DNA of 64,000 nt from Brytella acorum (GTDB lineage: Bacteria; Pseudomonadota; Alphaproteobacteria; Acetobacterales; Acetobacteraceae): contig NZ_JARBJP010000007.1 of NCBI RefSeq assembly GCF_029309905.1, positions 1-64,000 of the forward strand, written 5' to 3'. The translations under genes were made by a program, and so were the position numbers. Numbering within the stretch: the stretch's first letter is position 1; every line of letters starts with the position of its first letter. Below are positions 1 through 64,000 of the stretch, piece by piece. The notes under the pieces are model-generated. The model searched no databases. It worked only from the letters and a program-made list of their open reading frames with translations, and was not told the DNA's origin.

Positions 1-42
1 GCCATCACCATCTCCATCAATGGAAACGGTGAATCACAATCT

Positions 43-1473
43 ATGCCCCATGTCACCCCACACGATTCATCGTTCAGTGGACGTGCTCTAGTTCCCACGC
101 TCATGAAAGCACCCCGATTCTCCGGGCCTGTTGCCAGCCCTTCCGACCCCACCATCGAGCCTTCGCCGATTCCGGCGACGATCGATACCGCTCTGGTATT
201 CTCTCTCATGGAAAGTCGGGAACGCTGGCGAAGGCTTGGACGGGCGATTTTCGATCTTCTTTTCGAGACGGATGCCGATGGCGCCCTGACGGCCCTCGTG
301 CCGTTGAACTGGTCCGGTGCTCTCCCCTCACTGGGAACCAATGCCAATGCCATATGGGATGACAGGACCACGCCCTTCGATGCGAGCATTCCCCACATCC
401 GCGAGATCCTTCCCAACAATGTCCATCTCTGCGCCCTGCCCTATCTGGATCCTGACGGGCTGTTGCGCGGATCGCGTGGGGGCCTTCTGCGAATGCCTGT
501 CTCTCTCGCCACCGCCATGACTTCGAACGCGGGCATCCTTGTCGGTCGCATCGTTCTGGATGTCTTTCGCAAGACTCCGGACACGCGCATTGCCTGTCAG
601 GATGCGCTGGACGCGCTTCGTTCCTTTTTCGACGCCCACGCTGCGATCCTCTTCACGGACAATGCACTGGGTGTGGACGCGGCAGCGACCGGCACGTCAC
701 GATGGACGCTCATGAAAACTTCCGGGCCGCCCCTGGACGCGCATCTCCTCGCCGACTTCGCGGTTTTCGACGAACCCGCCCCCTGCCGACGCGTCAAAGA
801 TGCGAGCGAAGGCGTCGCTCTCTGGTTGACCACGCCGCTTCGCGCCATCGGGGAACTGGGCCTCTTCCTTTTCCGTAACAAGCCATGGTCAGATCATGAA
901 ATCGACGTTGCCGCTTTCGCGCTGGATCTGATGGCCGGCTTTGTGGAAACGGACACGCTGCATCGCCATATCCTCAAGACCCTGCCCATTGACCTGTCGT
1001 CTCATCTGCTGAACACGCGCGGTTTTCTCGCCGCCGTAGACCGACGCCTTTCGCGCCTCGATCAGTTGGAACTGCCCGCCAGCCTGATGGTGATCCGCGT
1101 CGAGGGACTGATCGATCTCCTCAACACCACAGATACCGATCGTCTCCTCAGCATAACGGAGCAGATCAGCAAGCTGCTCGAAAAATCAGTCCGGGCAACG
1201 GATGCCATTGGCCGCCTCGGCGTCGACACCTTCGCCATCTGGATGGACAGCGCGGATCGCTTCGCCGCGGCCGAGCGTGCAGATCGTATCTGTCTGCACG
1301 GGGCGCCGCTCCTGCTGGACGAACCTCATCATCTGCCCATTCGGATCGGCGTCATGTGCCGGGAAAGCGGCGTGACGGATGACCCGCAGGAACTGATCGA
1401 ACACGCCAAGCGCGCGCTCATGCGCGCCGAGGACAGCAACCGGCCATGGCAGTTCTGCCATGAGGTGCCCTGA
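43..1473 (+). CDS. Degenerate GGDEF-domain protein with PAS/GAF-like N-terminus
   Basis: Probable signalling protein of about 476 residues. The C-terminal ~160 residues follow the diguanylate cyclase fold (HLLNTRGFLAAVDRRLSRLD, then RLGVDTFAIWM), but the signature loop reads GVDTF where active enzymes have GG(D/E)EF. Cyclic-di-GMP synthesis is therefore unlikely; binding or regulation is more plausible. The region around residues 55-110 (ERWRRLGRAIFDLLFETDAD) resembles a PAS sensor and residues ~185-300 a GAF-like domain; both are weak readings by eye. No signal peptide or transmembrane segment is visible. The reading frame is open back to base 1 and no ribosome site precedes the ATG at 43 or the ATG at 103, so the true start may lie outside the window. 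It converges with argB. Confidence 0.6.
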   Translation: MPHVTPHDSSFSGRALVPTLMKAPRFSGPVASPSDPTIEPSPIPATIDTALVFSLMESRERWRRLGRAIFDLLFETDADGALTALVPLNWSGALPSLGTNANAIWDDRTTPFDASIPHIREILPNNVHLCALPYLDPDGLLRGSRGGLLRMPVSLATAMTSNAGILVGRIVLDVFRKTPDTRIACQDALDALRSFFDAHAAILFTDNALGVDAAATGTSRWTLMKTSGPPLDAHLLADFAVFDEPAPCRRVKDASEGVALWLTTPLRAIGELGLFLFRNKPWSDHEIDVAAFALDLMAGFVETDTLHRHILKTLPIDLSSHLLNTRGFLAAVDRRLSRLDQLELPASLMVIRVEGLIDLLNTTDTDRLLSITEQISKLLEKSVRATDAIGRLGVDTFAIWMDSADRFAAAERADRICLHGAPLLLDEPHHLPIRIGVMCRESGVTDDPQELIEHAKRALMRAEDSNRPWQFCHEVP

Positions 1474-1527
1474 ACACGCCTCCCCATAGAGATCCCGCCG
1501 CGCATGCGCCGGGCACGGGCGGGCGCG

Positions 1528-2454
1528 TCACCGCGCCCGGATCAACGTCCCCGAACCCGTCTTGGTGAACAGCTCCAGAAGACTGGCATGAGCCACGCGA
1601 CCATCCATGATCACGGCCGCCTTCGCACCCTCGCGCACCGCGCGCAGACAGGTTTCGACCTTGGGGATCATCCCGCCCCGGATCTGACCGTTCTCGATCA
1701 GCCGATGCGCCTCTTCGGCCGTCAGTTCGGGGATCAGATCGCCGTTCTCGTCGAGAACGCCCGCCACATCCGTGAGCATCAGCAGACGCGACGCGTTGAC
1801 GGCGGACGCGATGGCCCCGGCCGCCGTATCCGCGTTGATGTTATAGGTCTCGCCGTTTTCGCCGACGCCGACTGGCGCGATCACAGGGATCAGACCGGAC
1901 CCCAGCAGCGCATACAGCACGCGCGGATCCACACGCACCGGCTCACCGACAAAGCCGAGATCCATCACGCGTTCGATCTGGCTGTCCGGATCGCGCGCGG
2001 TGCGCATCAGCTTGCGGGCCCGGATCAACCCCCCATCCTTGCCTGAGAGACCCACTGCCAGCGCCCCGGCGCGGTTGATGAGATCGGCGACCTGTTTGTT
2101 CACCGAACCCGACAGCACCATTTCGATGACATCGACCATCGCGGCATCCGTGATCCGCAGGCCGTCGACGAAGTTGGACCGGATCTGAAGCCGCTCCAGC
2201 ATGGCACTGATCTGCGGCCCGCCGCCATGCACCACGATCGGATTGATCCCAACCAGTTTGAGCAGCGCGATATCCCGCCCGAACGCATCGGAAAGACGCG
2301 CCTCGCCCATGGCATGGCCGCCGTATTTCACAACGATGGTATCGCCTGCATAACGCCTGAGAAACGGCAGCGCGCTGGCCAGGATCGCGGCCTGCCGCTG
2401 CGGATCTTCGTACGTTTCACTCACCGGGTCGGTCATGTCTGCCCCTCCGCTCAT
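1528..2454 (-). CDS. argB: Acetylglutamate kinase
   Basis: Phosphorylates N-acetylglutamate with ATP, the second step of arginine synthesis, in the cytoplasm. The amino-acid-kinase fold is clear: [10 protein letters not shown] near residue 42 (catalytic Lys, Gly-rich loop), [11 protein letters not shown] for substrate binding, then [12 protein letters not shown] and [12 protein letters not shown] toward the C-terminus. At 308 residues it is normal for the family. The start at 2454 overlaps the engB stop by 4 bases (ATGA), supporting translational coupling; a second ATG at 2436 (MTDPVSE) is possible. It is last in the rpmH-rnpA-yidD-yidC-engB-argB series, an alphaproteobacterial arrangement. 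A GC-rich inverted repeat (1520-1539) spans the stop codon but lacks a T tract. Confidence 0.97.
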
Positions 2455-3131
2455 GATTCGGCGTGTGCCTGGCGCGCCTCTCCCATTTCGACCAGCCGCG
2501 CCATTTCGGCACGCAGCGTGTCGATCCCCATACCCGTCTCGCTACTCGTCAGCACGAGATGCGGATATGCCGCCGGGTGTCTGGCCATTTCCGCTTCGAC
2601 TTCACGCCGCTTGGCGTCCAGACGTCCGGGTTTGAGCGCGTCACATTTGGTCAGGACCACCTGAAACACCACGGCCGCCTTGTCCAGCAGTTCCATGACG
2701 TCGCGATCGGAGGGCTTCAGTTCGATGCGCGCATCCAGCAGCAGAAGCACGCGCTGCAGAACGGTGCGCCCACGAAGATAGGTGAACATCATGTTCTGCC
2801 AATCTTCCTTGACCGCCTTGGCCGCCTTGGCGAAACCATAACCAGGCATGTCGACCAGGGTGAGGCGGTCGCCGAGATTGAAAAAGTTGAGCTGTTTGGT
2901 GCGCCCCGGTTCGGATGAGGCGCGCGCCAGCCGGTTGCGGCCCGTCATGGCATTGATCAGACTCGACTTGCCCACATTGGACCGCCCCGCGAAGGCGATT
3001 TCGGCAACTCCGGGCGGCGGCAACTGATCAAGCGTCTGCGAACCGAAAAAAAATGTGCATTCGGACGCAAACAACAAACGACCCGCTTCGATCTGCTCGG
3101 GCGTCAGGACGGCGGATTCATCAGGACTCAT
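2451..3131 (-). CDS. engB: Ribosome biogenesis GTPase EngB (YihA/YsxC)
   Basis: Small GTPase needed for late assembly of the large ribosomal subunit in the relatives studied. G motifs are intact: GRSNVGKSS (G1), [10 protein letters not shown] (G2 region), DMPGYG (G3), TKCD (G4) and a TSSE (G5). The reading frame stays open upstream to about 3842, but that part lies inside yidC and is antisense-free overlap noise. The start is chosen at the ATG at 3131 (MSPDESAV), whose first base is shared with the yidC stop codon (TGATG), giving 226 residues, the usual family length. Its stop overlaps the argB start. Cytoplasmic, ribosome-associated. Confidence 0.95.
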
Positions 3132-4879
3132 CACGACTTGCCGGGCACCTTGCTGTCCGCGACCTTCGTGCGATGCTGGATCAGGCTCTGCTGAGCGAAG
3201 GTCAGGACGTTGTTCCACGTATAGTAGATCACGATGCCAGCCGACAGACGCCCGAGGAAGAAGACATACAGGATCGGCATGAACTGCATCATGCGCTGCT
3301 GCGCCGGATCCATCGTAATGCTGCTCTGGCGCTGCATGAGCCAGATCGTCCCGCCGAACAGGATCGGCCAGATGCCGATATGCAGCATCTCGGACAGATG
3401 GGTCGGATCGAACGGAATCAACCCGAACAGGTTGAAGATGTTCGTCGGATCGGGCGCGGAGAGATCGCGAATCCAGCCGAAAAACGGTGCGTGACGCATT
3501 TCGATCGTGATGTTCAGGACCTTGTAGAGGCAGAACGCCACGGGTGCCTGGATCAGGATCGGCAGACAGCCGCCAGCGGGATTGACGCCCTCCTCGCGAT
3601 AAAGCGCCATGATCTGCTGGTTCATCGCGGTCGGATCGGATTTGGCGTGTTCGCGGATCGCCTGAATACGCGGCGACAGCGCCCGCATTCTCGCCATGGA
3701 CGTGAAGGACCGTGTCGCCAGCGGATAGAGAATCAGCTTGACGATGAGCGTCAGGACCATCAGGGCCAGACCGAAATTGCCGATATGGCCATAGAGCCAG
3801 TGCAGGATATGGAACATCGGGCGCGTCAGGAAAGCGAACCATCCGAAGTCCACGGCCTTGTAGAAATAGGGGATTTTCAGCTCGTTGGTGTAGTCGTCGA
3901 GCAGTTCGACTTCCTTGGCGCCGGCGAAAACCCGGCTGCCGGTCTCAAGGCTCGCACCCGCGGCCACGCTCTGCGGCGCCTGGGAGGTGAATTCGACGCG
4001 GTATGAACCACCCTCGCCCTGCGGGAGATACTGGTAATGGATGGACACGGGCGCCGTCTGGTCGGGGACGACCGCCGTCAGCCAGTATTTATCCGTGATG
4101 CCGCCCCAGCCGCCGGTTCCGTTCGCGCCCCAGGACTGGTTGCCCGGATTGCTCGCGCCCTTGCGCATGTTCTTGTAGGAATCCTCGTTGAGGCGGTTGT
4201 TGATGACCGACAGAGGTCCTTCATGAACGATCCAGCCGCCCGTCTCCACCGGCGTAAAGTCGCGCTCGACGCGCTGATAGGGGATCAGAGAGACCGGCTG
4301 CTCCGAGTGATTCTCGACCTTCTGCGTGACTTCGGCCATGTAACGGCGGTCGATGGTCAGCACGATCGAGAACAGAAGTCCCTGACCGTTATCCCAATGC
4401 AGGGTCACGGGATGATCCGGCGACAGTTCCTTGTCGCTCGTCGACCAGTCCGTATTCTCATCGGGCAGCTTCGCACTGGAGCCCGGCGCGTTCTGCCAGC
4501 CCACTTCCACGAAGCTCGGCTCGGTGCCTTCACGCTTCTCCAGAAGGCGAACCAGCGGGCTGCCTTTGTCGAGGGTCTCGTGATAATGCGTCAACACGAG
4601 ATCGTCGAAGCGCGCGCCGCGCAGATTGATCGAACCCTGCACATCCGGCCCCTCGACATGCAGCCGCGCCGCTTCCGATGCGGGGGCCGCATCAGCCGTG
4701 TTCGAAGGCGAGGACGAAGCGGGCACGCCAAGCGGCGTTTCCTTCTTCTTCTGCGGCTCGGTCTGAGACGTCTTCTGCTTCGCGGGATCATCCTTGGGAT
4801 GATTCGGCACGAAATAATCGAAACCGATAAGAATCGCGAAGGACAGCGCGACGGCCACGATGATGCGCTTCATTTCCAT
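3131..4879 (-). CDS. yidC: Membrane protein insertase YidC
   Basis: Inserts and folds inner-membrane proteins, alone or with SecYEG. It begins with an uncleaved N-terminal membrane segment (IIVAVALSFAILIGFDYF), followed by a charged Pro/Lys-rich linker, a large periplasmic beta domain (~residues 75-340) and the conserved C-terminal membrane core of about five segments (GNFGLALMVLTLIVKLILYP; NPAGGCLPILIQAPVAFCLY; a final helix with FFLGRLSAGIVIYYTWNNVL). The conserved core arginine is in PLATRSFTSMARM. Its 582 residues fit Gram-negative YidC. There are 167 bases between yidD and yidC, unlike the tight joints elsewhere in the cluster, so an extra promoter there is possible. Confidence 0.97.
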   Translation of the reverse strand: MEMKRIIVAVALSFAILIGFDYFVPNHPKDDPAKQKTSQTEPQKKKETPLGVPASSSPSNTADAAPASEAARLHVEGPDVQGSINLRGARFDDLVLTHYHETLDKGSPLVRLLEKREGTEPSFVEVGWQNAPGSSAKLPDENTDWSTSDKELSPDHPVTLHWDNGQGLLFSIVLTIDRRYMAEVTQKVENHSEQPVSLIPYQRVERDFTPVETGGWIVHEGPLSVINNRLNEDSYKNMRKGASNPGNQSWGANGTGGWGGITDKYWLTAVVPDQTAPVSIHYQYLPQGEGGSYRVEFTSQAPQSVAAGASLETGSRVFAGAKEVELLDDYTNELKIPYFYKAVDFGWFAFLTRPMFHILHWLYGHIGNFGLALMVLTLIVKLILYPLATRSFTSMARMRALSPRIQAIREHAKSDPTAMNQQIMALYREEGVNPAGGCLPILIQAPVAFCLYKVLNITIEMRHAPFFGWIRDLSAPDPTNIFNLFGLIPFDPTHLSEMLHIGIWPILFGGTIWLMQRQSSITMDPAQQRMMQFMPILYVFFLGRLSAGIVIYYTWNNVLTFAQQSLIQHRTKVADSKVPGKS

Positions 4880-5046
4880 CAGCGGAGTGCCGGTCTTTCT
4901 TTTCGGGCAGCACGCAGGGACAGCACGCCACGACCCGTTGGTTCACAGAGGAGACAGGCATTCACGACAGAACGCCCGAGGATCACGCGTCAGTTGGCCG
5001 AAAATGCCGCGCAAAACAATAGGCGCGAACAAATTAGCTCGGCTGG

Positions 5047-5301
5047 TCACTTGCATTTCCGGTGGTCGTGGCTGTCCGGCACTGGATCGTGACCGCCGCG
5101 GGAGAAAGGATGACAGCGTAGCACCCGGCGAAAAGCCAGCCAGCCGCCCCGTATGGCGCCGTGGCGCCGAACGGCCGTCATCGCATAGGCGCTGCACGTG
5201 GGATTGAAACGGCAATTACTGCCAAGCTGGGGGCTGATGAACCACTGATAGAAACGGATCAGCACCAGAACGAGGCGCGCGCCAGGCCCCGGAGCATTCA
5301 C
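5047..5301 (-). CDS. yidD: Membrane protein insertion efficiency factor YidD
   Basis: Small 84-residue protein of the YidD/DUF37 family, which helps YidC-dependent membrane insertion. An amphipathic membrane-binding N-terminus ([19 protein letters not shown]) precedes the conserved cysteine signature [19 protein letters not shown], and a third conserved Cys lies in [12 protein letters not shown]. Its ATG overlaps the rnpA stop by four bases (ATGA), the usual arrangement in rpmH-rnpA-yidD operons. Confidence 0.95.
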
Positions 5302-5645
5302 CCCTTCAAAGCGCCGCCTTTGCGCAGCGCCCGTCGCAGGTCCTCGACGAGAACGCCGAATCCGCGGGCGCGAGTCGCATCCCGCCCGATGAGCACGATG
5401 TCGACAGGCGCGAGAGCCTCTTCGCGGGCCACCGCGCGCAACGCCTCGCGCAGCAACCGGCGCGTCCGGTTGCGGACCACGGAATTACCCACTTTTTTTG
5501 TCACGGTAAAACCGGCTCGTGGCGGCGCCTCATCCTTATGGGCGAGCACCTGCAACACGACGCCGGGCATGGCGACCTTGCGGCCACGCCCGGCAACCCG
5601 CAGAAACTGCGGGCGTTTCCTCAGCCTGTCAGGCTGAACGGGCAT
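5298..5645 (-). CDS. rnpA: Ribonuclease P protein component
   Basis: Protein subunit of RNase P, which removes 5' leaders from tRNA precursors. The family signature [18 protein letters not shown] is present in the middle of the 115-residue basic protein, preceded by FTVTKKVG. It starts 15 bases after the rpmH stop and overlaps the yidD start by 4 bases. The C-terminal part ([19 protein letters not shown]) aligns with the usual last helices. Confidence 0.95.
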
Positions 5646-5660
5646 AAAAGCCCGTGATCT

Positions 5661-5795
5661 TCAAGCCGAGAGCTTCGCGCGTCCCTTGGAGCGACGGTTC
5701 GCCAGAACGCGACGACCACCGACAGTCGCCGTGCGGGCGCGGAAACCATGACGACGCTTGCGAACGATCTTGGAAGGCTGATAGGTGCGCTTCAT
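5661..5795 (-). CDS. rpmH: 50S ribosomal protein L34
   Basis: A 44-residue, strongly basic protein read directly from the minus strand: it starts [20 protein letters not shown] and ends with SKGRAKLSA. This is the universal L34 sequence pattern (KRTxQPS, [13 protein letters not shown], GRxVLxxRRxKGR). It is the first gene of the rnpA-yidD-yidC-engB-argB series, 15 bases ahead of rnpA. Confidence 0.97.
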
Positions 5796-5934
5796 ATCTC
5801 TAATCCCTTCTACGGTATGCGCGGCGCATGCCGCACAGGAACGACGCGTCTCGCGCCTCTCATCTCAGGCGCGGGCTTTTACGGACCCCGCAGCCAACTG
5901 TCAATGAACTCCGCCTTTTTACGGCGAGAAAAGG
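5796..5934. promoter_or_regulatory. Divergent rpmH upstream region with inverted repeats
   Basis: This 139-base gap separates rpmH (-) from the DHp-like gene (+). It carries the perfect palindrome ATGCGC-G-GCGCAT at 5817-5829 and a 7-bp stem at 5852-5858/5867-5873 (CGCGCCT/AGGCGCG, 8-base loop). It must contain the rpmH promoter, but I see no convincing -35/-10 pair. The palindromes may be leader structures. Confidence 0.35.
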
Positions 5935-6147
5935 ATGATCATGCCACAACCCGACGAACACGAGGCAGACTCATGCATGGACCTGAAGAAGCTGCGCCAT
6001 GATCTGCGCAACCGGCTGTCCCCGGCCCTACTGACCGCCGACATCCTGTCGCAGCACCCCGATCCGGACGTCCGGCGTCAGGCCGAAACGATCATTGCCG
6101 CGATCGAATCGGCGACCGTACTTCTACGGACAACGACAAAGTCCTGA
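5935..6147 (+). CDS. Orphan histidine-kinase DHp-like mini-protein
   Basis: Small protein of 70 residues (or 56 from the ATG at 5977). Residues 17-65 resemble the dimerisation/phosphoacceptor (HisKA) domain of histidine kinases: KLRHDLRNRLSPALLTADIL has an H-box-like layout with His22, followed by a second helix RRQAETIIAAIESATVLLR. There is no sensor part, no N/G1/G2 ATP-binding boxes and no receiver. If real, it could serve as a phosphotransfer or decoy partner for a separate kinase. A purine-rich stretch (GAGAAAAGG) precedes the ATG. The similarity was judged by eye; it could also be an unrelated helical hairpin. Confidence 0.55.
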   Translation: MIMPQPDEHEADSCMDLKKLRHDLRNRLSPALLTADILSQHPDPDVRRQAETIIAAIESATVLLRTTTKS

Positions 6148-6169
6148 AAACGCTTCAGCCCGAAGCGTC

Positions 6170-6565
6170 TCAGAGCGTGCCGCGCTGGATGAACTCGATC
6201 TTGTAGCCGTCCGGATCTTCGACGAACGCAATGACCGTGGTGCCGAACTTCACCGGCCCCGCTTCACGCGTTACCTTGCCGCCAGCCTCGCGCACCTTCT
6301 CGACCACGCGCGCGACGTCGTCATAACCCAGCGCGAAGTGACCGAAGCCGGTACCGACCTCGTAAGGCTCGTCATGACCCCAGTTATACGTCAGCTCGAT
6401 TTCCGCCTGTCCATGAGCATTGTCTTCGAAACCCATGAAAACGAGCGTGTATTTGCCATCCGGCACCTCGCGGCGACGCAGTTCCTTCAAGCCGAGCACC
6501 TTGTAGAAAGCAATACTGCGCTCGAGATTGCTGACGCGGACCATCGTATGCAGATAGGAAGCCAA
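6170..6565 (-). CDS. gloA: Lactoylglutathione lyase (glyoxalase I)
   Basis: Converts the methylglyoxal-glutathione hemithioacetal to S-lactoylglutathione; cytoplasmic detoxification. The 131 residues form two glyoxalase beta-alpha-beta-beta-beta modules. The four metal-ligand positions of bacterial GloA can be seen: His in YLHTMVRV, Glu in [10 protein letters not shown], His in [10 protein letters not shown] and Glu in GYKIEFIQR. The motif [17 protein letters not shown] is typical. It lies 36 bases downstream of lpxI on the same strand but is functionally unrelated to lipid A. Confidence 0.95.
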
Positions 6566-6601
6566 TTTCTTTCTCCACGTGAATGATAAGATACGGATAA
6601 T

Positions 6602-7462
6602 TCAGGTCGAAGCCGACGCCACTTCGCGCTCGCCCATCTGGGCAGCGTCGATCCCGAAGAGGAAAAGTCCGAGTTCATCGGCGGCCCGCACACAGGCCTC
6701 AGGGTCGGTCAGCAAAGTGCTTCCGGCCTGAAACGCGACACCGCGCAGCCCGGTTGCCGCGGCATTGCGGATTGTGACCGGCCCGATCGTCGGCATGTCG
6801 GCTCTCGCCTCCTGACCGGGTTTGAGCGTCTTGACCAGAACACCTCCCGGCCCGGGCTGCTTCAGAGCGTGGCAGCGGGCCAGCATGGCATCCGTCCCTT
6901 CGAGAGCCTCCACCGCCAGGACGAGGTTATCCTGAACGACGCATCCCTGTCCGATATCCAGTGCGCCGAGGGCACGGATCACAGCCACACCGCGCCTGAT
7001 ATCCTGCAAGGCCTGCGCATCGGGGCGAACCCGTCCCATGGCGCCGGGACGGCCGAGTGACTGGTCGAGAAATTCATGGGCGCCCCTGATCCGGAACCCC
7101 TCTTCGCCGAGAACCTTCACCAGCGCGCCCAGCAGTCCGTCATCGCCGCCGAACAGGGCGCGGCCGATGCGCGCCATAATCCGCGCGCCTTCGGCATCGG
7201 GCCGCAGATCCCACAGGGCTGGCCGACGAACAGGCCCGATCAGCACGAGATCGCGACACCCGGCCTTTCTCAACGTCGAGAGAATCTCACCGGCCGCAGC
7301 CAGCCGCACAACGCGATGGGGCCAGCGTGCAAGACGCGACAGATCGGCGAAATCCTGAAAGGCGATGACGAAGACATGCCCGCCGCGGGCTTCGATCGCT
7401 TCCGCAACCTGCGCGGGAAGAGGGCCGCCTCCGGCCAGAACGCCGACCGGCGAGGCCGTCAT
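6602..7462 (-). CDS. lpxI: UDP-2,3-diacylglucosamine diphosphatase LpxI
   Basis: Hydrolyses UDP-2,3-diacylglucosamine to 2,3-diacylglucosamine-1-phosphate (lipid X), the LpxI alternative to LpxH used by most alphaproteobacteria. Evidence includes GVLAGGGPLPAQVAEA at the N-terminus, the central LIGPVRRPALWDLRPDAEG, and the C-terminal TIGPVTIRNAAATGLRGVAF with FQAGSTLL, which match DUF1009/LpxI. At 286 residues it is of usual length. Its ATG overlaps the lpxA stop by 4 bases. In many alphaproteobacteria lpxB follows; here glyoxalase I does. Confidence 0.93.
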   Translation of the reverse strand: MTASPVGVLAGGGPLPAQVAEAIEARGGHVFVIAFQDFADLSRLARWPHRVVRLAAAGEILSTLRKAGCRDLVLIGPVRRPALWDLRPDAEGARIMARIGRALFGGDDGLLGALVKVLGEEGFRIRGAHEFLDQSLGRPGAMGRVRPDAQALQDIRRGVAVIRALGALDIGQGCVVQDNLVLAVEALEGTDAMLARCHALKQPGPGGVLVKTLKPGQEARADMPTIGPVTIRNAAATGLRGVAFQAGSTLLTDPEACVRAADELGLFLFGIDAAQMGEREVASAST

Positions 7463-8325
7463 GCGCCCTCGATGTCGCTCGTGTCGCTGCCAGGACGCCG
7501 ACCTCTTACGAGTCCGCGACGGCTGGGCGCTTCCATGAACGCCACGATTTCCAGCACACGCGGGATATCGGCGAACTCGCGACGCACGATGTTCACGCGC
7601 TCCTCGAGAACACCGTCGCGCGCCGTGGCTCCCGTGCGCGGATAGAGAATGCGAAAGGCCCTGCGCATCGCCTGGATTTCGGCTGCGTCCACGCCCTGCC
7701 GACGCAGCCAGATCCAGTGCAGGCCGACGAGACGCGCACGGTTTCCGAGCACACTGCCGTAAGGAATGACATCCGCTTCCACACCGCAGACGCCGCCGAC
7801 CAGCGCACCATGTCCGATCCGCACGAACTGATGCAGGGCCGCCGATCCCATGATACGCGCGCCATCGCCGATCACGACATGACCGCCCATCACCACGTTG
7901 TTCACGATGATGACGCCATCGCCGATGAAGCAGTCATGCGCCACGTGCGAATTGGCCATGATGAGGCAGTGAGCCCCGATCTTCGTCAATTGATGGCCCT
8001 GCGCGGTGCCACGATGGATGGTCACGTTTTCGCGGATCACCGTTCGGGAGCCGATCTCGCATCGTGTCGGCTCGCCACGATATTTGAGATCCTGCGGCGC
8101 CATGCCGATGGTTACGAACGGAAAGACCTCGACGCCGTCTCCGAGCCGCGTATGACCGTCGATGACGACATTGGCATGAAGACGAACGCCGTCGCCCAGC
8201 ACGACATCCGGGCCGACCATGCACCACGGGCCGATCTGCGTTCCCGCCCCGATCCGGGCGAGCGGATCGACGATCGCGCTGGGATGAACGATAATCGACG
8301 AATCGCGTGAGGAGGTATGATTCAC
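7459..8325 (-). CDS. lpxA: UDP-N-acetylglucosamine acyltransferase LpxA
   Basis: First committed step of lipid A synthesis: transfer of 3-hydroxyacyl from ACP to UDP-GlcNAc. Left-handed beta-helix hexapeptide repeats fill residues ~10-195 (IVHPSAIVDPLARIGAGT onward), with the catalytic-His region in LIMANSHVAHDCFIGDG and the conserved GHVVIGDGARIMGSAALHQF. The C-terminal helical domain begins at VGLHWIWLRRQG. At 288 residues it is slightly longer than the E. coli enzyme. It starts 12 bases after fabZ and overlaps lpxI. Confidence 0.96.
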   Translation of the reverse strand: MNHTSSRDSSIIVHPSAIVDPLARIGAGTQIGPWCMVGPDVVLGDGVRLHANVVIDGHTRLGDGVEVFPFVTIGMAPQDLKYRGEPTRCEIGSRTVIRENVTIHRGTAQGHQLTKIGAHCLIMANSHVAHDCFIGDGVIIVNNVVMGGHVVIGDGARIMGSAALHQFVRIGHGALVGGVCGVEADVIPYGSVLGNRARLVGLHWIWLRRQGVDAAEIQAMRRAFRILYPRTGATARDGVLEERVNIVRREFADIPRVLEIVAFMEAPSRRGLVRGRRPGSDTSDIEGA

Positions 8326-8337
8326 GTAGGGATCCGC

Positions 8338-8841
8338 CTAGCCCATGATCATGGCGCTGAACGTGGCCTCGGCCACAGCGTGTCCGTCCACGCGCGCCAC
8401 GCCCTTGAAACGCCATACATTCGCACGGGCGCGCTCTTTCTCGACGTGAATACGCAGCTGATCCCCCGGAGCGACGGGGCGACGGAACTTCGCACTCTCG
8501 ATCGTCATGAAATAGACGAGCTTGCCTTCAAAAGCCGCGCCAAGCGTGAGGACCACCAGCGTCGCCGCGGTCTGCGCCATCGCCTCGATGATCAACACGC
8601 CCGGCATGACCGGCTGCGAAGGGAAATGACCCTGAAAGAAAGGCTCGTTGATCGAGACATTCTTCACACCGACGGCGGATTCGCCCAGCACGATGTCCAC
8701 CATCCGGTCGATCATCAGAAAAGGGTAACGGTGCGGGATCGCAGCCATGATCCGCATGATGTCGATTGCTTCGATGGTCGCGGGTGCGTCCGGCATGTCC
8801 GTCAAAACCTTGACCTCACCCTGTTCCGCCGTCGAATCCAT
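8338..8841 (-). CDS. fabZ: 3-hydroxyacyl-ACP dehydratase FabZ
   Basis: Dehydrates beta-hydroxyacyl-ACP in fatty acid synthesis and competes with LpxA/LpxD for the same hydroxyacyl-ACP pool, which explains its place between them. The hotdog fold signature is present: [16 protein letters not shown], then [20 protein letters not shown] with the catalytic His and Glu. At 167 residues it has a short N-terminal extension over the ~150-residue norm. A 165-base gap separates it from lpxD upstream, where a weak GC hairpin followed by a T run (8913-8940, minus strand) may cause partial termination. Confidence 0.95.
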
Positions 8842-9006
8842 TAGAAACCTCGCTCCCGTGGCCTGTTCCCCGATGTGAACCCATCGCGGGATTTCGCCTG
8901 TGTCTCATACCCAAAAACGTCCCGCCACAGGTGGCGTTTCCCCGCCCTGTAGCAAACGGCGACCGCACTTGCCACCAGTCGTATGCCGGCAAGACGCTCC
9001 ATCGTG

Positions 9007-10083
9007 CTAACCGGCAGCCTTATCCGCTTCGGATGAAGGCTTGTCCGGACGCCGCGCGAGTTTGCGCAATACGGCGACGTTGCGGAAAAACTCCCTGAAC
9101 GGCATCGCCGGACTGCCAATGACATCGGCACCCGCTTCGACGTCGGACATCACGCCGCACTGTGCGCCGATGCGCGCCTTGTCTCCGATCTTGATATGCC
9201 CGATCAACCCCGCCTGTGCGGCGATCGTCACATAGTCGCCCAGTTCGGTCGAGCCGGAAATACCGGCCTGGGAAACGACGATGCAACAGCGGCCAAGCTG
9301 CGCATTATGCCCGATCTGGACCAGATTATCGATACGCGAACCGGCTCCGATCACCGTATCACGCATGGATCCCCGGTCGATCGTGGCATTGGCACCGATT
9401 TCGACATCGTCTTCGATCACGACCCGCCCCAGTTGCGGGACGCTCTCGAATCCGGCCGGTCCCACCGCGAAGCCAAAACCGTCCTGACCGATGCGCGCAC
9501 CGGAATACAGCGTCACACGATGTCCGATCAGGGCATGAGACGCCGCAACATGCGCCCCGATCCGGCAGCGCTCGCCGATCCGTACTCCATCACCAATGAC
9601 GGCGTGGGCACTGATGGCCGTCCCCGCGCCGATCACCACCCGATCGCCAATGACGGCAAAGGGGCCAACCTCGACATCCGGCGCGATCGAAACGTCGGCG
9701 CCCACGACCGCTGAAGGATGTATACCGGGCCGGGCTGGCGTGACCGGATGAAACAGGCTCGCGACACGCGCCCAGGCCAGATAGGGCGATTTGCACACCA
9801 GGCCGATCGCATGAGGCGGAATCTGGTCGCGAAAGGCCTGCCCAAGCACAACTGCTCCCGCGCGCGTCTCGCCCAGAAGCGGGAGATAGCGACGGTTATC
9901 GAGAAAACTGATGTCCTGCGCCGTCGCCGATTGCAAAGGTGCGACCCCACGAAACAGGACGTCCACCGGTGCGGCACTGCCCGCAACGATTTCGGCGTCA
10001 GCCGCTTCAGCCAGACGCGAGGCCGGAAACGGCCCCATACGCGTGAAAAAACGCGCATCTCCCGGAAGCGAATGATCCGACAT
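9007..10083 (-). CDS. lpxD: UDP-3-O-(3-hydroxyacyl)glucosamine N-acyltransferase LpxD
   Basis: Adds the second hydroxyacyl chain to UDP-glucosamine in lipid A synthesis. An N-terminal uridine-binding domain (~residues 20-110, including [20 protein letters not shown]) precedes a long run of hexapeptide repeats ([20 protein letters not shown] to the residue ~320 region). The catalytic histidine loop is [18 protein letters not shown]. Its 358 residues are typical. It starts two bases after the skp stop, so translation is probably coupled. Confidence 0.96.
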
Positions 10084-10085
10084 GA

Positions 10086-11009
10086 TCAGCGATGCCGCCT
10101 CAGGACAGAGTCACCTGGAGCGGAAGCCGATTGCGCCGGAGCGGAGGCCGGAGCCTGATCCTCGGCCTGCGCGGGATCGGCGGTCGTCGGGAATTTGCCG
10201 GACTTCGCCATGACCTCCGGATCCACATCCTCGGCGGGAATGAAGACATGCGGCAGGATCTTGTTCAACTGGTTGGCGACTTCCTGCGTGATGTCCTGCT
10301 CGGGAACATGCAGCGCGATCTGCTCGCTATGCATCACGATATTCATGCCGTGAGCCTGAGCCACCTGACGGACGATGCGCACCAGTTCGCGTTCGATCTG
10401 GTTGAGCGAGACGTTGGCGGCTTCCTGGATAATCCGGGCCCGGTTCGCGAAATCACGCTGGGCCTTCGCCCGACGTTCCTGAAGGTGGCGTTCCCGCGCC
10501 TGGATCTGGTCGGACGACAGCGAGCGCGCATCGTTCTGCAGCTTCTGCTGCTCGGCGCGCCAGGCCGACTGCTCTTTCTGAGCCGCAGCCGCGAGTGTAT
10601 CGCGACGACCACCGAGAATATGCTGCGCCTCGTCGGCGGCTGACGACATCCGCATCACGCTCGGCACGCTGATCACGCCGATGACGGAGGCTGGCGGCGG
10701 CGCTTCCTTGGGAAGGTCAGGAGAATCAGGAATCGGAGGGAGCGGGAGAACGGGCGCTGTTTCCGACTGCTGCGGCTGACCACCCTCGTCACCCTGCCCT
10801 CCATCGTCAGCGTCCTGAACCGGAACGGCACGACGCACGACACGTTGCGCGGGGGCGGCCTTCGGCGGCTCGGCGGCCTTCGGCACGAACCAGCCGCCAT
10901 TCCCGCCGGACGCGGACTGCGCGAAGACCGGCGCGGCGAAGGCGGCGCTGGAAAGGAATGTCAGAACGAGAGCGCCAGATTTCAGACGGGCGCCGGAAAA
11001 CAAGGACAT
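10086..11009 (-). CDS. skp: OmpH/Skp-family periplasmic chaperone, extended
   Basis: Periplasmic holdase for outer-membrane proteins, matched to BamA just upstream. The start is set at the ATG at 11009 ([14 protein letters not shown]), because it gives a signal peptide ending at AAPVFAQ and has a GAGG ribosome site; the open frame further upstream runs inside bamA. After a Pro/Gln-rich segment (~residues 45-105) comes the OmpH domain with long coiled-coil arms ([39 protein letters not shown]). The C-terminus is Ala/Pro-rich. At 307 residues it is about twice the length of E. coli Skp; the extra length is in low-complexity tails. Confidence 0.88.
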
Positions 11010-11080
11010 CGAAACCTCGGCGTAATATGACGGATGCCGGGACAGCACGGCTGTCCCGGCAGAAAAAATCGGCTTGCGCG

Positions 11081-13558
11081 TCAGAACTGCTGACCGAAAC
11101 CAAAGCGGAGCGGATAGAGACGGTCGTTGCGCGACTTGAGGATCGGCAATGCGCCATCGATGTTGACGAGACCGAACGGGCTCTTCCACGATATACCCAG
11201 ACCGCCTGAAACGCGCGGGACCATCGTATCGCCCGTGACGGGCGTGTAATTGGCGCCGTCCGTGGCCATGTCGGTGTAGCGGTTCTTGACACGCAATCCG
11301 GCGACGCTACCAGCGTCGATGAACCCGCGTCCGGAAATGCCGACGTCATCACCCATGGGCAGCGGGAAGTTGAGCTGAGCGGAAGCCGTGTAGATAAAGC
11401 GACCCCCGATCAGATCTTCCTGACCCTGTGCCGGCAGAACCTTGCCGTCCTGGATATAGTGACCCGATCGCGGTCCGACGCCACCCTGAAGGAAGCCACG
11501 CAGGTTTTCACCACCAAGATAGAAGTTATCGATGATGTTGACGTTGCCGTGGCCCCAGTCCGCCATATAACCGGCACCCGCCTTGAATTGCAGCGTCCAG
11601 TCATGGCTGCCGGTCAGGGAATCGAGCGGAACATAATAGGCCGCGTCGACCTTGCCACGAATGTATCGGGTGTCACCGCCCAGACCTGCGACATCGCCCG
11701 CCACGTTGACCACGAAACCCTTGTGCGGCCGCGTACGATTATCACGACGATCATAGGTCATCGTGCTGCTGAGCTGGGAGAGAACCGACCAGCCACGTGA
11801 CTGCTGCACATAGATCGACGGCACGTATTCGTAGCCATACGTCGAGGCTTCGTCGAGACTGTAGAAGCTGCCGACGTCACGATCGATGATCGAATAGCTC
11901 CACGACTGCGACAGGTAGCGGTTATACGAATAGCCCAGCCGCAAGGTGGCGCCGAAACGGCCTTCCTTATAGGACTGGTAAGTCATGTAGTTGTTCTGGA
12001 TACCGAAAATATCGATACCGGCGACGAGGTTGCGATCCAGGAAGTAGGGATCGGTAATCGCGAGATCGACCTGCTTTTCGTAATAGGCGACCGTCCCGGA
12101 AATACCCGCATCGACGCCCGTACCGAGCAGGTTGTGCTGCTTGAGCGCGATATTGCCGAGCACGCCGACGTCCGTCGAGTAACCGCCACCCAGAGAAAAC
12201 TCGCCTGTGGGCTTTTCCACGACATTGGCCGAGACATTCACCCGATCGGCGGAAGAGCCCTGGGCCTGGTCGACGGAAACGGTTTTGAAATACCCGAGAT
12301 CCTCAAGGATCATCTTGGAATATTTCTTGTCCGCCGGAGTGTACGGGTCGCCTTCGGCCATGGGAAGCTGGCGACGCAGCACCTTGTCCTGCGTAATGGT
12401 GTTACCGTTGATGTCGATGCGCTCGACATACACTTTCGGCCCTTCGGTGACATCAAAAAGAAGGTTCACGACCTTCTTCTCCGGATTGCGCGCGATCACC
12501 GGACGGACCATCGCAAACGGATGCCCCTCGGCCTGCAGACGCTCCTGCATACCCGTGGCGTTGTTCTGGATCGCCGTGCCGTCATACCACTGATGCTGGA
12601 ACAGATCGGGATAGTTCTTCAGGGATGCCGAATCCACGTGACGAAGGCTCGAACGCACATCCATCCGTCCGATCCGATAGCGCTCGCCTTCGGAGAAGGT
12701 GAACGTCACGTAGAACGTCTTGCGGTCGGGAGAGAGCTCGCCCGTCGCGTTGATCATGTGAAAATCGACGAAGCCGTTGTGTAGGTAGAAACGACGCAGG
12801 AGTTCGGCGTCATACTTCACGCGTTCCGGGTTATATTCATCCGAAGACGAAAAGAACCGGTACCACTCGGTCTCCTTCGACGAGATGACCGAAGCAAGGC
12901 GGGCCTCGCTGAAGAAGCTGTTACCCACGAAGGCGATCTTGTTGATCAGCGTCTGGCGGGCCTCGTTGATCTTGAAGACCACGTCCACGCGCTTATGGGA
13001 AAGATTGATGATCTGCGGCGTCACGGTGGCACCGAAACGGGCCTTGGACGCATAGAGATCAAGGAGCTTCTTGCGATCGGCGGCCACGGCCTGCTCGGAA
13101 TACACCGCGCGCGGACGCATGGCGATTTCCTTGCGCAGATCCTCGTCCTTGATCGCGCTGTTTCCTTCGAACGCGATCCGGTTGACGATCGGATTCTCGA
13201 CGAGATCGACGATCAGCGTGCTGCCCTCGCGGCGCAGGGTCACATCCTTGAACAGTCCCGTCGCATAAAGGGTTTTGAGGGAGCGATCGAGGTTCTCCTG
13301 ATTGAAGGAATCACCCGGCTGCACCACCATGTAGGACATGACCGTGCTCGTCTCGATCCGGCTGTTGCCGTTGACCGTGATGGCCTCGATGCGGTTGTTC
13401 GCCCCCGATACCTGACGGGCGGGTTCCGCACGATGGCGATGTGGTGCCTGGGCCGCGGCTTCCGAAACCATGACACCCTGCACGAACAAAGGAGCAAGGC
13501 AGGCCGAAGCCAGCAGTACGAGACGTTTACCTGACAAGACGGGCGTTCCCCACTTCAT
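11081..13558 (-). CDS. bamA: Outer membrane protein assembly factor BamA
   Basis: Central subunit of the BAM complex that folds beta-barrel proteins into the outer membrane. A signal peptide (LVLLASACLAPLFVQGVMVS...AAAQA) is followed by five POTRA repeats (~residues 50-420; first one IEAITVNGNSRIETSTVMSY) and a 16-strand barrel. The conserved barrel motifs YSTDVGVLGNIALKQHNLLG and DNFYLGGENLRGF are present, and the protein ends in aromatic Phe (RFGFGQQF), the outer-membrane insertion signal. Its 825 residues fit the family. It is preceded by rseP and followed by skp, as in many Gram-negatives. Confidence 0.97.
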   Translation of the reverse strand: MKWGTPVLSGKRLVLLASACLAPLFVQGVMVSEAAAQAPHRHRAEPARQVSGANNRIEAITVNGNSRIETSTVMSYMVVQPGDSFNQENLDRSLKTLYATGLFKDVTLRREGSTLIVDLVENPIVNRIAFEGNSAIKDEDLRKEIAMRPRAVYSEQAVAADRKKLLDLYASKARFGATVTPQIINLSHKRVDVVFKINEARQTLINKIAFVGNSFFSEARLASVISSKETEWYRFFSSSDEYNPERVKYDAELLRRFYLHNGFVDFHMINATGELSPDRKTFYVTFTFSEGERYRIGRMDVRSSLRHVDSASLKNYPDLFQHQWYDGTAIQNNATGMQERLQAEGHPFAMVRPVIARNPEKKVVNLLFDVTEGPKVYVERIDINGNTITQDKVLRRQLPMAEGDPYTPADKKYSKMILEDLGYFKTVSVDQAQGSSADRVNVSANVVEKPTGEFSLGGGYSTDVGVLGNIALKQHNLLGTGVDAGISGTVAYYEKQVDLAITDPYFLDRNLVAGIDIFGIQNNYMTYQSYKEGRFGATLRLGYSYNRYLSQSWSYSIIDRDVGSFYSLDEASTYGYEYVPSIYVQQSRGWSVLSQLSSTMTYDRRDNRTRPHKGFVVNVAGDVAGLGGDTRYIRGKVDAAYYVPLDSLTGSHDWTLQFKAGAGYMADWGHGNVNIIDNFYLGGENLRGFLQGGVGPRSGHYIQDGKVLPAQGQEDLIGGRFIYTASAQLNFPLPMGDDVGISGRGFIDAGSVAGLRVKNRYTDMATDGANYTPVTGDTMVPRVSGGLGISWKSPFGLVNIDGALPILKSRNDRLYPLRFGFGQQF

Positions 13559-13714
13559 ACCACTCCGGCGTGAGAGGCTGCTCGGTGCATCATATCAGCA
13601 GCCGACCGCAACCCCAAGGCACGCACGTCCAAACGCGGAGGTATCCGAATTTTCATGTATCGCGCAAGCACCCCCACCGACGCGTTACATCGTTTTACCG
13701 GACAGATCGCCCGA

Positions 13715-14815
13715 TCACCCGCTATGTGGCGCAAGCCAGCGGAACAGTCCGAGGTTACTCAGGTCGTTGAACGTGGAAAACAGGAACAGTCCGGCGATGA
13801 GCGCGAACCCGGCCTGATAGCCGATTTCCTGCGCCCGGCGGGACAGCGGCCGCCCCTTGATCGCCTCGAGCGTATAGAATGTCAGTCGCCCGCCATCGAG
13901 TATGGGGATCGGAAACAGGTTGATCAGCCCGAGATTGACCGAAAGCAGCGCCATGAAGGAAATTATGCTGACAAAGCCGTATTTCGCGACCTGCCCCGAC
14001 ATCTGGGCGATCCGGATGGTTCCGCCGAGTTCGCGCGCGCTCCGGTGACCGCTCAGAATCTGCCACACACCCTGAAGCGTCTCGATCGAAACGGTCCATG
14101 TCTCATGAATGCCGGCGACGAAAGCCGAACCGACGGACATGGGTTTTCCGGGCACCGCCATCGCCATGACGCCCAGACGGCCCACGGGAGCACTCCCGGG
14201 CGCCGCGCCGGGCGCGCTGCCAACCATCGCGGGCATGGTGATTTCATGTCCATCGCGCATGACTGTCAGCATAACCTTCTGGCCAGCACGCGGGGCGATC
14301 TGGTGCTGGAGATCGGCGATGTTGAAAACGCCCAGACCATCGACATGCGTGACCACGTCTCCCGCCTTCATTCCGGCCAGGGCCGCCGCGCCGTCGGGCT
14401 CGACGTCGTAGCGCATTTCGGGCTTGCCCGCCAATGTGAAGCAGAGCGCGAACAGCAATATCGCGAAACCAAAATTGAAGAGCGGGCCCGCGACGATGAC
14501 GATCGCACGGGACAGAACCGGCTTGTCGTGAAAGGTCTTGCCGGGAATCCAGGCGGCCTTCTGTTCATCGGTCGCGTCATCAGGCCCTTCGAAGCCGTGC
14601 GGCTTTACATAGCCACCCAGAGGAATGGCGCTCAGGCGCCACTCCGTGCCCCACCGGTCATGCCATCGGCACAACGCCGGGCCGAAACCGATCGAGAACA
14701 CATCGACCTTCACGCCACGCCAGCGCGCCGCGAGGAAGTGTCCCATCTCGTGCACGAAGACCAGCAGTCCCAGGATCAGGACATAGGCGACGATCGTACG
14801 AATCAGGTCATGCAT
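13715..14815 (-). CDS. rseP: Site-2 intramembrane metalloprotease RseP
   Basis: Zinc protease that cleaves membrane-bound anti-sigma factors and remnant signal peptides. The start is placed at the ATG at 14815 (MHDLIRTIVAY), whose 8-base overlap with the dxr stop gives 366 residues; longer frames run inside dxr. The first membrane helix holds the catalytic HEMGH, a PDZ domain lies at ~residues 115-200 (DGAAALAGMKAGDVVTHVDG), and the C-terminal LDG motif occurs in FPIPILDGGRLTFY. One PDZ domain is seen; E. coli RseP has two. Confidence 0.94.
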   Translation of the reverse strand: MHDLIRTIVAYVLILGLLVFVHEMGHFLAARWRGVKVDVFSIGFGPALCRWHDRWGTEWRLSAIPLGGYVKPHGFEGPDDATDEQKAAWIPGKTFHDKPVLSRAIVIVAGPLFNFGFAILLFALCFTLAGKPEMRYDVEPDGAAALAGMKAGDVVTHVDGLGVFNIADLQHQIAPRAGQKVMLTVMRDGHEITMPAMVGSAPGAAPGSAPVGRLGVMAMAVPGKPMSVGSAFVAGIHETWTVSIETLQGVWQILSGHRSARELGGTIRIAQMSGQVAKYGFVSIISFMALLSVNLGLINLFPIPILDGGRLTFYTLEAIKGRPLSRRAQEIGYQAGFALIAGLFLFSTFNDLSNLGLFRWLAPHSG

Positions 14816-16025
14816 GGGCCAGGGAAGGTCCTTCAACAGAATTACGCGCGCCACGTTCGACGAATGCCTGGGCGACGCGGCGGCCCTCGGCATCCCAGTG
14901 CAGAACCGCGTCGAGATCGTCGACCACCGGCGCTCCGAGAGCATCCATGGACGCGGAGATCACATCGCCGATCGCCAGAAACCCGATCCGGCGGGTCAGA
15001 AAAGCCTCAACCGCGATCTCGTTGGCCGCGGAGAAGATGGTGGGGGCGGCACCGCCCGCGCGCAAGGCCTCGCGCGCGAGACGCAGGGCAGGAAAACGAA
15101 TCATGTCCGGCGCTTCGAAATCGAGGCGCCTCAACATTGCGAGATCGAGGCGGGGCGCGTTCGTCTCCATTCGGTACGGCCAGGCCAGCGTATTGGCGAT
15201 CGGCACGCGCATGTCCGGCGCGCCAAGCTGGGCGATCAGGCTGCCATCGCGGAACTGCACCATGCCATGCACGGCGGACTGCGGATGGACCAGCACGTCA
15301 ATCTGCGATTCCGCAAGATCGAAGATGCGGGCCGCCTCGATCACTTCGAGCCCCTTGTTCGCCATCGACGCCGAATCGATGGTGATCTTCGCGCCCATGG
15401 TCCAGGTCGGATGCTTGAGCGCCATCTCGACCGTCGCCGCCCGCATCGTCTCCAGAGACGCCGTGCGGAACGGACCACCCGACGCCGTCAGGACGATCTT
15501 TTCGACGCTCCCGATCGGTGCGCCCGCGAGACTCTGGAAAATCGCGTTATGTTCGGAATCGACGGGCAACAGCGTCGCCCCCGCCGCCTTCACCGCGCGC
15601 AACATGACATCGCCCGCGCAAACCAGCGCTTCCTTGTTCGCCAGAGCGATCGCGCCCCCGTTCCGCGTCGAAGCCAACGTCGGCTCCAGACCCGCCGCCC
15701 CCGTGATGGCGGCCATCGTCCAGTCCGCCGGGATGGAAGCGGCTTCAAGCACCGCCGCGCGCCCGCTGCCGGTGCGGATGCCCGTGCCCGCCAGGAGAGC
15801 CTTGAGGGCCTCACCCTGCGCCTCATCGTTGATGACGGCGAACTCGGCGTTCAGAGCCTTGGCCTGTTCCGCCAGAACCTGGACGTTCTTTCCGCCGACC
15901 AGGGCCCGCACCGAAAAGTGGTCCGGGTTGGAAAGCAGCAGATCGATCGTCGAGCCCCCGATGCTGCCTGTGCTGCCGAGCACCGTAACGCTACGCACAT
16001 CGCGATGAGGAAGGGTCGTGGTCAT
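14808..16025 (-). CDS. dxr: 1-deoxy-D-xylulose 5-phosphate reductoisomerase
   Basis: Makes 2-C-methylerythritol 4-phosphate with NADPH, the committed step of the non-mevalonate isoprenoid pathway that supplies undecaprenyl phosphate. The NADPH-binding VTVLGSTGSIGGSTIDL is at the N-terminus. Metal and substrate residues lie in LLPVDSEHNAIFQSL and LTASGGPFR, and the flexible loop HPTWTMGAKITIDSASMANK is intact. Its 405 residues are normal. It sits between cdsA/uppS and rseP, a common gammaproteobacterial and alphaproteobacterial order. A tandem repeat occupies the gap upstream. Confidence 0.97.
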   Translation of the reverse strand: MTTTLPHRDVRSVTVLGSTGSIGGSTIDLLLSNPDHFSVRALVGGKNVQVLAEQAKALNAEFAVINDEAQGEALKALLAGTGIRTGSGRAAVLEAASIPADWTMAAITGAAGLEPTLASTRNGGAIALANKEALVCAGDVMLRAVKAAGATLLPVDSEHNAIFQSLAGAPIGSVEKIVLTASGGPFRTASLETMRAATVEMALKHPTWTMGAKITIDSASMANKGLEVIEAARIFDLAESQIDVLVHPQSAVHGMVQFRDGSLIAQLGAPDMRVPIANTLAWPYRMETNAPRLDLAMLRRLDFEAPDMIRFPALRLAREALRAGGAAPTIFSAANEIAVEAFLTRRIGFLAIGDVISASMDALGAPVVDDLDAVLHWDAEGRRVAQAFVERGARNSVEGPSLAHA

Positions 16026-16054
16026 GGAATTTCACACTCCGCGTGGGTCACGCT

Positions 16055-16102
16055 CAAAGTTGGTCGCATCCAAAGTTGTTCTCACCCAAAGTTGTTCTCA
16101 CC
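16055..16102. repeat. Three tandem 16-bp repeats between cdsA and dxr
   Basis: Three head-to-tail units of exactly 16 bases fill 16055-16070, 16071-16086 and 16087-16102. The last two are identical (CAAAGTTGTTCTCACC) and the first shares CAAAGTTG and differs in its second half. They lie 30 bases upstream of the dxr start on the transcribed strand, in the 133-base cdsA-dxr gap. No hairpin forms from a single unit. They may be a slippage product, or repeated protein-binding sites upstream of dxr. Confidence 0.9.
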
Positions 16103-16158
16103 GTGGGCGCGCGCTGCGCGACATCCGTCCCGCCGGACCGCGCAAAGGATGCCGTCCA

Positions 16159-16995
16159 TCATGATAAGACCGTCCAGAACGGACCGCCGGTCAGGCCGTC
16201 CGTCACCGCCATCGAGATCAGCGCCGCCAGCGGGGCGGCCGCGAGAAGCCCGTCGAGACGGTCGAGAAGTCCCCCATGTCCCGGAATGAGGCGGCTGGAA
16301 TCCTTGACGCCGAGCCGCCGCTTGAACGCACTCTCGGCGAGATCTCCGCATTGCGAAGCCACACCGAGAACCAGGCCGGTAATCAGACCGCCGAGCCACG
16401 TGCCCGGAGCAGCCAGTTGCGCGACGACCCCGCCGACGATCGCCGCCCCCACGAGACCGCCCAGCGCCCCCGAGCGGGTCTTGCCCGGCGAGATCCGGGG
16501 GGCGAGCTTCGCGCCCCCGAAAATGCGCCCGGCGGCATACGCACTCGTATCGCTCGTGATCACGATGCACAGCACGAACAAAACCGAGACCAGTCCCCAA
16601 TGCGGAAGATCGCGCAACCAGAGCAGCGACAGGCCGCCGATCATGGCGATCACCGCCAGCAGGCCGACACGTGGCCCGGCGACGAACATCAGGGCGAGAA
16701 AGAGAATTTCGGTCATCGGATCGAGATGGCCGATCCATCCGACCAGCAGGACGCCGACATTGGCGAAGACCACCCAGCCCAGCAGGCCGATATCCGCGCT
16801 CCGGCGCCGCAGAAGGAGTGCCGCGCCCTCATAGACGATTCCAAGCGTCACGAACACGATCAGGACGTCGTAGAAAACCCCACCGGCCCATATGCCGCCG
16901 AAAGCCAGCGGCAACATGATGGCCGCCGACAGCAGGCGCGTGCCGAGATCATGCCAGTTGGTGCCCGAAGGGGCGCTTTCAGAAGGCTTGTTCAT
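16159..16995 (-). CDS. cdsA: Phosphatidate cytidylyltransferase
   Basis: Makes CDP-diacylglycerol, precursor of all phospholipids, in the inner membrane. It has about eight hydrophobic segments (e.g. LLSAAIMLPLAFGGIWAGGV; VLFVLCIVITSDTSAYAAGR) and the CDS signature near the C-terminus (SAFKRRLGVKDSSRLIPGHG followed by GLLDRLDGL). The start is set at the ATG at 16995 (MNKPSESAP), five bases after the uppS stop, giving 278 residues; upstream frame extensions overlap uppS. Confidence 0.95.
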   Translation of the reverse strand: MNKPSESAPSGTNWHDLGTRLLSAAIMLPLAFGGIWAGGVFYDVLIVFVTLGIVYEGAALLLRRRSADIGLLGWVVFANVGVLLVGWIGHLDPMTEILFLALMFVAGPRVGLLAVIAMIGGLSLLWLRDLPHWGLVSVLFVLCIVITSDTSAYAAGRIFGGAKLAPRISPGKTRSGALGGLVGAAIVGGVVAQLAAPGTWLGGLITGLVLGVASQCGDLAESAFKRRLGVKDSSRLIPGHGGLLDRLDGLLAAAPLAALISMAVTDGLTGGPFWTVLS

Positions 16996-17000
16996 GATTT

Positions 17001-17759
17001 TCAGGCGTTCCGGCCACCAAAACGGCGCTCGCGCCCCGCGTAATCGTCCAGCAGCCGCGCGAAATGCTGTTCCGTGAAATCGGGCCACAGGACATCGAGA
17101 AAGGCGAGTTCGGCATAAGCCGACTGCCAGAGAAGGAAATTGGAAAGTCGGCGCTCGCCGCTCGTCCGCACGACGAGATCCGGGTCCGGCGTGTCGCCGG
17201 TCTGGAGCAGGCCCGCGATCATCGTCTCATCGATGGCGGAAAGGCTGATCTCACCACGGACAGCCGCTTCGGCCATACGGCGGGCCGCCTGGAGAATATC
17301 GGCGCGACCGCCATAGGACAGGGCCAGAACGAGCGTCAACCGCGTGTTGCCGCGCGTCAGCGCCTCGGCCCGATCCATTTCTTCGCGCAGCGAGGGCTCG
17401 AAGCGGCCCAGTTCCCCGATCAGGCGCAGCCTTACGCCCTGCGCATGCAGTTCGGCGACCTTGTGCCGGAGATAGTAACGCAGGAGATTGGTGAGGTCGC
17501 CGACCTCGCGCGGGCCGCGTCGCCAGTTTTCCGACGAAAACGCATAAAGCGTGACGTAGCGTACGCCATGAGCCACGGCGGCGCGCACACAGCGCCGCAC
17601 GGCCTCGGCACCCGCACGATGCCCCGCCAGCACCGGCAATCCCCGCGAGCGGGCCCAGCGCCCGTTGCCGTCCATGATGAAGGCGATATGGGAGGGTAGC
17701 GCGCCCCCGGCCGTCACGGGCGCATCACGCCCGGTTTCGGGCTGCACGGAGGCGGACAT
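17001..17759 (-). CDS. uppS: Undecaprenyl diphosphate synthase (isoprenyl transferase)
   Basis: Condenses isopentenyl diphosphate units into undecaprenyl diphosphate, the lipid carrier for peptidoglycan and O-antigen. The signature FIMDGNGRWARSRGLP with catalytic Asp near residue 30 is present, followed by GHRAGAEAVRRCV and the C-terminal RTSGERRLSNFLLWQSAYAE. Its 252 residues are typical. It is six bases from frr and five from cdsA, so it is clearly in the operon. Confidence 0.96.
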   Translation of the reverse strand: MSASVQPETGRDAPVTAGGALPSHIAFIMDGNGRWARSRGLPVLAGHRAGAEAVRRCVRAAVAHGVRYVTLYAFSSENWRRGPREVGDLTNLLRYYLRHKVAELHAQGVRLRLIGELGRFEPSLREEMDRAEALTRGNTRLTLVLALSYGGRADILQAARRMAEAAVRGEISLSAIDETMIAGLLQTGDTPDPDLVVRTSGERRLSNFLLWQSAYAELAFLDVLWPDFTEQHFARLLDDYAGRERRFGGRNA

Positions 17760-17765
17760 GACCGA

Positions 17766-18332
17766 TCAGACCTGACGGATTTCACGTTCCTTGGTGGCAA
17801 GAATCTCATCAAGATTCTTGATGTACTGATCCGTCAGCTTCTGGATGCTGTCGGTCCAGGCCTTCATGTCGTCCTGGCTGATTTCGCTCTTTTTCTCGAA
17901 ACCCTTGGTCTGCTCCATGCCGTCACGACGCACGCCGCGCACCGCGATCTTGGCGTTCTCCGCATAACGTCCCGCCGCCCGCACGAACTCATTGCGGCGC
18001 TCCTCCGTCAACTGGGGGATCGGCACGCGCACCGTCTGACCATCGGCCGACGGGTTCAGGCCGAGACCCGCATCGCGGATCGCGCGCTCCACGGCGCCGA
18101 CCAGACTCCTGTCCCAGACGGAAACCGTCAGCATGCGCGCTTCGGGGACAGCCACCGTGCCGACCTGCCCCAGCGGCACCTCACCGCCGTAAGCCTCGAC
18201 ACGTACGGGCTCCAGCAGGTTCGGACTCGCGCGGCCCGACCGCAGACCCGACAGGTCGCGACGCAGGCTCTCGACCGCGCCGTCCATGCGGCGTGTCAGA
18301 TCTTGTATCAGGTCATTCAGATCGGCGGGCAT
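17766..18332 (-). CDS. frr: Ribosome recycling factor
   Basis: Splits the post-termination ribosome together with EF-G. The family pattern [20 protein letters not shown] at the N-terminus and the C-terminal [20 protein letters not shown] are clear. I prefer the ATG at 18332 (188 residues), because the AGGAGA purine stretch is nine bases ahead; a GTG at 18338 would add two residues. It follows pyrH, the usual partner, at a distance of about 50 bases. Confidence 0.96.
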
Positions 18333-18381
18333 GGCCACAGCTCTCCTCAGTCACTCTGGCGCCGTGGGACGGCGCATATGT

Positions 18382-19119
18382 TCAGTCAGCCTCGACGATG
18401 CGGGTAAAGCGACCTTCGCCACGCAGAACCGCCGGAAAGGCGCCTTCCGAGTGCATATTGAAGACCACGATCGGAAGGCGGTTCTCGCGCGCCAGCGAAA
18501 TCGCCGCCGCATCCATCACATTCAGATCCTGCGCCAGGACGTCCATATAGGTCAGCGAATCATAGCGCGTCGCGTTTGGATCGCGGCGCGGATCGGCGGA
18601 ATACACGCCGTCGACCTGCGTTCCCTTGAACAGGGCGTCGCACTCCATTTCATTGGCGCGCAGGGCCGCGGCCGTATCCGTCGTGAAGAACGGATTGCCC
18701 GTTCCGGCGGCGAAAATCACCACCCGTCCCTTTTCCATGTGCCGCACCGCGCGACGGCGGATATAGGGCTCGGCAATCGCGGACATCTGGATCGCGGACA
18801 TCACGCGCGTATTCACACCGACGTTTTCGAGCGCGTTCTGCAACATGAGCGCGTTGATGACCGTCGCCAGCATCCCGGCATAGTCGCCCTGGGTACGATC
18901 CATTCCCTTGGCCGCGGCCGCGACACCCCGGAAGATGTTGCCACCGCCGATCACGAGACAGACCTGAATCCCGGCCTGGGCGACTTCCGCGATATCGCGG
19001 GCGACCATCTCCACCATGGCGGGCTCGATGCCGAAAGAGCCACTGCCCATCAGCGCCTCTCCCGAGACCTTGAGCAGAACGCGGCGGTACTGTGCTGGTA
19101 CGGTGGTTGCGTCGGTCAT
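18382..19119 (-). CDS. pyrH: UMP kinase
   Basis: Phosphorylates UMP to UDP; an essential hexameric enzyme of pyrimidine supply. The amino-acid-kinase-like motifs are seen: [48 protein letters not shown] and [20 protein letters not shown]. The start is uncertain. The ATG at 19119 gives 245 residues, close to the E. coli length; an ATG at 19128 and a GTG at 19185 are in frame. In most proteobacteria rpsB-tsf precede pyrH, but here era does. Confidence 0.95.
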
Positions 19120-19270
19120 CGGCCCCATATCATTCTGGAAAACGGCATCATTCGGCAGGCTCACCCCCATGACGGGGTGAAACACTTCCGGCCTGTCTTA
19201 TCGTCCGAGCCGGAACCTCACAAGCTCGGTTATGCATCCACCTCACGGAGAACGACTGTCCGAGGGCCGC

Positions 19271-20164
19271 TCAGACGCTGTCGTCGAGACCGATCGCCCG
19301 GAGACGGGCGCGCTCCTCATCCCATCCGGCCCGCTCTTTTACATTGATAAAAAGATGGCACGGACGCTCAAGCAGACGCACGAGTTCATGACGCGCCTTT
19401 TCGCCGATGGAACGGATACGCTGTCCTTTTTCGCCGATCAGGATCGCCTTGTGGCCGGGTCGCGAAACGTAGATCGTCGCCTCGATCCGTACCGAGCCGT
19501 CTTCACGTTCCTTGAAGCTCTCCGTTTCGACGGTCGCCTGATAGGGAATTTCCTCATGCGTCTGCATGAAGATCTGTTCGCGCACCAGTTCCGCGGCCAG
19601 CAGGCGATCGGGCAGATCCGTCAGGTCATCCTCAGGATAGAGAAAGGGCCCCTCCGGCATGGCATCGGCCAGATGCTGCACCATCGCCTCGACTCCATCG
19701 CCCGTTCGCGCGCTGAGCATGAAAACATGCTCGACCGGGACCAGCGCCGACAGTTCCTGCGTCAGGGGCAGCAACTGTCCCGGCGTCACGAGGTCCGTCT
19801 TGTTCAGGACCAGCCAGACGCGGCGCTGCTGCTTCGCCAGGGCTTCGACGACCGCGCGAACCTCGTCGCGCAGCCCGACTTTCGCATCGATGAGCAGCAG
19901 CGTGATGTCGGCATCCTGACTTCCCGTCCATGCGGCGGCCACCATCGCGCGGTCGAGCTTGCGACGCGGCTTGAAAATGCCGGGCGTATCGACCAGCAGG
20001 ACCTGCGACTGATCGTGCATCAGCACGCCGATCACACGGAACCGCGTGGTCTGGGCCTTGGGACTGACGATCGAGAGCTTCGTGCCCGTCAGGCGGTTGA
20101 TGAGCGTCGATTTACCGGCATTCGGCGCACCGACCAGAGCTGCGAATCCGCAACGGGTGGTCAT
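19271..20164 (-). CDS. era: GTPase Era
   Basis: Assembly GTPase that binds the 3' end of 16S rRNA. G motifs: GAPNAGKSTL (G1), TTRF (G2), DTPGIF (G3) and NKTD (G4). A C-terminal KH domain (~residues 205-290) carries IGEKGQRIRSIGEKARHEL. Its 297 residues are typical. The ATG overlaps the rnc stop by four bases, the classic rnc-era coupling. recO, often next, is absent; pyrH follows after 151 bases. Confidence 0.97.
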   Translation of the reverse strand: MTTRCGFAALVGAPNAGKSTLINRLTGTKLSIVSPKAQTTRFRVIGVLMHDQSQVLLVDTPGIFKPRRKLDRAMVAAAWTGSQDADITLLLIDAKVGLRDEVRAVVEALAKQQRRVWLVLNKTDLVTPGQLLPLTQELSALVPVEHVFMLSARTGDGVEAMVQHLADAMPEGPFLYPEDDLTDLPDRLLAAELVREQIFMQTHEEIPYQATVETESFKEREDGSVRIEATIYVSRPGHKAILIGEKGQRIRSIGEKARHELVRLLERPCHLFINVKERAGWDEERARLRAIGLDDSV

Positions 20165-20955
20165 GAATTTTCCTTTCCTGCGTCGACATGAACGGCGCTT
20201 CGAACCGCCGCGCCGCCCTTCCGGGCGCCAGGCCCGCGCCCGAGCGTCTCCAGCAGATGGGCCGCCGCCAAACTCTCCGCCTGTCGTTTGTTTCCTGCGG
20301 AGCCCTGAGCCTCCGCCCCCATCGCCGACACCGAAACCGTGAAGCGCGGCGCGTGAGACGGCCCTTCCATGGATCGGGTTTCATAAACCGGCAGCACCGC
20401 GCCACGGCCAAGCACCCACTCCTGCAAGGCCGTCTTCGGATCCTTGGGCGGGTCCACCTGACCTGTCATCAGATCCGTCCAGTAACGCCGCACGAAATCG
20501 CGCGCCGGAGCCAGCCCGGCATCGAGATAGATCGCCCCGAGAACCGCTTCCAGCGCATCCGCCAGCACATTGGCCAGTTGCCTTATGCCGGCCTGCTCTT
20601 CATGAACCGCGATCGTCAGCGCTTCGGGCATCCCGATCTTCTCGGCCACGCCCGCAAGAGCGTTCCGGGAAACAAGCGAGGCATGACGAGGACCGAGACC
20701 ACCTTCAGGTTCGTGCGGAAAGCGCTCCAGAAGCCACTCCGCCATGATAAGTCCGAGAACGCGATCGCCGATGAACTCAAGCCGCTCGTTCGAACCTGAA
20801 TCGCGCGGCGGCGCATGGCGCCGCACCTGCCGACCGCGCGCCGCGACGGCGGAACGATGTGTGAGAGCCTGCAGAAGCAGTTCGGGCCGGCGGAAGCGAT
20901 GACCCAGCGTCTCCTGCAGAACCTCCGCAGGATGCGAAAGGGCGTTTCGGGTCAC
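20161..20955 (-). CDS. rnc: Ribonuclease III
   Basis: Endonuclease for double-stranded RNA, needed in rRNA processing. The catalytic signature SNERLEFIGDRVLGLIMAEW is intact, the second acidic site is in ADALEAVLGAIYLDAGL, and a double-stranded-RNA-binding domain covers the last ~70 residues (ALQEWVLGRGAVLPVYET...). The start is set at a GTG at 20955 that overlaps the lepB stop (GTGA), giving 264 residues; the frame's upstream part lies within lepB. N-terminus: VTRNALSHPAEVL. Confidence 0.95.
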   Translation of the reverse strand: MTRNALSHPAEVLQETLGHRFRRPELLLQALTHRSAVAARGRQVRRHAPPRDSGSNERLEFIGDRVLGLIMAEWLLERFPHEPEGGLGPRHASLVSRNALAGVAEKIGMPEALTIAVHEEQAGIRQLANVLADALEAVLGAIYLDAGLAPARDFVRRYWTDLMTGQVDPPKDPKTALQEWVLGRGAVLPVYETRSMEGPSHAPRFTVSVSAMGAEAQGSAGNKRQAESLAAAHLLETLGRGPGARKGGAAVRSAVHVDAGKENS

Positions 20956-21779
20956 TGGACAGCCTTGAACAGCCGCGACCAGCGGATCTCCAGCGGCCAC
21001 TCCCAGACCTGCCAGAACGGGTGGCTCTGGTCGATGGAGAGGAAGACGAACTGCGCCTTGCCGACCAGATTCTGCATCGGCACGTAGCCGAGGTCCTCAG
21101 GCTCATCGCCCTGAAAGCGGCTGTCCGCGCTGTCGTCACGGTCGTCGCCCATAGCGAAGAACATACCCGCCGGCACCACATATTCGGGCGTGTCGTTCTG
21201 CTCGCCGTCTTCGGTCAGCTTGAGAATTTCGTGATGCACGACGCCACGTCCGCCGCTGCCGGGCAGATCCTCGTCATAACGGGTCCCGGCAAGACGGGTG
21301 CGATTCTCGTCATAGGCCGCGTAAGGACCCATGGAATGACGCGGCACCAGCGTACCGTTCAGGTAAAGTTCGCCGCCGCGGACCTGGATATGATCCCCCG
21401 GCAGCCCGACGATCCGCTTGATGTAGTCGATGGACGTGTTCTTGGTGAAACGGAACACCGCCACGTCGCCACGATGCGGTTCGCTGGCGAAGATCCGACC
21501 GGGAATGATGTTCACACCGAAGGGCAGCGAGAAGCGGGAGAAGCCGTAATTATATTTCGTGACCGCGACGTAATCGCCGACCTGCAAGGTCGGGATCATG
21601 GAACCTGACGGGATGTTGAACGGCTCGACGATGAACGACCGCACGACGATGATGATCGTCAGCCACACGAGCACGAAGCGTATGAGATCGCCGGGCGTCT
21701 CGCGCCTGTCCGTCGTTGTGGCAAGGTCCGGAGAATTGGCCGGATCGGTGGTTCGCTGGTCTGTCATGAAATCGCTCAT
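20952..21779 (-). CDS. lepB: Signal peptidase I
   Basis: Removes signal peptides from exported proteins at the outer face of the inner membrane. One N-terminal membrane helix (LIRFVLVWLTIIIVVRSFIV) precedes the catalytic serine in NIPSGSMIPTLQVGDY, and the catalytic lysine is in YIKRIVGLPGDHIQVRGG. The C-terminal box GDDRDDSADSRF is conserved. At 275 residues it is normal for alphaproteobacteria. A second ATG at 21767 is possible. It is coupled to rnc. Confidence 0.96.
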   Translation of the reverse strand: MSDFMTDQRTTDPANSPDLATTTDRRETPGDLIRFVLVWLTIIIVVRSFIVEPFNIPSGSMIPTLQVGDYVAVTKYNYGFSRFSLPFGVNIIPGRIFASEPHRGDVAVFRFTKNTSIDYIKRIVGLPGDHIQVRGGELYLNGTLVPRHSMGPYAAYDENRTRLAGTRYDEDLPGSGGRGVVHHEILKLTEDGEQNDTPEYVVPAGMFFAMGDDRDDSADSRFQGDEPEDLGYVPMQNLVGKAQFVFLSIDQSHPFWQVWEWPLEIRWSRLFKAVQ

Positions 21780-21837
21780 AGCGCATGGTGGGAAAACTGG
21801 CGATGGTCCATCGCAGCGGGCGGCCGGGTCACGTGCA

Positions 21838-21859
21838 GCTCACGGGCGGCTCACGGGCG
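21838..21859. repeat. Perfect 11-bp tandem duplication at the acpS stop
   Basis: The unit GCTCACGGGCG occurs twice head to tail (21838-21848, 21849-21859). The acpS stop codon (complement of 21851-21853) lies inside the second copy, so one unit is translated in part and the other is in the acpS-lepB gap. It is probably a small replication-slippage duplication. Confidence 0.85.
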
Positions 21860-22291
21860 GATGTGGATGGGATCAGCCGCGCCGACGGATTCGGGCAACG
21901 CCTGGATCAGCACGACCGCCATGGCGGTGGGGGGCTCGTCCGTCAGACTGAGATGAATGTCGGGTATCATGCGCGGGGGAATTTTCGCCAGAAGCACGTC
22001 CAGAGCCTGGCCCCGCAACGCAAGGCCCGGCGCACCACCTGGACGACGCGTCACATGGATGTCGGCCAGATGAACGCCGTTGGCAAAACCCGTGCCGAGC
22101 GCCTTGACACAGGCCTCCTTGGCCGCCCAGCGCTTGGCGTAGATTCCGATGCGCGCCTCCCCGGAACGCCGGTCGGCATAGGCGCGCTCCTCGGGAGAGA
22201 AAGCGCGTTCGAGAAAGCGCGTCCCGAAACGGGATATGAGACGCTCGACACGCCGCATGTCGCACAGATCCGTTCCGATCCCGACGATCAT
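21851..22291 (-). CDS. acpS: Holo-[acyl-carrier-protein] synthase
   Basis: Transfers 4'-phosphopantetheine from CoA to the acyl carrier protein. Signature motifs: IVGIGTDLCDMRRVERLISR with the Mg-binding Asp, and KRWAAKEACVKALGTGF with the catalytic Glu-Lys. Its 146 residues include a C-terminal extension of about 15 residues after the usual end. It begins four bases after the rsh stop. In E. coli SpoT binds acyl carrier protein, so the link to rsh may be functional. pdxJ, the frequent neighbour, is absent. Confidence 0.95.
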   Translation of the reverse strand: MIVGIGTDLCDMRRVERLISRFGTRFLERAFSPEERAYADRRSGEARIGIYAKRWAAKEACVKALGTGFANGVHLADIHVTRRPGGAPGLALRGQALDVLLAKIPPRMIPDIHLSLTDEPPTAMAVVLIQALPESVGAADPIHIRP

Positions 22292-22295
22292 CGTC

Positions 22296-24632
22296 TCAGC
22301 CTTTGGCGCGCTCGACCTGCATCACGCCCTGCGCCGCCCGGAGAGCGGCAATCAGGGTCGCCAGATGGCGCAGGTCGCGCACTTCCAGATCCACGAGAAT
22401 TTCCATGAAATCGAGCTGGCGATTGACGATCTTGAGGTTCAGAACGCTGCCATGATGCTTCGACGCGGTATTGGTCAGCGTGGCCAGCACCACCGGCTCG
22501 TTGGTGGCCACGACACTGACGCGCCCGATATGCGGCGCTCCGGCGCTGTTCTGGGCCAGTTCCTCATAGTCCCAGTCGATCTCCAGAAACCGCTCCGGCG
22601 TGCCCGCGAAACTGCTCAGATTGTGGCAGTCCCGCATATGGACCGTCACGCCCTTGCCCTGCGCGATGATGCCGACAATCGCATCTCCCGGAAGCGGATG
22701 GCAGCATCCGGCGAAATGCACGGAGATCCCGGGTCCGATCCCCTTGAGAACGGCCCCCGCCCCGCCGCCATAGCGCTGCGACATGGAGGGCGTACCGATT
22801 CGTGGCGCAAGACCGGGGACCATGCGCGGCGCGCGCGGCGCGGCGCGCAGTTCCGGATAGGCCGTGTTGACGACGTCGCGCGGCCCGATCTGACTGTTGC
22901 CGACCGCGACATATACATCCTCGACGCTCGGCTGGCGCAACTCCTTGAGAATCGATTCCAGAACCTTCTCGCTGCCATCCACGCCTTCCTGACGAAAAGC
23001 CTTGGCGAGCGCCGCGCGTCCGTTGTCGATGCTGGTCTGGCGCTGCTGGAGCGCGACATAACGCCGGATGCGCGCGCGCGCCTTTCCGGTGACGACGAAC
23101 CGCTCCCACGACGGCGAGGGCGTGCCGCCGCGTGCGGTCATGATCTCGACCTGGTCGCCGTTCTGCAACTCGTGCCGCAGCGGCATCAGCCGTCCGTTGA
23201 TCTTCGCACCGACGCAGGCATCGCCGACCTGGGAATGGACCGCATAGGCGAAATCCACCGGCGTCGCGCCGCGCGGCAGGGAAATCAGCTGCCCTTTCGG
23301 CGTGAAACAGAAGACCTGATCCTGATACAGTTCGAGCTTGGTGTTTTCGAGAAATTCGTCGGGAGCGCCTGAATCCTCAAGGATTTCCAGCAGGTCCTGC
23401 ACCCAGCGCAGCTTGTGCAGCCCCAGCGCGACGACTTCGCTATCCGCGGGAATGGTGCCCGGCGTCTCTTTATAGGCCCAATGAGACGCGACGCCGTTCT
23501 CGGCGAGATCGTGCATTTCCGACGTGCGGATCTGCACCTCGATCTTCTGGTTACGCGGATGACGCAGGGTCACGCCTGTATGAAGACTCTGATACCCATT
23601 GGCCTTCGGCGTGGAGATGTAGTCCTTGAAGCGCCCGACGATCATCGGATAGGCGCCATGCACGGCACCGAGAGCCATATAGCAGGCGTCGCGAGAAGGC
23701 ACGAGGACGCGAAACGCCATGATGTCCGACAACTGCTCGAAAGCCACGTTGCGCATCTGCATCTTGGTCCAGATCGAATAGGGCGATTTTTCGCGTCCCG
23801 TCACTTCGATCGCCTCGATTCCCGCTTCCCTGCACAGTCCGGAAAGCTCGGTCCGGATCTGCTCGATCACGCCCGCGCCGTGGCCACGCAGAAAGTTCAG
23901 CCGCGCCCGGATCGTCGCATCGGCTTCCGGCTCCAGTTGGGAGAAGGACAGGTTCTGCAATTCCGTTTTCACGCGATCCATGCCGATGCGCTCGGCAAGC
24001 GGCGCATAGATATCCATGGTCTCGCGGGCGATACGCTGCCGACGGTCGATGCGCTCCACATAATGGAGCGTGCGCATGTTGTGCAGCCGGTCGGCCAGCT
24101 TGACGATCAGAACACGGATGTCGCGTGACATCGCCAGGACGAGCTTGCGAAAATTCTCGGCCTGTTTCGTGCGGCTGGACTGGAGTTCCAGACGCGTCAG
24201 CTTGGTGACGCCATCGACCAGATTGGCGATATCCTCGCCGAACTGGTCTTTCAGCGTGGCATGGGTGACACCGGTGTCCTCGACGGTATCGTGCAGCAGT
24301 CCCACGGCGATCGACGCCGCGTCCATGCGGAAGCCCGCGAGGATATTCGCCACCGCAATAGGGTGAATGATATAGGGATCGCCGTTATCGCGCTTCTGTT
24401 CGCGATGGGCCTCCTCGGCCACGACATAGGCGCGGCGAATGAGGTCCAGATCCGCCGCCGACGCGTAGCTTTCGACACGCCTCAGCAGTCCTTCGATCGA
24501 ACCGCCCTTGTCCTCGGGCCGTCCGGCGTGCCGCTCCGGCATGGGGGCGTTATGCCCGCGCTCGCCATCGGTCAAAGCCTGTTCGGTCGGAGCTTTTTCG
24601 GCCGGAGCCTTTTCGGAGAGTGTGTCAGACAT
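22296..24632 (-). CDS. rsh: Bifunctional (p)ppGpp synthetase/hydrolase (RSH)
   Basis: Makes and degrades the alarmone (p)ppGpp. Domain order: an N-terminal HD hydrolase (His90 in YIIHPIAVANI; HD pair in GLLHDTVEDT, residues 112-120), a synthetase with RFKDYISTPKANGYQSLHTG, a TGS domain (~430-490) and a C-terminal ACT domain (~700-775). The intact HD residues and the RxKD form of the synthetase loop point to a bifunctional Rel/SpoT type, the usual single RSH of alphaproteobacteria. The first 30 residues are a low-complexity repeat (EKAPAEKAPTEQA), coded by a short DNA duplication. It follows rpoZ after 100 bases. Confidence 0.96.
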   Translation of the reverse strand: MSDTLSEKAPAEKAPTEQALTDGERGHNAPMPERHAGRPEDKGGSIEGLLRRVESYASAADLDLIRRAYVVAEEAHREQKRDNGDPYIIHPIAVANILAGFRMDAASIAVGLLHDTVEDTGVTHATLKDQFGEDIANLVDGVTKLTRLELQSSRTKQAENFRKLVLAMSRDIRVLIVKLADRLHNMRTLHYVERIDRRQRIARETMDIYAPLAERIGMDRVKTELQNLSFSQLEPEADATIRARLNFLRGHGAGVIEQIRTELSGLCREAGIEAIEVTGREKSPYSIWTKMQMRNVAFEQLSDIMAFRVLVPSRDACYMALGAVHGAYPMIVGRFKDYISTPKANGYQSLHTGVTLRHPRNQKIEVQIRTSEMHDLAENGVASHWAYKETPGTIPADSEVVALGLHKLRWVQDLLEILEDSGAPDEFLENTKLELYQDQVFCFTPKGQLISLPRGATPVDFAYAVHSQVGDACVGAKINGRLMPLRHELQNGDQVEIMTARGGTPSPSWERFVVTGKARARIRRYVALQQRQTSIDNGRAALAKAFRQEGVDGSEKVLESILKELRQPSVEDVYVAVGNSQIGPRDVVNTAYPELRAAPRAPRMVPGLAPRIGTPSMSQRYGGGAGAVLKGIGPGISVHFAGCCHPLPGDAIVGIIAQGKGVTVHMRDCHNLSSFAGTPERFLEIDWDYEELAQNSAGAPHIGRVSVVATNEPVVLATLTNTASKHHGSVLNLKIVNRQLDFMEILVDLEVRDLRHLATLIAALRAAQGVMQVERAKG

Positions 24633-24658
24633 GGCGCGCGCCCTCCCCGAACGTCAGA

Positions 24659-24690
24659 TACCCCTGAATGCACATATCCCTGAATGCGCA
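24659..24690. repeat. Two tandem 16-bp repeats between rpoZ and rsh
   Basis: Two adjacent 16-base units, 24659-24674 and 24675-24690, differ at only two positions (TACCCCTGAATGCACA and TATCCCTGAATGCGCA). They fall in the 100-base leader ahead of rsh. The spacing equals that of the cdsA-dxr repeats but the sequence does not. Confidence 0.85.
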
Positions 24691-24732
24691 GGGGCGCCGA
24701 TTTCACTTCATGACCGGCGCCGCAGGACTGGA

Positions 24733-25131
24733 TCAGCGGCGGCCCCGTCCTTCATTGGCCATCGCCTCGATCTCTTCTTGCGACATGTTCTCGGCCATGT
24801 GCGCATGCTCTTCCTCGGCCGAAACCTCCTGAAGTCCGAAGATGTTCTGATCAGTCGGAATCAGATCCATCACCTCTTCGTCAACCGGTTCCGGCTCCGG
24901 AGCGCGGGCCAGCGAGCGGACGATCCCGTCGCGCAGCCCCGCCAGAGGGACTGTCTCGTCCGCGATCTCGCGCAGGGCAACGACCGGATTCTTGTCGTTG
25001 TCCCGATCGATCGTCAGCTCCTCGCCACGCGAAAGGGAGCGCGCGCGCTGCGCCGCGAGCAGGACGAGCTCGAAGCGGTTGGGAACTTTCTCGATACAGT
25101 CTTCGACGGTTACGCGCGCCATAGCGGCCAC
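24733..25131 (-). CDS. rpoZ: RNA polymerase omega subunit
   Basis: Small subunit that helps assemble RNA polymerase and, with beta', forms a ppGpp-binding site in proteobacteria. The N-terminal ~70 residues match the family ([44 protein letters not shown]). The remaining ~60 residues form a long acidic tail ([36 protein letters not shown]), as in other alphaproteobacteria. It sits upstream of rsh, so the ppGpp enzyme and one ppGpp-sensing subunit are probably co-transcribed. Confidence 0.96.
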
Positions 25132-25167
25132 CTCACATGGTAAAACTTGAAAACAGGCTAAAGACGG

Positions 25168-25196
25168 TAAATAGCATGGCGCACAGACTGTCGCAA
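25168..25196 (-). promoter_or_regulatory. Candidate sigma-70-type promoter for rpoZ-rsh block
   Basis: On the minus strand TTGCGA (complement of 25191-25196) and TATTTA (complement of 25168-25173) are separated by exactly 17 bases, about 37 bases ahead of the rpoZ ATG. This could drive the long minus-strand block. It was found by inspection only. Confidence 0.45.
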
Positions 25197-25235
25197 ACCG
25201 GATTCGTGACGGGCCTGGCCGCCATTCACGCTGTT

Positions 25236-25265
25236 TTGGAAGTTCGGCTCCTTCAAGCGTATACT
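25236..25265 (+). promoter_or_regulatory. Candidate sigma-70-type promoter for the NYN gene
   Basis: TTGGAA at 25236-25241 and TATACT at 25260-25265 are spaced by 18 bases, leaving a leader of about 100 bases before the ATG at 25375. The NYN gene and the UDG-like gene behind it would be transcribed from here, divergently from rpoZ. Confidence 0.45.
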
Positions 25266-25374
25266 ATCCCGTCGGGTGCCGGGAGCGCCATGACCTCAAC
25301 CCACTCGCACAATGTGCGCTTGGCTTTCATCTTTCAATTCACCACTCGCACATTCATTAACTAAAGAGATTTTT

Positions 25375-25974
25375 ATGTCGAACAGTTCAGAGCGTACCTT
25401 TCTTTTTATCGATGGCACCAATCTTTATTATTCATCTCGCAATCTAGGTTTTGATGTCGATTACAAAAAACTTCTCACTTACTTTGAAAGTCGCTGCAAT
25501 CTTGTCCGCGCCTACTATTACGCAGCACTCCCGGAAACGGAAGAGTATTCTCCGCTCAAGCCCCTGACGGACTGGCTGGCCTATAACGGCTATGCCCTCG
25601 TGACCAAGGCGGCCCGCGAGTTTACGGATTCTTCAGGACGACGCCGTATAAAGGGCAACATGGATGTCGAACTTGCCGTGGACCTGCTCGATCAGGCTGA
25701 CAGGATGGACCACGCCGTGATCTTCAGCGGCGATGCCGATCTGCGTCGCGCCGTGGAAGCCGCGCAGCGTCGCGGCGTGCAGGTGACGGTCGTGTCCTCG
25801 CTGCGCGTTTCTCCGCCACTGATCGCGGATGAACTGCGCAGACAGGCGGATCGTTTTCTCGACCTTGCCGATATGGCCCATCATTTCCGACGTCACACCC
25901 CTGAAAACAAAGTGAAAGCGCCGCCGGTGCGGCATCCTGCCGATATCAGCAGCGAAGAAGCGAGTACGCGTTGA
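25375..25974 (+). CDS. NYN-domain (LabA/DUF88-like) putative nuclease
   Basis: PIN-like NYN fold, a family containing metal-dependent RNases. Acidic positions expected of the fold are visible: FLFIDGTNLYYSS (Asp13, Asn16), KGNMDVELAVDLLDQ (Asp97, Asp103) and FSGDADLRRAVEAAQ (Asp120, Asp122), followed by VQVTVVSS. The start at 25375 has an AGAG ribosome site and gives 199 residues; the frame is open further upstream without a better start. The last ~30 residues are basic and proline-rich. The stop overlaps a TTG start of the next gene. The RNA or partner it acts on is unknown. Confidence 0.85.
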   Translation: MSNSSERTFLFIDGTNLYYSSRNLGFDVDYKKLLTYFESRCNLVRAYYYAALPETEEYSPLKPLTDWLAYNGYALVTKAAREFTDSSGRRRIKGNMDVELAVDLLDQADRMDHAVIFSGDADLRRAVEAAQRRGVQVTVVSSLRVSPPLIADELRRQADRFLDLADMAHHFRRHTPENKVKAPPVRHPADISSEEASTR

Positions 25975-26564
25975 CCTTTCCTTACTCCGATGGCGCGCCC
26001 GCGCACCGGAAGCGGGCCACCCCCGCCATTCCGCTCGATCTCGCTCACGTCAGGACGCCCTATTCGGGCGTCGAGGCGCTTTTCGTCATCGGCGGCAGCC
26101 TGCCGTCGTCCCGCCGCAAGGCGCTGGAAGATCTTCTGGATATAAACGATTTTCCGCGCACGGCCGAAGCCCCCGGCACACCATCGGAAATTTTCACCCT
26201 CACCAGCGCCACGGATGACAGCGCCATACTCCCCTCCGTGGGCCCGACGCGGCTGGGCCACGAGAAGCTGAAGGCCCGGCTTCGTACATTACCCCGGCTG
26301 CGCGTCGCCATCGCGATGGGGATCACCGCGCATGTCGCGCTGCTGGAAGCGTGCGGCATGCCGCGACACCGGATTCCCTTCCGCCGGGACACGCTGAGCA
26401 TCCTGCCGGACGGACTTCTTCTGGCCGATATCTGGCACCCGCTGCGGCGCGAAACGCTGCCCGCCCTGCGCACCCTCCTGCACGATATCCGTCGACATCT
26501 GGATACGGGCAACCTCGAACGCCCCGAATCCGGCACGGAACCGCATGCCGACGAATACGTGTAA
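25971..26564 (+). CDS. Uracil-DNA-glycosylase-superfamily-like protein, degenerate
   Basis: Protein of about 197 residues. Its C-terminal half follows UDG family 4/5 layout by eye: RLRVAIAMGITAHVALLEAC, then a Phe-Arg-Arg segment after IPF, then PDGLLLADIWHPLRRET in the place of the family SYHPS-type loop. The N-terminal GxAPG catalytic motif is missing (VIGGSLPSSRRKALEDLLDI instead), and with only one cysteine it cannot hold the 4Fe-4S cluster of families 4/5. DNA-glycosylase activity is therefore doubtful. The only start near the beginning is TTG at 25971, overlapping the stop of the NYN gene, which indicates coupling. Family assignment is tentative. Confidence 0.45.
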   Translation: MTFPYSDGAPAHRKRATPAIPLDLAHVRTPYSGVEALFVIGGSLPSSRRKALEDLLDINDFPRTAEAPGTPSEIFTLTSATDDSAILPSVGPTRLGHEKLKARLRTLPRLRVAIAMGITAHVALLEACGMPRHRIPFRRDTLSILPDGLLLADIWHPLRRETLPALRTLLHDIRRHLDTGNLERPESGTEPHADEYV

Positions 26565-26611
26565 TCTCCCTGGGACGCGTGCCTGAGGACACGTGATCGT
26601 CAGGAGGCCTT

Positions 26612-27535
26612 ATGAACACGACCCACACTTCAGAAACTTCCCCTGTGGACACTTCTGCTGTCGGCTTCATCGGCTACGGCGCGATGGCCCGGCGGATGGG
26701 CGCCCATCTGCGCGCAAAAGGTCATCGCATCGTCGCTTATGTGCCGTCCGGCCGCACGTCCGACACGGCGGCGACACTTCTGCCGACCCCGAGAGCGGTG
26801 GGCGAAGCTGCGGAGATCGTCATCATCTGCGTGCCGAATGACGAGGCGCTCGCCTCGTCGAGTTACGGCGATGAGGGCGTCCTGAGCGGCCTGCGGTCCG
26901 GCGGACTGCTCATCAACACCAGCACCGTCTCACCTGAAGCGACCCAAACGCTCGTTGCAGCCGGTGCCAGACACGGCATCACGGTTCTCGACGCCCCCAT
27001 GTCCGGCAGCACGCCCGAGGCGGAAAAAGGCGAGCTGGTCATGCTGGTGGGCGGAAGCGTCGAAGATCTCCAACGGGCCCGTCCCGTTCTGGCGTGTTTC
27101 AGCAAGTCGATCGTGCATGCGGGGCCCGTGGGCGCCGGGACGCGGATCAAGCTCGTCATCAACGGGATCATGGGCGCCACGCTCGACATCATCGCCGAGG
27201 GCGTCTCCTATGGTCTCTGCGCGGGGCTCGACCGGGACGTGCTCTACGACACGCTTCAGCAGGTGGCGGTGATTTCGCCGCATCACAAGCGCAAGCTGAA
27301 TGCCGCGCAGAACCACGATTTTTCACCACAATTCCCGACTCGGCTGATGTCGAAGGATATGAACCTGCTCACCAATGCGGGCACGACGGTCGGTGCCTTC
27401 ATGCCCGGCATGGCGGTCGCCGCCCAGGCGCTGGCGCTCTCGAACCGCCGCCATGCGGATGAGGACTACAGCGCCCTGTTCGGCGCGCTCGAACACAGCG
27501 TCGTCCAGACGAGAGAGACAACAAAGGAAACGTGA
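26612..27535 (+). CDS. NAD(P)-dependent beta-hydroxyacid dehydrogenase
   Basis: Member of the 3-hydroxyisobutyrate / tartronate-semialdehyde reductase family. The Rossmann motif VGFIGYGAMARRMGAHL is followed by the substrate-binding DAPMSGSTPEAEKGELVMLV, and the catalytic lysine region is GAGTRIKLVINGIMGATLD. A second domain contains SKDMNLLTNAG. Its 307 residues are typical. An AGGAGG-like site (caggaggcct) precedes the ATG. The substrate cannot be told from the sequence. It is followed by sodB after a structured gap. Confidence 0.88.
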   Translation: MNTTHTSETSPVDTSAVGFIGYGAMARRMGAHLRAKGHRIVAYVPSGRTSDTAATLLPTPRAVGEAAEIVIICVPNDEALASSSYGDEGVLSGLRSGGLLINTSTVSPEATQTLVAAGARHGITVLDAPMSGSTPEAEKGELVMLVGGSVEDLQRARPVLACFSKSIVHAGPVGAGTRIKLVINGIMGATLDIIAEGVSYGLCAGLDRDVLYDTLQQVAVISPHHKRKLNAAQNHDFSPQFPTRLMSKDMNLLTNAGTTVGAFMPGMAVAAQALALSNRRHADEDYSALFGALEHSVVQTRETTKET

Positions 27536-27537
27536 TC

Positions 27538-27593
27538 GGTCCCGGGCGTTGACGGGTGTGCAACCCATGCACAGCTCGGCTAGAGTCGGGACC
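27538..27593 (+). other. Nested inverted repeats between dehydrogenase gene and sodB
   Basis: An outer 7-bp stem (GGTCCCG at 27538-27544 with CGGGACC at 27587-27593) encloses an inner perfect 6-bp stem with a 5-base loop (TGTGCA at 27557-27562 with TGCACA at 27568-27573). It begins three bases after the upstream stop and ends 34 bases before the sodB ATG. There is no T run, so it may be a leader structure or operator rather than an intrinsic terminator. Confidence 0.55.
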
Positions 27594-27627
27594 CGCGACT
27601 CACGCAACCAAGAACGGAGAGGCAATC

Positions 27628-28236
27628 ATGGCCTTTACACTGCCCCCCCTTCCCTATGACACCAACGCTCTGGCCGCCGAAGGCATGTGCCAGGAGACGC
27701 TGGAACTGCATCACGGCAAGCATCACCAGGCTTACGTGACAGCGCTGAACGGCTTCGTTGAAACCAAGCCCGAGCTTCAGGGCAAGACGCTTGAAGAGAT
27801 CATTCTGCTGGTCAAGGGCAATCCGGCGCAGGCGCCCGTCTTCAACAATGCGGGCCAGCACTGGAATCATATCCTGTTCTGGAAGAATCTCTCGCCCAAA
27901 GGTGGCAAGATTCCCGGCAAGCTGGCCGCGAAGATTGATGAAGATCTCGGCGGGCTTGACGCGTTCAAGACGACCTTCAAGCAGGCCGCAACGACGCAGT
28001 TCGGCTCGGGCTGGGCATGGCTGGTCCTCGACCCGTCGGGCAAGCTGGCGGTGACGAAAACGCCGAACGGTTCCAATCCGCTGGCCGAAGGCCAGGGCAA
28101 AGCCCTGCTCGGCCTCGACGTGTGGGAACACGCCTATTACCTCGACTTCCGTAATCGCCGTCCGGATTACGTGACGAACTATCTCGACAAGCTTGCCAAT
28201 TACGAGTTCGCCGAAGCGGAACTCCTCAAAGCCTGA
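27628..28236 (+). CDS. sodB: Superoxide dismutase (Fe/Mn family)
   Basis: Dismutates superoxide in the cytoplasm. All four metal ligands are visible: His in LHHGKHHQAYV, His in AGQHWNHILFW, and Asp and His in DVWEHAYYLDFRNRRPDYV. The TTQFGSGWAWLVLD segment, with QFGSGW, is more like the iron type, but metal use cannot be settled by eye. The ATG at 27628 has GGAGAGG ahead and gives 202 residues. An intrinsic terminator follows. Confidence 0.97.
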   Translation: MAFTLPPLPYDTNALAAEGMCQETLELHHGKHHQAYVTALNGFVETKPELQGKTLEEIILLVKGNPAQAPVFNNAGQHWNHILFWKNLSPKGGKIPGKLAAKIDEDLGGLDAFKTTFKQAATTQFGSGWAWLVLDPSGKLAVTKTPNGSNPLAEGQGKALLGLDVWEHAYYLDFRNRRPDYVTNYLDKLANYEFAEAELLKA

Positions 28237-28284
28237 TCACACGACAAAGGAGCCGGACGCCACAATCCGGCTCCCCCGCCAAAG

Positions 28285-28312
28285 AGGCCACCCGTGAAGG
28301 GTGGCCTTTTTT
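28285..28312 (+). terminator. Intrinsic terminator of sodB
   Basis: A 9-bp perfect stem (AGGCCACCC at 28285-28293, GGGTGGCCT at 28299-28307) with loop GTGAA is followed by six T residues. It lies directly between the convergent sodB and yajC genes, and the T run overlaps the yajC stop codon. Confidence 0.93.
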
Positions 28313-28616
28313 ATTTGCCTTTCGGCAGGTCGTTGGCGGGCCTGGTCGTGGAAGACAGGATTGTCGCGATCGTCGAACGCACGACCTGCACCTTTACACC
28401 AGGCGCGATCTCGACATCGATTTCCGGGGTGCCTTCCTTGGCCAGTTGAACCGTTCCGATGATACCGCCGGCGGTCTGAATCCGATCGCCGCGGCGCAGG
28501 CTGTTGAGCTGGGCCTTCAGTTCCTTCTGCTTCGTCTGCTGAGGGCGGATGAGCATGAAGTAAAAGACGATGAACACAGCGATCATCGGCAGGAAGGAGA
28601 CAATCCCGCTATTCAT
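28311..28616 (-). CDS. yajC: Preprotein translocase subunit YajC
   Basis: Small inner-membrane partner of SecDF. The 101-residue protein has one N-terminal membrane helix (SFLPMIAVFIVFYFMLIRP) ending in the conserved IRPQQTKQKE, followed by the cytoplasmic LRRGDRIQTAGGIIGTV. The long frame upstream to 29612 is antisense to the ATPase gene and not real; the ATG at 28616 is chosen. secD/secF, its usual neighbours, are not next to it: the genes to either side face away or converge. Confidence 0.95.
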   Translation of the reverse strand: MNSGIVSFLPMIAVFIVFYFMLIRPQQTKQKELKAQLNSLRRGDRIQTAGGIIGTVQLAKEGTPEIDVEIAPGVKVQVVRSTIATILSSTTRPANDLPKGK

Positions 28617-28727
28617 GGTGACGGATTCCGTTTCATGGTAAGAATGCTGCCTCGGCATGAACTTGCCGGACACTGGTGCGGACCATAGTTTCTGCACCCG
28701 TCGCGTCAAGATTTCCGGAGATTTCAA

Positions 28728-29600
28728 TTGGAAGCGCCGCTGCTCGAACATCTCTCCCGCATCGCCTCGGCGCTTGAGCGCATTGCCCCGCCTCTTCCCG
28801 ACGCCCGGACACTCGAAAGCTGCGATGCCTTCGTCTGGCAGGGACAGACCGGCACCCTGAGTCCCGTGTCCCATGTCGCCGGAGTCGAACTCGCCCTGCT
28901 TCGCGGAGTCGAACGTCAGTCCCGCCTCGTGCTTGAAAACACGCGCCACTTCGCCAGGGGCCTGCCGGCCAACAACGTCATGCTGTGGGGCGCTCGCGGC
29001 ATGGGCAAGTCCTCCCTCGTCAAAGCCGCGCACGCGCATGTCAACGCTGAGAGCCCTGGAGCGCTGGTTCTGATCGAGATCCCGCGTGACGATCTTTCCA
29101 CCCTGCCGCGACTCCTGACGCTTCTGCGCAGCCAGAAACGTCGCTGCATCGTCTTCTGCGACGATCTGTCCTTCGAAAGTCAGGACGCGGACTACAAATC
29201 CCTGAAATCGGTCCTGGATGGCGGCATCATGGGTCGGCCGGAGAACGTCATTTTTTACGCCACATCCAACCGTCGGCACCTGATGCCCCGGGACGCCTCG
29301 GAAAACGAGACCGGAAACGCCATCAATCCTCATGAGGCGGTTGAGGAAAAAGTCTCCCTTTCCGACCGATTCGGCCTGTGGATCGGGATTCACGGCGCCA
29401 ATCAGGACATGTATCTGTCCATGGTCGAAGCCTATGCCAAGGCCCGCGATCTGCCGATCAGCGAGGAGACTCTGCGCCGTCGTGCCCTGCAATGGGCCAT
29501 GGAGCGCGGCAGCCGGTCCGGGCGCGTCGCCGCGCAATTCATCGACGGGCTTTCCGCCGAACTCGATCAGGCATCGTCCGGCGCGCACAAAACGCCCTGA
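28728..29600 (+). CDS. DUF815-family P-loop ATPase
   Basis: AAA-like ATP-binding protein of 290 residues. Walker A is GARGMGKSS (residues 88-96) in the family phrase NNVMLWGARGMGKSSLVKA, and Walker B-like residues are in CIVFCDDLSFE. The downstream YATSNRRHLMPRD and LSDRFGLWIGI match the DUF815 pattern. The start is a TTG at 28728 with GGAG seven bases ahead; it is divergent from yajC with 111 bases between. Its cellular role is not established. Confidence 0.9.
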   Translation: MEAPLLEHLSRIASALERIAPPLPDARTLESCDAFVWQGQTGTLSPVSHVAGVELALLRGVERQSRLVLENTRHFARGLPANNVMLWGARGMGKSSLVKAAHAHVNAESPGALVLIEIPRDDLSTLPRLLTLLRSQKRRCIVFCDDLSFESQDADYKSLKSVLDGGIMGRPENVIFYATSNRRHLMPRDASENETGNAINPHEAVEEKVSLSDRFGLWIGIHGANQDMYLSMVEAYAKARDLPISEETLRRRALQWAMERGSRSGRVAAQFIDGLSAELDQASSGAHKTP

Positions 29601-29719
29601 CGAAAACCTCACGAAACAACCGTACGGTCAAAGAAGCGGCGCTCGATTACTCCGCTTCAGACCGCGACCGGCCGCATTCCGGAATCGTTTCAATTTCCAT
29701 GGAAAACCGTTTCTTTTTA

Positions 29720-29742
29720 AGGGACTGAAACAGTCTCTTTTC
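29720..29742 (+). terminator. Probable intrinsic terminator after the DUF815 gene
   Basis: An 8-bp stem with one G-T pair (AGGGACTG at 29720-29727, CAGTCTCT at 29731-29738) and an AAA loop runs into TTT. It lies 120 bases after the DUF815 stop, within a 265-base gap that also holds the palindrome TTTCCATGGAAA (29694-29705). Confidence 0.6.
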
Positions 29743-29865
29743 ATGAAACATTCTTTTGGAGGGTTCCTGCCAGAACCATACTTTCCCATGCCGTCCTGTC
29801 GCTGCTAAAGGGGAAGCCAACACGTTTTCCACCTTTCCGCCAGGAACCTCCCAGCAAGGAACTCC
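29743..29865 (+). promoter_or_regulatory. Leader of the Rieske oxygenase gene with alternative pairings
   Basis: GGTTC at 29762-29766 can pair with GAACC at 29773-29777 (6-base loop). The longer GGTTCCTG at 29762-29769 can instead pair with CAGGAACC at 29841-29848, close to the AAGGA ribosome site. The two pairings exclude each other. No clear promoter is visible. Confidence 0.3.
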
Positions 29866-30978
29866 ATGTCGCAGAGTCTTGTCCCCGAGATCGCCTCAGC
29901 TCACAGCCCTGGCGACGTGGATGCCTCCACCGAGGCCCGGCCGCGTGACCTTCGCACGGTCAAGGCCGACCCGAACTACTGGTATCCCGTGGCATGGTCA
30001 CGCGAACTCAAACGCGGCAAAACGATTGGGACGCGCTATGCCGGCCATCCGATCGCGCTCGTCCGCCCCATGGACGGGACTGTTTTCGCGCTGGAAGACC
30101 GATGCGCGCACCGCCAGGTACCGCTCAGCAAGGGGCAGGTCGAAGGCGAGGCCGTCAAATGCTGCTATCACGGCTGGGCTTATGGCCGGTCGGGCCGCTG
30201 CATCGACGTGCCGTATCTCGGCAAAGGCAAGCTGCCGAACGGCGTGAAGACGTATCCCTGCCGTGAGGTCGAGGGACTGATTTTCATCTTTCCCGGCGAT
30301 CCTGATCTGGCCGAAAGTGTCCCTCTGCCGTCCCTGTCCCGTGCGGCGGATCCCGGCTACAAGACGCGCCGCTTCGGCGAGCGCGTGAAATGCCATTACA
30401 GCTTCATGCATGAGAACCTGATGGATATGAACCATCAGTTCATGCACTCGAAGCAGATGGGCAAGATGAAGCCGCGTTTTCTGGGCGGTCGGGACGAGCC
30501 CAGGCTCGTGGAAGCCCGCTACAGCTTCGCGCGCACCGGCGGCAAGCAGCCCTGGGGAGAAGCCCTCGTTTTCGGCGAGCGTCGGGGCACGAACGCGAAG
30601 GATCAGCATCGCGACGTGATGACCATTCGCACGACCTACCCCTACCAGACGCTCTCGATCGCAACGGGCGACGAGCCGCCGGTCATGGATCTCTTCATCG
30701 TCTATGTCCCGCAGGACGAGGAGCAACTGACCTGCCGCGTTTTCGGGATGCTCTCCATCAAACGTCCGAAGCTCAAGGGCGCGCTCGAACTGGCGTGGCC
30801 GCTCTTCGTGGGCTTCACCAACCGCATTTTCGCGGAAGACCGTGAAATCGTCGAACTCGAACAGCAGGCCTGGAATGCGCAGGGCGGAGACCGGAACCAG
30901 GAGGTTTTCCCCGTCATCAACACATTGCGCGATCTCCTGCGCCGGTGCGGCATCCAAGCGGACGCGTCCGACGCGTGA
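29866..30978 (+). CDS. Rieske non-heme iron oxygenase
   Basis: Oxygenase component with an N-terminal Rieske [2Fe-2S] domain: Cys80-x-His82 in DRCAHRQVPL and Cys99-x2-His102 in KCCYHGWAYG. The mononuclear iron site follows in HENLMDMNHQFMHSK (Asp187, His190, His194). Its 370 residues match the alpha-subunit-only phenylpropionate dioxygenase / VanA-like group that oxidises or demethylates aromatic or other organic substrates. No reductase or ferredoxin gene is adjacent. The substrate is unknown. Its stop overlaps the GTG start of the next gene (GTGA). Confidence 0.9.
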   Translation: MSQSLVPEIASAHSPGDVDASTEARPRDLRTVKADPNYWYPVAWSRELKRGKTIGTRYAGHPIALVRPMDGTVFALEDRCAHRQVPLSKGQVEGEAVKCCYHGWAYGRSGRCIDVPYLGKGKLPNGVKTYPCREVEGLIFIFPGDPDLAESVPLPSLSRAADPGYKTRRFGERVKCHYSFMHENLMDMNHQFMHSKQMGKMKPRFLGGRDEPRLVEARYSFARTGGKQPWGEALVFGERRGTNAKDQHRDVMTIRTTYPYQTLSIATGDEPPVMDLFIVYVPQDEEQLTCRVFGMLSIKRPKLKGALELAWPLFVGFTNRIFAEDREIVELEQQAWNAQGGDRNQEVFPVINTLRDLLRRCGIQADASDA

Positions 30979-31967
30979 ATCCGACCCTGCGAACAGGATC
31001 ACTGACGCTTCGCCTTCTTGAAACGGGAGATGCCTCCGCGCTGCATCGCCAGGTCAATGACTGGAGCGTGGTGCGGATGCTGAGTCAGCTTCCGTTCCCC
31101 TACCCGCGCGAACTGGCGGATGCGTGGATCGCCGATACCCGCAAACGCAGCCAGCAGGGCGACGCCTATCACTTCGCGATCATGCGTGACGACATCCTGC
31201 TCGGCTGCGTGGGACTGGTTACGGATCACCGCAGTCGTAGCGCGAGTCTCGGTTATTGGCTGGGCCGCGATCACTGGGGGCAGGGAATCGCGACACAGGC
31301 CGCGGGACGCGCCGCGCGCTGGGCCCTGACGACCCTTCCCATCGACAGGGTCATCGCCGACGTAGCGCTCGACAATCCCGCCTCGGCGGCGGTGCTGCGG
31401 CGTCTCGGCTTCTCGGAAACGGGCGTGGCCAGCAAGTCCTTTCTGTCGCGTGGCGGAGAACATCCCGTCACGCAATATGTCGGCACGCGCGACACCCTCA
31501 CCACCTCCGATGCTGAGGCCGATACCCACGACGTTGCGCACGACGAAGCGCCCGCCAGCGCACCACCGCGACGCACCCTTCTCGTCGTGGCCGCCGCTCT
31601 CATCGACGAGAAGCAGCGCGTCCTGCTGGCCAAGCGCCCCGAAGGCAAACCACTGGCAGGGTTGTGGGAATTTCCGGGAGGAAAGGTCGAACCCGAGGAG
31701 AGCCCGGAGCAGGCGCTCGTCCGCGAGTTCCGCGAGGAGCTGGGCGTCGAACTGTCGACGGCCTGCACGGCCCCGTTTACCTTTGTCTCGCAGGATTGCG
31801 GCCGGTTTCATCTGTTGATGCCGCTCTACCTCTGCCGCCGCTGGCGTGGCACGCCCATGCCTCGGGAAGGTCAGGAACTGGCCTGGGTCGAGGCCGGACG
31901 TCTGGACGCTTATCCGATGCCCGCTCCCGACAAGCCGATCATTCCGCTCCTGCGCGAACTTCTGTAA
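30975..31967 (+). CDS. GNAT acetyltransferase - Nudix (MutT) fusion
   Basis: Two-domain protein of 330 residues. Residues ~5-170 are a RimJ/RimL-like N-acetyltransferase; the acetyl-CoA loop is RDHWGQGIATQA (99-110). After a ~25-residue acidic linker, residues ~198-330 form a Nudix hydrolase with a perfect box beginning at Gly236 (GKVEPEESPEQALVREF, then REELGV; Glu254/Glu255). The Nudix half resembles MutT-type 8-oxo-dGTP pyrophosphohydrolases. The GTG start at 30975 overlaps the stop of the Rieske gene. Fusions of this kind are known in alphaproteobacteria; how the two activities relate is unclear. Confidence 0.92.
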   Translation: MNPTLRTGSLTLRLLETGDASALHRQVNDWSVVRMLSQLPFPYPRELADAWIADTRKRSQQGDAYHFAIMRDDILLGCVGLVTDHRSRSASLGYWLGRDHWGQGIATQAAGRAARWALTTLPIDRVIADVALDNPASAAVLRRLGFSETGVASKSFLSRGGEHPVTQYVGTRDTLTTSDAEADTHDVAHDEAPASAPPRRTLLVVAAALIDEKQRVLLAKRPEGKPLAGLWEFPGGKVEPEESPEQALVREFREELGVELSTACTAPFTFVSQDCGRFHLLMPLYLCRRWRGTPMPREGQELAWVEAGRLDAYPMPAPDKPIIPLLRELL

Positions 31968-32250
31968 AACGCGCGCACGGACGAATTTTTGCGTCCGCCC
32001 CAGCGCCGCCCTCAGCGGAACGTTTCGAATCAGGTCGGATAATCTTTCCGGAATCGATAAAAAACCTCATAGCTCAGCGAGCTGGAGGCTTATACTATTA
32101 CCATCATAAACGTTTTTGTATCGTATTGTTTCCTGAGCTTTTAAGATACTACTTCGCAACGTTTTTACGTTGAATTTTTCCGTCGGCGATTATATTTCGT
32201 ATTCGTTACGTTTTCCGCTTGCCCGCCTTGAACGAAACGGACAGAAACTG
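31968..32250 (+). promoter_or_regulatory. AT-rich leader upstream of the TonB-dependent receptor
   Basis: The 283 bases hold no credible gene. They are visibly richer in A/T than their surroundings. A TATACT at 32091-32096 could be a -10 element, without a convincing -35. The 9-mer AACGTTTTT occurs twice (32109-32117, 32158-32166), and AGCTC-AGC-GAGCT (32071-32083) can form a small hairpin. No clear Fur-type box was recognised. Confidence 0.4.
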
Positions 32251-35172
32251 ATGAATAAAAAAACAAGCCGTCCCGGCGCCAATATACACGTCTTCCGCCG
32301 TTCACTTCTTTTGAGCGCCGTAGTCATTTTTCCGAGCTTCGCATCCGCCGAGACGACCTCATCCGGCAGTATCGACAAAAACAAAGTTCAGTCGCCATCT
32401 TCGGCTAAAAGTACGTCCGCAAAAACGACGACCCGCACGGCCGTCAACCGGTCGGCCCTTCGCTCGGCGTCTTCGGAAACCATTATTGTCACGGGATCAG
32501 CCGTCAGCACGGCAAACAACCAGAACGCCAATCCGGTTCAGGTCATCACATCGGCGGAAATCGCGAAAACCTCGGCATCGACACTTGGCGACTACTTCGC
32601 GCGACTGCCTTCCATGGGATCTTCGGGGTCGACGAACTATTCGCCCAATGGCGGTGGCGGAGCATCCTGCCCCGATATCCGAAATCTCGGTTCCAATCGA
32701 GCACTCGTCCTGATCGACGGCAAGCGCCAGACACCCACGACCACGGGCTGCGTCGACATGAACACCATCCCGATGGACCAGATCGCATCGGTGGAAATCC
32801 TTAAAGATGGCGGCTCCGAACTTTACGGCGCCGATGCGGTTTCCGGCGTCATCAACATCAAACTGCGTCATAACCTCGATGATGCCGGTATCCGGGTCCG
32901 TGGCGGCATTTCAGATGTCGGAGACGCCATGCAGGGCCGCATATCCGGATATAAAGGGTTCAATTTCGACCATGACCGCGGCAACATTACTGTCTTTGGT
33001 CAATACATGACACAAAGCGGCATCCTGGAAAAAAACCGTCCATGGGCCGTCAACAATCCCTGGACCAACAATCCAGCGCCCGGCCACGCCTTCACATGCT
33101 GCAGTTCCGTCACGGTGCAACCACATATTTTCCCGCAGACCTCGGGCGGCTCTTACATCACGACGACGGATGGCACTATCAGGCCTTACACGACCGCTGA
33201 TCATTACAGCTATGCCCAGGATCAGTCACTGAGCAACAACCTTCAGGAGGCGAACCTGTCGGGTGAGATGCACTACGACTTCGACAAGCACTTCCAGGTT
33301 TACGCCAATGTGCGCTACGCCCATCGCCAGTCGGACGAGCAGATGGCGGGCAATCCGGTGAGCGGCTCCATCTACCCCTCCACCCTGCCTTCTCCTTTCA
33401 TGATTCCGGAAGGCAATCCCTATCTTCAGGCGGTTCTGGCGCAGGCGGGCCTCCCGGCTCAGGATGCCGTCATCTACAAGCGCACGAACGACATGGGTCT
33501 GCGCGAATTTTCGAACGGGGTCGATACGTGGCAGGTATCCGGCGGCGCACAGGGTCAAATCGTCGATGACTGGAACTACGATCTTTCCATGACCTATGGA
33601 TCGTCGATCCAGACGGACACGACCGAAAACATGGGCAATTATCGTCACATGAATGAGGAGCTGGGCGCAGTACAGTCAGACCCAAGCGACCCTTACAGCT
33701 CGGTTTATTACGATCCGTCAGCCTGCACCAGCAAACCGGGCTGCGTGCTGGTCAATCCGTTTCAGCCATGGACGGGTGCCGCGGCAAAATATGCGACCTT
33801 CACCGAACATGATCATGATTATTACCAGATGCGCGATTTCAATTTTCGCGTGAACAACAACCACCTCGTCTCCCTGCCCTACCGTCATGCGGGCGAGGTC
33901 AAGTTTGCCGGCGGCATCGAACACCGCAGCGAGCAGGGCGCCTTCGTTCCCGATCCAATCGTTTCGACAGGCGATACGACCGGCAACGTTTCCCAATATA
34001 CCGGCGGCGGCTACAACGTCACTGAAGTGTATATGGAGGCGCAGCTCCAGTTGCTGAAGGATACGCTCCTCGCGAAAGACCTGACGATCGACGGACAGGG
34101 CCGTTATTCCAACTACAATACGTTCGGCGACGCGGAGAACTGGAAGCTGGGCATCAACTGGGCGCCGATCCGCGACATACGCTTCCGCGCCACGCTCGGC
34201 ACGTCTTTCCGTGCACCGAATATCAGCGAGATGTATGGCGGTCAGGCGCTCGGATATCCGGGTGGCAACGACCCCTGCGCGCAGGTCGCAAGCTACGGCT
34301 CCCTCGCACCGATCGTTGAGGCGAACTGCCATAAATACGGCAACAACCCCGCCACTTTCGTCAATCCCAATTCAGGCCAGATCCCGACGGTCACCGGCGG
34401 AAACCCCAAACTCCAGCCCGAAACGGGAAGGACGTACACCATCGGCACGGTCATCACCCCGCGATGGATACGCGGCCTCTCGGCGTCGGTCGAATACTGG
34501 CATTACACGCTTAAAAACATGATCCAGACCTATCCTGTCCAATACATCGTGGATCAGTGCTACACCGGAATGGCTCCGTCATACTGCTCTTTCGTCGCGC
34601 CGCGAACGGGTCAGGGTGCGATTTCCCAGGTGTTCAATCTGGACAACAATATGGGAAGCCTGATCACCAGCGGCATCGATTTCGATCTGAATTACCGACT
34701 GCGGGTCACACCGTTCGATACGTTCTCGCTGTCGAACAATTTTCAGTACCTCACGAGCTATCTCCAGAATTATCTCGATGGTGGCGCTTATTATAATTAT
34801 GCCGGTCGCCTTTTCGAAAACGGCGGCAGCGGCCAGCCCCGCGTGCGGGATTACGCGCAGGCGACCTGGACGCATGGCGAGTTTTCGTTCACCTACATGA
34901 TGACCTATACGGGCGGCATGCTGAACAACAACGGCTCCAATGACGAGATCTGCGGTCAGGTCGTTTACTGCAAGGTGCCCGGAATTTTCACGCATGATAT
35001 CACGATCGGCTATCATCCCGGACGGTGGGACCTCCAGGCGGGCGTGTCCAACCTGCTCGACAAGAAGCCGCCCTTCGTTCCGCTTTCCGGTTACGGCACC
35101 AACATCAACCAGTATGGCGGTCTGCTTTCGACCGGGCGATATGTCTTCCTGAGCGCGGGCGTCAATTTCTGA
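32251..35172 (+). CDS. TonB-dependent outer membrane receptor
   Basis: Energy-coupled outer-membrane importer of 973 residues. After an n-region and signal peptide (RRSLLLSAVVIFPSFASAET) come a Ser/Thr/Lys-rich spacer, a TonB box-like ETIIVTG, and a plug domain with ALVLIDGKRQTP, IASVEILKDGGSELYGADAV and SGVINIKL. A 22-strand barrel follows, ending in a terminal Phe (YVFLSAGVNF). There is no STN signalling domain. Cysteine pairs in the plug (GASCPDIR; TTGCVDMN) and loops suggest disulfides. The ATG at 32251 is chosen over a TTG at 32170. The substrate is unknown; the convergent SMP-30-like neighbour hints at sugars, but only weakly. Confidence 0.93.
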   Translation: MNKKTSRPGANIHVFRRSLLLSAVVIFPSFASAETTSSGSIDKNKVQSPSSAKSTSAKTTTRTAVNRSALRSASSETIIVTGSAVSTANNQNANPVQVITSAEIAKTSASTLGDYFARLPSMGSSGSTNYSPNGGGGASCPDIRNLGSNRALVLIDGKRQTPTTTGCVDMNTIPMDQIASVEILKDGGSELYGADAVSGVINIKLRHNLDDAGIRVRGGISDVGDAMQGRISGYKGFNFDHDRGNITVFGQYMTQSGILEKNRPWAVNNPWTNNPAPGHAFTCCSSVTVQPHIFPQTSGGSYITTTDGTIRPYTTADHYSYAQDQSLSNNLQEANLSGEMHYDFDKHFQVYANVRYAHRQSDEQMAGNPVSGSIYPSTLPSPFMIPEGNPYLQAVLAQAGLPAQDAVIYKRTNDMGLREFSNGVDTWQVSGGAQGQIVDDWNYDLSMTYGSSIQTDTTENMGNYRHMNEELGAVQSDPSDPYSSVYYDPSACTSKPGCVLVNPFQPWTGAAAKYATFTEHDHDYYQMRDFNFRVNNNHLVSLPYRHAGEVKFAGGIEHRSEQGAFVPDPIVSTGDTTGNVSQYTGGGYNVTEVYMEAQLQLLKDTLLAKDLTIDGQGRYSNYNTFGDAENWKLGINWAPIRDIRFRATLGTSFRAPNISEMYGGQALGYPGGNDPCAQVASYGSLAPIVEANCHKYGNNPATFVNPNSGQIPTVTGGNPKLQPETGRTYTIGTVITPRWIRGLSASVEYWHYTLKNMIQTYPVQYIVDQCYTGMAPSYCSFVAPRTGQGAISQVFNLDNNMGSLITSGIDFDLNYRLRVTPFDTFSLSNNFQYLTSYLQNYLDGGAYYNYAGRLFENGGSGQPRVRDYAQATWTHGEFSFTYMMTYTGGMLNNNGSNDEICGQVVYCKVPGIFTHDITIGYHPGRWDLQAGVSNLLDKKPPFVPLSGYGTNINQYGGLLSTGRYVFLSAGVNF

Positions 35173-35181
35173 CGCACGATC

Positions 35182-35204
35182 TCCCGCGCCCTTCCGGCGC
35201 GGGA
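35182..35204. terminator. Strong hairpin between convergent genes
   Basis: A 9-bp perfect GC-rich stem (TCCCGCGCC at 35182-35190, GGCGCGGGA at 35196-35204) with loop CTTCC starts 10 bases after the receptor stop, and the convergent SMP-30-like gene ends 36 bases beyond. No T run follows on either strand, so termination is plausible but not certain. Confidence 0.5.
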
Positions 35205-35239
35205 TTGGCCGTCCCCGAACGGCGACAGGTCGTAGAGCC

Positions 35240-36169
35240 TCAGGCTTCCAGCCTCGACATGTCGCCAAGCTGAAAAACGTGCTGCGCCAGCCCGGGGGTT
35301 TCCACGCGAAAGGCGAAAAGACTGCCCGCCTGCGGCTCGCGTGCTCGCTCCGCCTCACTCAGATCGCGCCACGCGGTGGTCACGTAAGCCGTGCGAAGGT
35401 CGTCTCCGCCGAAAGCGAGCTTGGTCGGGAATGTGCAGGGCATGGGGATTTCCTCAAGCTTCGTGCCATCCGGCCCGAAACGGATGATCCGCCCGCCCGC
35501 GAACATGCAGCACCAGAGCGTATTGGCGCTGTCGCAGACGATGCCGTCGGGATAGCCGTTTTCCACGCGTGCAAAGACGCGACGCGTTCCCGGCGTTCCG
35601 TTCTCGTCGAGGTCGAAGGCGTAAATCGTCTGGCCGGGTGAGTCGCAGGCATACAGCGTAAGGCCGTCCGGTGAAACGGCCGGACCGTTTGAAACCACAT
35701 AGCCTTCGTCATGACGCGTCACCTCCAGACCGGCCGGAGTTCCGCGCACGCGGTAGATCGAACCCCGAGGGTGGGATTCTCCGTCATCCATGGTTCCGAA
35801 CCAGAGCATTCCGCGCGGATCGATACAGCCGTCATTGAGACGATTACCTGGATGTTCGGGTTCGATGGAGACCAGTCGAGCGAACTGACCCGTACGCGGA
35901 TCGAAGCGATACAACCCATCGACGCCGCCGCACAGGAACACGCCGTCCGAGGTCGGGAACAGGAATGCGATGCGCGTGGGCGCTTCCCATGACTGGTGCT
36001 GGTGCTCGGCGTCGCGATCTCTCGCGGGCATGTAGCGATGGACGCGCGCGCCGGGAATATCGACGAAATAAAGGGCGTGCTCCTCGGCGATCCACACGGG
36101 GCCTTCGCCGAGATTGGCCCGGAGATCCAGAATGCAGGTCGGGCTCGGGGACAGCTGTGTCAGGGACAT
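35240..36169 (-). CDS. SMP-30/gluconolactonase/LRE-family protein
   Basis: Six-bladed beta-propeller lactonase-like protein of 309 residues. Metal-binding motifs of the family are present: LGEGPVWIAEEHALYFVDI with the first Glu, NRLNDGCIDPRGMLWFGTMD with Asn/Asp, and VSNGPAVSPDGLTLYACDSP and NGYPDGIVCDSANTLWCCM. No signal peptide is visible, so it is probably cytoplasmic. Sugar-lactone hydrolysis is the likely reaction, in keeping with the oxidative sugar metabolism of acetic acid bacteria, but substrate assignment is inference. A small hairpin (CGGCC-CTCA-GGCCG, 36189-36202) precedes the start. Confidence 0.88.
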   Translation of the reverse strand: MSLTQLSPSPTCILDLRANLGEGPVWIAEEHALYFVDIPGARVHRYMPARDRDAEHQHQSWEAPTRIAFLFPTSDGVFLCGGVDGLYRFDPRTGQFARLVSIEPEHPGNRLNDGCIDPRGMLWFGTMDDGESHPRGSIYRVRGTPAGLEVTRHDEGYVVSNGPAVSPDGLTLYACDSPGQTIYAFDLDENGTPGTRRVFARVENGYPDGIVCDSANTLWCCMFAGGRIIRFGPDGTKLEEIPMPCTFPTKLAFGGDDLRTAYVTTAWRDLSEAERAREPQAGSLFAFRVETPGLAQHVFQLGDMSRLEA

Positions 36170-36306
36170 GATGACTCCTTCAAAATCGCGGCCCTCAGGC
36201 CGTGGCGGACATAGGACGCGCCTGAACCGTCAGCGTTCCGGGGCGGAGGGATTGTTGATATGCGCCGCCGTCCTCCTTATCCTCAACGCCGAAACGGAGA
36301 CTTCCC

Positions 36307-37065
36307 ATGACCGTGACCGCCTGCCTGCTCGTCATCGGCAACGAGATCCTCTCGGGCCGCACCCAGGACGCCAATATCCGCTTTATCGCCCAGGGGCTGG
36401 GCGCCATCGGAATCGCGCTCGACGAAGTGCGCGTCATTCCCGACAAGCGGGAACGCATCGTCAACACCGTCATCGAATGCCGCGCGCGTTTCGATCACGT
36501 CCTGACGACGGGCGGCATCGGGCCGACACATGACGACATCACCTCGGCCTGCATTGCCGAAGCCGTGGGCGTTCCGCTGGAGATCCACCGCGAAAGCTTC
36601 GACCTTCTCGAAGCGCATATGGGCCGGGAAAAGTTCAACGCGGCCCGGCAGCGCATGGCCATGCTGCCGCGCGGCGCCACGCCGATCCGCAACGCGGTCT
36701 CGGTCGCGCCCGGATTCTCCATCGCCAATATCCACGTAATGGCTGGCATCCCGCGCGTCATGCAGGCCATGTTCGAGACTCTGGCGCCCACGCTGAAAGG
36801 CGGTGCACCTCTCGTCTCCGTGGCGTGGCATTCGACGCAACTGAGCGAAGGCAATCTGGCGGAGGGCCTGGAAGCCATTCAGGCGCGCTACCCGACGCTG
36901 GACCTCGGGTCTTATCCTTTCGAGCGTCCGGACGGACGATATGGCGTCACGCTGGTGACCAAAGGCTATGACGCCGCAAGGGTCGAAGCCGCGGGCCGCG
37001 AAGTACATGCCCTCATCGAAAGCCTCGGATGCACGCCGGTCGCCGGCGAGCCGACATTCACATGA
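36307..37065 (+). CDS. Molybdopterin-binding (MoaB/CinA N-terminal-like) protein
   Basis: The 252 residues contain the MoCF-binding/MPT-binding fold: ACLLVIGNEILSGRTQDANI at the N-terminus, then LTTGGIGPTHDDITSACIAE and IPRVMQAMFETL. This is the CinA N-terminal module without the C-terminal deamidase domain, a stand-alone version common in alphaproteobacteria. Its activity is uncertain; related domains act in molybdenum-cofactor synthesis or ADP-ribose hydrolysis. The start has a GGAGA site. It is divergent from the SMP-30 gene and convergent with accA. Confidence 0.9.
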   Translation: MTVTACLLVIGNEILSGRTQDANIRFIAQGLGAIGIALDEVRVIPDKRERIVNTVIECRARFDHVLTTGGIGPTHDDITSACIAEAVGVPLEIHRESFDLLEAHMGREKFNAARQRMAMLPRGATPIRNAVSVAPGFSIANIHVMAGIPRVMQAMFETLAPTLKGGAPLVSVAWHSTQLSEGNLAEGLEAIQARYPTLDLGSYPFERPDGRYGVTLVTKGYDAARVEAAGREVHALIESLGCTPVAGEPTFT

Positions 37066-37105
37066 TGTGACGCCGGTCTCGCCCCTGGTTTCAGTGTTTG
37101 GGGTT

Positions 37106-38065
37106 TCAGTGCTGAGCGTCGCGACCCATCGCGAGAAACTTTTCACGCCGTTGGCGCACGAGCGCTGCGGGTTCCAGCACGGTGAGCGCCGGAAGCTCGG
37201 CCGCAATCGCGTCGCCGACAGAAGTGATCGCGGTTTGCGGTTTGCGTTGAGCGCCACCGAGCGGCTCGGGAATAATCCCGTCGATCAGTTTCAGACGCTC
37301 GAGATCCTGCGCCGTGATCTTCAGTGCTTCCGCGGCGGCGCCCGCCTGTTTCGGATCGCGCCACAGGATGGAAGCGGCGCCTTCGGGTGAAATCACCGAG
37401 TAGATGGAATGTTCGAGCATCAGGACGCGATCCCCGGCCGCGAGCGCGACCGCGCCGCCCGAGCCACCCTCGCCGATGATCGTCGCAATCACGGGAACGG
37501 GCGCGCGCAGGAACGTGTCGGTCGAGCGCGCGATGGCTTCGGACTGACCGCGCGCTTCCGCGTCGATGCCCGGCCAGGCCCCTGACGTGTCGACGAATGT
37601 CAGAATGGGTAGTCCGAAACGTCCGGCCAGTTTCACCAGACGCTGCGCCTTGCGATAACCTTCGGGACGCGGCATGCCGAAATTATGCTCCAGACGCGAC
37701 TCCATTTCCGTGCCGCGCTGCGTGCCGATGACCACAACGGCCGTTCCGCGGAACCGCGCCAGACCACCCACGATGGCCTTGTCCTCATGGCCGAGGCGAT
37801 CACCGGACAGCGGCATATAATCCGTCAGCAGCTCACGGATGTAATCCAGGGCCTGCGGCCTCTGGGGATGCCGGGCGACCTGAACTTTCTGGGAGGGCGT
37901 CAGCTTCGCGTAAGCCGTACGAAGCTGTTTGTCAGCCTTGTCCGAAAGCTTGGCGATCTCATCGGCGATGTTGATGCCTTCGCCGCCCTGCGCCATCTGG
38001 CGGAGTTCGGCGATCTTGTTTTCAAGCTCGGCAACGGGCTTTTCGAAATCGAGATATTGGCGCAT
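37106..38065 (-). CDS. accA: Acetyl-CoA carboxylase carboxyltransferase subunit alpha
   Basis: Alpha half of the carboxyltransferase that makes malonyl-CoA with AccD. Typical motifs are YLDFEKPVAELENKI at the N-terminus, GDRLGHEDKAIVGGLARFRG, FGMPRPEGYRKAQRLVKLA, FVDTSGAWPGIDAEARGQSE and IIGEGGSGGAVALAAGDRVL. The ATG at 38065 gives 319 residues, the standard length; the frame begins six codons earlier. It lies 89 bases downstream of xerD on the same strand. Confidence 0.97.
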   Translation of the reverse strand: MRQYLDFEKPVAELENKIAELRQMAQGGEGINIADEIAKLSDKADKQLRTAYAKLTPSQKVQVARHPQRPQALDYIRELLTDYMPLSGDRLGHEDKAIVGGLARFRGTAVVVIGTQRGTEMESRLEHNFGMPRPEGYRKAQRLVKLAGRFGLPILTFVDTSGAWPGIDAEARGQSEAIARSTDTFLRAPVPVIATIIGEGGSGGAVALAAGDRVLMLEHSIYSVISPEGAASILWRDPKQAGAAAEALKITAQDLERLKLIDGIIPEPLGGAQRKPQTAITSVGDAIAAELPALTVLEPAALVRQRREKFLAMGRDAQH

Positions 38066-38154
38066 GGGGCGCCCCGATAGCACGGTCCGCCCATTGCCAA
38101 CAATCCATGATGCGCATTCGGCGTCACACGCCCATGTGATTCTTCTCTGGCGGC

Positions 38155-39081
38155 TTACGCCGCCCCGGGCGTGGCCAGAGGATGATGGGCCTCGACCAGT
38201 TGGCGCAACCGTTCGGTCAGCACATGCGTGTAAATCTGTGTTGTCGCGATATCCGCATGACCCAGCAGCATCTGAAGTGCGCGCAGATCCGCGCCGCGCC
38301 CCAACAGATGGCTGGCGAAGGCATGGCGCAGCACATGGGGCGTGACGCGTGCCGGATCGATATCGGCGAGAAGCGCGGACTGATGGAGGATCTTGTCGAA
38401 TCCCTGCCGTGTCAGGGCGCGCGCTGGATCGCGACCGGGGAAAAGCCAGGGACTGCCCAGCTTCCGGTCATGCGCGATGAGCCTCTTCGCCGCGTTACGG
38501 GCATCCTCGGAAATGGGCACCAGCCGTTCGCGGCCGCCTTTGCCGCGCACCAGAACCATCGGCGCCTGATTCTGAGGCAGGCTCGCGGGGAGAGAAAGCA
38601 GTTCCGAGATGCGAAGACCGGTCGTGTACAGGAGCGCGATCGCGGCATGAGCCACGAGATCACGGCGCGGATCATCGTGCCCGGTCGTTCCCGCCTCGAT
38701 CAGATGACGCACTTCCTCTTCCGACAGCACCTTCGGAAGACTGGCGGGAAGCTTCGGCGCCCGCTCACGCGCGGTCGGGTCATCCTCGCGCAGACCTTCC
38801 CGCAGGAGAAAACGATAGAACTGCCTCAGACATGAGAGACGTCGCGCGCTCGTGCGCGCGGAAAACCCAAGCGCACCGAGAGACGCCATATAGGACTGAA
38901 CGACTGCCGGACCGGCCGTCAGCAGGCTTTCGCCGCCGTCAGCCGGACGCCGTGCGACCATATGCGCGGCAAAATCCGCAAGATCGGACTCATAGGCCGC
39001 TCTCGTACGCGCCGCGGCGTTGCGTTCGGCCGCGAGCATTTCCAGAAACGCCTCGACATGACGGTCGGACGAACCGCTCAA
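38155..39081 (-). CDS. xerD: Tyrosine recombinase XerD
   Basis: Site-specific recombinase that resolves chromosome dimers at dif with XerC. An N-terminal SAM-like DNA-binding domain (~residues 8-100) precedes the catalytic domain with Arg157 (TTGLRISELL), Lys181, His249/Arg252 (PHVLRHAFASHLL), His275 (LLGHADIATTQIY) and the nucleophile Tyr284. All are intact in 308 residues. Its genomic setting beside accA, without an integron or phage context, fits the housekeeping enzyme. XerC versus XerD is decided by overall resemblance only. Confidence 0.92.
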   Translation of the reverse strand: MSGSSDRHVEAFLEMLAAERNAAARTRAAYESDLADFAAHMVARRPADGGESLLTAGPAVVQSYMASLGALGFSARTSARRLSCLRQFYRFLLREGLREDDPTARERAPKLPASLPKVLSEEEVRHLIEAGTTGHDDPRRDLVAHAAIALLYTTGLRISELLSLPASLPQNQAPMVLVRGKGGRERLVPISEDARNAAKRLIAHDRKLGSPWLFPGRDPARALTRQGFDKILHQSALLADIDPARVTPHVLRHAFASHLLGRGADLRALQMLLGHADIATTQIYTHVLTERLRQLVEAHHPLATPGAA

Positions 39082-39087
39082 CGGAGG

Positions 39088-39363
39088 TCAGCGTGGCGAG
39101 GCCGGAGCAGGCGGTGTGGACTTTGTCGCACTCGGAACCGGCGCCGCCGGGACACTGGCAACCGGAGCGGCCACGGGCGTCGGGACGGCCAGAGGAGCCG
39201 GGGCCGGTGGGGCGAGCGCGAAGCGATCGGGAGGCAGGTCTTTATGTACGAGGGTCTGAGCCGGTGGCGTCACATGGCTACCGAGCCAGAGAAGGCCACC
39301 GCCAGCCGCCAGAATGACCGCCAGCACCGCAGCCGCGAGAATTCTGGGAACGCTATAGATCAT
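39088..39363 (-). CDS. Small single-pass membrane protein, Pro/Ala-rich
   Basis: Hypothetical 91-residue protein. It begins MIYSVPRILAAAVLAVILAA, a single hydrophobic helix, followed by a periplasm-facing Ala/Pro/Val-rich tail (PAPAPLAVPTPVAAPVASVP). The start at 39363 is favoured by a GGAG five bases ahead; ATGs at 39390 and 39417 are in frame. It ends six bases before xerD, so the two are probably co-transcribed. No family recognised; the tail could be a spacer to the cell wall. Confidence 0.6.
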   Translation of the reverse strand: MIYSVPRILAAAVLAVILAAGGGLLWLGSHVTPPAQTLVHKDLPPDRFALAPPAPAPLAVPTPVAAPVASVPAAPVPSATKSTPPAPASPR

Positions 39364-39484
39364 CTGTGCTCCGTCGAGTTGGCGAGCCATTGCAAAAACA
39401 CCCGCTGAACACCGCATGGCGGCTTGCTTCCCTCTATGGTAAGCTCTTGGAAATGTCACGTCCCCCTTGCACACGCACGACATC

Positions 39485-41185
39485 ATGACCGACGCGCCCC
39501 CGAATCTGGACCCGCAAGCCGGGTTGGCGATCCCCTTTGCCGTCCGGGACCTCTCCGCATCCGGCATTATCGTCCTGGTCGGGCTCATGGGTGCCGGAAA
39601 GACCACGATCGGACGCCGCGTCGCACAACGCCTCGGCGTTCCCTTCATCGATGCCGACCACGAAATCGAACGTGCGGCCAGCTGCACCATTCCTGAAATT
39701 TTCACCCGTCATGGCGAGGCGGCCTTTCGCGACGGGGAACGCCGCGTGATCAGCCGCCTCCTCCAGGGTCCTCCATGCGTCCTGGCGACCGGCGGCGGCG
39801 CATATATGGATGCGCGGACGCGTCAGATGATCCGCCGGAATGCCGTCTCCATCTGGCTCCGCTGCGCATTGCCCGTTCTCGTGCGCCGAGTCGCCGGGCG
39901 CACGGGTCGGCCCCTGCTCGCCCAGGGCGACCCTACGGCCATCCTCGAAGAACTTCAGATCAAAAGACATCCTTTTTACGCGGAGGCGGATATCATCGTG
40001 GATTGCGGCGACGACAGCGTGGAAACCAGCTCGAAGCGGGTTCTGGAAGCCCTCTCCACTCATCGGCACCCGCCGCGCGTGCCGGTCCATCTCGCGTCTC
40101 ACCGCTACGACGTGATGATCGGTCCGGATCTGATCGCGCGCGCGGGTGCCCACATCGCACCCGTGATCCCGCAGAAACGCGCCATCGTCATCACCGACGA
40201 GCGCGTAGCCGCGCTGCACCTGCCCCGCCTGATGCAGGGGCTGGCGGAAACCGGCATCACCGCCAGGGCGTTCGTGATCCGCGGCGGTGAGGAATCGAAA
40301 TCCCTCGCCGTCTATGCGGAGTTGATCAACGACATCCTGGCTCATGGCATCGAACGTCACACCACGATCATCGGATTCGGTGGCGGCGTTGTCGGCGATC
40401 TCGCCGGCTTCATCGCCGCGACGGCCCTGCGCGGCGTACCGTTCGTTCAGATCCCCACGACTCTCCTCTCGCAGGTCGACAGTTCCGTCGGCGGCAAGAC
40501 CGGCGTGAACGCCACCAGCGGCAAGAACCTGATCGGTGCGTTCTATCAGCCCCAGATCGTGCTCGCGGACACATCGGCCCTGTCGACCCTTCCGCACCGG
40601 GAGCGGGTCGCCGGATATGCGGAGATCGTAAAAGCGGGACTCATTGACGGCCCCGACCTCTTCGGCTGGTGTGAAACCCATGGCGCCGCCGTGCTGGCCG
40701 GCGATCCGGCCGCCCAGGCGGAGGGCGTGCGCAGAGCCTGCGCCTTCAAGGCCCGCGTCGTACAAGCCGATGAACGCGAGCAGGCGGCGCAGGGCGGTCG
40801 GGCCCTGCTGAATCTCGGGCACTCCTTCGCTCACGCCCTCGAAGCCTGGTTCGGGTATGACGGCCGCCTGCTCCATGGCGAAGCCGTTTCAATCGGGTTG
40901 CATCTCGCCACCTCCCTTTCGGTACGACTCGGTTTTTGTGAAGAACACACCCTGACCCGTCTCGATGCTCACCTGCGTCAAAACGGTATGCCCGCCGGGC
41001 TGGACTGGTTCGGGGAACCGCTGAGCGCTGGAACCCTCGTCTCGAACATGGCGCGCGACAAAAAGATGCGGGACGGGCAACTGGCGCTCGTCCTGATTCG
41101 CAGAATCGGAGACTGTTTTACGACGCGCGACGTGCCGATGACGACCGTCTTCGAGTTCCTTCAGGACGAAGGTTGCACCGTCTGA
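39485..41185 (+). CDS. aroKB: Fused shikimate kinase - 3-dehydroquinate synthase (AroKB)
   Basis: Two enzymes of the shikimate pathway in one 566-residue chain. Residues ~25-195 are shikimate kinase: Walker [10 protein letters not shown] (34-42), [21 protein letters not shown] and RTGRPLL. Residues ~200-566 are dehydroquinate synthase: [20 protein letters not shown] and [19 protein letters not shown], with the metal ligands in [11 protein letters not shown] and [11 protein letters not shown]. The two genes are often adjacent in proteobacteria; here they are fused without a stop. Start at ATG 39485 (a TTG at 39467 is alternative). It is divergent from the small membrane gene/xerD. Confidence 0.96.
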
Positions 41186-41496
41186 ACGAAATTTCATCTC
41201 GTTTACATGGCGAAACCAGAGAATACGACCAGATACTACGATAACGATGTAGAACTGGCTTCGGCTTTCAGCTAAAGCCGGTGTCGCCAACAGGCGTTCG
41301 TCTTTCCGACGGAATGAACTGTTGCAGTTTAGCCACGGGGTCCCGGCAATCGGGACCCGGGGCACTGCAACCCGCTTCCTCCAAGGGAACCGAGCGCTCT
41401 ATACGCACTTATGCATCGCGCTGAGTCTGTTGCACGGCGCCCCTGGAGGGGTCCCCGGCAGCAGCTCGAATGGATGAATTAATGAGGACGAAATAA
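41186..41496 (+). promoter_or_regulatory. aroKB-ompA intergenic region and ompA leader
   Basis: The 311 bases contain no gene. In order they hold a 7-bp hairpin (41262-41268/41274-41280, CGGCTTT/AAAGCCG), which may help end aroKB transcription although no T run follows; the nested structure described at 41321-41371; a short CCCC-TGGA-GGGG hairpin (41440-41451); and a GAGGA ribosome site just before the ompA ATG. A long structured leader is common for abundant outer-membrane protein mRNAs. Confidence 0.5.
41321..41371 (+). other. Nested stem-loop in the ompA leader
   Basis: Three stacked helices can form: an outer 8-bp stem GTTGCAGT (41321-41328) with ACTGCAAC (41364-41371), a middle GCC/GGC pairing (41332-41334 with 41361-41363), and an inner 8-bp stem GGGTCCCG (41338-41345) with CGGGACCC (41351-41358), loop GCAAT. 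All pairs are Watson-Crick. It lies about 125 bases ahead of the ompA start. Candidate mRNA-stability or regulatory element. Confidence 0.65.
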
Positions 41497-42636
41497 ATGC
41501 GTCTCCGCACCGCACTTCTGGCCATGACGTCGATGGCCGTTGCCCCGACACTCGCCATGGCGAGCACGATCACGGGCCCGTACGTCGACCTTGGCGGCGG
41601 GTACAACCTCGTGCAGTCCCAGCACGCTCACTTCTCCGGATTTAGCGAAGCTGACGGCACGACCAACAACGCCGGCTCCAAGTCGCGTTATCGTCACCAT
41701 GACGGCTTCACCGGCTTCGGTGCTTTCGGCTGGGGCTTCGGCAACGGTCTGCGGCTTGAGGTCGAAGGTCTCTACAACTACTCGGAGATCAACCATCGTC
41801 GCCCGACGTCTGTCCAGGGTTCGACGCACGGTTCCGACCAGTCTTACGGCGGCCTCGTCAATGTCCTTTATGACATCGATCTGGCCCAGTTCGGCATCAA
41901 CGTGCCGGTTACGCCGTTCGTCGGTGTCGGCGCGGGCTATCTCTGGCAGCATTACAACCCGATCACCACGAGCTACAGCAATGGCAACGTGAACCGGGTC
42001 GGCGGCACGAACGGCGGCTTCGCCTATCAGGGCATCGTCGGTGCGGCCTATGACATTCCGGGCGTTCCCGGCCTGGCCGTCACGACCGAGTACCGCATGA
42101 TCGGCCAGACGTTCATGGATGGGGCCTACCACTCCACGGCGTGGAACCAGACCGGCCTGCACAAGGGTCACGTGAACTTCGATCAACGCTTCAACCACCA
42201 GTTCATCCTGGGTCTGCGTTATGCGTTCGACACGGCTCCCCCGCCGCCGCCGCCGGCGCCGGTTGTCGTGCCGCCCGCTCCGCAGGTCGCGCGCACCTAT
42301 CTGGTGTTCTTCGACTGGGACAAGTCTGTCCTGACGGGCCGCGCTCGTGAGATCGTTGCTCAGGCCGCCCAGGCTTCGACCCACGTCCAGACGACGCGCA
42401 TCGAAGTCAATGGTTACACCGACAACTCCGCGGCCCATCCCGGCCCGCGTGGTGAGAAGTACAACCAGGGCCTGTCCGTCCGTCGCGCTGACAGCGTGAA
42501 GGCCGAACTGATCCGTGACGGTGTCCCGGCTGCTGCCATCGACATCCACGGCTACGGCGAACAGCACCCGCTGGTCCCCACGGGTCCGAACACCCGCGAG
42601 CCGCAGAACCGTCGCGTCGAAATCATCCTGCGCTAA
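41497..42636 (+). CDS. ompA: OmpA-family outer membrane protein
   Basis: Abundant porin-like structural protein of 379 residues. A signal peptide (RTALLAMTSMAVAPTLAMA) is followed by an eight-stranded barrel (~residues 24-245; begins TITGPYVDLGGGYN), a proline linker (~248-263) and the C-terminal OmpA/MotB peptidoglycan-binding domain with NGYTDNSAAH, LSVRRADSVKAELIRDG and NRRVEIILR. Codon choice looks strongly biased toward a few codons, which suggests high expression. It is followed by two hairpins and a T run. Confidence 0.95.
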   Translation: MRLRTALLAMTSMAVAPTLAMASTITGPYVDLGGGYNLVQSQHAHFSGFSEADGTTNNAGSKSRYRHHDGFTGFGAFGWGFGNGLRLEVEGLYNYSEINHRRPTSVQGSTHGSDQSYGGLVNVLYDIDLAQFGINVPVTPFVGVGAGYLWQHYNPITTSYSNGNVNRVGGTNGGFAYQGIVGAAYDIPGVPGLAVTTEYRMIGQTFMDGAYHSTAWNQTGLHKGHVNFDQRFNHQFILGLRYAFDTAPPPPPPAPVVVPPAPQVARTYLVFFDWDKSVLTGRAREIVAQAAQASTHVQTTRIEVNGYTDNSAAHPGPRGEKYNQGLSVRRADSVKAELIRDGVPAAAIDIHGYGEQHPLVPTGPNTREPQNRRVEIILR

Positions 42637-42660
42637 TCCCGCGGATCACGTTCGAACGCG

Positions 42661-42717
42661 GCCTCCCCTTCACGGGGAGGCGGTTCAGGAAAAAGGCACC
42701 TTCGGGTGCCTTTTTTA
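42661..42717 (+). terminator. Double-hairpin terminator after ompA
   Basis: Two successive hairpins: GCCTCCCC/GGGGAGGC (42661-42668 with 42674-42681), then AAGGCACC-TTCG-GGTGCCTT (stem 42693-42700/42705-42712) followed by a T run to 42716. The second is a classic intrinsic terminator with a TTCG tetraloop. Confidence 0.93.
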
Positions 42718-42834
42718 TTGAAAACTGTGTCAGGGCCTCTTTGCGTCTTCGCACCCAGGCAGCCAGCCTCTATCCTCACAGATGGCATGGAATGCGTGGA
42801 CTCACGCAGTTTATCCTCCGCATGGTGATGTCGA

Positions 42835-43332
42835 ATGCTCGTGGAACGAAAAGTCCTGTCCCAGTTTCTGAGATTCGGAACCGTCGGTGTGCTCGGACTG
42901 TTCTGGGACACCGCCACCGTCTATCTGCTGCGCCCGATTGTCGGTCTCGCGACGGCCATCTTCTGCGCCTATTTTCTGGCGGCCTCGATCAACTGGGCCC
43001 TGAACCGCCTGTGGACGTTCCAGGGCGCAGGCTCTCACAAGCATATCATGTTGCAATGGCTGCATTTTCTCGCGGCCAACAGTCTGGGCTTCGTGCTCAA
43101 TCGCGGCACGGTCTATACGCTCTGTTTTACAATCCCGCTCTGCGCCCGATATCCTGTCCTTGCTCTGATGGCCGGGTCCGTGGCGGGGATGCTGGCGAAT
43201 TTCAGCCTCTCGCGGCGTCTTGTTTTTCGCGAGAAGTCGCCCGAGACCCCGGCCGAGCTTATCCATATGACCATCGAGCCGCTCGATGCCTTCCTTCAGC
43301 GGGGTAAACCGTCTTCACCTGAAAAGCACTGA
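42835..43332 (+). CDS. GtrA-like membrane protein
   Basis: The 165 residues contain four hydrophobic helices in GtrA/DPMS family layout: FLRFGTVGVLGLFWDTATVY, IFCAYFLAASINWALNRLWT, FLAANSLGFVLNRGTVY and ALMAGSVAGMLANFSLSRRLVF. The paired N-R-x-W-T-F and N-F-x-x-x-R-x-x-V-F motifs are characteristic. Such proteins are thought to help flip undecaprenyl- or polyprenyl-linked sugars across the inner membrane. No partner glucosyltransferase is adjacent. It ends 80 bases before alaS. Confidence 0.88.
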   Translation: MLVERKVLSQFLRFGTVGVLGLFWDTATVYLLRPIVGLATAIFCAYFLAASINWALNRLWTFQGAGSHKHIMLQWLHFLAANSLGFVLNRGTVYTLCFTIPLCARYPVLALMAGSVAGMLANFSLSRRLVFREKSPETPAELIHMTIEPLDAFLQRGKPSSPEKH

Positions 43333-43412
43333 GGCGAGATGATTTCCTTTAGACGCGCAATGTTCTAGTGAAAGGACACTTTCACCGCCTCTACCGGAAC
43401 TGCCTTCCCTCC

Positions 43413-46061
43413 ATGACCAGTTCAGCACCCGTCACGACCAACGAACTCCGCTCTACGTTCCTGACGTATTTCGAGCGCAACGGCCATCGTATCGTCCCCT
43501 CGGCTTCACTCGTTCCCCAGAACGATCCGACGCTCCTGTTCACGAACGCGGGGATGGTCCCGTTCAAGAACGTGTTCACCGGCCAGGAAACACGCCCCTA
43601 CAATCGCGCGACGACCGCGCAGAAGGTCGTCCGGGCAGGCGGCAAGCACAACGATCTGGACAATGTCGGCTATACGGCACGCCATCTGACATTCTTCGAA
43701 ATGATGGGCAATTTCTCGTTCGGCGACTACTTCAAGGCCGACGCGATCGAGTTCGCCTGGACCCTGCTGACCCGTGATTTCGGCATCCCGAAAGAAAAAC
43801 TGCTCGCAACCGTCTATGCGGAAGATGAAGAAGCGGCGGAGCTTTGGCGCAGGATCGCGGGCCTGCCGGATGAAAAGATCATCCGCATCGCCACATCGGA
43901 TAATTTCTGGCGCATGGGCGACACCGGACCTTGCGGTCCGTGTTCCGAAATTTTCTACGATCACGGACCCGACGTCTGGGGTGGGCCGCCGGGCTCGCCC
44001 GACGAAGACGGCGACCGGTTCGTCGAGATCTGGAACCTCGTCTTCATGCAGTATTTCGAGGATCCGCCGGGCACGCGCACGCCTCTTCCCCGCCCGTCCA
44101 TCGATACGGGCATGGGGCTCGAACGTTTCGCGGCCGTCATGCAGGGCAAGCGCGACGTTTATGACACCGACACGTTGCGCGCGCTCGTCCTCGGATGCGG
44201 CGATCTGCTCAATACCGACCCTGACGGGGCTTTGCGCGCCAGCCATCGCGTCGTTGCCGACCATCTCCGTTCGAGCGCCTTCCTGATCGCGGACGGCGTC
44301 ATGCCCTCGAAGGACGGCCGGGGCTACGTCCTGCGCCGCATCATGCGCCGGGCGATGCGCCATCTTCAGCGTCTCGGCGCGACGGAGCCCACCTTCTATC
44401 GTCTGCTGCCCAAGCTGACCCAGCAGATGGGCGCGGCCTACCCGGAACTGGTGCAGCATCAGACGCTGATCGCGGAGACGATGCGCGGCGAGGAGGAGCG
44501 TTTTACCGCACTTCTCGAACGCGGCATGTCGCTGCTCAACGATGAGACCGATCGTCTCGGTGAGGGCGAAGCCCTGGCGGGCGACGTCGCTTTCAAGCTC
44601 TACGATACGTTCGGCTTCCCGCTGGACCTGACGCAGGACGCGCTGCGCGAACAGGGTCGCACGGTGGATGTGGCCGGTTTCGAGACGGCGATGGCCGAGC
44701 AGCGCCAGCGCGCACGCGCGGCATGGGTCGGGTCGGGCGACACGGCCATGGAAACGGTATGGTTCGATGCCCGGGACCGCTTCGGCGCCTCGGAGTTCCT
44801 TGGCTACAAGACCGAAAAGAGCGACGCCGAAGTCCTGCTGGTCGCGCATGGCAACGAGATCCTGAGCGAGGTCGGTCCCGGCAGGGACGTCGCGATCCTG
44901 CTGAACCAGACGCCTTTTTACGCCGAAAGCGGTGGTCAGGTCGGGGATCACGGCAAACTCTCCGCCAATGGCCTGATGATCGAAGTCACCGACACGCAGA
45001 AGCGTAACGGAGACATGATCGTCCATTATGGCCGGGTGATCGAAGGCACGCTCCGCCCCGGCATGGCCGTCACGGCCCAGGTTGACCATATGCGCCGTCA
45101 GGCGACGCGCGGGCATCATTCCGCGACCCATCTGCTGCATGAAGCCCTGCGCCGGGCGCTGGGCACGCATGTCGCGCAGAAAGGCAGCCTCAACGCCCCG
45201 GACCGTCTGCGTTTCGACATTTCCCAGCCGCGCCCGATCACGCCCGAGGAACTCGCCGCCGTCGAGGCCGAGGTCAATACCCGCATCCGTGAGAACACGG
45301 CCGTCGAAACCCGCATCATGACGCCGGAGGCGGCGGTCGCCGAAGGCGCGATGGCGCTGTTCGGTGAAAAATACGGCGATGAGGTCCGCGTCGTGTCGAT
45401 GGGCGCGGGCGACGACGAGCGCGGCGCCTATTCGATCGAATTGTGTGGCGGCACGCATGTCGGACGCACGGGCGAGATCGGTCCGTTCCGCATCGTGTCC
45501 GAAAGCGGCGTGTCGGCGGGCGTGCGTCGCATCGAGGCGGTCTCGGGCCTCGCCGCCGAGCGCATGGCGAAAGAGGACGAACGGCGTCTGGCCGATATGG
45601 CCGCACTGCTCCGCACCACGGTCGCCGACGCCCCGGCGCGCCTCGCGGTTCTGCTGGAGGAGCGCCGCACGCTGGAAAAGCAGGTCTCCGAGTTGCAGCG
45701 TCGCCTCGCAACTGGCGAGGGCGCGGCAGGAGCCGAGAACATCAACGGCGTGACGTTCGCGGGTCGCGATCTCGGCGAGGTTTCGCCACGTGAACTCAAG
45801 AGCATGGCCGAAGCCGTTGCCAAACAGATCGGCTCCGGTGTCGTCGCGCTCGTCTCGAACGCCGAAGGCAAGGGCAGCGTCGTGATCGCGGTCACGCCCG
45901 ATCTCCTGGATCGGTTCAACGCAGTGGATCTCGTTCGCGCAGCCAGCGCCGTCATGGGGGGCAAAGGAGGCGGCGGTCGCCCGGATATGGCGCAGGCCGG
46001 CGGACCCAACGCGGACGCCGATGCCGTGTTCGCCGCATTGCGCGGCATGATCGCCGGTTGA
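43413..46061 (+). CDS. alaS: Alanyl-tRNA synthetase
   Basis: Charges tRNA-Ala. Class II motifs are seen at the N-terminus ([55 protein letters not shown]), with motif 3 around [14 protein letters not shown]. The editing domain carries [12 protein letters not shown] and the zinc-site [15 protein letters not shown], followed by a coiled coil and the C-terminal C-Ala domain ([12 protein letters not shown]). The ATG at 43413 (MTSSAPVTT) gives 882 residues, the usual size; 15 extra upstream codons are open but unlikely to be used. Confidence 0.97.
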
Positions 46062-46179
46062 CGAATTGTGTCAGGCGTGTCCTTTACTGGACATGCCGAT
46101 GAACCTTGCGGCATCCGTCGCGTAGAGCACGCGAAGACGGCACGTTAACGCTGCCCCCATGGATAAAGGCAAGGACGAT

Positions 46180-46857
46180 ATGGCACCCAACCCGAATGCG
46201 AGCATGATCGAACTCCTCAGGGGCGTTCAGAAGTTCGACCGGGAGGTTTACCCCGAGCATCAGGAACTGTTCGAGAGTCTGGCGAGCAGCCAGTCTCCCT
46301 CGACGCTCTTCATCACGTGCTCGGACAGCCGCATCAACCCGAACCTCATCACGCAGACGAAGCCGGGCGAACTGTTCATCGTTCGCAATGTCGGTAATAT
46401 CGTGCCGCCTTATGGCGACATGCTCGGCGCGGTATCGTCGGCCATCGAGTATTCGGTTCTGGTACTGAAGGTACGCAACATCGTCGTCTGCGGTCATTCC
46501 AACTGCGGGGCTATGAATGCCCTGTGCGACCTGTCGTCGGACAAATTCAAGACCATGCCCACCGTCCGCCGCTGGCTGGGCGCAGCCGAAGCCGCCCTCG
46601 CCGCCGTCGGCCCGCTGGAAGCGACCGATGTCGGACCCGCGACCATTCGTGACCTCGCCGAGCGCAATGTCCTGCTGCAATTGACGCATCTGCGCACGCA
46701 CCCCGCCGTTGCAGGCGCTCTTGCACGCGGCGATCTCGCGATCTCGGGCTGGTTCTACGACATCGCGGAGGGCAAGATCACGGTTCTCGACGAGAAGACG
46801 AGGCATACCTGCACCGTCGAAGAGGCGCTTGTCACGCTGCAAGCCGAAGAGAGCTGA
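46180..46857 (+). CDS. Beta-class carbonic anhydrase
   Basis: Interconverts CO2 and bicarbonate. Zinc ligands of the beta class are visible: Cys in FITCSDSRINPNLI and His/Cys in VVCGHSNCGAMNAL, together with the Asp-Arg pair (SDSR). The ATG at 46180 is chosen because AAGGA lies four bases ahead; the ATG at 46159 would add seven residues and has no ribosome site. Length ~225 residues. The gene may supply bicarbonate for acetyl-CoA carboxylase, but it is not next to acc genes. Its stop overlaps the apparent start of the next gene. Confidence 0.95.
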   Translation: MAPNPNASMIELLRGVQKFDREVYPEHQELFESLASSQSPSTLFITCSDSRINPNLITQTKPGELFIVRNVGNIVPPYGDMLGAVSSAIEYSVLVLKVRNIVVCGHSNCGAMNALCDLSSDKFKTMPTVRRWLGAAEAALAAVGPLEATDVGPATIRDLAERNVLLQLTHLRTHPAVAGALARGDLAISGWFYDIAEGKITVLDEKTRHTCTVEEALVTLQAEES

Positions 46858-47798
46858 TTGCCCTCTCGGCCATCGGGCGAGGGGTTGCGATCCTCGCCGT
46901 CACTTCGACGCTGCTCATCAGCCCGATTCAAGCACGCGACTTCAAGCTGGCGACGTGGAATCTTGACTGGCTTTCCCTCCGCCCCGCCGGTGATCCGGCG
47001 CTTCCGCCTGATGTCATCCGCCGCAATCCGACGGATTTCGCGCATCTGGCTCGATATGCGGCCCATCTGGACGCCGATATCGTCGGATTGCAGGAAGTCG
47101 ATACGCCAGCAGCCGCCGCGCTCATTTTTCCGAAGCCCGAATATCGCGTCATTCTGACCGACGACGCCATTCCCCAGCATGTCGGGATCGCTGTCCGGCG
47201 AGGGATCGACGTCCAGATCAATCCGGAACTCAAGGCGCTGGACGTCGCGCCTCCGGGGGCGCTCCATCATCTGCGCGGAGGCCTCGACGTTACGCTCCAC
47301 GATCATACCGGCGGCCCCGATCTGAGAATTCTCGTCATTCACCTCAAAAGCGGTTGCTGGGATCGCCCGCTGAAGGAACGGGGCTATTCCTGTCCGATCC
47401 TACGCGAGCAATTCGCGATTCTCGACGACTGGGTGCTTCAGCGCCAGGATGAAGGTGTCGCGTTCGCGGTCATGGGAGACTTCAACCGTCGCCTCACCGC
47501 CGCGGACCCGCTGATGCAGGAACTAGAGGCCGATGCGCCGATGACCCTGACGACATCGGGCCGTGCCAATCCGTGCTGGGGCGGCAATTATTTCATCGAC
47601 CACATCCTGCTGGGTAACGATGCACGGCAATGGCTCAGGGCCGATTCCCTGCGCGTCATGCTGTTCCATCCGGCCGCAGACGAAGAGAAAGCTCGGCTTT
47701 CCGACCATTGCCCCGTCTCGGTGCGGCTGAACCTCCCCGCACGGGAGACGGGTTCCGCCGTCACACCGGCAGGCGGCGATGCACGAGGTCGTGGATAA
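46857..47798 (+). CDS. Exported endonuclease/exonuclease/phosphatase-family protein, non-canonical start
   Basis: EEP-fold protein (DNase I / phosphatase-like). Motifs: DFKLATWNLDWL, ADIVGLQEVD, VIHLKSGCWD, FAVMGDFNRRL and LSDHCPVSVRL, with the catalytic Glu, Asp/Asn and Asp-His. The frame is open from at least 46857, and the segment ALSAIGRGVAILAVTSTLLI then SPIQA looks like a cleavable signal peptide, yet no ATG, GTG or TTG exists in frame before 47088, which would cut off the first motif. Likely starts are ATT at 46857 or CTG at 46854, directly at the carbonic anhydrase stop, behind a GAAGAGAG stretch. A sequencing error upstream is the alternative. Substrate unknown. The 3' end overlaps the next gene by 38 bases. 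Confidence 0.7.
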   Translation: MALSAIGRGVAILAVTSTLLISPIQARDFKLATWNLDWLSLRPAGDPALPPDVIRRNPTDFAHLARYAAHLDADIVGLQEVDTPAAAALIFPKPEYRVILTDDAIPQHVGIAVRRGIDVQINPELKALDVAPPGALHHLRGGLDVTLHDHTGGPDLRILVIHLKSGCWDRPLKERGYSCPILREQFAILDDWVLQRQDEGVAFAVMGDFNRRLTAADPLMQELEADAPMTLTTSGRANPCWGGNYFIDHILLGNDARQWLRADSLRVMLFHPAADEEKARLSDHCPVSVRLNLPARETGSAVTPAGGDARGRG

Positions 47799-48813
47799 AG
47801 GCCATTTTTCTCAGAACCACGTCGGTCAAAACGAACGGATAGGCATCCCTGACGCCCATCGAGCGGTTGATGCTGTTGACCAGACTCGTCAGCGGCAGCC
47901 ATGCCCGGGACAGCAGATCGAACTCCTGGGCGGTATAGGGATTGAAATCGAGCACCGTCGTCAAAGAGGCCTTTTCCACGACGTGCGGAGCGGTTGAGAG
48001 CCCATAGCTGGCGCCGGTTTCCAGCGTCGCTACCATGTGCAGATAGTGCGCCCAGGTCTCTGCGAAATCTTCCCATGGATGCATGGTGGCATAGGCGGAC
48101 ACGTAGTTGTCCTGCCAACGAGGCGGGGCGCCCTCACGATAATAGCGATCGAGAGCTTCGCCGTAATCCGCGCGGTCATCTCCGAACACGTCCCGGCATT
48201 GCGCGAGATGACCGCCATCGCGCACGAGCACGTTCCAGAAATAATGCCCCACCTCATGGCGGAAATGTCCGAGCACGGTGCGATAATACTCGCCCATTTC
48301 GACGCGCATGCGTTCGCGCTCGACGTCGTCGGCTTCACGCAGGGCAATCGTGATCAATCCGTTATCATGCCCGGTCATGACGCGTGGCCCCGCATCCGTA
48401 TCCGCGAGGAAATCGAATGTCAGCCCGTCCGGCCGTTCCCAGCGGCTGGCCAGAGGGAGGTTGAGCCGCAGAAGCGTGTAGAACAGGCGGTGCTTGGCTT
48501 CCTCAAGCTTGCGCCAGCGTGCGAGATTGGCCGCGTCACCCAGATTGGGAACCGTGCGGTTATGGCGGCAGGCCACGCAGAACCGTTCTCCGCTCTCCGC
48601 CGGAATCAGCCAGTTGCAGGCATCCAGTTCGGCATTTTCACAAAAGCGATAGGTGCTGCCGCCACCGACCGGCCGCCAGATCCCGCCTTCCGGTTCGAGC
48701 GCGAGAAGCTCGTTCGCATGCACGGCATAGCCGAGCCGGGCTCCGCAACGCACACAGTCCCGATTTTCAAAAAAAACGGTCAGGCCGCAGGAAGGGCAGG
48801 AAAACAGACGCAT
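47761..48813 (-). CDS. Zinc-ribbon putative zinc metallopeptidase
   Basis: The 350-residue protein starts with two zinc-ribbon-like cysteine clusters (Cys6, Cys9, Cys20, Cys23; then Cys58, Cys66, Cys79, Cys82). The catalytic part carries HFRHEVGHYFW (HExxH at 186-190) and a second conserved block MHPWEDFAETWAHYLHM that supplies a downstream Glu. This matches a family annotated as putative zinc-binding metallopeptidases of unknown substrate. No signal peptide, so cytoplasmic. Convergent and overlapping by 38 bases with the EEP gene. Confidence 0.85.
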   Translation of the reverse strand: MRLFSCPSCGLTVFFENRDCVRCGARLGYAVHANELLALEPEGGIWRPVGGGSTYRFCENAELDACNWLIPAESGERFCVACRHNRTVPNLGDAANLARWRKLEEAKHRLFYTLLRLNLPLASRWERPDGLTFDFLADTDAGPRVMTGHDNGLITIALREADDVERERMRVEMGEYYRTVLGHFRHEVGHYFWNVLVRDGGHLAQCRDVFGDDRADYGEALDRYYREGAPPRWQDNYVSAYATMHPWEDFAETWAHYLHMVATLETGASYGLSTAPHVVEKASLTTVLDFNPYTAQEFDLLSRAWLPLTSLVNSINRSMGVRDAYPFVLTDVVLRKMAFIHDLVHRRLPV

Positions 48814-48946
48814 AAGAACAGTTTACAACGAACCCGCGATGGCCAAAGAGAGATTTTTTTGACGTTTGGGACGAAGTGGTCAAATCTGCCGCATCCGCCT
48901 GTCCTGCCTGAAAGCATCCTCCGTCCTGCGTGGATCGAAATCGCTC

Positions 48947-49660
48947 ATGACCGCCTCGTCCCGCGTACCTTCCGACTGGCTCGTTACCGTCCTGCATCCG
49001 AGCCTGCGCGTGGTGACGACGCCGTGCCCGGCCGCGCCCGACCGCGAGACCATGGCGCGCATCGACGCGCTGTGGACCGAGGCGACGCGACGCCATCCCG
49101 CGCTTTATAACGGCCGGGTCTTCAGCGCGACCGCGATCTCCGCAGACAGGATCGAAGGCTACTGGGCGGAATACCGCATGGTGTTGGCCCAGATGCGCGC
49201 GCCGGACCTGTTCCGCGTCCTGCGACTGCGCCCGCTCGCCGTCACGGGCATGCTCCGTCTTCGCGGCGGTCTCGTCTTCGGCCAGCGCGCCGCGACAGCC
49301 ATTTACCACCCCGGTTGGTGGCAGGGCGTTCCCGCGGGAAGCGTGGAGACGCGAGAAGGCGATGTCCCCGTCGACCTGCACGAGCAGCTCGTCGCCGAGA
49401 TCGAGGAAGAGCTTGGCCTGAACGCGCGAGATGTGACAGTCGGGCCGCCGCTTCTCGCCTGTGAACATCCGGGCACCCATATCGTCGATATCGGCATGGT
49501 TCTCGATACCACGCTGGATTTTTCCGCCGTCCATGCCGCATGGGCCGAACGCGGGAACGACGAATACGCGGCGCTGAAACTCATGAGCCCCGTCGAAGCC
49601 CTTGCCTGTCCCGACATGCTTCCCACCACGCTTGCCATGATCGAAACCCTCGCCCCATGA
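48947..49660 (+). CDS. Nudix-fold hydrolase-like protein with imperfect Nudix box
   Basis: Residues ~110-200 of this 237-residue protein look like a Nudix domain. The helix VDLHEQLVAEIEEELGL keeps the metal-binding EExxEE-type glutamates, but Arg of the RExxEExG core is Ala and the leading Gly-x5-Glu part (GSVETREGDV) is loose. The N-terminal ~100 residues (RHPALYNGRVFSATAISADR) are a conserved extension seen in NUDIX proteins of unknown substrate. Start at ATG 48947; the frame is open upstream. Its stop overlaps the mtnK start (ATGA). Confidence 0.75.
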   Translation: MTASSRVPSDWLVTVLHPSLRVVTTPCPAAPDRETMARIDALWTEATRRHPALYNGRVFSATAISADRIEGYWAEYRMVLAQMRAPDLFRVLRLRPLAVTGMLRLRGGLVFGQRAATAIYHPGWWQGVPAGSVETREGDVPVDLHEQLVAEIEEELGLNARDVTVGPPLLACEHPGTHIVDIGMVLDTTLDFSAVHAAWAERGNDEYAALKLMSPVEALACPDMLPTTLAMIETLAP

Positions 49661-50868
49661 CCCGCTACCGCACGCTCAGCCCTCCGGACCTCCGTGTCTA
49701 TCTGGGAGCGCACGACGCGCTCGGCGCGCGTCTGGGCGGTCCACACGAGGGCTGGGCCGTCCGCGAGGTCAGCGACGGCAATCTCAATCACGTCTTCATC
49801 GTCGAAGGCCCGGCGGGCGCGGTGTGCTGCAAGCAGTCCCTCCCCCATGTGCGCGTCGATCCGGACTGGAAGATGCCGCTGACACGGACCGATTTCGAAG
49901 CCCGCTACATGCGTCGCGTCGCGCCCCATGTGGGCCATCTCATGCCCGCCCTGCTGCATTTCGACCCCGATCTGCATCTGATCGTCATGGAAAGCCTGCA
50001 CCATCATCACGTGCTGCGCGGCATGTTGGGAGAAGCGACCGCACTGGCGGGATTTTCAGCGCGTATCGGCGAATACGTCGCCCAGACAGCGTTTTTCACG
50101 TCATGGCGGGGCCGTCCCTTTGAACAGTCCATGGCGGACTGCGCGGCTTTCGCCGGGAACACGACGCTCACCCGCATCACGGTCGATCTGGTTCTTACCG
50201 ATCCCTATCGGGCCGCGTGTGCCCGCAATCACTGGATGACGCCCGAACTCGACGCAACGGTCGCCGAACTCCAGACGGATGCCGCGCTGCACGCATCTGT
50301 TTCGCACTGGCAGGAGCGTTTTCTCGGCGCCCCTCAGGCCCTGCTGCATGGCGATCTGCATACCGGCTCCATCATGCTGCATGGCGACGACGTGCGCGTG
50401 ATCGATGGCGAATTCGCGCTCATGGGCCCGATCGGCTTCGACGCGGGGCTTTATGTCGGCAACCTGCTTTTGCATGCGGCGGCTCGACGCGATCACGCGA
50501 CCTGGATGGCTGACGAAATCGAGACATTCTGGCGCAGTTTCACGCATGAATATCGCGCGCTCTGGGAGACCAACCCCACATCCGGGGATGTCGGCGCGCT
50601 ACTCGACGCCGCTGGTCGTCACCAGGCGCAGGCGCAGGAACTCGCCATGGTGATGCGCGATCTTGCCGGCTTCGCGGGCATGGAAATGATCCGCCGCACG
50701 ATCGGCTATGCCCAGGTCAGCGACTATGCGCTGTGTTCCGACCGCACGGGCGAAAAGGAAGCGCGTCTCCGTGCCCTGACGCTGGGCCGAATGCTGATCA
50801 CGCGTGGCCGCAGGATCGAGACAATCAACGCGCTTCTTGAAACCATCGAAGAACCGGGCGGCTTTTAG
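49657..50868 (+). CDS. mtnK: S-methyl-5-thioribose kinase
   Basis: Phosphorylates 5-methylthioribose in the methionine salvage pathway. Choline-kinase-like fold: the nucleotide-binding REVSDGNLNHVFIVEG with an invariant Lys in CCKQSLP, the catalytic loop LLHGDLHTGSIM (residues 230-240) and the metal-binding VIDGEFALMGPIGFD (family form D-P-E-F). Its 403 residues fit MtnK. The start overlaps the Nudix gene stop by four bases. mtnA and the rest of the pathway are not in the window. Confidence 0.9.
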   Translation: MTRYRTLSPPDLRVYLGAHDALGARLGGPHEGWAVREVSDGNLNHVFIVEGPAGAVCCKQSLPHVRVDPDWKMPLTRTDFEARYMRRVAPHVGHLMPALLHFDPDLHLIVMESLHHHHVLRGMLGEATALAGFSARIGEYVAQTAFFTSWRGRPFEQSMADCAAFAGNTTLTRITVDLVLTDPYRAACARNHWMTPELDATVAELQTDAALHASVSHWQERFLGAPQALLHGDLHTGSIMLHGDDVRVIDGEFALMGPIGFDAGLYVGNLLLHAAARRDHATWMADEIETFWRSFTHEYRALWETNPTSGDVGALLDAAGRHQAQAQELAMVMRDLAGFAGMEMIRRTIGYAQVSDYALCSDRTGEKEARLRALTLGRMLITRGRRIETINALLETIEEPGGF

Positions 50869-50889
50869 GCCGTCCGATTTTACGACAGC

Positions 50890-52620
50890 TCATTCCATGT
50901 CGGGATGAGGTCCCTTGCCGCCATTGTGGATGAAGTCGTCGATGTGGTCTTCCATGGTCGAGAGCGGCACGGAGCCGGTCTGGAGAATGGCGTCATGAAA
51001 GGCCTTGATGTTGAATTTCGGCCCGAGCGCCTTCTCCGCGCGATGACGCAGACGCCAGATCTCGTCTTCGCCGAGATAATAGGACAGCGCCTGACCGGGC
51101 CATGAAATATAACGGTCGACCTCCGTTTCGATTTCATGATCGGCCAGAGCCGTGTTGTCGTGAAGATATTTCTGGGCCTGCTCGCGCGTCCAGCCCTGGG
51201 CATGAATGCCTGTATCGACCACGAGCCGAGCCGCGCGCCAGGCCTGATAGGAGAGCATGCCAAAGGTTTCGTAGGGCGTGTGGAACATGCCCATCTCAGC
51301 CCCCAGACGCTCGCAATACAGCGCCCAGCCTTCGCCATAGGCGGAAATATACTGCTTGCGGAACTCCGGAATGGAATGATCTTCCCGCACGAGCGACATC
51401 TGCATCGAATGGCCAGGCGCGGATTCATGCAGCGTCAGCGCGGGCATCGCGTAGAGCGCCCGGGCTTTCAGATTATAGGTATTGACGAGATAGACGTCCT
51501 CGCCACCCCGCGCCGAGGTATAGAACGGCGCTTCATCCGCCGGAACCGGCCTGATGGCGAAGCGGTTGCGCGGCAGGAAACCGAAAAAGTGCGATGAGAC
51601 GCCATCGAACTCCTTGGCGATCCAGGCGGCATCCTTGAGAAGTTCATCCGGCGTTTTGGCATAGAATTGCGGATCGCTGCGCAGGAAGGTCAGGAAACCG
51701 TCGAAGCTGCCTTTGAAACCCGAGGCCGCGATCGTATCGGCCATTTCCTTGCGGATGCGGGCTACTTCCTGAAGGCCGAAAGCGTGAATGTCCTCCGGCG
51801 TGCGGCTGGTCGTCGTGAATTCGTAGATCTGCGCCTGATAATAGGCCTTGCCATCCGGCATGGTGTTCGCGCCGAGTGCTGTGCGGGCGCCGGGAACATA
51901 GGCCTGATCGAAAAACCGCAGCAGGTCACGATAGGCGGGCATGACCGATTGCGCGATCACATCATGCGCGGCCTTGCGGAGTTCCTCCTGTGTCGCGGCG
52001 GGGATGGTGGAGGGGAACTGGCGGAAAGGCGCGTAGAAGGATGTGTCTTCAGGCGTCCTGGCATTCGTGATCAGCAGAATGCCCGTATCGCGTCCGACGA
52101 GGCCGATATGGGGCGAGGTGAAGCCTCGCTTCAGGCCCGAACGCATATTGTCCGTCTGTTCGCGGAAATAGCGCGGCAGGTCGCGCATCTTCGCCAGCGC
52201 GTTGCGATATTGCGATTCCTTCGTGAAGTGCTGGCCATCCTCGGCCAGTTCCCCCCAGAACGACGTGTCGGAATTCACCGGCATTTCGTATTGCCGGTAT
52301 TTTACGGCATTCTCGACGACGGTCGCCTGATATTTCAGGACGTCGTAATTCATCCGGTCCGCCGGAGACAGGCCATTCCGGTCGATCTTCGCGAGCGCCG
52401 CAAGGGTTGCGTGCCAGTGCGCGCCTTTTTTCTCGAACGTCGCCGGATCGACATGAGGCAGGGCGTCGGGTTTCTCATCCTGCGTCTTCTGCCATGTCTC
52501 CTCGCTGGCAATGAGGGATACGAGCGCTGCGTGACCGGTCGTGGCGGCCTGCGCGGCAGGCAGGCTCAGCAGAACGGAGCCCGCCATGAGCGCATATTGG
52601 AAAAGAACCGTCAGTCGCAT
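50890..52620 (-). CDS. DUF885-family exported protein (putative metallopeptidase)
   Basis: The 576-residue protein starts with a signal peptide (LMAGSVLLSLPAAQAA), so it is periplasmic or secreted. It contains the DUF885 hallmark LTLHESAPGHSMQM with a His-Glu pair, GEGWALYCERLGAEMGMF and WPGQALSYYLGEDEIWRL. The family is related in layout to M3/M32-like zinc peptidases, but catalysis is not proven for most members. Divergent from the S9 peptidase gene with 134 bases between them. Confidence 0.88.
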   Translation of the reverse strand: MRLTVLFQYALMAGSVLLSLPAAQAATTGHAALVSLIASEETWQKTQDEKPDALPHVDPATFEKKGAHWHATLAALAKIDRNGLSPADRMNYDVLKYQATVVENAVKYRQYEMPVNSDTSFWGELAEDGQHFTKESQYRNALAKMRDLPRYFREQTDNMRSGLKRGFTSPHIGLVGRDTGILLITNARTPEDTSFYAPFRQFPSTIPAATQEELRKAAHDVIAQSVMPAYRDLLRFFDQAYVPGARTALGANTMPDGKAYYQAQIYEFTTTSRTPEDIHAFGLQEVARIRKEMADTIAASGFKGSFDGFLTFLRSDPQFYAKTPDELLKDAAWIAKEFDGVSSHFFGFLPRNRFAIRPVPADEAPFYTSARGGEDVYLVNTYNLKARALYAMPALTLHESAPGHSMQMSLVREDHSIPEFRKQYISAYGEGWALYCERLGAEMGMFHTPYETFGMLSYQAWRAARLVVDTGIHAQGWTREQAQKYLHDNTALADHEIETEVDRYISWPGQALSYYLGEDEIWRLRHRAEKALGPKFNIKAFHDAILQTGSVPLSTMEDHIDDFIHNGGKGPHPDME

Positions 52621-52754
52621 CAGTCGGATATCCCAAAGCCGGAGAAAATATAAACGAAGGCGATCCGTTCCGCCTTCCGGACGGTTACCTTGCCTCAGGA
52701 AACAGGCTTCGTCTATCGTATACGCAGAAACGGAAAAGAAACGGATGCGTCTTC

Positions 52755-55118
52755 ATGCGGATCACCTGCGATCGTCCTTCGTGCGCGCCACGTCATCCAG
52801 CACGATCTGTGATCCGGGCCGCCATCAGCCCGATACCGCTGATGGTCCTTTGCGGGACCGGCCACGCCACGCCCACGCCGCAGGATTATCAGCGTTCCCT
52901 GAATTTGCGGCATGACTGGAAACATCTGACACGCGACATGCCGTTTCCCGCGACATGGAGCGACGACGGCAAAACGCTCTATTATCGCAAGACCGTCGCC
53001 AACGGATTTGCCTATATCGCCATGGACGCGCGCAGCTTCCGAAAGACGCCCGCCTTCGACACCACACGCCTCGCGCCTGCGCTGTCCAGCGCCCTGAAGC
53101 GTCCGATCCCGGCCACCGACCTGCCTTTCGAGACTTTCTCCATCGAGCCCGGAACGGGACATGTCACGTTCGAGCTGCATGATGAGGCATGGTCATGCGA
53201 CTTAAGCCGCCAGACATGCGCCGTTATCGATAGCGGTCTGCGTCCGCGCGGCTTCGATGCTGTCCGGGATCTCAGAGTGGCCGCGAAAAACACGCCCCAG
53301 CCGTCTCCGGACGGACAATGGTCCGCTTTCATTCGCGATCATAATCTCGTCCTGCGCGCGACCAGAGATGGGAGCGAGCGCTTGCTCAGCACGGATGGCA
53401 CGACCGGCGATTTTTACGATCCGGAGTCCCTGCGCTGGTCGCCGGACTCGCGTCACATCGCCCTGCTGCGGGTGCGTCCGGGCTATCCGCGTTACATCAC
53501 CCGCGTCGAATCCTCACCCGTCCATGCCCTTCAGCCCCGCCTCCAGACGCAGCTCTATCCGAAGCCGGGAGATGCGATCGACATCGAACAGCCGGTGCTG
53601 TTCGATGTCTCTTCCGGCCAGCGGACGGAGATCGACACCGCCCTGTTCGCCAACGCCTACCCGCTTTCGCTTGAGGATATGGCGTGGAGCGAAGACGCCC
53701 GCGCCTTCATGTTCCCCTTCATCCGGCGCGGCTATCAGCGCGCGGGCTTCGTCATGGTGGACGCCGCGACCGGCCAGGCCCATCTCGCGGCCGATGAACG
53801 CTCGAACACCTTTGTCGATGGTGATCGTCTGTACCATCACGTCATCGGCAAGGACGCGGAAAGCCTGGTATGGGCTTCTGAACGCAGCGGGTGGCGGCAG
53901 CTCTATCTGATGGACAGCACCAACGGGCAGATCCGCAATGCCATCACCCATGGCGCATGGCCCGTGCGCGAGATCCTGCGCGTCGATCCACGCAAACGCC
54001 GTATCTGGTTCGGCGCCAGCGGCATGAACAGGGACGAGGATCCGTATTTCGTCCATTACTACCGCGTCGATTTCGACGGGTCGCATCTGGTTCCGCTCAC
54101 ACCGGAGCCCGCGAACCATCACGCCTCTCTCTCGCCGGACGGCACGCGCCTCTCGGACACATGGTCGCGCGTCGATCTGCCCGCCCGCAGCGTCCTGCGC
54201 GACGCCGAAAGCGGCCATGTCCTGACGACCGTCGAAACCGGCGACGATACGCCCTTGCGGGCGGCGGGCTTCCATCCCCCGGAGGTCTTTCATACCAAAG
54301 GCCGCGACGGATCGACGGATATCTGGGGCATCGTGGTGCGTCCCGCGACTTACGATCCGCACCGACGCTATCCGGTCATCGAGAACATCTATGCCGGACC
54401 GCATGGCAGCTTCGTCCCCAAGGATTTCTGGCCCTTCGGCTATCATTCGGGTGGCGACAAGCTCAGCGGCATGCAGGAACTCGCCGATCTCGGCTTCATC
54501 GTCGTGCAGATCGACGGCATGGGCACGGCGAACCGTTCGCGCGCGTTCCATGACGTCGCCTGGAAGCATCTCGAAGATTCGGGGTTCCCCGATCGCATTC
54601 TCTGGCACAGGGCGATGGCCGCGCGCGACCCGTCCTACGATATCGGGCATGTGGGGATTTATGGCGGATCGGCGGGCGGACAGAGCGCCTTGAACGCCCT
54701 TTTGTTCCATCCCGAATTCTACAAGGCCGCCGTCGCTTTCGCGGGCTGCTACGACAACCGGATGGACAAGATCAGCTGGAACGAACAGTGGCTCGGCTGG
54801 CCGGTCGATGACAGCTATCGCCGTGCTTCAGGCGTGGAGAACGCCTCGCGCCTGCGCGGACGTCTGTTGATGATCGTGGGCGAACAGGACGCCAATGTGG
54901 ACCCGTCCTCGACCCTCCAGGTCGCCAATGCGCTCATTCACGCGGGCAAGGACTTCGAACTGCTGGTCATACCGGGCTACGGCCACACGGCGGGTCGTTC
55001 GGACGGACCGATCGCCTATGCGGAACGCCGCGAGTTCGGCTTCTTCGTGCGCGCGCTTCAGGGCGCCACGGAGCCGGACTGGAATGCGATGGACCTGCCG
55101 CTGACGCAAGATCCGTAA
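52755..55118 (+). CDS. S9-family (DPP-IV-like) exported peptidase
   Basis: Prolyl-oligopeptidase-family serine peptidase of 787 residues. The N-terminal propeller domain (~residues 60-520, like the DPP-IV N-terminal domain) precedes an alpha/beta-hydrolase. The catalytic triad can be placed: Ser639 in IYGGSAGGQSALNAL, Asp712 in VGEQDANVDP and His744 in PGYGHTAGRSDG. The nucleophile elbow is G-G-S-A-G-G, against G-W-S-Y-G-G in DPP-IV. The N-terminus is hydrophobic after a basic stretch (AAISPIPLMVLCGTGHA), consistent with export. The start is uncertain; there is no clear ribosome site at 52755. Confidence 0.88.
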   Translation: MRITCDRPSCAPRHPARSVIRAAISPIPLMVLCGTGHATPTPQDYQRSLNLRHDWKHLTRDMPFPATWSDDGKTLYYRKTVANGFAYIAMDARSFRKTPAFDTTRLAPALSSALKRPIPATDLPFETFSIEPGTGHVTFELHDEAWSCDLSRQTCAVIDSGLRPRGFDAVRDLRVAAKNTPQPSPDGQWSAFIRDHNLVLRATRDGSERLLSTDGTTGDFYDPESLRWSPDSRHIALLRVRPGYPRYITRVESSPVHALQPRLQTQLYPKPGDAIDIEQPVLFDVSSGQRTEIDTALFANAYPLSLEDMAWSEDARAFMFPFIRRGYQRAGFVMVDAATGQAHLAADERSNTFVDGDRLYHHVIGKDAESLVWASERSGWRQLYLMDSTNGQIRNAITHGAWPVREILRVDPRKRRIWFGASGMNRDEDPYFVHYYRVDFDGSHLVPLTPEPANHHASLSPDGTRLSDTWSRVDLPARSVLRDAESGHVLTTVETGDDTPLRAAGFHPPEVFHTKGRDGSTDIWGIVVRPATYDPHRRYPVIENIYAGPHGSFVPKDFWPFGYHSGGDKLSGMQELADLGFIVVQIDGMGTANRSRAFHDVAWKHLEDSGFPDRILWHRAMAARDPSYDIGHVGIYGGSAGGQSALNALLFHPEFYKAAVAFAGCYDNRMDKISWNEQWLGWPVDDSYRRASGVENASRLRGRLLMIVGEQDANVDPSSTLQVANALIHAGKDFELLVIPGYGHTAGRSDGPIAYAERREFGFFVRALQGATEPDWNAMDLPLTQDP

Positions 55119-55127
55119 AAACAGAAA

Positions 55128-55149
55128 AAGCCGCCCGTGAAGGCGGCTT
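55128..55149 (-). terminator. Intrinsic terminator of the cold-shock gene
   Basis: An 8-bp stem (AAGCCGCC at 55128-55135, GGCGGCTT at 55142-55149) lies between the convergent S9 peptidase and cold-shock genes. Read on the minus strand it is followed by a run of T (complement of AAAAA at 55125-55129 and AAAAA just before), so it mainly serves the cold-shock gene and perhaps both. Confidence 0.85.
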
Positions 55150-55178
55150 TCCACACACCGGAAGTGCGCGTCGAGGCG

Positions 55179-55385
55179 TCAGAGCGCCTTGATGCTCACG
55201 GCCGATGTCTTGCCGTTCCTGCCAGCTTCGAGCTCGTAGGAGACCTTCTGACCTTCGTTCAGCGTATGCAGACCGGCACGCTCGAGTTCAGAGATATGAA
55301 CGAACGCATCCTGGCCCCCGTTCTCGGGCTGAATGAAACCGAAACCCTTGGTGGGGTTGAACCATTTGACGGTGCCTGTTGCCAT
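55179..55385 (-). CDS. cspA: Cold-shock-domain protein
   Basis: Single cold-shock domain of 68 residues that binds single-stranded RNA/DNA and acts as an RNA chaperone. RNP1 (KGFGFIQ) and RNP2 (DAFVHIS) are intact in the frame MATGTVKWFNPTKGFGFI. The ATG at 55385 has AAGGAG ahead; an open extension of 18 codons upstream is not needed. Which csp paralogue this is cannot be told. The region upstream is long and free of genes, as is usual for cold-shock mRNAs with long leaders. Confidence 0.95.
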   Translation of the reverse strand: MATGTVKWFNPTKGFGFIQPENGGQDAFVHISELERAGLHTLNEGQKVSYELEAGRNGKTSAVSIKAL

Positions 55386-55701
55386 AACGAGGCTCCTTTT
55401 TAACAATAGCGGTCGCGTACAAAACACACGCGAAATCACGACTTTTAAGGATGAAGCTGACGCGGCATGCGTCGATTACCCGGCTAAAAGCGCCCACTGC
55501 CACCGCAAGAACGCTCAAACGGACAGAAATGCAAGAAAAAACGCTCTAGAAAGCCGGATGAATTGTAACGCCCGACGCGCCGAACCTCGACGCCCCGGGC
55601 TGTCCAGCCCCTCAAAACCCAGGCGGGACCACGGAATGGCGCGTCGTCGGGCCCCGCCTCCTCCTACCGGGAGGAAGCGGACCGACAACGCTCCGCGCGC
55701 C
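55386..55701. promoter_or_regulatory. cspA upstream region and mannitol dehydrogenase 3' region
   Basis: The 316 bases have no credible gene. The part nearest cspA (to about 55550) is its leader and promoter region; no clear promoter boxes were found. Near 55654-55680 a GC hairpin with an internal loop (CCGC/GCGG outer, CCTCC/GGAGG inner) lies just after the mannitol dehydrogenase stop and could end that transcript, although no T run follows. Confidence 0.4.
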
Positions 55702-57186
55702 TCAGGCCAGCGTCTCGAGGAGGCTTTTCAACACGGAAAGCGTGCCCGTATTGCGGATGCGCGCCACATCATCGGCAATCTGCGCCACCAGTGCCGGATG
55801 GGACCGGAACTCCACGTCCGCGAAGAGCGGAAGCGACACCAGGGCCTTGGCGGGATCGCGGCCCAGAGCCCGCGCCGTGACATCCAGATGCGGCTCGAAC
55901 GGATCGAACGCCTCGCCCCTGTCGTCCTGTCCGCCGAGATAGCGCAGGAAGCAGGCGATGCAGAAAGCAAGGCGACGCGTCTCGCCACCCTTCTCGAGGA
56001 TCGTCGCCAGAGTCGGCAGCAGGAAAGTCGGAAGCTTGCTGGCGCCGTCTCCCGTGATCCGCGACAGGCGGTCGCCCACGCGCGGATTGCTGAAGCGCGC
56101 CAGAATGGTGTCACGATACCGGCCGAGATCCATGCCTTTGGGCGCACTCAGGATAGGCATGACGTCGAACGTCATGAAGTCATGCACGAGCTTGTGGATG
56201 AGCGGATGCTCGACGGCGTCGCGAACCGATTCCAGCCCCGCGAGCTGGCCCGGATAGGCCAGCATCGAATGGGAGGCGTTGAGCATCCGGACCTTGGCCA
56301 GCTCATAGGGATGCACGTCATCCACAAGCTGGGCACCCACGATCTCAAGCGGCGGTCGCCCCTGACAGAACCGGTCCTCGATCACCCACTGGGCGAAATC
56401 TTCCGAGATGACCGGCAGACGGTCATGCACACCGCATTCCTCATTGACGCGATCCGCGTCGGGTTTGAGCACCGCGGGCGTGATCCGGTCCACCATGCAG
56501 CTCGGGAATGTGACATTGGCCTCGATCCAGTCCGCAAGACCGACATCGAGCGCACGGGCGTGGCCGAGAACGGCGGTATGCGCCACGACACCGTTATCGC
56601 GCAGATTGTCGCAGGACAGGACCGTGAACGGAGGCAATCCCGCATCCCGGCGGCGACGCAGGGCCTCGACGATGTAACCGAACGCCGATTTCGGCGCGTG
56701 CGGCGCGGCAAGTTCGGCCTGTGTCACCGGATTGGAGAGGTCGTATCCGCCTGTCCGGCTGTCCTGATTATAGCCACCTTCCGTGATCGTCATCGAGACG
56801 ATCCGGATCGAGGGATCGCTCATCAGATCCAGCACCGCCGCCGTGTCACGCGGCGCGAACAGATAGTCGACGAGGCTGCCGATCACCTGATGCGCGCTCG
56901 TCCCGTCCGGGGCATAGCGCGTCAGGGTATAGAGATCGTCCTGGGCCGGAAACGCCTCGATCTTCAGGCGCTCATTGGCGTCATCCAGCAGGCCGACACC
57001 GACGATCCCCCAGCTTTCCTGCCCTGCCTGTTCGAGCAGGCGGTCGATATACCAGGCCTGATGCGCGCGGTGAAAATTGCCGACGCTCAGATGGACGATA
57101 CCGGCCCGCACATGGCTCCGATCATACGCGAAGCGCCTGGTACGGGGGGGAATCTCGGCAAGAGTCGCGCTGTTGAGATCGATCAT
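55702..57186 (-). CDS. Long-chain mannitol dehydrogenase-family polyol dehydrogenase
   Basis: NAD(P)-dependent polyol dehydrogenase of 494 residues, probably mannitol to fructose, in the cytoplasm. Family features: GIVHLSVGNFHRAHQAWYID near the N-terminus, SMTITEGGYN, SCDNLRDNGVVAHTAVLGHA, and the catalytic-lysine region LAKVRMLNASHSMLAYPG. Fructuronate reductase and D-arabinitol dehydrogenase are close relatives. Soluble mannitol dehydrogenases are known in acetic acid bacteria. The ATG at 57186 is chosen over an upstream GTG-type frame. Direct repeats (57248-57275) upstream may bind a regulator. Confidence 0.88.
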   Translation of the reverse strand: MIDLNSATLAEIPPRTRRFAYDRSHVRAGIVHLSVGNFHRAHQAWYIDRLLEQAGQESWGIVGVGLLDDANERLKIEAFPAQDDLYTLTRYAPDGTSAHQVIGSLVDYLFAPRDTAAVLDLMSDPSIRIVSMTITEGGYNQDSRTGGYDLSNPVTQAELAAPHAPKSAFGYIVEALRRRRDAGLPPFTVLSCDNLRDNGVVAHTAVLGHARALDVGLADWIEANVTFPSCMVDRITPAVLKPDADRVNEECGVHDRLPVISEDFAQWVIEDRFCQGRPPLEIVGAQLVDDVHPYELAKVRMLNASHSMLAYPGQLAGLESVRDAVEHPLIHKLVHDFMTFDVMPILSAPKGMDLGRYRDTILARFSNPRVGDRLSRITGDGASKLPTFLLPTLATILEKGGETRRLAFCIACFLRYLGGQDDRGEAFDPFEPHLDVTARALGRDPAKALVSLPLFADVEFRSHPALVAQIADDVARIRNTGTLSVLKSLLETLA

Positions 57187-57247
57187 GGTCTGTCCTGTTC
57201 CACCATGGCGGTCTGAAAGCCGCCCGGGCGATGTCGTGCGCAGAGGA

Positions 57248-57275
57248 TTCGGGCGCAAAAAATTTCGGGCGCAAA
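57248..57275. repeat. 12-bp direct repeat with 16-bp spacing upstream of mannitol dehydrogenase
   Basis: TTCGGGCGCAAA occurs exactly twice, at 57248-57259 and 57264-57275, start-to-start distance 16 bases, in the 242-base gap between the divergent mannitol dehydrogenase and flavoprotein genes. The first copy begins 62 bases upstream of the dehydrogenase ATG. Placement suits an operator for a regulator that binds tandem half-sites, but slippage is possible. Confidence 0.8.
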
Positions 57276-57428
57276 GACGGTGCCCCGCCCCTCGCGCGGC
57301 ACTCAAAAGCGATTTTTTCCTGTTCGCACAAGTGAAATCGAGGCTAACCGGCGCTTCACTATCTGGGCGCGGCGAACCAGACTTCGACGGTTGGCAAAAG
57401 ACGCGACACAGGCGAGATAGTTGCGCCG

Positions 57429-58673
57429 ATGTCTCACGCTTCCACCCTTTCCGTCACCGCCCCCCGGATCGCCGTCATCGGCGCCGGCCCCGCCGGGCTG
57501 TTCGCCGCCGAAATCCTCTCCGGCGCGGGGCTGCGTGTGACCGTGTACGACCGCATGACGCACCCGGCGCGAAAATTCCTCATGGCTGGCGCCAGCGGCC
57601 TCAATCTCACCCATGCCGAACCGCTCGAAACGTTCCTGACGCGCTATGGGCACGCCCGGCCTTCTCTCGAAGCGGCGATCCGTGCCTTCCCGCCCGAGGC
57701 CCTGCGGGCATGGGCGGAGGCGCTTGGCCAGAGCTGCTTCACCGGCAGCAGCGGGAGGGTCTTTCCCAATGCCATGAAGGCTTCGCCATTATTGCGCGCA
57801 TGGCTGGAGCGGCTGGAAAAGCGCGGCGTCACATTCGCACCGCGCCACAGATGGACAGGCTGGTCCCGGGAAAGTCCGGTGTTCGATACGCCCGAGGGCC
57901 GGGTTTCGAGCCGCGCGGATGCGACCCTTCTGGCCCTGGGCGGCGCTTCATGGTCGCGGCTCGGATCGGACGGCGCCTGGATCACCCTGTTGCCGGACAG
58001 CGATATCGCCCCTTTCGCACCCTCGAATTGCGGCTTCCTGCCGAAATGGACGCGCGAGGAGTTCGAGCGCTGGGACGGCGCGGTGCTCAGCGGCATCGCC
58101 CTGCGTTACGGCAATCGCACTCATCGCGGCGATCTCAGCTTCACGCGCCACGGAATCGAGGGTGCGCCGATCTATGCCCTGTCCGGCCCGATACGGGATG
58201 CCATCGCCACACAGGGCGGAGCCATCGCCTTCGTCGATCTCCGACCGGGCACGACCGAGCCGTCCCTCGCGACCCGGCTCGGACAGATGCGCCCGCGCGA
58301 AAGCCTCGCCAACCGCCTCCGCAAAGGCGCGGGTCTGTCGCCTCTCGCCCGCGCGATCCTGCATGAAGCCTCCCGTCATGAGAGCGTCCCGGCGTCGGAC
58401 CCCGGCGCTCTCGCCGCGCGTATCAAGAACGCCCCGTTACGGCTGACCGCGCCTGAAGCGATGGATCGCGCCATTTCGGTCGCGGGTGGCCTGCGCTTCG
58501 AAGCGCTGGACCAGCACTTCATGCTGCGTAATCGGCCCGGCGTGTTTGCCGCGGGCGAAATGCTGGACTGGGAAGCGCCCACGGGCGGCTATCTGTTGCA
58601 GGGCTGTTTCTCGACCGCACGGGCCGCCGCGAACGGTCTTGTCGCATGGCTGAAAGCGCATCCGAAAGGCTGA
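57429..58673 (+). CDS. NAD(P)/FAD-dependent oxidoreductase (HI0933/BaiN-like flavoprotein)
   Basis: Flavoprotein of 414 residues. The FAD dinucleotide-binding motif AVIGAGPAGLFAAEILSGAG is near residue 10, followed by GASGLNLTHAEPLE and GRVFPNAMKASPLLRAWLE. The C-terminal FAD segment is GVFAAGEMLDWEAPTGGYLL with LLQGCFSTARAAANGL. This matches the HI0933/YhiN (TIGR03862-type) family, whose substrate is generally unknown. No signal peptide. Divergent from mannitol dehydrogenase; 31 bases ahead of the HerA-like gene. Confidence 0.9.
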   Translation: MSHASTLSVTAPRIAVIGAGPAGLFAAEILSGAGLRVTVYDRMTHPARKFLMAGASGLNLTHAEPLETFLTRYGHARPSLEAAIRAFPPEALRAWAEALGQSCFTGSSGRVFPNAMKASPLLRAWLERLEKRGVTFAPRHRWTGWSRESPVFDTPEGRVSSRADATLLALGGASWSRLGSDGAWITLLPDSDIAPFAPSNCGFLPKWTREEFERWDGAVLSGIALRYGNRTHRGDLSFTRHGIEGAPIYALSGPIRDAIATQGGAIAFVDLRPGTTEPSLATRLGQMRPRESLANRLRKGAGLSPLARAILHEASRHESVPASDPGALAARIKNAPLRLTAPEAMDRAISVAGGLRFEALDQHFMLRNRPGVFAAGEMLDWEAPTGGYLLQGCFSTARAAANGLVAWLKAHPKG

Positions 58674-58704
58674 CTTGCGCGCCCGTTTCCTGTAGGACGC
58701 GCCC

Positions 58705-60147
58705 ATGACCGTATCCATTGCCCTTGGTCGCGGCCGCGACGGCGCGGACGTGCCGCTCGACCTGCCCGAACTTCTGGCCACCCGCCTTCTGGTGCAGGGG
58801 AACTCCGGCTCGGGCAAATCGCATCTCCTGCGCCGCCTGCTCGAACAGACCGCAAGCCTCGTGCAACAAGCGATCATCGATCCCGAGGGCGATTTCGTCA
58901 CGCTCGCCGCCCGGTACGGCCATCTCGTCATTGACGGCGCCGAGCAGACGGAGGCCACTCTACGCGCCGCCGGTGAGCGCGCGCGCGTTCACCGCGCCTC
59001 GGTCGTGCTCAATCTCGAATCCCTGGATGCCGAAATGCAGTTGCGCGCCGCGGGCTCGTTCCTCAACGGCCTGTTCGACGCCCCTCGCGAACACTGGTAT
59101 CCGGTTCTGGTGGTCGTGGACGAGGCGCAGCTTTTCGCGCCCGTTGCGAGCGGCGACACGTCGGACGAGGCGCGGCGTCTTTCACTGGGCGCGATGACCA
59201 ATCTCATGTGCCGTGGGCGCAAGCGCGGCCTGGCGGGCATCATCGCGACGCAGCGACTGGCGAAGCTTGCCAAGAACGTCGCGGCCGAGGCTTCGAATTT
59301 CCTGATGGGCCGCACCTTCCTCGATATCGACATGGCGCGCGCCGCCGATCTTCTCGGCATGGAACGCCGGACGGCCGAGGCCTTTCGGGATCTCGCGCGC
59401 GGCCAGTTCATGGCGCTCGGTCCGGCGCTGTCGCGGCGCCCCGTGATGGTCAGCATCGGCGCCGTCGAGACCGCCAGCCATGCGACCGGCCCGAAGCTCG
59501 CCCCGTTCGAAGCCATGGACGCGACCGAAATGCGCGACCTGATCCTCGAACCGGTCGAATCCTTCACGCCCCGTCCGCGCGAGCGTCGCACCCCCGCGCC
59601 CGACCTGCTGGCTCAGCTCGACGCCTTCGCCGCCGACCGCCCCGCCAGCATGGTCGCCCCCGATGCCCCCCCGTCGAAGGATGCGGACCGGGACACGTTA
59701 TGGCGGCTGGTCTCGGACGTCACCGCCGAACCCGACGCGGATTATCGTCCTCTGGCCACGCTCTATCAGGACTTTCAGCTCCGGGCGCGGATTGAAGGAC
59801 TGGGACGGGACGCGCTGGACATGCCCCGATTCCGCATGTTGCTGGCCACCGTCCGCTCGGGAATCGAAGCCGAACGCGCCCGGAGCGAACCATGGCTTCA
59901 GGCGGAAACCATCGCCAGCACCCTGCCGGAAGACGTGCAGGGGCTGGCACTTCTGCTGGCACGCGCCGCGATGGACGGCCTTCCCTGCCCCGATGACGCG
60001 GCGCTGGCACGCGCCTACGCCACACATTCCCTCGGACGGGCACGGCGGCAACTGGCCTATCTCGAGGAACGCCAGATCATCGTCGTGCGCGAAGACGGGC
60101 CGCACCGGCGCGTCGCTTTCGTCGGTCTCGGCTGGCAGACGGCCTGA
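58705..60147 (+). CDS. HerA/DUF87-like ATP-binding protein
   Basis: FtsK-HerA superfamily ATPase of 480 residues. Walker A is GNSGSGKS (residues 32-39), Walker B is PVLVVVDEAQLFAP, and an arginine-rich block MCRGRKRGLAGIIATQRLAK follows, as in bacterial HerA-like ATPases. The last ~150 residues are a separate Ala/Arg-rich domain. HerA works with NurA in archaeal DNA-end resection; no NurA-like gene is visible here, so the role is open. It is followed by dnaB after 65 bases. Confidence 0.85.
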   Translation: MTVSIALGRGRDGADVPLDLPELLATRLLVQGNSGSGKSHLLRRLLEQTASLVQQAIIDPEGDFVTLAARYGHLVIDGAEQTEATLRAAGERARVHRASVVLNLESLDAEMQLRAAGSFLNGLFDAPREHWYPVLVVVDEAQLFAPVASGDTSDEARRLSLGAMTNLMCRGRKRGLAGIIATQRLAKLAKNVAAEASNFLMGRTFLDIDMARAADLLGMERRTAEAFRDLARGQFMALGPALSRRPVMVSIGAVETASHATGPKLAPFEAMDATEMRDLILEPVESFTPRPRERRTPAPDLLAQLDAFAADRPASMVAPDAPPSKDADRDTLWRLVSDVTAEPDADYRPLATLYQDFQLRARIEGLGRDALDMPRFRMLLATVRSGIEAERARSEPWLQAETIASTLPEDVQGLALLLARAAMDGLPCPDDAALARAYATHSLGRARRQLAYLEERQIIVVREDGPHRRVAFVGLGWQTA

Positions 60148-60212
60148 TCTCCCCCCGCGAGAGCTTTCAGGCTCCCGTCGCGAATCATCCCGACGCATGA
60201 TAGAAATAGCGG

Positions 60213-61730
60213 GTGAACATGATCGACACCCCCTCCGCTCCTCCCCATCCCGCCGACTCCAGCGACGGCCTGACAGCCATGCTGCGCCGTTCGCCGCCCG
60301 CCAATATCGAGGCGGAGCAAGCGCTCCTCGGCGCGCTGCTCACCAACAACAAGGCGTATGAACGGGTTTCGGACTTCCTGATCCCGGCGCATTTCGCCGA
60401 TCCGGTCAATGGCAGGATCTATGAAGCCATAGCGCGCCGCATCGATCGCGGCAGCCTCGCCGATCCCATCACCATGCGCGCCGAATTCGAGCATAGCGGC
60501 GTGCTCGACGATGTGGGCGGCACCAGCTACCTCGCGCGGCTCCTTGGCGCCATGGTCGGCATCGTGAACGCAGGCGATTACGGACGCGCCATTCATGACG
60601 CCTGGATTCGCCGCGAATTGATCGATATCGGCGAAACCGTCGTCAACAATGCTTACGGCACCGCGGATGGCACGGACGGCACGACGCAGATCGGCATCGC
60701 CGAGGAAACGCTTTTCAAGCTCGCCACGGACAAGGGTCAGGATGGTGGCTTCGTCACCTTCGAACAGGCCCTCACCGGCGCGCTGGAAGTGGCGGAGCTG
60801 GCCTACAAGCGCACCGGCGACGTCAGCGGCCTGACATCCGGCCTGCGGGACTTCGACAAGAAGACCGGCGGGCTGCATCCGTCGGATCTGCTGATCCTCG
60901 CGGGTCGTCCCGCCATGGGAAAGACGGCGCTGGCCACCAAGATCGCCTTCTCGGCGGCCAGGGCTCTCCAGCGCGAGGCCGAAGACCAGAATCGCAAGCC
61001 CTCCGGCGCGGTCGCGATTTTTTCGCTGGAAATGTCGTCCGAACAGCTTGCCACACGTATTTTGTCCGAACAGGCCGAAGTGTCGGGCGAGCGGATCCGG
61101 CGCGGCGATATCGGCGCCAGGGAGTTCGACCGTTTCGTGCGCGTCTCGCGGGAACTGGCCACGCTGCCGCTCCAGATCGACGACACTCCGGCCATTTCGC
61201 TCTCCGCGATGCGCACGCGCTGTCGGCGTCTCAAGCGCACAAAAGGCCTGAGCCTCGTCGTGGTGGACTACCTTCAGCTCATGCGCCCGGCGCTTGGCAC
61301 ACGCCCGGACAGCCGCGTCCTCGAAATCTCGATGATCACGCAGGGCCTCAAGGCCATTGCCAAGGAATTCGAGGTGCCTGTCATCGCGCTGTCCCAGCTT
61401 TCCCGTCAGGTCGAATCCCGCGAAGACAAACGACCGATGCTGTCAGATCTGCGTGAATCCGGCTCGATCGAGCAGGATGCCGATGCCGTCATGTTCGTCT
61501 ATCGCGACGAATATTATCTCCAGCAGCGCATGCCCAAGGACAGCGCCTATGACAGCATGGACAAATATCAGACCGCCGTCGAAGAATGGCAGCGCAAGAT
61601 GGCGCTGGTCCACAACAAGGCGGAACTGATCCTCGAAAAGCAGCGTCATGGACCGACCGGCACGATCCCGCTCTACTTCGAGGGCGAATTCACGCGCTTC
61701 GGCGACCTGGATACCCATCACGACGCATGA
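60213..61730 (+). CDS. dnaB: Replicative DNA helicase DnaB
   Basis: Hexameric fork helicase of about 505 residues. The N-terminal DnaB domain (~30-130: ANIEAEQALLGALLTNNKAY) precedes the RecA-like core with Walker A GRPAMGKT (231-238), IFSLEMSSEQLATRIL, Walker B VVVDYLQLM, and SQLSRQVESREDKRPMLSDL / ESGSIEQDADAVMFVYRDEY. No intein. The frame opens with GTG at 60213 and an ATG two codons later (60219); either may be used. It is convergent with the HU gene. Confidence 0.96.
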   Translation: MNMIDTPSAPPHPADSSDGLTAMLRRSPPANIEAEQALLGALLTNNKAYERVSDFLIPAHFADPVNGRIYEAIARRIDRGSLADPITMRAEFEHSGVLDDVGGTSYLARLLGAMVGIVNAGDYGRAIHDAWIRRELIDIGETVVNNAYGTADGTDGTTQIGIAEETLFKLATDKGQDGGFVTFEQALTGALEVAELAYKRTGDVSGLTSGLRDFDKKTGGLHPSDLLILAGRPAMGKTALATKIAFSAARALQREAEDQNRKPSGAVAIFSLEMSSEQLATRILSEQAEVSGERIRRGDIGAREFDRFVRVSRELATLPLQIDDTPAISLSAMRTRCRRLKRTKGLSLVVVDYLQLMRPALGTRPDSRVLEISMITQGLKAIAKEFEVPVIALSQLSRQVESREDKRPMLSDLRESGSIEQDADAVMFVYRDEYYLQQRMPKDSAYDSMDKYQTAVEEWQRKMALVHNKAELILEKQRHGPTGTIPLYFEGEFTRFGDLDTHHDA

Positions 61731-61765
61731 TCATGACCAGCCTCCCGCGCTGGCCGGCCTCCCGT

Positions 61766-62035
61766 TCAGACGGCCTTTCGCAAATTGGGACTGGCCTTGA
61801 ACCGTACGGTCTTGCGCGCCTTCACCTTGACGGACTCGCCGGTGCGCGGGTTCAGCGCCTTGCGCGCCTTGAGCTTGTGAACCGTGAACGTCCCGAAAGA
61901 CGGAAGCGTGAATTTTCCTTCTTTCTTCAAATCCGCGACGATGGCAGCCAGCAGGTCCGTGGCGGCCTGATTGGCGGCAACGCCGGTGCACTGCATGGAA
62001 TCCTGGATAACGGCAGTGATAAAAGCCTTGCTCAT
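61766..62035 (-). CDS. hup: HU-family DNA-binding protein
   Basis: Nucleoid protein of 89 residues. N-terminal helices (MSKAFITAVIQDSMQCTGVA) precede the beta-saddle FTLPSFGTFTVHKLKARKAL and the DNA-binding arm GRNPRTGE-like ALNPRTGESVKVKARKTVRF, ending FKASPNLRKAV. An AAGGA lies ten bases ahead of the ATG. A small inverted repeat CAAAC/GTTTG (62071-62075, 62083-62087) lies in its leader. A paralogue of the HupA/B type rather than IHF is favoured by the arm sequence. Confidence 0.93.
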   Translation of the reverse strand: MSKAFITAVIQDSMQCTGVAANQAATDLLAAIVADLKKEGKFTLPSFGTFTVHKLKARKALNPRTGESVKVKARKTVRFKASPNLRKAV

Positions 62036-62160
62036 AGAGGTCCGATCCTTGGCGATGCAGTCAGTCCGTCAAACAATAAAGGTTTGATACCGGAACATAC
62101 TGACACAGGAACCAAATTTGTATCTTTTTTTCCGGCATTATCACGCAAAGAACCCAAGTA

Positions 62161-63051
62161 ATGACAGCGACCTGTCTTTTTGCACATTATGACCCGGTCC
62201 CCACCATCGCGCCCCAGACGCAGCACCTGCTGCGACAGATCGTCGAGTGCGGCTACCGCGTACATGTCGCCCTCTCGGGTCATGACGACGCCTTGCTGGA
62301 CGTGGCGAAGCGTATGTTTCCCGGTCTGCCCATCACCTTCCACCTGCGACCCAACGCGGGGCTCGACTTCGGGGCATGGCAGGATCTGATCGCCAAAGGC
62401 GTCACGGAGGGGGCGACGGAAATCCTGCTGGCCAATGACAGCGTATTCGGCCCCCTGACGCCCCTGCCGCCGCTGGTCAGGCGTATGCGCGCCCGAAACA
62501 CCGACGTCTGGGGTATGGTCGCCTCACGCGCCGTCGTCGATCATATCCAATCGTGGTTCATCGCGTTCAGCGCGGAAAGTTTCGCCCACCCTGCCGTCCG
62601 GCGCATTTTCGAACAGCCCTTCGCGGACATGACCAAGGAGGAAATCGTTCTTCACGGCGAACTCGGGCTCGGCCTCGCCCTGAAAGCCGCAGGACTGCGC
62701 GTCCAGGCGGCATGGGAGCCGAAACGCGGTCTGGCGAAGCTTCTTGCCACCAATCCGATGCACACCGACTGGCGTGCCGTCCTGAAATCCGGGCGCGTCC
62801 CATTCATCAAAACCGAACTTCTGCGCGACAACCCCAGCGGAATTCCGGACACGCAGGACTGGCGCAAACTCATACCCGACCCCGCATTTTTCAATCCGGC
62901 CTGGATCGACGCCTATCTCGCTTCCCATCCGCCACGTCCGGGTGTGCGACACGCAACATGGCGCGGCCGCCTCGTTCAGGCCGTCGCCGCCGAGGACCGG
63001 TGGTCGAGCCTCGCCCGTTTTGCAGCCGCTTCCCTCAGAACACGATCGTAA
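62161..63051 (+). CDS. Rhamnan synthesis F (RgpF)-like protein
   Basis: The 296-residue protein resembles the RgpF family of polysaccharide synthesis proteins. Features include the N-terminal LFAHYDPVPTIAPQTQHLL, RPNAGLDFGAWQDLIAKG, ILLANDSVFGPLTPLPPLV, and the C-terminal LRDNPSGIPDTQDWRKLI. These proteins occur in O-antigen and rhamnan clusters and probably act in glycan chain assembly in the cytoplasm or at the membrane. It begins directly after the HU leader and overlaps the convergent glycosyltransferase gene by 76 bases. Confidence 0.82.
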   Translation: MTATCLFAHYDPVPTIAPQTQHLLRQIVECGYRVHVALSGHDDALLDVAKRMFPGLPITFHLRPNAGLDFGAWQDLIAKGVTEGATEILLANDSVFGPLTPLPPLVRRMRARNTDVWGMVASRAVVDHIQSWFIAFSAESFAHPAVRRIFEQPFADMTKEEIVLHGELGLGLALKAAGLRVQAAWEPKRGLAKLLATNPMHTDWRAVLKSGRVPFIKTELLRDNPSGIPDTQDWRKLIPDPAFFNPAWIDAYLASHPPRPGVRHATWRGRLVQAVAAEDRWSSLARFAAASLRTRS

Positions 63052-64000
63052 AAGGCGCTCAACTCACGAGCCTGGGTATCGTAATCCGACAACTGGTCCT
63101 TGAGCGGGTTCGTGTATGTATCGAACTCCCCGACCCGGCCGATGAGCGTGCCCATGGCGTCGGCCAGAGCCTGGGGATGACCGTTCAACGGGATGAGCGT
63201 GCCATTGACGCCGTCCGTGATCGGTTCCGCCTGCCCTCCCGGACTGGTGCTCACCACCCAGACGTCCCGTGCAAGCGCTTCGCGCACGGTCAGGCCGAAA
63301 CTTTCCTTCCATTGTGAGGGAAACAGCAGGACGTCGATCTCGTCATAGAACGCGTCCATGGTGTCCTGCGTATAGGCCGCCACGACGCGCAGTTCACCGC
63401 GAATGCCCCAGTCGACCCGATCTATCGAGTGAAAACCCAGATTGATCTTGTTATCGACGAGCGTCAGGGACCAGGCATTCTCCTCCAGCATGGCCGCCGC
63501 GCGCTTGAGCACACCGTAACCTTTGATATTTTCCGTCCCTCCCACGAACCCGAAGCGCAGCGGAGCCCCTGGAACACGCGCTTTGCGGGGCCGGGTCGGC
63601 CACCGGAAGCCGTTGCGATGAAGGGCTATTTTCTCGGGATCGACGCCATTGGCCACATAGAGCGCCCGATGCGTCTCGGACGGACTCAGCAGCAGGGCGG
63701 CGTTGCGCAGACCATGACGCATGACCGCTGCCCGGCTTTCGAGATGGGCCGCGCCCTTGACGCACTCCTGACAGATCCGCAGGTCTATTTTCTTCTGGAA
63801 ACAGTAACGTCCGTCTTCCCTGACCATGAACTGACGATCGCAAAGCCACCATGCGTCATGCAGGGTCAGGACATACGGAACGCCGCGCTCCTCGCACGCC
63901 CTGAGCAGCCCGACGCCGAGTCCCTGCAGAGCGTGGATATGCACCAGATCGGGCCGGAAAACATCGATCCACTCCGCGAAAACCGCGGCGGCTTCGGGAT
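62976..64000 (-). CDS. GT4-family glycosyltransferase (5' end outside window)
   Basis: Glycosyltransferase of the GT-B fold. The frame stays open to the window edge: upstream of a GTG at 63944 it continues with FAEWIDVFRPDLVHIHALQG, which is normal family sequence, so the gene starts beyond 64000. Seen here: LVHIHALQGLGVG, LTLHDAWWLCDRQ with a cysteine-rich segment (RICQECVKG), FVGGTENIKGYGVLKRAAAM, and the nucleotide-sugar-binding LLFPSQWKESFGLTVREALA. At least 341 residues. Together with the RgpF-like gene it suggests the start of a surface-polysaccharide region to the right. Confidence 0.9.
   Translation of the reverse strand, partial: PEAAAVFAEWIDVFRPDLVHIHALQGLGVGLLRACEERGVPYVLTLHDAWWLCDRQFMVREDGRYCFQKKIDLRICQECVKGAAHLESRAAVMRHGLRNAALLLSPSETHRALYVANGVDPEKIALHRNGFRWPTRPRKARVPGAPLRFGFVGGTENIKGYGVLKRAAAMLEENAWSLTLVDNKINLGFHSIDRVDWGIRGELRVVAAYTQDTMDAFYDEIDVLLFPSQWKESFGLTVREALARDVWVVSTSPGGQAEPITDGVNGTLIPLNGHPQALADAMGTLIGRVGEFDTYTNPLKDQLSDYDTQARELSAFYDRVLREAAAKRARLDHRSSAATA

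Follow-up and report, generated by a model that had tools for sequence, protein, structure and literature searches.

The gap between the aroB and ompA genes of Brytella acorum contains a long, nested stem-loop, which raises the question of whether this structure acts as an element of the ompA messenger RNA or in some other capacity. The gap lies in a window (that is, the whole stretch of DNA analysed) of 64,000 nucleotides, and the features that frame the question are the following:

39467-41185, plus strand: gene fusing aroK (shikimate kinase) with aroB (3-dehydroquinate synthase), the upstream neighbour (open reading frame; Pfam SKI, DHQ_synthase, DHQS_C)
41321-41371, plus strand: nested stem-loop or inverted repeat of 8 + 3 + 8 bp (folding, ranking)
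41484-41488, plus strand: Shine-Dalgarno sequence GAGGA (sequence and conservation)
41497-42636, plus strand: gene for an OmpA-family outer-membrane protein (open reading frame; Pfam OmpA PF00691, Surface_Ag_2)

A single reading frame (39467-41185) joins the shikimate kinase to the 3-dehydroquinate synthase, while the best named matches of the OmpA protein, taken among the best 80 of 581, come from Asaia, Tanticharoenia and Gluconobacter, with up to 87% identity. An aroB match adjoins ompA in 86 of the 89 loci examined; loci L093, L094 and L106 are without an upstream aroB match and have a different upstream region. Komagataeibacter xylinus carries a tandem pair of ompA copies (L099 and L106). 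In the window, a terminator-like hairpin (GGCACC-TTCG-GGTGCC followed by six T, 42695-42716) was seen by eye about 58 bases past the ompA stop and received no call in the terminator scan. The first-pass annotation had placed the stem-loop in a "311-base leader", but this is the entire gap from the aroB stop (41185) to the ompA ATG (41497), and its status as leader was only assumed.

The stem-loop itself is a real feature of the DNA. Folding returned the three stacked helices of 8, 3 and 8 bp exactly where they had been placed, namely an outer helix (41321-41328/41364-41371), a middle helix (41332-41334/41361-41363) and an inner helix (41338-41345/41351-41358) closing the loop GCAAT (41346-41350), with an extra isolated pair at 41336/41360. 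Its minimum free energy of -34.9 kcal/mol is the lowest among all 51-base windows on the plus strand of the 64 kb, its z score against 200 dinucleotide shuffles is -7.3, and the full stretch 41186-41520 has a fold z score of -3.8 (1 of 100 shuffles as good), so that the structure exceeds chance expectation. On the minus strand, sampled every 5 bases, the same place reaches -33.0 and is bettered by three other starts. The earlier statement that the stem-loop belongs to no recognised riboswitch class held up in an Rfam search of the window, which gave zero matches to riboswitch, leader or thermometer families at the curated threshold and four sub-threshold ones in 41186-41530, at E 2.4 or worse. 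A repeat-family element was likewise rejected, as the intergenic DNA has, besides itself, six genome matches of 15-20 bases with E above 3.

A strong GC-rich hairpin 136 bases past the aroB stop could also serve the upstream gene, by protecting the 3' end of the aroK-aroB mRNA or by terminating it. The stem-loop is followed by CCGCTTCC, without a T-run, and the terminator scan made no call here, leading to rejection of an intrinsic terminator; moreover, the hairpin is unconserved despite the conserved gene order. A role at the aroK-aroB 3' end is thus very improbable.

Whether the pairing is kept was assessed in relatives. The sample comprised named ompA loci, of which the 80 best among 581 were taken, and further loci; leaders were extracted from 104 of the 117 loci scanned, giving 105 with the window, 81 of them distinct. 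No leader could be taken from the other 13, where the start pattern failed; they are L029-L031 and the ompA loci L091, L092, L104, L105, L107 and L109-L113, the last ten being three from Saccharibacter, one each from Komagataeibacter and Endobacter, and five from Bombella/Parasaccharibacter. Another 13 of the 81 distinct leaders (L067, L090, L093-L096, L098, L099, L101, L102, L106, L108 and L125), i.e. ten from Komagataeibacter together with Commensalibacter L067, Lichenicoccus L090 and L125, were left out before alignment, either since a simple pattern missed their motifs or since their upstream region seemed unrelated. The main alignment thus holds 68 leaders of acetic acid bacteria, the window and 67 relatives, and statements on conservation refer to these 68, with the 13 omitted leaders and the ten unextracted ompA loci outside their scope.

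Covariation over the aligned leaders, proposed earlier as the check on the stem-loop, found its pairs compensated nowhere beyond the nearest clade: the 20 drawn pairs were formed in 38.7% of cells in the 67 relatives, compared with 33.8-45.7% when the pairing was slid by 1-6 columns. The mean fold z score of the region was -0.32 over the 67 relatives and, against dinucleotide shuffles, -0.46 in 30 thinned relatives (6 below -1.5), the control region giving -0.03 in 31 leaders including the window (3 below -1.5). The exception is formed by the three nearest relatives (L009, L010 and L011), which join the window in one clade of an AroB+OmpA tree of 24 taxa (support 80) and each represent a genus for which congener searches found a single genome. 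They fold singly with matching outer and inner helices, and their consensus, calculated with the window left out, repeats all three helices (outer, middle and inner) at -9.78 kcal/mol; column shuffling did as well in 7 of 500 cases in one test and 9 of 1000 in another, and in 26 of 500 once the window was added. Since these relatives keep a similar nested fold and group with the window, the complementarity may be under selection, and the extra complementarity appears to be specific to this clade. The comparison lends weak support to a clade-restricted inverted repeat, chance being a possible alternative.

The same data bear on the reading closest to the original one, in which a promoter located before 41321, or read-through out of aroB, brings the entire stem-loop into the ompA mRNA, where it serves this clade as an RNA element. 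The great stability of the structure, the nested architecture shared by the three nearest relatives without the window, and the regular presence of aroB upstream all fit with this. However, the fold is unkept outside the four genera, the consensus shows no structure once L012, L013 and L018 are added to make six relatives, still without the window, and an equal score (z -2.7) was reached by 6 of 200 trios drawn at random from other, similarly diverged relatives. Together with the conserved promoter-like blocks located downstream of the stem-loop, described below, this makes a transcribed element distinctly unlikely. The RNA reading keeps partial support from the similar nested fold in the three nearest relatives, which is weak evidence, and from compensating changes in a different hairpin of the same leader, described below; the drawn pairs are not kept across the 67 relatives.

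Conservation in the 68 aligned leaders follows a different pattern from the pairing, with two conserved blocks, one at 41312-41338 and one from about 41375 to 41430. The first contains the 5' arm of the stem-loop in a conserved, partly palindromic motif:

41312-41338, plus strand: block A (GAAATGAACTGTTGCA..TT..A.CACG), partly palindromic, a predicted regulator site (conservation profile of 68 leaders; dyad at 41327.5)

The 3' arm stays below 0.6 bits everywhere, and most bases between block A and a downstream CTATA box vary. The distance from TGTNNC to CTATA is nevertheless 79 bases in 45 of the 68 leaders and 78 in the other 23, whereas the stretch between CTATA and the end of the ATG can be as short as 84 or as long as 108 bases. 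Such fixed spacing across mostly varying sequence would be expected of a DNA-bound regulator phased with a promoter. Dyad scores for centres 41300-41395 (mean 2.30, sd 0.55) point in the same direction, being highest at 41382.5 and at the centre of block A (4.29 at 41327.5), followed by smaller maxima at 41323 and 41393; the centre of the stem-loop, 41346, has no peak. Four Gluconobacter leaders (L046, L047, L050 and L052) carry block A as an almost perfect palindrome, TGTGAC-N6-GTCACT. A regulon-wide motif was rejected at the level of the exact pattern CTGTTGCN8CACG, which occurs once in the genome compared with 4 occurrences of the reversed control. Judged from these sequence comparisons, block A would be a control site in the DNA, some 83 bp ahead of a transcription start predicted near 41411.

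Two candidate promoters were recognised, with the start predicted for the first:

41376-41404, plus strand: predicted ompA promoter, TTCCTC (41376-41381), 17 bases, CTATAC (41399-41404), in a strongly conserved block
41411, plus strand: predicted start of transcription at an A, 7 bases past CTATAC (promoter spacing)
41322-41350, plus strand: alternative sigma-70-like promoter, TTGCAG (41322-41327), 17 bases, GGCAAT (41345-41350) (sequence and alignment)

A simple sigma-70 consensus scan of 40600-42900 gave no site and found neither of them, and TTCCTC is a poor -35 element. At the same place as the downstream candidate, a G. oxydans leader (L042) has TTGTCC-N17-TATATG, which fits the pattern given for abundant G. 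oxydans transcripts in excerpts of PMC5756330 (ttGnnn / Tatnnn, spacer 16-23). Within the predicted promoter GGAACC is conserved at 41386-41391 (dyad 41382.5, score 5.17). The window reads GGAACC-N7-CTATAC at 41386-41404 and many relatives have GGTTCC..GGAACC, possibly an operator between -35 and -10.

The upstream candidate overlaps the stem-loop, such that transcription would start near 41357 and carry the 3' arm alone into the message. Conserved features of the 68 leaders include TTGC and, further downstream, TAAT, and the 17-base spacer falls within the 16-23 of the G. oxydans pattern (same excerpts of PMC5756330), but the TAAT is moderately conserved and occupies alignment columns (41349-41352) at which the window has ATCG; its CAAT lies two bases earlier and makes GGCAAT a weak -10. 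The sequence just downstream is also unconserved, unlike the CTATA block and what follows it. A start near 41357 is accordingly unlikely, and this promoter could coexist with the downstream one. With either candidate the complete stem-loop would lie outside the ompA mRNA, and based on the sequence it is probably outside the main ompA transcript, whose predicted start is about 40 bases downstream of the stem. Among the literature matches listed, none was published work on an ompA leader RNA or a mapped ompA start in acetic acid bacteria, and "ompA" is absent from the main texts of PMC5756330 and PMC6191907.

Taken together, the explanation we favour, and consider probable, is that the stem-loop is a DNA inverted repeat upstream of the ompA promoter and not an element of the ompA mRNA, with a regulator at block A and a start near A41411. 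A regulator, probably an activator, is predicted to bind block A (dyad 41327.5) at about -83; TTCCTC-N17-CTATAC would act as the ompA promoter and direct transcription from near A41411, and the loop and 3' arm of the stem-loop would belong to the largely variable sequence that separates block A from the promoter. A cis-acting element, as originally proposed, is then probably present, and the 5' arm is its conserved part, but the evidence favours DNA over leader RNA, and the leader-RNA reading of the stem-loop is probably wrong.

The better-supported RNA structure of the leader is located elsewhere, beginning 43 bases past the end of the stem-loop:

41414-41476, plus strand: conserved 5'-UTR hairpin, CATC (41414-41417) paired with GATG (41473-41476), containing an internal loop and a stem that varies (folds, covariation, covariance model R1)

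Past the CTATA box, the thinned set of 33 leaders includes 25 that fold into a hairpin with CATC/GATG as its closing helix, or with a paired variant such as the CAGC/GTTG that replaces it in Acetobacter L063 and L085; the other 8, Gluconobacter and Neokomagataea among them, close otherwise. The mean z score of the downstream UTR against dinucleotide shuffles was -2.23, with 24 of 33 leaders (window included) below -1.5. For the window's own UTR, a stretch including 24 coding bases gave -0.84, and the shorter stretch without them -2.87. RNAalifold predicted zero pairs on the 33-sequence UTR alignment A2, which was ascribed to misalignment by MAFFT of hairpins of unequal length, and covariation was therefore counted on 14 chosen leaders of similar length. 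In these, 85.2% of cells were paired, 9 of 13 pairs showed two-sided changes and none of 500 shuffles scored as high on any of five measures, the structure being drawn from the individual folds of the same leaders and hence favoured by the count. The consensus of the window's clade (41411-41466) was not significant, with 75 of 500 shuffles as good for the three relatives and 53 of 500 with the window, so that support for the hairpin comes mainly from the wider family. By eye, an AUGGU-like apical loop was seen in many relatives.

The covariance model R1, built from the 14 chosen leaders, matched the window's UTR (41410-41480) with E 0.0024. Of the 57 sources, 26 scored an E of 0.01 or lower; 13 of these belong to the model itself. 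Matches were weak (E 0.03-2.2) in L009, L010, Asaia, Tanticharoenia and Endobacter, and the leaders of Gluconobacter, Neokomagataea, Bombella, Saccharibacter and Commensalibacter gave none. When 145 genomes were scanned, six matched; the best four matches precede an ompA start, no such start was seen at the two weaker ones (L131 and L132), and the window's own genome was missed at the setting used. In an alignment of 34 distinct matches, itself fitted to the structure, four measures beat all 500 shuffles and one was reached by 1 of 500; alignment A5 includes at least one chance match (L093, minus strand). No Rfam family matched the hairpin at the gathering threshold. From its position 3 bases past the predicted start, we infer that the hairpin probably opens the ompA message.

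The findings shift the focus from the stem-loop to two control features, the phased upstream site with its promoter and the conserved 5'-UTR hairpin, and carry the lesson that a stable intergenic fold is no leader element until the start site is known. Control of this gene may be of some consequence, as excerpts of PMC8102297 describe GmpA, an OmpA-family protein of acetic acid bacteria, as controlled by quorum sensing and as inhibiting the formation of acetic and gluconic acid. A more speculative reading, which we hold to be improbable, is that a clade of four acetic-acid-bacterial genera built the inverted repeat around the ompA control site and kept it as letters changed, as a structural switch. 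Such a switch might take the form of extruded DNA, or of RNA in read-through messages, and control access to the site on top of the 5'-UTR hairpin.

Among known systems, the envelope-gene regulators ChvI and CenR of alphaproteobacteria recognise TTGC-N3-GCAA in Caulobacter (excerpts of PMC9731502) and TGA-N8-TGA in R. sphaeroides (excerpts of PMC9275681), respectively. Block A contains TTGC, but both were rejected as exact boxes between the window's aroB and ompA: the ChvI box has 0 exact matches in the window, and none of the 24 window matches of the CenR box falls in 41186-41496. In class I activation, an activator binds upstream of the promoter at a fixed helical phase. The window resembles this arrangement in its partly palindromic site at about -83, with spacing fixed to 1 bp across a mostly variable spacer, the regulator and its binding being predicted here. 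The 5'-UTR stabiliser of E. coli ompA is a stem-loop at the very 5' end of the message. The window presents the same kind of gene, and its counterpart of the stabiliser would be the hairpin at 41414-41476 and not the reported stem-loop. The E. coli stabiliser is touched on in excerpts of PMC7509114. As with that stabiliser, the RNA between the window's hairpin and the Shine-Dalgarno sequence would be largely single-stranded, and by analogy the hairpin may protect the ompA mRNA that it is predicted to begin.
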